This document shows positions 1-36,982 of a stretch of 36,982 bases of DNA, piece by piece; within the stretch, counting starts at the first letter, position 1, and every line of letters begins with the position of its first letter. Below the pieces are notes generated by a model. The model was not told the DNA's origin, made no database searches, and was given only the letters and a program-made list of their open reading frames with translations. The DNA comes from a candidate division CSSED10-310 bacterium (GTDB lineage Bacteria; CSSED10-310). The position numbers and the translations under genes are program-made. The DNA lies in assembly GCA_016927515.1 (NCBI GenBank), contig JAFGMN010000141.1, positions 1 through 36,982 of the forward strand, given 5' to 3'.

Positions 1-59
1 AATTTCATCCTTCCGGCATCATGGATGCGAGAGGCATCCATTCATGGAGGAGACGATCG

Positions 60-3000
60 ATGAGGAAGCTGATAATATTCATGTTGCTTTCGGGATTCGC
101 ATGGGGAATCGTTCCGTCGGCGGAGGCGGACACGCAATGGACGGACATGGTCAGTCCGATCAATCATTCGGAATGGCCCGATATCGCCATTGCGGATTTC
201 AACACCGATGGTATTCCGGATATTGTTGCGGCGAATCCTGATGCCAGTGAAATGTTTTCGAATTATTCTGGTTTGCCCGTCTGGATTGGACGGATCTATA
301 ACGGTCCTGCCGGTGGTTACTATTGGGGTTTGGCCGGCGGGAGCAATGTGGATGGAACGGTAGCGAGCCTGCCGATTCCGGATCCCAACAATATCGGTCA
401 GGCACATGTTGCATGCGTGTTTACGGGAAATACGTGCAATATGATGGCCGAATGGACGTTTGAACTGGGGGGAGGCGCTGGAATCCTCGATGTGATCACC
501 ATCCAAGGCGAATCGACTTTTTCGGCGGAGATTCCACCGGGAGTTTATTGGCCGGTACGGTTTCACGCGATGAATGACAGATGGCAATTCACCCAGATCG
601 AGGGATCGGACACTTTTTCGGTCTCCAGTATTTTGCACAATACACAGGAGAACCAGATGGTTTTGGGTCAAGTTTATGTTTCGGATAACGCTGAGATCAC
701 CGTGTTGTGCCAGCGTGAAACAGCGCTTCACCCCGATGAGATTTTCGAAATCGTGACAGGAACCGTGCTGGGTGGAGTTCGCGGAATGTACCGTGACACA
801 TATCCCGACTATCGTTATTTAGAGAATCGCGATTTCGAAACGGAAATCCCGCCGGCAGAATGGTTCGTGGACCGGACGAATCTGATGGGGTTCCGGTATG
901 ATCTGCCTCAGAATTTCGGTGAGATTTTTCCCGGCGACAAGTATTATTTCCATACTCCCCTCGGACCATTCACCAACAACGGATACATTGCCGTTGAAGC
1001 GGCGGATATCAATCAGGATGGACAAGTGGATATCATCGGTGCGGGACCGGACGGGATTGATATATTTTACCAGGCGGGTCCATCAATCAGTTCAGTCGGT
1101 TTCATCGATGAACCCATTCTTCTGGATTTTCCGCCACGCCTTGATGTCCAGTTGGGAACACCCTTGGGTTACATCAATCCGAGTGTTGTGTACGATGAAG
1201 TCTGGTCGGTGACATGGCAGAATGATCGGTTCCTTGTAACGGGTGAAATTCTGGGATCCAGCGGTCCCGAATACTATGGCGGTGAATCAACATCGTATTG
1301 TCAGGAAATCTCGTTGATGGGATACTCCGGAACGGACTTCTCCAATGGGGATCGATTTACCTTTTCAACCAAACGGGTCAACTTCGCTGCCAGGACCGGA
1401 CCGGTTACGGCCAACAGCTACTCCAATATGGCCGTTGGCGATGTGGATCGCAACGGATGGATGGATGTTTTGGCCGGAAAAGAGTCCGGGGGATTCGATG
1501 TCTTCACGTTTGACGGGATCAATTGGACCTTCTCGTCCACGATTCCTTTTTCCGGCATTATCTCCGATATCGTGCTGAAGGATGTCAATCGCGATGGATG
1601 GCTCGATGTCGTTGCTTCCAGTAATACCGGTATTCACTTCTGGGAAGGCCTGCCAGCAGGTGGTTGGAGTTCGGACAAGGGACCTGCTTTCGGTCGGGCT
1701 TTTCTGGGAGTGACAACCGGCGATTTCAATAAAGATGGATACATCGACATCGCCGCCACAGAAGATCTTGCCGCTCAGACCGGCTCAATCGAAGTGTTTT
1801 ACCTGACTGCCGAGGAAACATGGTTTCAGAATGCCCGCGCAACGGTTCCGGTCGCCAACCCAAACAATATCGGTGATGGATTCATGGGGATGGTCCGGGT
1901 ATCAAACACGACCACAGTAGCGGAATCCTGGCGGGTCGTCTGCGAAACCGCACAGCCCGATGGCGGTCTATTCAAAGTGACAGGCAGCCGGAGCGGGCAG
2001 CAAGCCCAGTATGCCCGTGTTGGGGAGCTGTTTTCATCTGACAATAGCGAAGTGGAATTCACGCTGTTCGATGGCGATGTCGATTATCAAGTCGGCGATT
2101 TCTTTACTTTCCAGACCGGTCGAGGCCCCCTGGAACTGCGGCAATTCGGGAAATTGGATTCCAGTGACCTGGATAACGATGGAAATTTGGATCTTTTTGC
2201 CGTCTCGCTTGAAAACTACGGAGTCGGTGTGTGGTTTGGAAACAGCAATTACGGCTGGACCGCGGATACGCCGCCTGAATCGAGCAGTTCATGGCAGGAA
2301 ATCAACACCGGTCATGATCTGAATTTTGATGGAAATCCCGATATTGTTGTCGGGAGTTATGCCAACGTGGGCGAATCCGGCAGTGGTATCAAAATCTGGA
2401 CCGGAAAGCATACCAATGAAAACACGTGGACCGGCTGGATTTACCAGCTGATCGGAACCGGTCGCTTCAATAAGATCGATAACGGAGATTTCAATATCGA
2501 TGGTGCACTTGATGTCGTTCTGGCCTGTGACGATGAATCCGCTGAGGGAATCTGGGTTTTCACGGGGAATAACCTTGGTGATTTCACCAAGGTAACCACC
2601 TCAGTAACGACGAAAAAGGGCTATTTTTCAGTCATCACAGGCGACTTCAACATGGATGGCCGGAGTGATATAGTGGCGGGTCATAAAACAAGCGGTTTCG
2701 ATGTTTTCCTGACCCGTGACGATCTCACGTGGAGTCTCAGTACGAGTTCAGTCACGCTGGGAGAAGTGTATGATTTAGCTGCGGCCGACGTTGATCATGA
2801 CGGCGATTTGGACCTGGCGATTGCTCAGAGTTATATCAGTCCGGACCGCCCGGGCGTGGTGGTCTATTTCAATGACGGGAACGGATACTTCAACGAGACC
2901 AACAAACGGATTCTGCCGAGCGCCTTATATAATCACTGGAGTGTCGAGTTGATCGACCTGGATGTAAATGGAGCGCTTGATGTCGTCACAACCAACACGG

Positions 3001-5051
3001 GCGGTAATCCGGGCGTGCAGGTCTACTACGGATTTTTCGATGACGAGGAATGGTTGTTGTCATCACCGGTGAACTTTGTTGATCCATCCGGCTTGGACCA
3101 CAATTACGGATTGATCGGCATGGATTTCAACCTCGATAACCGGCCGGACTTTATTGTCGGTGAAGATGGTCATGCATGCACCACGTATATTGGATTCTCC
3201 GGTCTCTCACTGGAATGCAATTTTGGGTTTACCGGTTTGGGCTTCGGAAAAATCCGGGATTTGGATACCGATGACCTGAACAACGATGGCTATCCCGATG
3301 TCGTGATTGCGACGGAACAAAATGGTGTCCTGGCATATAAAACAATTCCCGGTTATCCGGGGTTACCATCTTTTGGTTTCGCCCCGATCACGCATCCCGC
3401 AAACAATGGGGATTATGTGGGTATTACCGTCGCCGATTTTACGAGCGACGGATTACCTGATGTTATCGCTGCGAGAAATCAGGATTCCGGCGTATCCGGC
3501 ATCGATATGTGGATCAGTTATCGCGACTTTACCATGGCCAAGGTGAATTCGACCTATCCGTCTGACGGTGGAGAATTTAATGTCGGTGCGGATTCATCCA
3601 TTTATGTGAATTTTTCAGAGCCAATGGATCCTGCAACGATGACCTACGATAACATACAGCTGACACGAGAAGGCGAACCGGTCGGGTATTCGTTCATTAT
3701 GGTCAATAATAACGACCGGTTACAGATAACTCCCGCCAAGATGATCCGTGATCAGGAGTATGCGGTTCGCATCGTGGGAGGACCGAACGGCGTTCGGGAC
3801 AGCAACGGCAACATGTTCGACGGCAATTTCAACAATCAGGCGGATCCGTCGCCTGTTGACGATTTCGAGTTCACATTCACAACAGTCGATCGCGTGAAAC
3901 CTTCGATCCCAATCGGTTTGATCGTAACCCCTGGTGATGCATCCGCGACAGTCCAGTGGACCGCAAACTCCCATCCAATACTCGATGAGGATCTGGATGG
4001 ATACTATGTCATCTGGGAACTGGCCGATGAATCGGAAGATATTAAATACTCCTTCTATTCAAAAGAAGAACTGGGATCTCCTCCACGTATAACAATCCGG
4101 GGCTTGTCAAATGAACTCGAGATTCTGTGCTCCGTTGTAGCGAAAGATTTCACCGGGAATGAATCGAGTTTCAGCGAGAAAGTTCCGGTGATTCCTCAGC
4201 CGGTCCGGCCTCAGATCTGGTGGGCCGGGATGTACGATTCCCTGATTCAATCATCGGCCGGTGGAGAAATGTCTATTGTTGCTTACGTCTTCGATTATCA
4301 GGGCGATACCGAATCGGTCGAATTGTATTTCAACGATCTGCCCACCGGGGTATTTCTCCAGGATGGCGGTCATCCCGACTTCCCTCCAGGACTGGGATTA
4401 TATGCCCTGTATGCGCCACTCGGGCCACTCAATACCGGATTTGTCCAGTTCCCCTTCCAACTGGTCGCGCATGACATCTCCGGGAACCACAGTCTGATGT
4501 GGCCGTATTTTCATGTTCAAAAGAATATTCCCGGCGGGGAACAATCATCCTCCAAAGCAATGCCCGAAATCGGGTCGTGGGAGAGCTATTTTGCACATCG
4601 AAACCAGGAGTTTATCGCTCGAACGACCATCCCATTCGATCGAGCCCAGCCATCGATTTCGCCCAATCGGCCGCAGATTCTCTGCGCCGGTTATAGCGCT
4701 CATCCCGAAGCCGATTACGAGTGGGGCGCACGGCACTGGTTGACCGCCATCATACTCGATCCGAATAATCCCTCCGGCGGACACGACATGGCCTATGTCG
4801 ATTTATTCATCAATGGCACTCCCGCCTACCGGCTAGGCGCATCCGGAATCGCCAACGAAGGATTCATCGACGAACTCAATTTAACCCCGGTTCTGTGGGG
4901 TATCGACTTGAGCTGGTATGGCTCTGAAAACGATCCGGACGGCCCGGAGGGCGAGAATCACTGGCCGGCCGGTCCGCAGTTCCTAGAAATTCAGGCCGTC
5001 GATCGACAAGGCAATGCCAGCGATATCTGGCCGAATTTCACGATCAACTAA
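60..5051 (+). CDS. Giant secreted FG-GAP/VCBS-repeat protein with Big_5/Ig-like, FN3-like and duplicated C-terminal domains
   Basis: ORF 21..5051; likely start ATG at 60 giving signal peptide MRKLIIFMLLSGFAWGIVPSAEA. About 14 repeats of the D.(D/N).DG..D(I/V)(V/I) type (e.g. IADFNTDGIPDIVAA, VGDVDRNGWMDVLAG, TGDFNMDGRSDIVAG). 'VNFSEPMDPATMTYDNIQLT' resembles a Big_5 Ig-like domain; an FN3-like segment follows. Confidence 0.9.
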   Translation: MRKLIIFMLLSGFAWGIVPSAEADTQWTDMVSPINHSEWPDIAIADFNTDGIPDIVAANPDASEMFSNYSGLPVWIGRIYNGPAGGYYWGLAGGSNVDGTVASLPIPDPNNIGQAHVACVFTGNTCNMMAEWTFELGGGAGILDVITIQGESTFSAEIPPGVYWPVRFHAMNDRWQFTQIEGSDTFSVSSILHNTQENQMVLGQVYVSDNAEITVLCQRETALHPDEIFEIVTGTVLGGVRGMYRDTYPDYRYLENRDFETEIPPAEWFVDRTNLMGFRYDLPQNFGEIFPGDKYYFHTPLGPFTNNGYIAVEAADINQDGQVDIIGAGPDGIDIFYQAGPSISSVGFIDEPILLDFPPRLDVQLGTPLGYINPSVVYDEVWSVTWQNDRFLVTGEILGSSGPEYYGGESTSYCQEISLMGYSGTDFSNGDRFTFSTKRVNFAARTGPVTANSYSNMAVGDVDRNGWMDVLAGKESGGFDVFTFDGINWTFSSTIPFSGIISDIVLKDVNRDGWLDVVASSNTGIHFWEGLPAGGWSSDKGPAFGRAFLGVTTGDFNKDGYIDIAATEDLAAQTGSIEVFYLTAEETWFQNARATVPVANPNNIGDGFMGMVRVSNTTTVAESWRVVCETAQPDGGLFKVTGSRSGQQAQYARVGELFSSDNSEVEFTLFDGDVDYQVGDFFTFQTGRGPLELRQFGKLDSSDLDNDGNLDLFAVSLENYGVGVWFGNSNYGWTADTPPESSSSWQEINTGHDLNFDGNPDIVVGSYANVGESGSGIKIWTGKHTNENTWTGWIYQLIGTGRFNKIDNGDFNIDGALDVVLACDDESAEGIWVFTGNNLGDFTKVTTSVTTKKGYFSVITGDFNMDGRSDIVAGHKTSGFDVFLTRDDLTWSLSTSSVTLGEVYDLAAADVDHDGDLDLAIAQSYISPDRPGVVVYFNDGNGYFNETNKRILPSALYNHWSVELIDLDVNGALDVVTTNTGGNPGVQVYYGFFDDEEWLLSSPVNFVDPSGLDHNYGLIGMDFNLDNRPDFIVGEDGHACTTYIGFSGLSLECNFGFTGLGFGKIRDLDTDDLNNDGYPDVVIATEQNGVLAYKTIPGYPGLPSFGFAPITHPANNGDYVGITVADFTSDGLPDVIAARNQDSGVSGIDMWISYRDFTMAKVNSTYPSDGGEFNVGADSSIYVNFSEPMDPATMTYDNIQLTREGEPVGYSFIMVNNNDRLQITPAKMIRDQEYAVRIVGGPNGVRDSNGNMFDGNFNNQADPSPVDDFEFTFTTVDRVKPSIPIGLIVTPGDASATVQWTANSHPILDEDLDGYYVIWELADESEDIKYSFYSKEELGSPPRITIRGLSNELEILCSVVAKDFTGNESSFSEKVPVIPQPVRPQIWWAGMYDSLIQSSAGGEMSIVAYVFDYQGDTESVELYFNDLPTGVFLQDGGHPDFPPGLGLYALYAPLGPLNTGFVQFPFQLVAHDISGNHSLMWPYFHVQKNIPGGEQSSSKAMPEIGSWESYFAHRNQEFIARTTIPFDRAQPSISPNRPQILCAGYSAHPEADYEWGARHWLTAIILDPNNPSGGHDMAYVDLFINGTPAYRLGASGIANEGFIDELNLTPVLWGIDLSWYGSENDPDGPEGENHWPAGPQFLEIQAVDRQGNASDIWPNFTIN

Positions 5052-5081
5052 TCGATATTGATCCATCCGATCAACACGCGC

Positions 5082-5120
5082 AAACGTCCCCTGAAACGGC
5101 TTTCAGGGGACGTTTTTTTT
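5082..5120 (+). terminator. Rho-independent terminator
   Basis: Perfect 15-bp stem AAACGTCCCCTGAAA / TTTCAGGGGACGTTT with CGGC loop and a T8 tract, 31 nt after the stop of the giant protein gene. Confidence 0.93.
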
Positions 5121-5151
5121 GTGTATGATGCTGGCCGGGAGATTCTCGGAC

Positions 5152-5763
5152 GTGCTGACAGAACCATTCCTAAGAACATTCATCGCCGTACCCATGCCGG
5201 ATTCGGTCATCGCTGAACTGGCTGGGTCCTTGGCGGAGTTGCGCCGAGAGGCATTCCATGGTGTCCGCTGGGTTTCACCCAGTGCATTGCATCTCACGGT
5301 TAAGTTTCTTGGCGAAACACCACGCGACAACCTTCCTGTCATCTGTGATCTTTTAAACCGAGTGGGTCGAGCTAATCCGTCATATTCATTACAGATTGAG
5401 GGGTTCGGTGCATTTCCGAACACACGTCGACCCCGGGTTCTATGGACGGGATTCCATCCTCCACCCCCACCGCATTTTTCACTGGTCGAAGCCATCGAAT
5501 CCGCCATGAAATCCATCGGATTTAATCGCGAATCCCGGCCGCACAGCGCGCATATCACGGTGGCGCGGATACCCGGTCATTGGACGGACCCATGGCCCAG
5601 TCGCGACATTTTTGTAAATTTATTTGACAATATACCGCCTTTTATTGTAAATAAAATTGTCTTGATTGAAAGCACGTTATCTTCTCAAGGAGCGAAATAC
5701 TCTCGTTTACATGAAGCCGCTGTTGGAGGCGGTAAAGATTCAGGAGGTATCACAGATGGTTAA
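5152..5763 (+). CDS. thpR: RNA 2',3'-cyclic phosphodiesterase (LigT/ThpR family)
   Basis: ORF 5119..5763 with two HxTx motifs ([18 protein letters not shown]) and '[10 protein letters not shown]' N-terminus. Start uncertain; GTG at 5152 or ATG at 5125/5128 are more plausible than the TTG in the terminator T-tract. Confidence 0.87.
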
Positions 5764-6829
5764 GAAAACGACGGTGAATCCGGGTGAAAACCGTGAGCGA
5801 GCGTTAAGCAGTGCGGTTGCGCAGATTGAAAGGCAATTTGGTAAGGGTGCCATCATGCGGTTGGGTGATACGGGGCCTCGATTCGATATCAGCGTCATTC
5901 CGACTGGGTGCATTACGTTGGATATCGCCACTGGCATTGGCGGGTATCCGAAGGGGCGAATCGTTGAGATTTATGGACCGGAAGCGTCGGGCAAAACGAC
6001 GCTGGCGTTACATCTCATAGCGGAGTCTCAGAAAGTGGGTGGTATCTGTGCGTTTATTGATGCCGAGCATGCGTTGGATGCATCGTATGCGCGACGTTTA
6101 GGGGTTAACACCGACGAGTTGTTGATCTCGCAGCCGGATTCCGGTGAGCAAGCACTGGAAATCGGTGAATTACTTGTTCGGAGCGGATCGGTGGATGTGA
6201 TTGTCATCGATTCCGTAGCAGCGCTTGTTCCGCGAGCCGAATTAGAAGGAGAAATGGGGGATGTCCATGTTGGACTGCAAGCGCGTCTGATGTCGCAAGC
6301 CCTTCGTAAGCTGGCTGCAACAATCTCAAAATCCAACACATGTTTTGTTTTTATCAATCAGATCCGCGAAAAAGTTGGAGTCATGTTTGGTAACCCTGAA
6401 ACCACGACTGGCGGCCGGGCGTTAAAATTTTATTCTTCGATGCGCCTTGAAGTCCGACGGGCTGCACCCATCAAGGAGGGAACGGAGATCGTCGGTAACC
6501 GTACCGTCGTAAAAGTCGTAAAAAACAAGCTCTCAGCGCCGTTTAAAAAAGCTGAATTCGATATTATCTACGGCAGCGGCATTTCCCGCGAAGGCAGTCT
6601 GGTCGATTTGGCCCTGATGCAAGAACTGATCATAAAAAGCGGTGTCTGGTTTTCGTATGGTGAGACCCGCATGGGGCAAGGCCGGGAAAACGCCAAACGA
6701 TTTCTTCAGGAAAATCCGGCAGTAGCCCACGAACTCGAACAAAAAATTAAAGACTCGGGGGTCCTCCCGGTATCGAATGATTCTGAGGGGACCGACGATC
6801 CAGGCATGGAAACTATTCTCGAGGAGTGA
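5756..6829 (+). CDS. recA: Recombinase RecA
   Basis: Start ATG 5756 preceded by AGGAGGT. '[23 protein letters not shown]', '[20 protein letters not shown]', '[30 protein letters not shown]'. Confidence 0.98.
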
Positions 6830-6863
6830 CCCCATACTTCACGCCTTCGGTGAACGAGACAGC

Positions 6864-6893
6864 TTGACGAAACGCCGCGTTCCTTTCTAGACT
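6864..6893 (+). promoter_or_regulatory. Putative sigma70-like promoter upstream of pilT paralog
   Basis: TTGACG (6864-6869) - 18 nt - TAGACT (6888-6893) in the recA-pilT intergenic region. Confidence 0.4.
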
Positions 6894-6904
6894 GGTTTAC
6901 GATT

Positions 6905-6920
6905 GGTAGTTGATACTACC
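6905..6920. repeat. Perfect short inverted repeat GGTAGT-TGAT-ACTACC
   Basis: 6-bp arms with 4-nt spacer between the putative promoter and the AAAGGAGG Shine-Dalgarno; flanked by GATT on both sides. Confidence 0.6.
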
Positions 6921-6946
6921 GATTGCAAAGGAGGATCATCGATTCG

Positions 6947-8143
6947 ATGGAATTGAAGGAATTACTTAGGATATCCACTGAACGCGGCGCTTCTGATATC
7001 CACATCAAGGTCGGCCGGCAACCGGTTCTTCGAATCAATGGGGCATTGGTGCCGATGCTGGAGAAAAAGCGCTTGATGCAGGAAGAAATCACTGCTATTG
7101 CCTTCGAAATCATGAATGATTATCAGAAGGAAAAATTCAAAAGAAACAATGAGATCGATTTGGCCTACAGCGTCCCGGGACTTGGCCGGTTTCGCGTCAA
7201 CGTGTTCCGCCAGCGTGGAACCATCGGCATGGTTTTCAGGTTCATTCCCATGCGGATTAAAACCCTGGATGAGCTTCACCTGCCTAAAATCCTTCAGAAA
7301 ATCGCCTTAGAAGAACGAGGGTTAATTCTCTGTACCGGAACAACAGGAAGCGGTAAGTCAACAACGCTTGCCGCCATGATCGACTACATCAACGAGCATC
7401 GCACATCGCATATCATGACGATCGAAGACCCGATCGAATATCTGCATCGAGACAAGAAAGCGATCATCAATCAACGCGAACTTGGATCCGATACATTCTC
7501 TTTTTCCGATGCTCTCCGATCAGCTCTCCGCCAGGACCCCGATGTCATCCTCGTCGGTGAAATGAGAGACTTTGCAACAATTGAAACCGCGCTGGCTGCA
7601 GCAGAAACCGGGCATGTCGTTTTCAGTACCCTTCACACGATGGATGCCGTTGAAACCATCCAACGGATTATCGCTTTTTATCCACCCTATCAACAGCAGC
7701 AGATTCGATTGCAACTGGCATCAGTCCTGAAAGCTGTTATCTCGCAACGACTCGTTCCGCGGGCCGACGATAAAGGCCGTGTCCCAGCAGTTGAAATCAT
7801 GCGTTCGACCGCCCTGATCCGAGATTGTCTCATCGATCCGCTCAAAACCGTATCAATTCACGATGCTATCGAACAGGGCGTATCCCAATACAGGATGCAG
7901 AGTTTCGACCAGTCGCTCCGCATGCTCGTGAAAAGCGGGCTGATTACGTACCAGGAAGCCCTGCGGCGCTGCTCGAATCCGGATGATTTCGCCCTAAAAT
8001 TCAAAGGAATCACCACTACCTCGGATATGGCTCTGGAAGACATGGAGGGCGTTATTGGAAGCACATTAGACGATGATATCGAAACCAGCGAATTGGGTTC
8101 CGATTCATCTGACTTCGATTTTACTAACCAATTCAGTACCTGA
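6947..8143 (+). CDS. pilT: PilT-family type IV pilus retraction ATPase (paralog 1)
   Basis: MELKELLRISTERGASDIHIKVGRQP; Walker A GTTGSGKSTTLAAMIDYIN; DVILVGEMRD; AETGHVVFSTLHT. Start 6947 after AAAGGAGG. Has an acidic C-terminal tail (LDDDIETSELGSDSSDFDF). Confidence 0.93.
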   Translation: MELKELLRISTERGASDIHIKVGRQPVLRINGALVPMLEKKRLMQEEITAIAFEIMNDYQKEKFKRNNEIDLAYSVPGLGRFRVNVFRQRGTIGMVFRFIPMRIKTLDELHLPKILQKIALEERGLILCTGTTGSGKSTTLAAMIDYINEHRTSHIMTIEDPIEYLHRDKKAIINQRELGSDTFSFSDALRSALRQDPDVILVGEMRDFATIETALAAAETGHVVFSTLHTMDAVETIQRIIAFYPPYQQQQIRLQLASVLKAVISQRLVPRADDKGRVPAVEIMRSTALIRDCLIDPLKTVSIHDAIEQGVSQYRMQSFDQSLRMLVKSGLITYQEALRRCSNPDDFALKFKGITTTSDMALEDMEGVIGSTLDDDIETSELGSDSSDFDFTNQFST

Positions 8144-8188
8144 TCATCACTCCCCTTTACCAACCGCATGGCACGCAAGGACCAGACC

Positions 8189-10885
8189 ATGAAAAGCTCG
8201 TTTGATATTCGAAAAGAATTTGTCGATTTCTTCACTCAACACGGTCATTCTTATATCCGCGGCACCCCGCTCTTCATTCCCGATGATCCCACACTTCTCT
8301 TCACGAATGCCGGAATGAACCAGTTCAAATCCATTTTCCTCGGGAAAACGCTGCCCGCTATCCCTCGTGCGACCAACTACCAGCGTTGCATGCGTGTCAG
8401 TGGTAAACACAACGATCTCGAAGAGGTCGGTTTTTCACCACACCATCACACGCTGTTCGAAATGCTCGGAAATTGGTCTTTCGGCGATTATTATAAAAAA
8501 GATGCGATTCAATGGGCTTGGACGCTGCTGACGGAAGAATGGGGATTGGATCGAAGTCGTCTGTGGGTAACAGTATTCAAGGATGATCAAAATGAAATCC
8601 CGGAAGATCAGGAGGCCGGAGAAATCTGGCGAACGATGACAACAGTTCCGGAAGATCACATCCGATTCTTCGGCAGGAAAGACAATTTCTGGGAAATGGG
8701 GGATACGGGACCGTGTGGTCCATGCACGGAAATCCACATGGATCGCGGACCCGAATTCTGTGACCGACAGCATATCCCCGGCCATCGATGCGAAGTCAAC
8801 GGTGACTGCCGACGCATCGTCGAAATCTGGAATCTCGTTTTTATCCAGTATAACCGGCTGGATCTTCATACCCTCATCTCTCTCCCATCCCGACACGTCG
8901 ATACGGGAATGGGCCTGGAACGAGTCACCGCTATCCTCCAGGACGCACCAAGCAATTATGATACCGACCTCTTCAAACCCATCATCACAGCCGTTCAAAC
9001 TCTCTCCAACCAATCTTTCACCAATCGCAATCATCATATTCACGCCTATCGGGTCATCGCTGACCATATCCGAGCAGCGTCTTTCCTCCTGACGGACGGT
9101 GTCCTGCCTTCCAATGAATGGCGCGGTTATGTTCTCCGACGCATCATCCGCCGCGCCGTCCGCTTCGGAACAAAAATCGGCTTCTCCTCTCCTTTCCTGC
9201 ATGCCGTGGCTACCACCTTCATCAAAGAAATGGCTCCCGTTTATCCCGAATTGGAGGAAGCACGGTCCCATATCCAATCCGTTCTCAATGCAGAAGAAGA
9301 ACGCTTCTTTAAAACGTTGGATCAGGGTTTGCCATTGGTGAATGATGCGATTACATCCATACGAAGTCACGGCGGTTCGATTCTCCCCGGTGAAGACGCT
9401 TTTAAATTCTACGATACGTTTGGTTTTCCTCTCGATATTACTCGTGAAATCGCGGAGGAATCCGGTTTGACTGTCGATGAAGCAGGTTTTCAGAATGCCA
9501 TGAACCAGCAGAAAACCCGTGCACGTACCGCCTGGAAAGCCGGGGAAACCCGTTCATCCGATTCCGATGTATGGCAACATGTGGCTGCCCACGTCGGTTC
9601 CATCTCGTTTACAGGGTATGCCACTCTGCAGGAAAACAGCCGCGTTCGAGCCATTATCGACACTGATCACACCGTGGAATCGGTGTCTGAAACCAACAAA
9701 ATCATCGGGATCATTATCGATCCGAATCCATTCTATGCAGAATCCGGTGGGCAGATCGGTGATTGTGGTCGATTGGAATCCCCCAGCAGCCGCCTCAAAG
9801 TCCTCGATACACAAGCGCCCATAAAGGGCCTAGCGGTTCTTCACTGCCAACTGATCGATGGCACACTCCGTGTTGGTGATTCGGTTGCCGCACATGTCAT
9901 GACACCTCGACGTCAAGCCATCGCTCGCAACCATACCGCAACGCACCTTCTCCATCGCGCGCTTCGCGATGTGTTGGGTGATCATGTAAAGCAATCCGGA
10001 TCACTTGTGACCGAAGACCGGTTGCGCTTCGATTTCACTCACCATTCCAGCGTCTCACCAGAAGATCTTCTCGAAATCGAGCGACGCGTGAATCATCAAG
10101 TGTTGCAGGATTTTGCCGTGGAAACGCACATAATGCCATTGGATGATGCTCTTGAAAGTGGAGTCATGGCGCTGTTCGGCGAGCGGTATGAGGATCAGGT
10201 TCGCGTGGTCAGGATCGATTCGGTGTCTGCCGAATTGTGTGGCGGAACCCACGTTTCGAGAACCGGTCAAATCGGGTTGCTGAAGATTGTTTCTGAAGTC
10301 AGCGTGGCTGCCGGCGTACGAAGAATCGAGGCAATAACCGGTCTGAAGACTTTCGAAAGACTCACGGAAACCGAAGCGCTGCTACGGAAAATTGCGGATA
10401 TACTAAAATCGCCTTTGGATCACATTCCGGACCGCATCGAAAAATACCAAAAGCAAATCCGGTCGTTATCTCGGGACGTTGAACACTATCAGTATCTCTC
10501 AGCTCGTCAGGCAATCGACGATAAACTGAAGAACCCGGATTTCATCGAAAAAATCCCCGCTGTTATTCAATTCATCCCGGGTATTCAGCAGGTTCAACTC
10601 CGGGATCTTGCTGATCAGGTGAAATCCAAACTCGGCTCCGGTCTGACGGTTCTGGCAACCAGAAACGATGACAAAGTCTTTTTGATCGCTGCGGTCACTC
10701 CGGATTTGATCTCAACTATCCATGCCGGAAAATTGGTTGGGCAGGTTGCGAAATTAGTGGGGGGGGGAGGGGGCGGCCGTCCTGATATGGCCCAAGCCGG
10801 CGGATCCCAACCGGAAAGAATCGATGATGCGCTGCGGTCGGTTCCCGGAATCGTCGCTTGCATGATTAAGGAAAAGGGAGACTGA
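8189..10885 (+). CDS. alaS: Alanine--tRNA ligase
   Basis: 'FTNAGMNQFKSIFLG', 'HHTLFEMLGNWSFGDYYKKDAI', 'HTATHLLHRALRDVLG', 'ELCGGTHVSRTGQIG', C-terminal 'GGGGGGRPDMAQAGG'. Confidence 0.98.
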   Translation: MKSSFDIRKEFVDFFTQHGHSYIRGTPLFIPDDPTLLFTNAGMNQFKSIFLGKTLPAIPRATNYQRCMRVSGKHNDLEEVGFSPHHHTLFEMLGNWSFGDYYKKDAIQWAWTLLTEEWGLDRSRLWVTVFKDDQNEIPEDQEAGEIWRTMTTVPEDHIRFFGRKDNFWEMGDTGPCGPCTEIHMDRGPEFCDRQHIPGHRCEVNGDCRRIVEIWNLVFIQYNRLDLHTLISLPSRHVDTGMGLERVTAILQDAPSNYDTDLFKPIITAVQTLSNQSFTNRNHHIHAYRVIADHIRAASFLLTDGVLPSNEWRGYVLRRIIRRAVRFGTKIGFSSPFLHAVATTFIKEMAPVYPELEEARSHIQSVLNAEEERFFKTLDQGLPLVNDAITSIRSHGGSILPGEDAFKFYDTFGFPLDITREIAEESGLTVDEAGFQNAMNQQKTRARTAWKAGETRSSDSDVWQHVAAHVGSISFTGYATLQENSRVRAIIDTDHTVESVSETNKIIGIIIDPNPFYAESGGQIGDCGRLESPSSRLKVLDTQAPIKGLAVLHCQLIDGTLRVGDSVAAHVMTPRRQAIARNHTATHLLHRALRDVLGDHVKQSGSLVTEDRLRFDFTHHSSVSPEDLLEIERRVNHQVLQDFAVETHIMPLDDALESGVMALFGERYEDQVRVVRIDSVSAELCGGTHVSRTGQIGLLKIVSEVSVAAGVRRIEAITGLKTFERLTETEALLRKIADILKSPLDHIPDRIEKYQKQIRSLSRDVEHYQYLSARQAIDDKLKNPDFIEKIPAVIQFIPGIQQVQLRDLADQVKSKLGSGLTVLATRNDDKVFLIAAVTPDLISTIHAGKLVGQVAKLVGGGGGGRPDMAQAGGSQPERIDDALRSVPGIVACMIKEKGD

Positions 10886-10888
10886 TGC

Positions 10889-11707
10889 ATGGATGGAGAG
10901 AAGCGGAATCCATTACCAGATGATATCGTCAAGCGTATCGATGAATATGACCGGAATCTGGATGTTTGGTCGCATTACGATTTACTGTATATACCCAGGA
11001 ATTCCGACAAGGCTCAAATCAAGAAAGGGTATTATAAAATTGTCCAATTGATGCATCCGGATCGGTATGGACTTGACCTGGATGAAGAACATAAAGACAA
11101 ACTGGAAAGAATCTTCAACGAAATCAACATTGCCTATCACACGTTGATGGATGATGAATCAAAAGCCAGATACGATCAATCTCTCTACCGAGCGGAAGAC
11201 CACAATCAACCGTTGAAAGAAACAAATGATAAAGTCGTCGCCCGAGCCCAATACAATCGTGGAGTAAAAGCGCTTAAGGAAAATGATGTTGTTCCCGCAA
11301 TCGAGTTCTTCCGTTCCGCAACCGAATTGGATTCTGAAAAAGCCGATTACTGGGCTAAACTCGCTTTTGCCCTCGCAAAGCATAAAAATCCACGCGTGCG
11401 GAAAGATGCAATCCCACCTTGCCAAAAAGCCATCTCTATGCAAAATGAAAATGCCAACTACCATGCATTGATGGGCTTCATCCACCAACAACTCAACGAT
11501 CTGAACGAAGCGAAAGTCCATTACCGTCGTGCCCTGTCATGGGATCCGCAACATCAACGTTCCCGCCAGGAACTGCAGAAAATATCCCAGCAAGTCAGCG
11601 ATGAAAAAAAACAGAACTCCATCGCACACAAAATTATGAAAATTCTAAAACCTTCACGTAAAGCGCCACCCCCTCCCCGACAGCGTCCTCCACAAAAAAA
11701 AGCATGA
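10889..11707 (+). CDS. J-domain (DnaJ-like) protein with TPR repeats
   Basis: J-domain 'HYDLLYIPRNSDKAQIKKGYYKIVQLMHPDRYG' with HPD motif; TPR-like region 'AQYNRGVKALKENDVVPAIEFFRSATELD...LNEAKVHYRRALSWDP'. Confidence 0.88.
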   Translation: MDGEKRNPLPDDIVKRIDEYDRNLDVWSHYDLLYIPRNSDKAQIKKGYYKIVQLMHPDRYGLDLDEEHKDKLERIFNEINIAYHTLMDDESKARYDQSLYRAEDHNQPLKETNDKVVARAQYNRGVKALKENDVVPAIEFFRSATELDSEKADYWAKLAFALAKHKNPRVRKDAIPPCQKAISMQNENANYHALMGFIHQQLNDLNEAKVHYRRALSWDPQHQRSRQELQKISQQVSDEKKQNSIAHKIMKILKPSRKAPPPPRQRPPQKKA

Positions 11708-11708
11708 C

Positions 11709-12464
11709 ATGATACGAATTATCAACATATGGAAATCGTTTGGAACCCAAACCGTTCTCAAAGGGATCCATCTCCATGTTAAAGAAAAGGAAAGCGTTGT
11801 CATTTGCGGCCCCGGAGGCAGCGGGAAAACTCTGCTAATGAAAATCTGCCAAGGACTCGTCCGTCCCGACTCCGGTGAAGTCTACATAAAAAATCGGAAT
11901 ATCCTCCAGATGTCCGAGGACGAACTGATGGAATTGCGCCTGGATATCGGGATGCTATTCCAGAACTATGCCCTGTTCGATTCCATGACCGTCGCCGAAA
12001 ACATTGGGTTTTATTTAGCGAATCATACACGCATGGAATCAGAAGCCATCCGGCAACACGTTACAGAAAATTTGAAAATGGTTCATCTCCACGGATCCGA
12101 AAATTTGATGCCCTCCGAACTCTCGGGAGGTATGCAGAAACGAGTCGGCATCGCACGGGCTCTTGTCCATCGACCGTCTATCATGTTCTACGACTCCCCT
12201 ACCGATGGACTGGATCCCGTGACAACAGACGCCATCATCGATCGCATGAGCGACATTAAAAACAGTCTGAATGTCACATCACTGATCATCTCTAATGATA
12301 TGAATACCGCATTCCGTTTGGGCGATCGGATCGCTCTGCTCTGCGATGGTGTTATCCGGACGATCGAGCCTCCGGAAACCATGAGGATGTCACGTGATCC
12401 CTATGTCTATCAATTCATCCGTGGGTTGGGTGAAGGCCCACTGTATCAGTCGGTCTCACCGTAA
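11709..12464 (+). CDS. MlaF-like ABC transporter ATP-binding protein with noncanonical Walker B and H-loop
   Basis: Walker A GPGGSGKTLLMK; Q-loop GMLFQNYALFDSMTV; signature LMPSELSGGMQKRVGIARAL; C-terminal DPYVYQFIRGLGEGPL is MlaF-like. Walker B reads MFYDSPTDGLDP and H-loop ISNDMNTA. No MlaE/MlaD genes in window. Confidence 0.85.
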   Translation: MIRIINIWKSFGTQTVLKGIHLHVKEKESVVICGPGGSGKTLLMKICQGLVRPDSGEVYIKNRNILQMSEDELMELRLDIGMLFQNYALFDSMTVAENIGFYLANHTRMESEAIRQHVTENLKMVHLHGSENLMPSELSGGMQKRVGIARALVHRPSIMFYDSPTDGLDPVTTDAIIDRMSDIKNSLNVTSLIISNDMNTAFRLGDRIALLCDGVIRTIEPPETMRMSRDPYVYQFIRGLGEGPLYQSVSP

Positions 12465-15400
12465 CCCTGAACAAACCACTCCACGACAACCACCATCACG
12501 CAAGCTAAAGCCTTGGCCAGTGATCGGATGGTCATTGCTCATCCTACTCACTCAATCGCAATTCTCCATTCATGCCGCTTTTCACCGAGTGACACTGTCC
12601 ACCGGTCACCTCGATATCGAGACCCTTCGAAGCGCACGAAATCACGGAATTCACATACTGGAACCATTGAATGACTCTGAATATGTGGCATGGTTTTCAC
12701 CATCCATGTGCAGTCCCGTATCGAATTCACTCCCTCTCGCATCCCGTTCATCACTCCCACAGCTTTCGGATTCATTCGCCTGTCGGCTTCCCGGATCGAT
12801 CAATCCGATTATCCGGAACGAAGATTCTGCACTCTCGCCTTTTTTTCCGGGGCCAGAGGCATTCGATCGGAGCAGCCTAACCGGCCGTTTCATTCTTTGG
12901 TTTCTCACTGGTGATGATTTCCCAGATCCGCTCGTTGCCTTGAGGGAGATAAATGCAGAAATCATTCATCAAAGCCAGTTGAATTACGGGGAGTTTATTC
13001 ACTATCGCGTTATCGGGGTTGCCTTACGAGGCGTTGAACGTGAGAGGATTCAGTCATGGGATACGCTGAGATGTATTGCCTTCGAAAATGGTACCCCAGT
13101 GCTTGATGATGAAATGGCGGTTCTGGAGGTCATTTCCGGATTGGATTCAGCAACCAGCAATCTTCGACTTTATCCTGAACTTCGCCGCATTGGTGTTAAT
13201 GGTGATCGGACGCGGATCGGAATAATCGACAGCGGATGCGATACAAACGATCCCCAGCACATCCACGAAGACTTGATGAATCAGGTCTCCCATTACATCC
13301 ATTATACGGGCAGTCCGGGATTTGATTATGTGGGACACGGTACGTTTATTGCCGGGATCCTTGCCGGAACGGGAGCATTGGGTCGATACGACAGCAGTGA
13401 TTCCAGTGGTTACAACCTGGGACTCGGTTGTGCGCCGGGAGCTTCCCTGGCGATTTCCGATGCATTGTTGGCCTCACCGTTTCCACCGGCAGTCGGTTAT
13501 GCTGGAATGATCCGTGACATCGCATTAACCGGTGCCCATATCTGCAACAATTCATGGACGGATGGAGAAGGAACGGGCATCGGCTATCATCCCAATTGCG
13601 CGGTCTGGGACGCAGCGATTCGACATGCTGCACCGGAATCGGAATATGCCTCCAGTTGGCCGATAACATGTGTTTTTTCGGCCGGTAACCGCGGACCTCA
13701 GCCATGTTCCATTTCGTCACCAAAGGAGGCTAAAAACATCATTGTCGTCGGCGCTACCGGCAGTATTCGGTCCGGTTCACCGGATCAGCCCTTGGAGACT
13801 TCGAGTCGTGGACCTTGCCTGGACGGCCGAATCGCACCGTTGATATGCGCGCCGGGCGAGTCCGTGTTTTCATGCTGGCCCAAGAATGAGCATCTGAGTC
13901 AGACCGGAACCTCCGTTGCAGCGGCATGTGTCACGGGGTTAGCGGTTCTTTTTACGGAGAATTGGAGATGTCGGACAGGACATTATCCATCCCCGGCAAT
14001 GGTTAAAGGGATGCTCGTTCTCGCATCTCGTCCGGTGGCGAACAGTATTCCGGACCCAGCAACGGGTTGGGGCCGTGTCGACGGTAGCCTGTTCGATCCG
14101 TCGTTTCGCTCCGCAACAGCTTCCGATCAAAAAAAATTGTTTGAAACATCCGGGGAAATTATAACCTATACGATCGCATGCTCTCCGGATTCTCTTGAAC
14201 TTGATATCGTACTGGCTTGGACTGATCCACCGGCCGCTCCAGGCGCTCAACCGGCACTCGTGAACGATCTGGATTTGCTCGCGGAAACCGATCAGCACCG
14301 GTATTCGGGGAACGCGTTCAACGATCGTTATTCCGTTCCGGATACTCCACCCGATCGCCTTAACAATCTGGAACGTATCCGTCTGCTGAATCCTCCTCCT
14401 ATGGTTTCCGTCTCGATCCAGGCCCATGCCATCCGGGGAGACGGCGTTCCAGGTAACGGAATCCCGGCCGACCAGGATTTTGCACTGATTCTGAACGGCG
14501 GATTCATCGTATCGCAGAATCCAATCATCCATGTCGACGAATTGCAAGCATCCGGTACTGATGCAATCGACGTCCTCGTCACCAGCCAGCAACACACCGG
14601 CCAGAACAGTTTTCCCATACAGATCACGAGCACGGCAGATCCTGTTGGAATAATCACTCGCCTTTCTCCTTTGCAGCCCAGCAACACCGGCGTATTTTCT
14701 GGTCGCTTCTTTACAGGGACGTCCGGTCGTGCTGATGAAATCCAGGTGCACAATTCGGATATGCTGTCATTGAAACCGCTTTCTGGCACATCACCGACGG
14801 AAACAACCATTCTAATCAATGCCCGGCAACCCGTTGTGCAACGGATTGAGGTGGTTCGGATTTTCGCCAGGGAAACCGATGTGAAAATTGGATGCGATAA
14901 ACCGGTCACACTGACCATCCATTACCGGATTCAAGGGACGGAAAAGTGGACCTCGCGTGTATCAGACCGAATTCAGAATGAGCATACCATTCGCATTGAT
15001 CACCTTGAACCCCGTACAGCATATGAATTCTATTGCACGGTGATTGATACCCAGGGTAACGCGTCTTCCAGCCGAGATTATTTGGCGATGCTGCGATGGA
15101 CAACCAATCACAGCCGGATCGTTTTTAATCGCTTCATGAACAGCGATCCCGGTTTTGAGATTCTGGATGGTTTATGGGAATGGGGAGAGCCTTCGGGCTT
15201 GGGAATCCCACCGGATCCACTATCCGGAGCGACCGGGGATGCCGTTCTTGGGTATAATCTACGCGGTAATTATGAAAACCACCTGAATCCAGCCCATGCT
15301 GTCAGTCCGATCATCGATTGCTCCCAGCAGGGGAACTATCTCCTACATTATTATCGATGGCTGGGAACAGAAAGTGGAGTCATCGATCAGGCTGTCGTTT

Positions 15401-16029
15401 CGGTGCGTGACAGCCTAGGCGACTGGCACAATGTGTGGGAAAATCCATTCTTCGACACGCTTGATCGGCACTGGACACAGCAGGTCATTGATGTCAGTAC
15501 GTATGCTGGCGGGAACGGCTATTTCCAGTTCCGATTCACCCAGGGCTGGACCGATGGCGGTTTTGCACGCTGTGGTTGGAATATCGATGATATCCTGATC
15601 GAACATCAACCCTTTGCCGGACCAACACCTCAACCAATTACCGTTCCATCATCGCTCAGCATCGGCTGGGATATCGATCGATATGTGTTCAGCTCAAAAG
15701 ACGAATTCAGACTGGGTGCGCGCATTTTCGTCACTGATGCAACCGATGATCTGGCCATACGAGTCGGGGTTTCGGAATGGAATCGTCCGGATCAACCCGT
15801 TTACTATTTCCCTTTCTGGACTCCCATCGATGACTGGATTCCGGTAAAACACCCTGTCGCAGGGTTCGCTTCTGTGCATATCGTCGATTTTTGCGTCCCC
15901 GATCCATTGTCATCCCGCATCATTGTTCAGTTTACCGCTCAACTATTCGATCCGGCATTTCCGGAAACCACTGTTAGTGCCCCCCTTCTCGTTATCTGTT
16001 TCACTCCTGACTCGCCCGCGACAAATTGA
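12430..16029 (+). CDS. Secreted S8 (subtilisin-like) serine peptidase
   Basis: ORF 12394..16029 (start uncertain; GTG 12430 or GTG 12394, overlapping the ABC gene). Catalytic Asp RIGIIDSGCD, His GHGTFIAGILAG, Ser GTSVAAACVTGLA; hydrophobic core IGWSLLILLTQ. C-terminal 'GGFARCGWNIDDILIEHQPF' is typical of secreted peptidase accessory domains. Confidence 0.9.
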   Translation: MKAHCISRSHRNPEQTTPRQPPSRKLKPWPVIGWSLLILLTQSQFSIHAAFHRVTLSTGHLDIETLRSARNHGIHILEPLNDSEYVAWFSPSMCSPVSNSLPLASRSSLPQLSDSFACRLPGSINPIIRNEDSALSPFFPGPEAFDRSSLTGRFILWFLTGDDFPDPLVALREINAEIIHQSQLNYGEFIHYRVIGVALRGVERERIQSWDTLRCIAFENGTPVLDDEMAVLEVISGLDSATSNLRLYPELRRIGVNGDRTRIGIIDSGCDTNDPQHIHEDLMNQVSHYIHYTGSPGFDYVGHGTFIAGILAGTGALGRYDSSDSSGYNLGLGCAPGASLAISDALLASPFPPAVGYAGMIRDIALTGAHICNNSWTDGEGTGIGYHPNCAVWDAAIRHAAPESEYASSWPITCVFSAGNRGPQPCSISSPKEAKNIIVVGATGSIRSGSPDQPLETSSRGPCLDGRIAPLICAPGESVFSCWPKNEHLSQTGTSVAAACVTGLAVLFTENWRCRTGHYPSPAMVKGMLVLASRPVANSIPDPATGWGRVDGSLFDPSFRSATASDQKKLFETSGEIITYTIACSPDSLELDIVLAWTDPPAAPGAQPALVNDLDLLAETDQHRYSGNAFNDRYSVPDTPPDRLNNLERIRLLNPPPMVSVSIQAHAIRGDGVPGNGIPADQDFALILNGGFIVSQNPIIHVDELQASGTDAIDVLVTSQQHTGQNSFPIQITSTADPVGIITRLSPLQPSNTGVFSGRFFTGTSGRADEIQVHNSDMLSLKPLSGTSPTETTILINARQPVVQRIEVVRIFARETDVKIGCDKPVTLTIHYRIQGTEKWTSRVSDRIQNEHTIRIDHLEPRTAYEFYCTVIDTQGNASSSRDYLAMLRWTTNHSRIVFNRFMNSDPGFEILDGLWEWGEPSGLGIPPDPLSGATGDAVLGYNLRGNYENHLNPAHAVSPIIDCSQQGNYLLHYYRWLGTESGVIDQAVVSVRDSLGDWHNVWENPFFDTLDRHWTQQVIDVSTYAGGNGYFQFRFTQGWTDGGFARCGWNIDDILIEHQPFAGPTPQPITVPSSLSIGWDIDRYVFSSKDEFRLGARIFVTDATDDLAIRVGVSEWNRPDQPVYYFPFWTPIDDWIPVKHPVAGFASVHIVDFCVPDPLSSRIIVQFTAQLFDPAFPETTVSAPLLVICFTPDSPATN

Positions 16030-16091
16030 TTGACTCGAACGGTTGAATGCACATAATGGTTTGTGGGGGCAATCGAACGATGGAGGAAAAA

Positions 16092-16439
16092 ATGACCACA
16101 CAATCAAACAGCGACAGACGGCGATCCGAACGATTTAAAACGATCAATTTTGTTTCCTACCGCGATAAAGACGATCAGGGTTCAGTAATCGCTGAAGGAA
16201 TGGCTAAAACCTTGGATATTTCGTTGAATGGAGCCATGATCGAGTTGCAAGCACCACTCGTGAATCCTCAAACAGCTGAACTTGAATTTGCGCTGGACGA
16301 TGAAGTGGTTTCCCTGCCAGGCCTAGTCATTGATCAGCAGGAAGAATTAAATGGTTCCTGGAAACTGAGGGTCGAATTTAAAAATCTGAAACCGGCGATT
16401 TTGCATAAACTGCAGACATTCATTCTCTCGTTCCGATGA
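16092..16439 (+). CDS. PilZ-domain protein
   Basis: 'SDRRRSERFKTINFVSYRD...AKTLDISLNGAMIEL' matches the PilZ RxxxR...DxSxxG pattern. ATG 16092 preceded by GGAGG. Confidence 0.85.
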   Translation: MTTQSNSDRRRSERFKTINFVSYRDKDDQGSVIAEGMAKTLDISLNGAMIELQAPLVNPQTAELEFALDDEVVSLPGLVIDQQEELNGSWKLRVEFKNLKPAILHKLQTFILSFR

Positions 16440-16475
16440 TCTATCAACAGGCCCTTCGGACCCACCAGCAGAGCG

Positions 16476-16525
16476 TCGGTTGATGCGTTCCGGATATTGA
16501 AGTTCGGTTGATGTATTCCAGATAT
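16476..16525. repeat. Two-copy imperfect direct repeat, 28-bp period
   Basis: TCGGTTGATGCGTTCCGGATAT (16476-16497) and TCGGTTGATGTATTCCAGATAT (16504-16525); 19/22 identical. Confidence 0.7.
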
Positions 16526-16536
16526 CTTGATATAAA
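16508..16536 (+). promoter_or_regulatory. Putative sigma70-like promoter for the SGNH hydrolase gene
   Basis: TTGATG (16508-16513) - 17 nt - TATAAA (16531-16536), 26 nt before ATG 16562; its -35 lies in the second direct-repeat copy. Confidence 0.55.
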
Positions 16537-16561
16537 TTTTCGATTGAAGTGAGGTTTCCGA

Positions 16562-18220
16562 ATGCTCCGGTATTGCTTTGTTCGTTTGTGGATTATAGTA
16601 TGCGGAATTAGTTTTGTCTTGCTTAATCCGTTTCGTTTTTCGAGTGCGCAGGATGAGCGTTTAGCCACAACTCCTGCCTTCACGTCACCAGATAACTCCG
16701 CTCGATTTACTCGTGGCGACACGCCGCCGGTGATTCGTTGGACGGAAATTGCCGATGCGGATTCATATGAATTGGAATGTTCTCTCGATCCCTTTTTCGC
16801 TGCACCGTTTTCGCTCTTTCCGGAAACTAGCCATCTGGATTTGGGAGTAATGATCGATCAGTTAACATGGGATCCCTTGAGTTTTCAATTGTTTTTCCAC
16901 GTTCGTGGGTTGAAATCGTTACAACCAATCACACCGTATTCAGTAACGCTTGAATTCGCAAAATCGGTGGTAGGCCCAGTGACGCTTTTAACACCGATCG
17001 ATGATATGCGGTTTGGCACGGAAAACAATCTTCCGGTCTTTTCTTGGGAGCCTCTTCAGGGAATCACGGAGTATGCTGTCGAGTTCAGTCAAGACCCCCT
17101 GTTTGAAAACTCCCTGGGAGCATTCGTCTGGCCTGGCACGGAGATTGATTGTCGGACAACGGGTGATCGCAGTGTTTGGGATGCCATTGTTGGCACGTTT
17201 TATTGGCGGGTCTGGGGAATGGAAGGAAACAGCGTTCCCACACCATTTTCTGCAATCAGCGTTTTTTCCAAAACCATCGTCAATCCACCCAACCCGTTGT
17301 CACCTCCTGATCAAACGCGTTTCTCAAGCTCTGCCGCCATGCCGATTTTCACGTGGGAACCCTCTTCGCATCTTCCAGATGAGTACCACATTCAGTTTGC
17401 GGGCGGTCCCGATTCCTTTTCTCCGGGTGGAGCCTACATCCCTATACCCAGTACGTCCTTCGATTTTCGCTCTGTTGGGATTACTCCGGAGATGTGGAAC
17501 CAGTTTTTCGGTAAACTGTCTTGGCGCATTTCAGCAAATGACAGGGATGGAAACCATGGGGTCTTCGGTCGTTCATTTTCATTTGTGAAGATTGCTTCTA
17601 ACAATTATATGGCTTTCGGTGATTCCATTACGGGAGGATACGGCGCTTCGAATTGGGGGTCTGGGTATGCAGGATACCCCCCGGTTCTCCAGTCTTTTCT
17701 CCGGCAGCGATATGGATCGGGAGTTGCGGTTCGTTGCGTCGAAAACCGGTCATGGTTTCCGGGGGGGCATACGTACACGGGTGACGAGAATGCGAATTCT
17801 GCCATGGAGTCTCTCGGACCGGCGCATGTTTTGATTATGTTTGGTATCATCGACATTGTAGACCCGGGTGCACCGGGATGTGAAGATTATGATTGCCAGA
17901 CCATCGAACATCTCGGTTCAATCATCCAAACAATCCGGTCGTACCATGCTGTTCCGTATCTAGCAACTGTAACACCAGTGAATCCGGAATCAGATCGGGC
18001 ATTCCTGCAGGAGACTATCGATGAGTTAAATACCGAGATTCTGGCTTTGGCTAGTGAGCAGTCCATTGCACTGGCTGACATGGACGATGCTTTTCGAACC
18101 GCTCCCCTTCCACTTGAAGACTATTATACCTATGATTCTGAGACTCAAGAAGTTGACTGGGCACATTTCAACGATCTCGGTTATCACCTGATCGCCGAAA
18201 CATGGAACGAAATCCTCTGA
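16562..18220 (+). CDS. Secreted SGNH/GDSL-type hydrolase with three N-terminal FN3-like repeats
   Basis: Signal peptide MLRYCFVRLWIIVCGISFVLLNPFRFSSAQ; block I 'YMAFGDSITGGYG'; block V 'DWAHFNDLGYHLIAETW'. Three repeats with 'P.(F/I).W(E/T)' and 'Y...FS.DP' patterns precede the hydrolase domain. Confidence 0.85.
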   Translation: MLRYCFVRLWIIVCGISFVLLNPFRFSSAQDERLATTPAFTSPDNSARFTRGDTPPVIRWTEIADADSYELECSLDPFFAAPFSLFPETSHLDLGVMIDQLTWDPLSFQLFFHVRGLKSLQPITPYSVTLEFAKSVVGPVTLLTPIDDMRFGTENNLPVFSWEPLQGITEYAVEFSQDPLFENSLGAFVWPGTEIDCRTTGDRSVWDAIVGTFYWRVWGMEGNSVPTPFSAISVFSKTIVNPPNPLSPPDQTRFSSSAAMPIFTWEPSSHLPDEYHIQFAGGPDSFSPGGAYIPIPSTSFDFRSVGITPEMWNQFFGKLSWRISANDRDGNHGVFGRSFSFVKIASNNYMAFGDSITGGYGASNWGSGYAGYPPVLQSFLRQRYGSGVAVRCVENRSWFPGGHTYTGDENANSAMESLGPAHVLIMFGIIDIVDPGAPGCEDYDCQTIEHLGSIIQTIRSYHAVPYLATVTPVNPESDRAFLQETIDELNTEILALASEQSIALADMDDAFRTAPLPLEDYYTYDSETQEVDWAHFNDLGYHLIAETWNEIL

Positions 18221-18227
18221 GGTTATT

Positions 18228-20702
18228 TTGGCAAGCAAAAGCAGGAAACACACGGCATCTACCAACCGGAGTGACTCTGACTCCCGATCATCGAAGCGAT
18301 TTCAGCGCTGGTTCGGACTATTAAACGCACTTCGTCAATCCCGCGCATTTCGAGAATCTTTTGGTTTGTGCTGTATGGCCTTCAGCGTTTTCCTGCTTGT
18401 CGGATTGGCATCCTTTTCCCAAGATCCCCAAAATACAACATCGAGTCTGTGCGGAACGATCGGAACGTATTTTTGCCGCGTTCTTCTCGATGGATTTGGA
18501 TGGGTAGCCGTCCTGATCCCGATTGTCATTTGCATCTATGGTGTCATTCTTTTTCGTCACCGCCGGCTGGAGCATCAGGGTATTCGTCTGGGTGGACTTA
18601 GCCTGTTCCTGATCACCGTTGCGTGCCTTCTTGCGATATCGTTCGAGACGAGCCAATTATGGCATGGGTACTCGTTTTTCTCGGGCGGTAATATCGGCCA
18701 TGTGCTGGCCGGACCGGTTGACAAATACCTGGGACCCTGGGGCGCAGCAATTATTTTGACCGTGATTCTGCTTGTCTCTCTGCTTCTTCTGACTGACATT
18801 TCATACCATGACTTTTTATCATACTGTCATCTTTCGACTCGACGTATATATCGTCACTTTGCAGAAAAGACAAAAAAATACCTTTCTAGCCGAAGGGAAA
18901 GGAATCGAGCAAGAAAGGCGCATCGCATCGAAATCCGGAAGGCGCGTCAGGCACAAAAAGAAGAGCAGGCTGCGATGCAGGCTGAAGCTACAAAAACCCA
19001 GATGCTTACCCATGAGGTCGAGCCCGACATTCGCACAGAACTGATCATTCTCAATAACGAGGAAGATGAGGATCCGGAGGAATCTTTTGGAGAAACATCT
19101 CCAGGAATCATCATCGAGGCGCATCCACTGATTCGTGAGAAAGAGGATGATGATAACGATCTATCGCCAGTGCAAGAACACGAACCGATCGTTGCCCGGG
19201 ACAGGCCGCGGCAGATGGAGATCCTAAACACGCAATCGATTGACTTTGAACTGCCCCCAATCAATCTATTGGATCATATCCCGGATATCGTTGAAAAAGA
19301 AAGCCGGGAATCCCTGCTTCGGAAATCCGATATGCTTATCAACAAGCTGGCTGAATTCAGTATTGAAGGGCGCGTCACTGAGGTCTGCCCGGGCCCTGTA
19401 ATCACTCGGTATGAGTATGAACCTGCGCCCGGGATTAAAATATCCAAAATCATCGGTTTGGCAGACGATCTCGCTCTCGGAATGCGCTCACGATTCGGCC
19501 TTCGAATTGCTCCAATGCCCGGCAAATCCACGTTGGGTATTGAGATTCCCAATCAGTATCGTGAAACGGTATTCCTCAAAGACATCTTGTTGTCTGATGA
19601 GTTCCAGGCAGCGAAGCAGAAGTCCATTCTGACTCTTCCATTAGGTAAGGACACTGCAGGACGACCATTTATCAGTGACTTGAAACGGATGCCGCATTTG
19701 CTGATTGCAGGCGCAACGGGTTCGGGAAAAAGTGTCTGTATCAATACGATCCTGGCCGGTTTATTGTATATTGCTAAACCAACGCATCTGCGTTTTCTTT
19801 TAATTGATCCGAAGATGCTCGAATTGAGTGATTTCAATGGCATTCCACATCTTCGGGAACCTGTCATCACGGATACAAAGATGGCACCGGATGCACTGAA
19901 TTGGGCGGTATCTGAAATGGAGCGACGGTATCGCCTGCTTGCAGACACCGGTGTCCGCAACATCGACCAATACAACAACAAGGTCGATGCACCCGAGTAT
20001 TCCGGTAATTTGGAGCATATGCCGTATCTGGTGATTGTGATTGATGAGCTGGCTGACCTGATGCTTACGGCCGCACCTGCTATCGAAGAAACCATTCAGC
20101 GACTGGCCCAGATGGCACGCGCGGCAGGAATTCACTTAATCATTGCGACTCAACGGCCGTCTGTCGATGTTATCACTGGCGTTATCAAAGCCAATCTGCC
20201 GTGTCGCCTTGCGTTCCAGGTCGCATCCCGAGTGGATTCTCGCACAATCATCGACTCGATAGGTGCTGAAAAATTGCTAGGTATGGGAGATTTCATTTTT
20301 ATTCCGCCGGGTACTTCCCAACTTATACGCGCGCATGGAGCGTATGTTAGCGAGAGCGAGGTCAAGCGAATAGTGGAATTTCTTGCCACCCAGCCATCGA
20401 TTGATGATGAGGATTCGATATTTCGCTCGATCGAGTCGGAAAATGGCGAGTTTGAGGATGTTGATGATCCGTTGTTCAATGATGCGGTCAAATTGGTTTT
20501 GACCTCGGGTTTGGCTTCGATCAGTATGCTGCAGCGACGGTTGAAGGTGGGTCATAGCCGTGCTTCCCGTCTAATCGACTGCATGGAGCTAACCGGCATT
20601 GTCGGCCCGCATATCGGATCAAAACCCCGTGAAATTCTCGTTGATCGCGATGAATACCTTGAACGTCTAAAGGAGATCAATGAATCAGGAGTCTATGAAT
20701 AG
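18228..20702 (+). CDS. ftsK: DNA translocase FtsK/SpoIIIE
   Basis: TTG start at 18228 with GAGG upstream; N-terminal TM segments; Walker A GATGSGKSVCINTIL; 'VIVIDELADLMLTAAPAIEE', 'GIHLIIATQRPSVDVITGVIKAN'; C-terminal gamma winged helix 'ISMLQRRLKVGHSRASRLIDCMELTGIVGP'. Confidence 0.97.
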   Translation: MASKSRKHTASTNRSDSDSRSSKRFQRWFGLLNALRQSRAFRESFGLCCMAFSVFLLVGLASFSQDPQNTTSSLCGTIGTYFCRVLLDGFGWVAVLIPIVICIYGVILFRHRRLEHQGIRLGGLSLFLITVACLLAISFETSQLWHGYSFFSGGNIGHVLAGPVDKYLGPWGAAIILTVILLVSLLLLTDISYHDFLSYCHLSTRRIYRHFAEKTKKYLSSRRERNRARKAHRIEIRKARQAQKEEQAAMQAEATKTQMLTHEVEPDIRTELIILNNEEDEDPEESFGETSPGIIIEAHPLIREKEDDDNDLSPVQEHEPIVARDRPRQMEILNTQSIDFELPPINLLDHIPDIVEKESRESLLRKSDMLINKLAEFSIEGRVTEVCPGPVITRYEYEPAPGIKISKIIGLADDLALGMRSRFGLRIAPMPGKSTLGIEIPNQYRETVFLKDILLSDEFQAAKQKSILTLPLGKDTAGRPFISDLKRMPHLLIAGATGSGKSVCINTILAGLLYIAKPTHLRFLLIDPKMLELSDFNGIPHLREPVITDTKMAPDALNWAVSEMERRYRLLADTGVRNIDQYNNKVDAPEYSGNLEHMPYLVIVIDELADLMLTAAPAIEETIQRLAQMARAAGIHLIIATQRPSVDVITGVIKANLPCRLAFQVASRVDSRTIIDSIGAEKLLGMGDFIFIPPGTSQLIRAHGAYVSESEVKRIVEFLATQPSIDDEDSIFRSIESENGEFEDVDDPLFNDAVKLVLTSGLASISMLQRRLKVGHSRASRLIDCMELTGIVGPHIGSKPREILVDRDEYLERLKEINESGVYE

Positions 20703-21447
20703 GTCATTTTTAACGTATTTCATCTGTATCGCTTGGATCTGCTTGATAGGATACGCATCGAATGCAATAGAAACAGCGAATGTCCTGGGATTATCGAATA
20801 GCCCCCATGCAGAAAAGGCAGCCATTTTGGATCAATTTCTTGCGTTCATTCAGCAAATTGATCGACTCAGTGCGGATTTTATGCAAGAGAACAACAACGT
20901 ATCCACTGGTCAAATCATGACCGGATCGGGCATTTTGCGAATCCAGCGCCCGGATCGCTTTGAATGGGTTTATTCGAGTCAACCTCGGAATCATATTGTC
21001 TGCAATGGCAGTTTGATTATTATGATTTTGCCGGATGTTCAGCAGGTAATGATGGACAGTGCGGACAGCCAAGAAATTCTGTGGTCGCCCCTCTCACTTT
21101 TAACCGATGCCCGGTGGATGCAACGGATGCAAGTGGAAACACTCACCCCAGACTCAACCGATGTTGCAGAAACAGCATCATTCAAACTGACTCCTCGAAA
21201 ACAGGAAGACGCGTTTGAAAATATTATCGTCAGGATTCCTCTCCACCTTCCGGCCACATCGTTTGAGATCACCGTTTTTGATGGGGCCGGTAATCAGAAT
21301 CGGATTCGATTTACAGGATTACGCCAAACGGAGCCGGAATATGATATCGATGCACCAAGCATACCTGTTGGGTTCGAGGTCACCGATTTTCAGGGCAATC
21401 CTCGGAATCCGGAAGCTGTAGAGAGGAAGCAGGATCATGAAGACTAA
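20680..21447 (+). CDS. lolA: LolA-like outer-membrane lipoprotein carrier protein
   Basis: Signal peptide MNRSFLTYFICIAWICLIGYASNA; 'FLAFIQQIDRLSADFMQENN...GSGILRIQRPDRFEWVYSSQPRNHIVCNGSLIIMILPD' is LolA-like. Overlaps the ftsK end (start may be ATG 20695). Confidence 0.8.
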   Translation: MNQESMNRSFLTYFICIAWICLIGYASNAIETANVLGLSNSPHAEKAAILDQFLAFIQQIDRLSADFMQENNNVSTGQIMTGSGILRIQRPDRFEWVYSSQPRNHIVCNGSLIIMILPDVQQVMMDSADSQEILWSPLSLLTDARWMQRMQVETLTPDSTDVAETASFKLTPRKQEDAFENIIVRIPLHLPATSFEITVFDGAGNQNRIRFTGLRQTEPEYDIDAPSIPVGFEVTDFQGNPRNPEAVERKQDHED

Positions 21448-22093
21448 AACGACAGGGTTGTTATTCGTAATGTGTGGATTCCTGTTGAGTATCACCGGAT
21501 GTGGACCGCATCGCTACCTCTGTGAACCGGGTGATGGGTGTTTTACCTTGGCGGATTATGAAGACACGGTTAATCAATGGGTTGCACATGACGAATTGCA
21601 TGACCGCTTCATCAGCCAGGCCGATATCCATGCGGTCTTTCTTTCATGGGAACTCCGGCAGGCCTATCTGGATGCTTTACGCGATCGTGCGGCGGTTGAG
21701 CCGGCGTATTTTGAACGGCAAAAGGACAGGGAAATTAAGCAATTTGAGAGTGGAAACGAATTTCATATTGGGCTGTACTGCTATCAAAAGGAGTGGTATC
21801 GGATAACCGGCGAGAATCCGATTTGGCGCTTAACGCTGCGAACTGATCGCGGAGATGAGGTGCGTCCTGTCTTGATCGAAGAAATCGAGATTCCCCCTGA
21901 CCAAGCATGGAAATACCTTGAATTTTTGACGCAGGGTCGCAAGGTTTATCGTGCGGTTTTTCCACGCACAACAGAAAACGGATCGCTCCTTCTGGATAAA
22001 GAAACGCGATGGTTTGAACTCCGGTGCCATTCCATGCTCGGCACGCTGACAATGCATTGGGACGTCGGACCGATTCCCCTTTATCTAAAATAA
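21437..22093 (+). CDS. Uncharacterised lipoprotein
   Basis: Lipobox LLSITGC after MKTKTTGLLFVMCGF; start overlaps lolA end by 11 nt, suggesting coupling. Confidence 0.75.
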   Translation: MKTKTTGLLFVMCGFLLSITGCGPHRYLCEPGDGCFTLADYEDTVNQWVAHDELHDRFISQADIHAVFLSWELRQAYLDALRDRAAVEPAYFERQKDREIKQFESGNEFHIGLYCYQKEWYRITGENPIWRLTLRTDRGDEVRPVLIEEIEIPPDQAWKYLEFLTQGRKVYRAVFPRTTENGSLLLDKETRWFELRCHSMLGTLTMHWDVGPIPLYLK

Positions 22094-22163
22094 CTCTGAA
22101 AGGTTCTGAACCATCCGCCATGTATCGATTTCTGGCAAAAAATAGTCTTGCTGAACAGCTAAA

Positions 22164-23333
22164 TCAGATTCGCGACCCCGGGTCTGTCAGTTTCTGATAT
22201 TCATCCAGGGCAAAGCGATCCGTCATTCCAGCAATGTAATCGCAGATGACTCGTTCTTTATCACCGCTGACCTGAATGTAACGCTGGATCTTATCAGGAA
22301 GCAGTCTCTGCGTCGTTGTATATCGTTCGAATAAATCTCTTAGGAACCACTTCGCTTTGGTTGTCATGCGAATGACGCGGTAATGGAAGTAGAAATTGTG
22401 TAGCAGAAATGTCGATAGCTCATGAATCATCCTCTGAGCATGCATGCTGAAGCCGATTAAACATGTCAGGTGGTTTCTTGCATCATCCGGTGTTTGAGGT
22501 GAAAGGTTTTTGATCGCATCGGCGCTGGATCGAATGGCATCCTTCACGAAATAATCCTTGATAAAACGAACCGCTTCATGTCTTGCAATATCCGGTTCAA
22601 GGGATTGACCGCCAACTTCCTGAAATGCGATCTGCCAGATCGGAATCGCTTCGAGGTGTTTCCAATCGATAACTCTTGACCGCAATCCATCTTCAAGGTC
22701 ATGGCAATTATACGCAATTTCATCGGCAAGATTGACAACCTGTCCCTCCAAGGACACGCGTTTTTCCGGTTCATAGCCATCTGCATCGGGATGATCGAAT
22801 GCGCTGGCATGTTTGATAAGCCCTTCTCTCACTTCCCAAGTTAAATTCAATCCATCAAATCGGGGGTATCGTTTTTCAAGATATTCAACGACACGGAGAC
22901 TTTGGCGATTGTGTTCAAATCCGCCGTGATCAACCATCAGTTCATTCAAAATCTCTTCGCCTGCATGACCAAATGGGGTATGTCCCAAGTCATGGGCCAA
23001 AGCAATCGCTTCGGTCAGATCTTCATTGAGAGCTAACGATCGGGCCAGCGCACGAGCAACCATACTCACTTCGAATGTATGCGTCAGCCGAGTTCGATAA
23101 TGATCACCCTCGTAGTTAACAAATACTTGGGTTTTATATTCAAGGCGACGGAATGCTCGGCTATGCACAATACGATCGATATCTCTTTGATAGCAGGTTC
23201 TCGAGATCGACTCTTCCTCAGGAAATCGACGCCCTCGACTGGCCGCCGACCGCATGGCAAAGGATGCCAACCGTTGATTCTCGAGAGACTCCAGTTCTTT
23301 CCGGTATCGAATATCATTCATTATTTTCGACAT
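22164..23333 (-). CDS. dgt: Deoxyguanosinetriphosphate triphosphohydrolase-like protein (HD domain)
   Basis: 'RDIDRIVHSRAFRRLEYKTQVFVNYEGDHYRTRLTHTFEVSMVARALARSL', 'IALAHDLGHTPFGHAGE', 'VNLADEIAYNCHDLEDGLR'. Start may be ATG 23321. Confidence 0.93.
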   Translation of the reverse strand: MSKIMNDIRYRKELESLENQRLASFAMRSAASRGRRFPEEESISRTCYQRDIDRIVHSRAFRRLEYKTQVFVNYEGDHYRTRLTHTFEVSMVARALARSLALNEDLTEAIALAHDLGHTPFGHAGEEILNELMVDHGGFEHNRQSLRVVEYLEKRYPRFDGLNLTWEVREGLIKHASAFDHPDADGYEPEKRVSLEGQVVNLADEIAYNCHDLEDGLRSRVIDWKHLEAIPIWQIAFQEVGGQSLEPDIARHEAVRFIKDYFVKDAIRSSADAIKNLSPQTPDDARNHLTCLIGFSMHAQRMIHELSTFLLHNFYFHYRVIRMTTKAKWFLRDLFERYTTTQRLLPDKIQRYIQVSGDKERVICDYIAGMTDRFALDEYQKLTDPGSRI

Positions 23334-23850
23334 TATTCACTGTCGCAATATAGGGTAAATTGCGGTAAAGCTGCTGGTAATCCAATCCATATCCCACCAC
23401 GAACTTATCGGGAATTTCGAATCCGATGTAATCCGCCAGCTTTTCGTCTGGGTGTTTGTTCGTTTTATCAAGTAAAGCACATACGGCAACCGATGCCGGC
23501 GATCGGCTGTAGAACATATTTAACAGGTATTTTAATGTCAGCCCGCTATCGATGATATCCTCTACAAGAAGGATGTGCTGGTTTGTGATTGGATAGTCTA
23601 GATCCTTTAAAATCCGCACAATCCCGCTGGATGATGTGCTGGAACCATAGCTTGAAACCGCCATAAAATCAACCATATGAGGAATACTCAAAGCTCTACT
23701 CAGATCAGACAGAAAAATAAACGCGCCCTTAAGGACACCGATCAGAGTCACTGACCGATCACAATAATCCTGACTGATTTGTTGCCCTAATTCCTTGATT
23801 CTAGATGAAATCTGTGTTTCAGAAATCAGCTTATCATGCTTCATACACAT
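23314..23850 (-). CDS. hpt: Hypoxanthine phosphoribosyltransferase
   Basis: 'LIGVLKGAFIFLSDLSRAL', 'VDFMAVSSYGSSTSSSG', 'HILLVEDIIDSGLTLKYLL', C-terminal 'YIGFEIPDKFVVGYGLDYQQLYRNLPYIA'. Confidence 0.95.
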   Translation of the reverse strand: MCMKHDKLISETQISSRIKELGQQISQDYCDRSVTLIGVLKGAFIFLSDLSRALSIPHMVDFMAVSSYGSSTSSSGIVRILKDLDYPITNQHILLVEDIIDSGLTLKYLLNMFYSRSPASVAVCALLDKTNKHPDEKLADYIGFEIPDKFVVGYGLDYQQLYRNLPYIATVNNVENNE

Positions 23851-23917
23851 CCACCCTTATGCAACCATTCAGAGCAAACCATCTCGCTCGGATTAATCAA
23901 GCACACTCGTCAGCACA

Positions 23918-24811
23918 CTAATTAAAATCGAACTGTTTGATCATGACACTCAGTTCACGTGAATCGCTTGTCTCTTCGAAATCTGTCGGCCGGAAGCCCT
24001 TATCCGAGGATAAAACAAGTTCCGCCATTTCCCCATTGACAATGGTTCCTTTCTCAATCACTCGTTTTATGATGAATTCATCAGACAGATTAGGGTAAAC
24101 ACCGAGAGATTGCCCATCTAACACAAGCTCCATGGATACCGGACCGTTCAACTTGTCAATCGGAACCCAGCCATGGAGATAGAGGGTGAGATCTCTGTCA
24201 GCACCTTTCAGTTGGCAGACTCCCCGCGAACTCATCCAGCGCCAGGAATTATTCGAGCCCGGACCAAATTCTTTTTGATGCCAGCCATCCCCGAAGACAA
24301 TGCGCGCTTCTGGGAGGTCATCAATATTCATTGGGGGTGCGACAGTGAATTCTCTGACGATCACCTTGGTTCCTGAGCCGCCGGAAGCATTCTGGATGGA
24401 AAACTTTTGAGTCGATTCGTTGAGATACAGGCCGACCATAGCTTGTATCTTTTGTCGTCTGGGGATCAGAGGGACAAGGATTTCCCGTGAGTAGCTAGTG
24501 GGTGGCGACGGTAATACGTGGTCGTCCTGAAACAGGATTTTGCCATCCGAGTTGGCAAAATGAACTTTAACCATCACATTTTGCTCGAGAAGGTTTTGCG
24601 GTATATTCTGCCATGAAAACGTAACGGTATGCAGACTATTGCCCGTCACGGAATCTGGAATGCCTTCAACAGTACACACACTCTGGAGGTGTTCGATCGA
24701 CTCTTGGGACGCTGATTTATTTCCACTGCATCCGGTGATAGTGATTGTTCCAAGAAGTAAGACCGGACACCACGCAAGAATTGCCAATCTATAAAATGGT
24801 TCCGATAACAT
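23918..24811 (-). CDS. Uncharacterised lipoprotein
   Basis: ORF 23918..24841; start MLSEPFYRLAILAWCPVLLLGTITITGC gives a lipobox. Overlaps the 3' end of the upstream lipoprotein gene. Confidence 0.7.
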   Translation of the reverse strand: MLSEPFYRLAILAWCPVLLLGTITITGCSGNKSASQESIEHLQSVCTVEGIPDSVTGNSLHTVTFSWQNIPQNLLEQNVMVKVHFANSDGKILFQDDHVLPSPPTSYSREILVPLIPRRQKIQAMVGLYLNESTQKFSIQNASGGSGTKVIVREFTVAPPMNIDDLPEARIVFGDGWHQKEFGPGSNNSWRWMSSRGVCQLKGADRDLTLYLHGWVPIDKLNGPVSMELVLDGQSLGVYPNLSDEFIIKRVIEKGTIVNGEMAELVLSSDKGFRPTDFEETSDSRELSVMIKQFDFN

Positions 24812-25928
24812 CGGAGTTCTTTTGCGAAACAGCTGCATCATCTTTAAATATCCCGGTCATTTGAAGTTTTGTCTGGAACTCGCAGACAAGGATTCCGTCC
24901 ACGATCTTTATCACTCTCAGCGTTCCTTTGTATTTCGAGCTTTCGTACCCGATCACCTCTTGGCTGATTGGGCTGAGTTTCTTTTCATATACATCGAACA
25001 AATCACCGACTTGGGCATTTTTATCCTGCGGAAGTCGGATCGAAAAATTCGGAACATCCGTTGGCAGGACTTCGAGCAATCCGCAGAAGTCCTGACCCCA
25101 ACAGTAAATTGCATAATGGCTTGGCATTACCTTGACGGTCTGAAGCCCAGTTACATCCCGTATCTGGACCCAATTGATTTCCGCTGGATCCGTGATCCAG
25201 ACACCTGGAATACCTTTGTATTTATTGGCTATTTTCCACTTGTTATCAATCACGATCCGTGAATCGCGCAACTGCTTGTATTCTTCTTCGGTGATTTCGT
25301 TTTTCTGCAGCTGCTCATCCAGCAAGTAATGCTTGCCTTCCTCTTTGAAAATGACATTGCGATCGTCATTGACCAGGAAGGTATTCGTGGCAGGTCCTTT
25401 GTAGATCCGCTTCGGCTGTTTCAACCAGTCATTCTCGGTATTCATGAGGATTCCCAGCGACCGCTCCTCGGTTCCACCTTCGACCTGAAAAATCCCGTAA
25501 TCATGGAAAATGTATTTCTGCTCCCCACCGGACCGGAAAACGCCGAAGCTGGGATCCCGCGCCAGTTGGAACAATTTAAACCGTTGTTTCGTGGCCAGAT
25601 CATAATAGTAAACGACTCCGGACTGGTCATTGAAAATGGCAGCCAGACCGTCACCCCGAAAATCTGGGGATGGACCAAAATCAACAGCAATGTAACTGCT
25701 GGTCAATATACAAACATTTCCAGGATCCCGGATTTTACCCAAAAGGATCTGATCCTCGTTAAACAAATCGCCTTCCTTGATTTTCCGTGCCAGTTCCTGA
25801 GCCTCAGCTAATTTGCGCTGATATTCCCGCTCATTGACATCAGTTTTATCCTCCTCGGAACCGCAAGCTGCCAATAAAAGCAAGGCTATGACAAGCGTGA
25901 AGTTGCGGATTGCACTCCTGTTAACCAT
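24789..25928 (-). CDS. Uncharacterised lipoprotein with FlgT-C-like/OB-like C-terminal segment
   Basis: Start ATG 25928 with GGAGGAGAG upstream; MVNRSAIRNFTLVIALLLLAAC lipobox. C-terminal 'AQVGDLFDVYEKKLSPISQEVIGYESSKYKGTLRVIKIVDGILVCEF' resembles the C-terminal domain of FlgT by pattern. Confidence 0.7.
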   Translation of the reverse strand: MVNRSAIRNFTLVIALLLLAACGSEEDKTDVNEREYQRKLAEAQELARKIKEGDLFNEDQILLGKIRDPGNVCILTSSYIAVDFGPSPDFRGDGLAAIFNDQSGVVYYYDLATKQRFKLFQLARDPSFGVFRSGGEQKYIFHDYGIFQVEGGTEERSLGILMNTENDWLKQPKRIYKGPATNTFLVNDDRNVIFKEEGKHYLLDEQLQKNEITEEEYKQLRDSRIVIDNKWKIANKYKGIPGVWITDPAEINWVQIRDVTGLQTVKVMPSHYAIYCWGQDFCGLLEVLPTDVPNFSIRLPQDKNAQVGDLFDVYEKKLSPISQEVIGYESSKYKGTLRVIKIVDGILVCEFQTKLQMTGIFKDDAAVSQKNSDVIGTIL

Positions 25929-25992
25929 TTTGTAACCTCTCCTCCAGCATTCCTGATCATTTCGACGGATCAAAGCGTTCGATCTTGCCCTC

Positions 25993-26021
25993 TTTATATG
26001 AGATAATAACCCTGACGTCAA
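25993..26021 (-). promoter_or_regulatory. Putative sigma70-like promoter for the lipoprotein pair
   Basis: On the minus strand TTGACG - 17 nt - TATAAA, about 65 nt upstream of ATG 25928. Confidence 0.65.
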
Positions 26022-26102
26022 GATGGGTCATCCTACGGCAATAAAAATTCAAAGCGGCAGAACGGAAGGGTAATATGATTCGGGAGGAGGGGGAGAACGG
26101 AT

Positions 26103-28436
26103 GTGAAAATTAAAGCAGTGAACATCGTCTTACCAGCATTTACTATCTCAGGGGCAACTGGATTGATTTATGAGGTTATCTGGCAGCGCAAACTTTCCTT
26201 GATTTTTGGAACGACCCTACCTGCCACAACCGCTGTTCTTGTCGCTTTCATGGGTGGATTAGCACTGGGAAGCTGGTTTTTTGGAAAATTGTCCGATCGA
26301 ATGACTCGTCCTATCCGGATGTATGGCATTCTCGAAATCTTCGTCGGTGTTTACTGCATGCTGATGCCAATGATTTTTGATGCGATGCGCCAGATCCATG
26401 TGTCTCTGTACCGATCCATGGGCCCTTCGTTTCAATTGGATGTAATCCAGTTCTTCCTCGCTGTCTGTAGCCTAACCATTCCCTGCGCATTGATGGGCGG
26501 CACCCTCCCGATTCTTTCCAAAGGACTCATTTCTCAAGAACGAGTCCTTGGTTCCGGATTATCCAAATTGTATTTCCTGAATACGATCGGAGCCACGTTT
26601 GGGACACTGAGCGCTGGTTTCATTCTGATTCGGCTGCTCGGGATGAATCGAACCAATCTGATCACCGCATGTATCAACATTGCAATCGGATTTACTCTGG
26701 CAGTCTTGATACAAGAGCACACTCGCGGCCGCGTTAAACCGGAAGAGCTTCCACAACGAACCAGACCAGAGTGGCAGCACTATCTTCCCTATATCTATGC
26801 AATTTTAGGGTTAGCTGCCATGGGCACGGAAGTGGCATGGTCCCGATCACTCAATCTGGTACTGGGTTCAACTGTCTATGCCTTCTCCATGATGCTCGGA
26901 TCCTACCTTCTCGGTCTGGCGTTAGGGAGTCTCGCAGTCGGTAAAATTACCGATCGCCTGTCCAATCCTCTGGCAACAGTCGGTGTCCTTGGATTTCTCG
27001 TTAGTGTTTCAATGATCATTGCCATCTCTCTCATCGATCGTCTCCCTGTCTTTTTGATGATGCTTTATCCCAAATACCATCATCACTTCTTTGTGTGGCA
27101 GGGTTGCCTCTTTTTACTCAGCATGGTCGTCGTGTTTCCTTCCACTTTTTTCATGGGAGCACTTTTCCCGGCATTTGGGAAAGCATACATTACGCACATG
27201 CATCAAATTGGCCGTGATGTTGGAAAACTCTATCTCTGGAATACACTCGGCGGTATTTTCGGCTCGATGAGCGCGGGCTTCTTACTGATTCCATTGATTG
27301 GTACCCATACCACCCTTATTATCTTTGCCGTCGTCTTCCTTCTTGTCGGAATCGGTATTCTCATTGCGGCTATACCGGAACGAAAAAGCCGCATTCAGCT
27401 CGGTTTTCTCTGCATAATCTGTCTTCTGGGTTATTCCTTGTTACCCGGCTGGAACCCCTTCCTGCTTGATAGTGGCGTGTATGTGTATGCACCTCAACTT
27501 GTCAATGGTTTCGAATCGAATCGGAAAATACTGTTCAACGAGGAAGGTTTGCACTCCCATGTCACGGTATCAGAAAAAAACAATGTGCGGAGTCTCAAAA
27601 TCAACGGAAAGACGGATGGTTCGGATGGTGACGACCTCACCACGCAAGTCATGTTGTCAATTCTTCCCCTTGCACATTGCAAAAATCCCCGAAAAGCCCT
27701 GATCGTAGGATTGGGCACCGGCGTCACTGCCGGGTCTGCGCTGAATTACCAGGGTCTGAATGTCGTGTGCATTGAAATCGATGACGCCGTCATCCACGCC
27801 TCCCGATACTTTGATCACGTTTCGGGTAGCCCGATGAATAACCCTCAGTTCAGCATCCTTCAAGCCGATGCCCGGACAGTCCTATCGGCATCCGACATAC
27901 ACTACAATGTCATCATCTCCGAGCCTTCCAACCCATGGATAACAGGTGTTTCCAACCTGTTTACGATCGAGTATTTCGAATCAGCGCTAGCACGTCTCGA
28001 ACCTGATGGAGTCATGTGTCAATGGATCCATTCCTATTATATGGACACGGAAACTCTGATGACCATTTTTAGATCATTCAATCACGTCTTTCCCCTCAGT
28101 TCGTTATGGCGGGGAAGCGATGGTGACTATTTGATTCTGGGTTCACGATATCCGATCGAACCTGATCGATCCAAAATCAACTCACTGTTTGAAAATCCAG
28201 CAATCCGAAGTGATTTAGCGCGAATCGCAATCGATTCACCGGATTCATTTCTTGGTATGTTCATTCTCGGAGCATCCGATTTTAACCGAATGACTCGATC
28301 GACCGGGATCCAACTCAATTCAGACGATCATCCCACCGTTGAGTTCAATGCTCCGATGAGTCTCTATCATGACACGGTAACGGAGAATAAAAACAGCATT
28401 CTCAGGTTTGCACCCGGGAATGCTGTTACTCAGTAG
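26103..28436 (+). CDS. Fused MFS-like/spermidine synthase-like membrane protein
   Basis: GTG start after GGGAGGAGGGGGAG. N-terminal TM 'SGATGLIYEVIWQRKLSLIFGTTLPATTAVLVAFMGGLALGS'; C-terminal methyltransferase/spermidine synthase fold 'ALIVGLGTGVTAGSAL...VVCIEIDDAVI...ISEPSNPWITGVSNLFTIEYFE'. Confidence 0.88.
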   Translation: MKIKAVNIVLPAFTISGATGLIYEVIWQRKLSLIFGTTLPATTAVLVAFMGGLALGSWFFGKLSDRMTRPIRMYGILEIFVGVYCMLMPMIFDAMRQIHVSLYRSMGPSFQLDVIQFFLAVCSLTIPCALMGGTLPILSKGLISQERVLGSGLSKLYFLNTIGATFGTLSAGFILIRLLGMNRTNLITACINIAIGFTLAVLIQEHTRGRVKPEELPQRTRPEWQHYLPYIYAILGLAAMGTEVAWSRSLNLVLGSTVYAFSMMLGSYLLGLALGSLAVGKITDRLSNPLATVGVLGFLVSVSMIIAISLIDRLPVFLMMLYPKYHHHFFVWQGCLFLLSMVVVFPSTFFMGALFPAFGKAYITHMHQIGRDVGKLYLWNTLGGIFGSMSAGFLLIPLIGTHTTLIIFAVVFLLVGIGILIAAIPERKSRIQLGFLCIICLLGYSLLPGWNPFLLDSGVYVYAPQLVNGFESNRKILFNEEGLHSHVTVSEKNNVRSLKINGKTDGSDGDDLTTQVMLSILPLAHCKNPRKALIVGLGTGVTAGSALNYQGLNVVCIEIDDAVIHASRYFDHVSGSPMNNPQFSILQADARTVLSASDIHYNVIISEPSNPWITGVSNLFTIEYFESALARLEPDGVMCQWIHSYYMDTETLMTIFRSFNHVFPLSSLWRGSDGDYLILGSRYPIEPDRSKINSLFENPAIRSDLARIAIDSPDSFLGMFILGASDFNRMTRSTGIQLNSDDHPTVEFNAPMSLYHDTVTENKNSILRFAPGNAVTQ
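28384..28427 (-). terminator. Rho-independent terminator for the minus-strand pil operon, inside the 3' end of the convergent CDS
   Basis: Minus strand: AACAGCATTC - 16 nt - GAATGCTGTT followed by TTTATTCT; plus-strand arms 28392-28401 and 28418-28427. No T-run on the plus side. Confidence 0.7.
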
Positions 28437-28481
28437 ACGAAAAGTCCTGGTATCCGACCGCTTTTGATCAGATTCCTCTGA

Positions 28482-28910
28482 TCAGACGCCCTTGCCAGAG
28501 TGCGGGTCTTGCTCAGCATAGATATGGAAGGGCCATACATAGGGACCATAGAGTGGCAAATCGATGACTTCTTCATAGTCGATGGTCACTGTAAAAATCC
28601 GTCGTTCAGGCCATTCAACGGCCATTTGCCTGTCTGGATCCTTGATTGGAATTTGATGCTGTTTTGCAAGGTTCAAAATTTTCTCCCGCATCGTATATTC
28701 ATTGAAGGCTCCTCGCGCCGCTTCCTTGTAATCGCGGGAATAATTGATGTTAAGAAGGTCCTGAAGTTCATCGGTAAACTTCATATTTCGCCATTTTATC
28801 GGAACGAATTTGTATGCAAGAAACACCAGAATGCCGATCACGATCAACGTGATAATGATCGGCGCTTTCGATTCAGCGGCACCTCTTTGCCCGAAAAGCA
28901 ATCGTCTCAT
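28482..28910 (-). CDS. Small single-pass membrane protein (DUF4845-like by appearance) downstream of pilR
   Basis: MRRLLFGQRGAAESKAPIIITLIVIGILVFLAYKFVPIKWRNMKFTDELQDLL; start overlaps the pilR stop by 4 nt. Confidence 0.72.
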   Translation of the reverse strand: MRRLLFGQRGAAESKAPIIITLIVIGILVFLAYKFVPIKWRNMKFTDELQDLLNINYSRDYKEAARGAFNEYTMREKILNLAKQHQIPIKDPDRQMAVEWPERRIFTVTIDYEEVIDLPLYGPYVWPFHIYAEQDPHSGKGV

Positions 28911-30319
28911 GTCTCATCCCTCCCATCTTCATCGCTGGAGTTAGTATACTCTTCCAAACCATACTTTTTAATTCTATACCGAAGTGAACGAAATGTAATC
29001 CTCAGCAGTCGGGCAGCATCTTTTTTGATGCCTCGGGTCCGTTTCAGCGCATTGATCAGGATGGTTTTTTCGTATTGTCCGACAACTTCTTCCAAATCAA
29101 GGCCCTGCACGGGAACCTCACTGACCTGATTGACCGATGGTACTCGCTTGTTTCGGATATATCCGGGAAGCGATTCAACGGTGATTATCTCAGTCCTTTC
29201 CAACGCGACACACCGTTCGATGACATTTTCCAACTCTCGGATGTTTCCGGGCCAATGATATCCGGCGAGCGCTTCTACCGCATCCGGTTCAATGCTCAAT
29301 GGGGTGCGCCCACATGCCTGGGAGCATTTCGCGATGAAATGATCGATAAGCAGCGGAATATCCACCTGCCGTTCTCTCAAGGCCGGAAGGTGAATGGGTA
29401 TGACATTTAACCTATAAAAAAGATCTTCCCGGAAATCACGATCTTCGACCATTTTCTCCAGATCCCGGTTTGTTGCCGATAAAAGACGAACATCGACGGA
29501 GATGTCCCGTGTTCCTCCGACGCGTTTAAACTTTTTGTCATTCAAAACACGCAACAGTTTAACCTGGATAGCCGGAGTTGTCTCCGCGACTTCATCGAGT
29601 AGAAAGGTTCCTCCATCGGCGACTTCGAATAGACCTTCTTTGTTCTGCACAGCACCTGTGAAAGCTCCCCGCATATGGCCAAACAATTCGCTTTCAAGCA
29701 GGTTTTCGGGGAGCGCGCCGCAGTTGACCGTTACGAACGGTTTATTTTTTCGATGCGAGTTCTGGTGGATCGCTCGTGCGACCAATTCTTTGCCTGTTCC
29801 ACTTTCCCCGGTGATCAGAATCGTGCTATTCAAATCGGAAACCCGACTGATCGTATCGAAAACCTGCTTCATCTCTCGGGAGACTCCGATAATATGTTCG
29901 AATTTTGCACGCGATTGAATCTGACTTTTTAAAAATGTATTTTCCTTGCGCAAATCACGGCTTTCGAACGCCTTGTTGACGACTATCTTGATCTCTTCGA
30001 CTTTAAACGGTTTCGTGAGATAATCGTAAGCGCCTTTTTTCATGGCATCGATTGCGTTTTCCGTCGTAGCGAATGCCGTGATCATGATGACCACAATATC
30101 CGAACTTGCGCGCTTGACGTGCTCGAGCAATTGGATACCATCCATTTCCGGCATTTTTAGATCTGTTATGACCATATCGATTTCCGCACCAGACTCAACC
30201 AAGGAAACAGCGGATTTGGGATTACATGTGGATTGAACGGAAAACCCCTCACTCTCTAATAGAATAGAAAGGAAATCACACATGCTCTGCTCATCGTCTA
30301 CAATCAGGATATTCCTCAA
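28907..30319 (-). CDS. pilR: Sigma-54-dependent response regulator (PilR/NtrC family)
   Basis: Receiver 'MVITDLKMPEMDG'; Walker A GESGTGKELVARAIHQ; 'ELFGHMRGAFTGAV'; C-terminal Fis-type HTH. ORF opens at 30379; TTG 30319 (MRNILIVDDEQSM) is the more likely start. Confidence 0.93.
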   Translation of the reverse strand: MRNILIVDDEQSMCDFLSILLESEGFSVQSTCNPKSAVSLVESGAEIDMVITDLKMPEMDGIQLLEHVKRASSDIVVIMITAFATTENAIDAMKKGAYDYLTKPFKVEEIKIVVNKAFESRDLRKENTFLKSQIQSRAKFEHIIGVSREMKQVFDTISRVSDLNSTILITGESGTGKELVARAIHQNSHRKNKPFVTVNCGALPENLLESELFGHMRGAFTGAVQNKEGLFEVADGGTFLLDEVAETTPAIQVKLLRVLNDKKFKRVGGTRDISVDVRLLSATNRDLEKMVEDRDFREDLFYRLNVIPIHLPALRERQVDIPLLIDHFIAKCSQACGRTPLSIEPDAVEALAGYHWPGNIRELENVIERCVALERTEIITVESLPGYIRNKRVPSVNQVSEVPVQGLDLEEVVGQYEKTILINALKRTRGIKKDAARLLRITFRSLRYRIKKYGLEEYTNSSDEDGRDET

Positions 30320-30326
30320 AGAACCC

Positions 30327-32051
30327 TCATTTTTCTTCTTTATCCTCCGGCAGCTCTTTTTGCCGGAACGGTAAATCAACGATGAACGTTGTCCCCTTCT
30401 TCAGTTTACTCATCACTCGGATCGTCCCATGATGATTTTCGACAATTCGATAGACAATGGCAAGCCCAATCCCCACTCCATGGCGTTTAAAAGTCGTAAA
30501 CGGATCGAAAATCCGGCTGATCACCTCCTGGTCCATACCGATTCCAGTGTCCTCAATCGAACATCGCACGAACGGCGGCTTCGGCTGAGTATCCAGTACT
30601 TTTTGATAGGGTCCAGGTTCATGGCACACCCTCGCGCAAATATGCACCGTACCACCATCAGGCATTGCTTCGATGGCGTTCTTTAGAAGATTCCAGATCA
30701 TTTGGGTGATTTGATCTCGATCAATTTCAACATCCAACGGTTCCATTGACCGTTGGAAGTCAATTGTGATTGTCTCATTGAACGATTCACTTGTTTTTAC
30801 AAGCATTGTGATTTCTTCAAGTAAGGCCTCCAAATCAACGATATTAAACTCCGGCTTTCTCGGTCGAGCCAAGTCCAGGAAGTTCGAAATCAGCTTGTTC
30901 AGACGATCGGATTCTCGGATCACGATATTCATTAATCGATTTTGACTGTCCGTCAACTTGAGCTGTTGTTTAAGAACCTCTATCGAACCACTGATCGACG
31001 CCAGCGGATTGCGTATTTCATGAGCCATCCCGGCAGAGACTTCGGCAACCGTTGACCACCGCTGTGTTTTTCGCTTCATCTCCTCAATTCGCTTTTGATC
31101 AGTCACGTCGTTTACAATCAACATCAAGCGAGCAGGATCTCTGGTTTTTCTTTCCAATGCGATTATTTCAATCAGGATCCAGTAAGTCTCACCCGTTAAC
31201 TCATATTGGTACTGAATTTCACGCTTGACTGATTGATCAAGGCTAGCCATTCGCAAAATACTCTGCACGAGATAATCAGGGAAGATACGACTCAAACGGT
31301 ACTGCTGGTCGGGTTCTTCTACGAGCCCCAACATGGTAATAGCTGCTGGATTGACAGATAGAATATCGCCCTCTGCCGTTGTTGTGATGACTCCACTGGG
31401 GATTTCATTGACAATACGTCGATTGAGAGTCCACAGATAGCTGTATTGGACATTTCGGTTCAGGAGCATCAGATTCATTCTGCGAATTCGTTCGGACAGA
31501 TTGTTAGCAAGGAATGCGGTAAGATAATAGCCTGCAATATTGACCAGGATGATGTATACGGCAAATGTTGGCGGAGGCAGGAGAACCCAATTGGTTGCAA
31601 ACGGCCACCATCCTGTCCATCCCTTGTACTGGCAAACAACAATTCCGCCGAAAACAAGGCTGATGAAAATGGCTGTCGCGAATGATCCTTTTCGTGGGAT
31701 GACATAACTGGCAATAATGATTGTGATGACGTACAAAATGGAAAATGGGCTCTCAATTCCTCCTGTCGCCATGATGATGATGGTTTCCAACAGGATATCA
31801 CCCAGAAGTTGGATACAAGCCAGCAGTCGAAGATTGGAAGTGATATTCAGTAAACCAGAATAGATAATGGTCATGATCAGGATCGTTGTGACCAGGGGAA
31901 ACAGAAAACGTGATACGGCGAAAAATCCTGACACTTCAAGAGGGAGAGCGGTTCCGAGAAGCAGGGTAGTTCCGACCAGCAACCGAGCGATAATGAGAGA
32001 TTTTAATTTTTGGTAAAAATCTGTTTCGTCTTTCGTCTGAGTAGCATCCAT
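30327..32051 (-). CDS. pilS: Membrane sensor histidine kinase (PilS-like)
   Basis: N-terminal TM segments, PAS-like region, H-box 'GMAHEIRNPLASISGSIEVL', N-box 'IWNLLKNAIEAMP', G-boxes 'EDTGIGM' and 'GVGIGLAIV'. Confidence 0.92.
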   Translation of the reverse strand: MDATQTKDETDFYQKLKSLIIARLLVGTTLLLGTALPLEVSGFFAVSRFLFPLVTTILIMTIIYSGLLNITSNLRLLACIQLLGDILLETIIIMATGGIESPFSILYVITIIIASYVIPRKGSFATAIFISLVFGGIVVCQYKGWTGWWPFATNWVLLPPPTFAVYIILVNIAGYYLTAFLANNLSERIRRMNLMLLNRNVQYSYLWTLNRRIVNEIPSGVITTTAEGDILSVNPAAITMLGLVEEPDQQYRLSRIFPDYLVQSILRMASLDQSVKREIQYQYELTGETYWILIEIIALERKTRDPARLMLIVNDVTDQKRIEEMKRKTQRWSTVAEVSAGMAHEIRNPLASISGSIEVLKQQLKLTDSQNRLMNIVIRESDRLNKLISNFLDLARPRKPEFNIVDLEALLEEITMLVKTSESFNETITIDFQRSMEPLDVEIDRDQITQMIWNLLKNAIEAMPDGGTVHICARVCHEPGPYQKVLDTQPKPPFVRCSIEDTGIGMDQEVISRIFDPFTTFKRHGVGIGLAIVYRIVENHHGTIRVMSKLKKGTTFIVDLPFRQKELPEDKEEK

Positions 32052-32062
32052 ACCAGAATGCG

Positions 32063-33274
32063 TTACTTCGAAAGCTCACCGACCAGGCTAAACATCGGCA
32101 TATACATGGCGACAACGATGAATCCGATACTGACGCCCAGGAAGGCCATCAACATAGGTTCAAGCATCTGTGTCAGGTTCTGAACAGCAATATCCACTTC
32201 TTCATCGTAAAAATCAGCGATTTTTTCGAGCATCGCATCCAACGCACCGGTCTGTTCTCCAACAGCAATCATCTGGGTAACCATCGTTGGAAAGACTTGC
32301 GTTGCGGAAAGGGGTTCGGAAATCGATTTACCTTCGCTGATCGATACACGCGTTTTCATGATCGCTTCTTCGATGATCTTGTTTCCGGCAGTCTTAGCCG
32401 TAATCTCCAGTCCCTCTAGAATCGGAACACCGGATGCAATCAATGTACTCAGTGTTCTGGTAAACTTCGCCACGGCGACTTTGCGCAACAGGATTCCAAA
32501 AACCGGTAGTCTCAGCGCAATGGCATCCATGGTTTTCGCACCTTTCTCGGTCTTCTTGATGTACCGGAAAAGAAAAATCAAACCGGCCAACCCAGCAAGA
32601 AGGAAAAAGAGATTTTTCTCAATAAACACGGATGCTCCGATAACTATTTGAGTCGGTAGTGGGAGAGTAGCACCCAATGATAAAAAGATCTTCGCGAATG
32701 TGGGAATAACAGCATACATGAGGAAAATAACAACTGTGCAAGCGACGGCGACAACGACAGTTGGATAGACCATGGCGGATTTTACCTGTCGTTTCAGCGA
32801 GATACTTTTTTCCATATATCCGGCTAGTCGGTTCAAGATTGTGTCCAAAATACCGCCCGTTTCACCGGCTTCCACCATATTGCAGTATAGTTCATCGAAT
32901 ATTTTGGGATGCTTGCGAAGTGCATCCGCATAGGTGCTTCCTGATTCGACACTCTGACTGATATCGAGAATAGCCCGACTGAATCGAGGGTTTTCAGTTT
33001 GCTCTGCCAGGATTTCCAGACATTGAACCAATGGAAGACCAGCGTCGACCATGGTCGCAAAAGTCCGGGTAAAAACGACGATATCCCTTTCGGATATCTT
33101 GTCGCCGAGACCCGGGATTGAAATATCCATGTCCTTCCAGCTTCGACTGACCTTTAATGGTTGGATTTTCTGACGCCGCAAATTGAGGGTTACAGCCTCC
33201 TGCGAATCCGCATCCATAACTCCCGAAACTTCGGCTCCATTCGCATCTTTGCCTTTCCATCGGAACTTTGGCAT
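32063..33274 (-). CDS. pilC: Type IV pilus inner-membrane platform protein PilC (T2SS F family)
   Basis: 'FTRTFATMVDAGLPLVQCLEILAEQTENP', 'NMVEAGETGGILDTILNRLAGYMEKSISLKRQVKSAMVYP', 'MTQMIAVGEQTGALDAMLEKIADFYDEEVD'. Confidence 0.97.
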   Translation of the reverse strand: MPKFRWKGKDANGAEVSGVMDADSQEAVTLNLRRQKIQPLKVSRSWKDMDISIPGLGDKISERDIVVFTRTFATMVDAGLPLVQCLEILAEQTENPRFSRAILDISQSVESGSTYADALRKHPKIFDELYCNMVEAGETGGILDTILNRLAGYMEKSISLKRQVKSAMVYPTVVVAVACTVVIFLMYAVIPTFAKIFLSLGATLPLPTQIVIGASVFIEKNLFFLLAGLAGLIFLFRYIKKTEKGAKTMDAIALRLPVFGILLRKVAVAKFTRTLSTLIASGVPILEGLEITAKTAGNKIIEEAIMKTRVSISEGKSISEPLSATQVFPTMVTQMIAVGEQTGALDAMLEKIADFYDEEVDIAVQNLTQMLEPMLMAFLGVSIGFIVVAMYMPMFSLVGELSK

Positions 33275-33293
33275 AATTCAATCCCTTCCATCA

Positions 33294-34385
33294 CTATGAC
33301 CGACGGGTTGGTACTTCTTTCGAAACCAATTGATCAAACTCCTGGGGTTTCATCGAATGTCCCTTGGCATCGGCCAACGTCACTCGACGTTTAAAATACA
33401 GATTTGCCAGAGATTGATTCATTGTGATCATCTGGAAATTACTCTGTCCGGTTTGCATGGTTGAATATATTTGATGTATTTTATCCTCACGTATCAGATT
33501 TCGAATAGCATCATTCGGTACCATCACCTCCGCCGCCAATGCTCGTCCCTGACCATCTCGACGCGGTATCAACATCTGACAGACAACGCCCTCCAAAATA
33601 AACGACAACTGAGCACGAATTTGTGGTTGCTGATGTGCAGGGAAAACATCGATGATCCGGTTAATGGTTTGAACTGCGGAATTTGTATGCAGTGTTGCAA
33701 ACGTAAGATGACCGGTTTCAGCACATCGGAGCGCGGCTTCAATCGTCTCCAGATCCCTCATCTCGCCGATAAGAATGACATCAGGATCCTGACGAAGAAC
33801 GGATTTCAGAGCTGCTGCAAACGAATGCGTATCAGCATGAAGCTCCCGCTGATTAATCACCGAACTGTGGTGATGATGCAAATACTCAATTGGATCTTCG
33901 ATGGTGACAATATGTTTGTGAAAATCCCGGTTGATCTTATCAATGATCGCAGCGAGAGTTGTAGATTTTCCACACCCGGTCGGTCCTGTGATTAGAATCA
34001 GTCCCTTCGGGCGTTTGCAGAATTCAGCAACCACCCTCGGCAATCCCAGTTCCTCGAAACTCATGATCCGAAACGGAATAGTACGAATCGCGATGGCAAC
34101 AGCGGATCGTTGACTGTAAATATTGGCTCGAAACCGGCTCAACCCTCTAACACCGAAAGAGAAATCCAGCTCTTTCTGCTCTTCGAACGCATGTTTCTGC
34201 GTATCCGTCAACACGGAATAAGCCAGTTGTTTTGTTTCCTTTGGCGTTAAGGGGGGGACTTCTTTAATGGGTGTCATCAACCCATGGACACGCAAATGGG
34301 GGTGCGTACCCGTGGTGATGTGCAAATCGGTTGCCTGGCGTTCGATCATGATTTTCAGCAGATTCGGCATTGACACGCTGGCCAT
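33294..34385 (-). CDS. pilT: Type IV pilus retraction ATPase PilT (paralog 2)
   Basis: 'ERQATDLHITTGTHPHLRVHG', Walker A GPTGCGKSTTLAAIID, 'DVILIGEMRDLETIEAALRCAETGHLTFATLHTNSA'. Confidence 0.96.
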   Translation of the reverse strand: MASVSMPNLLKIMIERQATDLHITTGTHPHLRVHGLMTPIKEVPPLTPKETKQLAYSVLTDTQKHAFEEQKELDFSFGVRGLSRFRANIYSQRSAVAIAIRTIPFRIMSFEELGLPRVVAEFCKRPKGLILITGPTGCGKSTTLAAIIDKINRDFHKHIVTIEDPIEYLHHHHSSVINQRELHADTHSFAAALKSVLRQDPDVILIGEMRDLETIEAALRCAETGHLTFATLHTNSAVQTINRIIDVFPAHQQPQIRAQLSFILEGVVCQMLIPRRDGQGRALAAEVMVPNDAIRNLIREDKIHQIYSTMQTGQSNFQMITMNQSLANLYFKRRVTLADAKGHSMKPQEFDQLVSKEVPTRRS

Positions 34386-34396
34386 GAATCATCCTC

Positions 34397-36226
34397 TTAA
34401 TTTCCGAAGGTCACGCGAACGACTTCTTCCAGTGTCGTCCGGCCTTCTCTGATTTTGTCCAATCCCGATCCACGCAATGTCTGCATTCCCAAAGCCACTG
34501 CGGTTTCACGGATTTCCATTGCCGACGCCCCCCTCAAGATGAGTTCGCGAATTTCATCAGTAATCGACAAGACTTCGAATAATGCCACTCGGCCCTTGTA
34601 TCCGGTGTGCGAGCAGTATGGGCAACCTCTTCCTTTCACGACATCGAATGTACCGATCTCTTCATCCCGGAACCCGATCTGAAGTAGGGCTTCCGGGGGA
34701 ACCTGAACCGGTTCTGCGCACTTTTTGCATACTGTGCGCGCCAGTCGCTGGGCGACGATGCTGATAAGTGATGAGGCCACCAGGAACGGTTCAACGCCCA
34801 TGTTCAGCAGACGGTTAATGGTTGTCGGAGCATCATTGGTATGAATCGTGGACAGCACGAGGTGGCCGGTCAAGGCTGCTTTGATGGCGATTTCCGCTGT
34901 TTCAAAATCCCGAATTTCACCGACCATGATAATATCGGGATCTTGCCGGAGAAAAGAGCGTAGAGCGGCCGCGAAGTTCAGTCCGATGGCATCGTGCATC
35001 TGGACCTGGTTGATCCCCATCAGATTGTACTCAACGGGATCTTCTGCCGTCATGATATTATCGCTGATACTGTTCAATTGGGTCAGGGCCGAATATAAGG
35101 TCGTCGTTTTTCCGGATCCCGTCGGTCCGGTAACCAGGCACATCCCGTAAGGCTTATGAATAGCCTCTTGGAATTCGGCCAATTGGCGTTCGTTAAAACC
35201 GAGTTGTGTCATATCCGTTTGAAGATTGGCTTTATCCAAAAGCCGGAGAACGATTTTTTCACCGAACAGGGTTGGTAGCGTAGAAACACGGAAATCCATT
35301 TCCCTTTTCGGACCCAGGCGCATTTTAATACGCCCGTCCTGGGGTAATCGCCTTTCGGAAATATCGAGATTCGCCATGATCTTCAAACGCGATGTAACGG
35401 CATCCTTGATTTTCAATGGCAATCCCAATTCTTTCCGTAGTACACCGTCCAGGCGGTTCCTAACCCGGAACGACTTTTCGTATGGTTCGAAATGGATATC
35501 CGAAACACCCATATTGATCGCCTTGATCAGTATTCCGTTGACCAGCTTGACAATGGGCGCTTCCAAGTTCTCCACTGCAACAACGGTTTCTTCGTCATCC
35601 TCGTCTACGACCTCCAGCTCATCCACGGCACCAGAAACCAGATCATCGAAATCGTCAACGTTAATGAATGAAGCATCCATCTCCTCTTCGGATTCACCAC
35701 CACCACCGCCGCCACCGTCAAAATCGGCGAAATCATCCATGTATCCTGCGGTAACAGTATCCCGAGTGTCTAACTCTGTCGATGCAACCGATATTGCTTT
35801 GCCCGTTCCATAATACCGTTCGATCGCACTCTTAATGGACATTTCCGATGCGACAACAGGTTCGACATGGTATCCCGTCATGAATTTCAGATCGTCTTGA
35901 GCGAACACATTGGATGGATCAGCCATGGCGATGGTCAACGAAGCACCGGTCCGACTGATCGGAATCAACATATATTTCCTGGCCACTTCGGCGGGTATCA
36001 GTTTTAATACCGATTCCTCAATATCAAAACTATTTAAATTGACCGAAGGAACTCCAAACTGATTGGAAAGGACCTCGGTTATATCTTCCTCATTCAAATA
36101 CTTCAGGTGAACGATCGCGCTTCCCAAACGCCCCCCATTGTTCGCCTGATACTTCAATGCAACTGCCAACTGCTCCGATGTAATCAATCCCTCTCGAATC
36201 AGTATATCACCTAAGCGTTCAGTCAT
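34397..36226 (-). CDS. pilB: Type IV pilus assembly ATPase PilB
   Basis: N-terminal MshEN-type domain; Walker A GPTGSGKTTTLYSAL; 'DIIMVGEIRDFETAEIAIKAALTGHLVLSTIHTNDA'; CxxC...CxxC zinc site (CKKC, CPYC). Confidence 0.97.
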   Translation of the reverse strand: MTERLGDILIREGLITSEQLAVALKYQANNGGRLGSAIVHLKYLNEEDITEVLSNQFGVPSVNLNSFDIEESVLKLIPAEVARKYMLIPISRTGASLTIAMADPSNVFAQDDLKFMTGYHVEPVVASEMSIKSAIERYYGTGKAISVASTELDTRDTVTAGYMDDFADFDGGGGGGGESEEEMDASFINVDDFDDLVSGAVDELEVVDEDDEETVVAVENLEAPIVKLVNGILIKAINMGVSDIHFEPYEKSFRVRNRLDGVLRKELGLPLKIKDAVTSRLKIMANLDISERRLPQDGRIKMRLGPKREMDFRVSTLPTLFGEKIVLRLLDKANLQTDMTQLGFNERQLAEFQEAIHKPYGMCLVTGPTGSGKTTTLYSALTQLNSISDNIMTAEDPVEYNLMGINQVQMHDAIGLNFAAALRSFLRQDPDIIMVGEIRDFETAEIAIKAALTGHLVLSTIHTNDAPTTINRLLNMGVEPFLVASSLISIVAQRLARTVCKKCAEPVQVPPEALLQIGFRDEEIGTFDVVKGRGCPYCSHTGYKGRVALFEVLSITDEIRELILRGASAMEIRETAVALGMQTLRGSGLDKIREGRTTLEEVVRVTFGN

Positions 36227-36280
36227 TTTGAATCCCCACGTCGGTCAAACCACAGCATTGCCACCTGCTCCAGCAGAACC

Positions 36281-36310
36281 ATTGCACCACATAAACAGGC
36301 TTATTGTCAA
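36281..36310 (-). promoter_or_regulatory. Putative promoter for the pilBTCSR operon
   Basis: Minus strand TTGACA - 18 nt - TGCAAT between clpX and pilB; perfect -35, weak -10. Confidence 0.35.
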
Positions 36311-36329
36311 GAATATCAAAGGTTCTCCG

Positions 36330-36982
36330 CTAACCCGTCCGCTCGAAAACAGTGATCGGGTCTGCACCCCGCCGAACCACCTCACCCGTAATCACGCACT
36401 CTTTCAATCCCGTTTGTGACGGCAGGTCATACATAATATCCAGCATGATAGTTTCGAAGATGGAGCGCAGTCCCCGTGCACCCGTTTTCAGTTTGACTGC
36501 CTCGTCTGCAATTTCCACCATTGCGTCCGGCGTCACCGTCAGAGCGACGCCCTCGTAATGAAACAAGGTCTGATATTGGCGAATAATGGAGTTTTTAGGC
36601 TCTTTCAATATGCGGATCAGTTCGTCCCGACCCAGATCATCCAATGTGGCGATAACCGGCAATCGTCCAACGAATTCGGGGATCAAACCGTATTTGATCA
36701 GGTCCTGGGGTTGAACCCGTCGCAACATATCGCCCGTCGACGATACCCCAATCCCACGTGAATCAGCTCCGAATCCAACACGCTTAACATTGATCCGGGA
36801 GGAAATCAGATTCTCTAGACCAATAAAAGCTCCTCCAACAATAAACAACACATCCGTCGTATCGACCGGGATCGTTTCCTGGTGCGGATGCTTACGCCCT
36901 CCCAACGGCGGCACATTGGCCACTGTGCCTTCGATGATCTTCAACAAAGCTTGCTGCACACCTTCGCCTGACACATCCCGGG
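36330..36982 (-). CDS. clpX: ATP-dependent Clp protease ATP-binding subunit ClpX, C-terminal part truncated by window edge
   Basis: Reads [32 protein letters not shown] from the window end; '[17 protein letters not shown]', '[23 protein letters not shown]'. Confidence 0.97.

Follow-up and report, generated by a model that had tools for sequence, protein, structure and literature searches.

What role is served by an ABC ATPase of the MlaF type in which the catalytic glutamate and the switch histidine have both been replaced, and which is encoded away from a permease gene? This question is raised by a gene at positions 11709–12464 of the window (viz. the whole stretch of 36,982 nucleotides from a candidate division CSSED10-310 bacterium that was analysed), where it lies, like all other window features described here, on the forward strand. 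The assignment of its 251 aa product, here called MlaF-A (this name and MlaF-B are defined in this analysis), is based on the open reading frame and its translation, a Pfam ABC_tran match, sequence matches in PDB, the best of which are MlaF proteins, and an AlphaFold2 model (pLDDT 90.7), whose top Foldseek matches in PDB are Mce1 MceG and MlaF. With the NCBIfam MlaF equivalog model PRK11831 the protein gives 173 bits (E 6e-51), and as this score is below the curated cut-off of 441, it is not an equivalog of the E. coli-type MlaF. The translation and the alignment of orthologs bear out what had been reported from the DNA letters alone, viz. that Walker A (GPGGSGKT, 11808–11831), the Q-loop Gln85 (FQNYA, 11961–11963) and the signature motif LSGGM (12120–12134, within LSGGMQK) are intact, and that Walker B and the switch are altered. 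The Met in such a signature is typical of Mla/TGD-type ATPases (PMC7367683). Walker B reads MFYDSPTDGLDP, and at its end (12192–12197) Asp162 is kept and followed by Ser163 (TCC, 12195–12197) in place of the catalytic Glu; in the switch region (H-loop), IISNDMNT, the His is replaced by Asn196 (AAT, 12294–12296).

The window comes from a metagenome assembly of 360 contigs, 78% complete, and faults of sequencing or assembly that affect both codons could account for these residues. In the sequence-only reading, close homologs with canonical DE and H would have pointed to such an error; the four other genomes of the order (G001–G004) instead carry the replacements, with DSP, DSP, DAP and DSP in Walker B and SND in the switch of all four. 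Residue 163 in the five genomes of the order is thus S/S/S/A/S and residue 196 is Asn in 5/5. As the same residues, or Ala for Ser, are found in four independent genomes at about 54–65% identity, this explanation was rejected and we give it a negligible chance. Outside the order, the MlaF-A proteins of three other members of the phylum (G005, G006 and G007) have DE, DE and DD in Walker B but Asn in the switch. Due to this, Ser or Ala at position 163, which within the sample was found only in the window's order, is to be regarded as a trait of the order, whereas Asn at position 196, present in 8/8 sampled genomes of the phylum, each of which has an MlaF-A copy, is a trait of the phylum; the earlier caveat that a Ser in YDSPT might be a clade trait was thus well placed. 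In 164 canonical MlaFs, 47 alignment columns reach a conservation of 93% or more; among these, the order deviates (in at least 4/5 proteins) only at E163 and H196, which are about 100% conserved in this canonical set, itself selected for having E and H; in a wider set of non-A MlaF copies the switch His is present in 166/169. Identity among the orthologs of the order (55–66%) is similar to that of AlaS and of the J-domain/TPR protein encoded next to it, and that of the canonical MlaF is somewhat higher (65–71%). The limitation of the losses to E163 and H196, together with the AlaS-like identity of the orthologs, indicates that the protein is under constraint and is not decaying.

In a phylogenetic tree built without the trait columns 163, 195 and 196, the window protein falls within a 17-member MlaF-A clade from several phyla (bootstrap 97, SH-aLRT 96). 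Loss of the His marks nearly this entire clade: copies from other phyla have N, S, Q or T at the switch, and one member (L118) retains the His and has DD in Walker B. If the gene were a recent, decaying duplicate of the local canonical MlaF, as could be suggested by the presence of a canonical MlaF in the same genomes and by the lack of the Walker A segment from the G007 copy in its assembly, then MlaF-A should group with the canonical MlaFs of the phylum. However, a clade of this kind is rejected by the AU test (p-AU 0.008), from which it follows that the window gene is not a recent duplicate of the phylum's canonical MlaF; further, the conservation comparable to AlaS and the confinement of damage to two catalytic positions speak against decay, and we consider this origin very improbable. 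For the G007 copy (L082, 7046–7678 of contig C272), the N-terminal part lies just upstream in another frame, and the loss of Walker A reflects a true deletion or a fault of the assembly.

Altered MlaF-like ATPases were also observed elsewhere in the tree. Copies from Myxococcus, Corallococcus and a relative, G035 (L106 and L127, 8001–8711; L075, 7129–7836), have DDP in Walker B and Pro for the switch His (ITPDV), with no mlaE detected in the flanks examined. They were considered as relatives of MlaF-A and rejected, as they nest in the canonical clade and thus represent an independent loss. Two copies from Spirochaetia (Leptospiraceae; L110 and L126) have Asp for the catalytic Glu with the His intact and form a long separate branch; in their flanks, as far as examined, no mlaE was detected.

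The gene arrangements outside the window's phylum are informative in regard to a possible partner. Here MlaF-A is usually accompanied by a second ATPase, MlaF-B, which forms one clade in the tree built without the trait columns (support 99/96), and a tandem mlaE pair is present in 9/9 MlaF-A-carrying genomes examined. In G047, G156 and G294, MlaF-A is followed by MlaF-B, with two MlaE and an MCE gene; the order is A-E-E-B-D in one locus from Myxococcales (L155) and A-E-E in two others (L140 and L118). However, in G389, G253 and G580 (the genome of L175), MlaF-A lies apart and an mlaE-mlaE-MlaF-B-mlaD cluster is found elsewhere in the genome, which shows that the partners need not adjoin. When 386 genomes were searched with an MlaF-B profile, the four known copies were recovered (408–441 bits), and also a copy in G192, which scores within the canonical range and was outside the training set; in this genome MlaF-A (DD, SNE) directly precedes B (LSFGM), and two MlaE genes follow. 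In these proteins the damage is reciprocal. The signature is intact in 16/16 MlaF-A copies scored; MlaF-B keeps Glu and His in 8/8, and its signature is damaged in 6/8 (LSYGM, LSFGM, LGDGM in three, and LGAGL), the other two having VSGGM and ISGGM. Damage of this kind is seen in 1/169 other MlaFs (Fisher p 5e-9, a value that ignores relatedness, compares sets gathered by similarity and is indicative only). The A and B proteins were collected by similarity searches over overlapping sets and are not an exhaustive census. Among the canonical MlaFs, signature damage (LSVGQ) was seen once, in G007, a member of the window's phylum that also has an MlaF-A copy. This would fit a pairing of the two proteins, but the clue is weak, as the MlaF-A of this genome is without its Walker A segment.

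Within the window's order, the sequence-only reading had described the gene as an orphan, and this holds only in part. It is detached from the permease, and the statement that no MlaE or MlaD gene lies nearby is true within the window. However, mlaE and an incomplete canonical mlaF were found elsewhere in the assembly (G000): mlaE is located on contig C98 adjoining dnaB, and downstream of it a canonical mlaF begins and can be read for 20 codons up to the contig edge, MNKNRNTDIAITIRNLRKAF; these match the beginning of its canonical counterpart in G002, DISIRIRDLRKAF. An MCE-domain gene on contig C263 (184–834; L032/L063), apart from any mlaE, encodes a short protein with a lipoprotein-typical signal cysteine. 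In G002–G004 the operon is dnaB-mlaE-mlaF-mlaD (mlaD by its MlaD Pfam match) and its MlaF is canonical (DEPTT/THDM). Exactly one mlaE is present in each of G000, G002, G003 and G004, and none was seen in G001, whose genome is 60% complete. Neither MlaF-B nor a tandem mlaE was found in the order or in the sampled genomes of the phylum, and an MlaF with intact Glu and His but altered signature was likewise not found in the order, where the canonical copies of G002–G004 keep an intact LSGGM and that of G000 ends at the contig edge. The proximity of dnaB and mlaE recurs in several phyla (G000:C98; L066–L069, L071, L081, L083 and L084), and the association of this replication helicase gene with the Mla operon is apparently old. 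In G005, a separate mlaE-mlaF-mlaD operon (L290; contig C42, 4248–5793; MCE gene 3259–4251) encodes, next to the permease, a still more degenerate MlaF with a broken Walker A (GRSGSGLTS), an LHPIE D-loop and no switch His (TSTII).

The presence of a canonical MlaF beside mlaE also bears on the explanation that the window protein is an ordinary but slow MlaF, whose homodimers hydrolyse ATP with Ser163 and Asn196 and which serves as a spare ATPase for MlaE. The rest of the fold is normal, as seen in the AlphaFold model and the Foldseek matches, and some ABC ATPases with altered Walker B residues show residual activity. However, the two catalytic replacements occur jointly in all members of the order, the canonical enzyme is already encoded beside the permease, and a degenerate site without the Glu is described as unable to sustain transport (PMC7544095); hence, we regard this explanation as improbable.

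The location of mlaF-A itself is in a housekeeping row with alaS, without adjoining mlaE or mlaD. The row alaS - J-domain/TPR - (PHP) - mlaF-A - (S8 protease) - pilZ - GDSL - ftsK is conserved in 5/5 genomes of the order, and genes of the alaS/mlaF-A row touch or overlap. In the window, alaS (8168–10885, with the row kept in G001–G004) and the J-domain/TPR gene (10889–11707; Pfam and row comparison) precede mlaF-A, whose start codon is 2 bp past the end of the latter gene, and a gene for a PilZ-domain protein (16047–16439; Pfam and row comparison) follows, as in all five genomes. The J-domain/TPR gene is directly upstream in G000–G002, and a PHP-domain gene lies between the two in G003 and G004. 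This conserved row, with the absence of MlaF-B and a second MlaE from the order and the restriction of the change from Glu to Ser or Ala to the order, favours the main rival explanation, viz. that MlaF-A of the order has left lipid transport and been repurposed as an ATP-binding switch of the alaS row, working with proteins encoded in this row (J-domain/TPR, PilZ) as a homodimer or scaffold that holds ATP without hydrolysing it. However, in G005–G007 the neighbours of mlaF-A differ from those in the alaS row, and due to this there is no constant non-transport partner; across G005–G007, G389, G253 and L175, no constant neighbour of the detached MlaF-A was found. Further, the 47 canonical conserved positions are essentially kept except for the two catalytic ones, including the Q-loop/signature region that serves the permease and the partner's site. 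In view of these results, a repurposed switch appears unlikely, although it merits serious consideration.

The window protein, with its Walker B Glu and H-loop His lost and its Walker A and signature retained, shows the features of a degenerate subunit. In an ABC ATPase dimer, the signature that completes each site comes from the subunit opposite to the one that supplies Walker A, Walker B and the H-loop (PMC7756269). In a dimer of A and B, the B motifs and the signature of A would thus make up one complete site, and the A motifs together with the B signature one degenerate site. Damage to Walker B and the H-loop in one subunit and to the signature in the other is a known hallmark of degenerate-site heterodimers (TAP, CFTR, TM287/288). 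In TAP1/TAP2, TM287/288, TmrAB, CFTR and MRP1, one subunit is without Glu and/or His and keeps its signature, as in MlaF-A, and MlaF-B often has a broken signature, as in these heterodimers; CFTR (ABCC7) has Ser for Glu in its degenerate site, as in the window protein, plus an H-loop change (PMC7756269). However, the ATPase domains of these transporters are fused to transmembrane domains, whereas MlaF-A is a separate protein and its permease would be of the MlaE type, and in the window's order the signature of the partner is intact.

As its relatives in other bacteria go with a partner that is damaged at the complementary motif, the window protein probably forms the passive side of an unequal pair of ATPases; the more specific reading, that it provides the degenerate subunit in an asymmetric MlaF heterodimer and works in trans with the canonical MlaF, has in our estimate an even chance of being correct. 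The residues, the clade trait, the phylogeny, the reciprocal damage to the motifs and the co-occurrence of the genes were observed, whereas the formation of a heterodimer, the binding of ATP, the pairing with the canonical MlaF and the effect on transport are inferred from them. The intact Walker A of MlaF-A would bind ATP without splitting it, and its intact LSGGM would supply the signature to the site at which a competent partner hydrolyses ATP. For other phyla this partner would be MlaF-B, working alongside an MCE protein and a pair of unlike MlaE permeases. As MlaF-B and a second MlaE are not found in the window's order, the likely partner here is encoded in the dnaB-mlaE-mlaF-mlaD operon, viz. 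its canonical MlaF, and the pair would act on the single MlaE. With its own signature intact, this canonical MlaF is still able to homodimerise, making the mixed dimer optional, which suggests that MlaF-A could be a throttle or regulator: by leaving one working site, it may slow or regulate lipid transport. It should also be stated that, due to the intact LSGGM of the order's canonical MlaFs, nothing in the sequence forces the pairing, that unequal ATPases on a homodimeric MlaE would be unusual, and that the place of the gene in the alaS row, away from the mla genes, also counts against this reading. Of the three options offered earlier, a heteromeric partner fits best, as relatives have a reciprocally damaged MlaF and two MlaE; slow hydrolysis and a nucleotide sensor fit less well.

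Among known systems, the MlaF of MlaFEDB (E. coli, P. aeruginosa and A. baumannii; PDB 6XGY, 6XBD, 7CH8 and 7D06) has a similar fold (TM-score 0.9, about 33–36% identity) and shares with the window protein the LSGGM with Met, the Q-loop and Walker A; the window protein differs in being without the catalytic Glu and switch His and in its location outside an mla operon. The best structural match is another MlaF-like ATPase, MceG of the mycobacterial Mce1 system (8FED). MceG is a single ATPase that serves Mce1 as a homodimer, and Mce1, with YrbEA/B, may already exemplify an MCE system that has two permeases. In the known system MlaF is homodimeric and goes with MlaB (PMC7367683), and in the literature searched (open-licence papers only) no description of an MlaF heterodimer or of an asymmetric Mla/MCE ATPase was found. 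Published surveys find MlaF through synteny with other mla genes (PMC10665443), and detached copies such as that in the window would be missed by them. It is conceivable, though we hold it at somewhat below even chances, that these proteins represent an undescribed class of MCE transporter with a heterodimeric MlaF-A/MlaF-B ATPase, one degenerate site and two MlaE, and that in the window's phylum a separated MlaF-A has become an in-trans throttle on the canonical MlaFED. The Mla/MCE systems have a central part in the lipid traffic of the outer membrane, and in the MlaF structures solved the ATPase dimer is symmetric. A lineage in which MlaF-A and MlaF-B carry reciprocal damage would offer a natural test of whether a single hydrolytic site suffices and of what determines the direction of transport.
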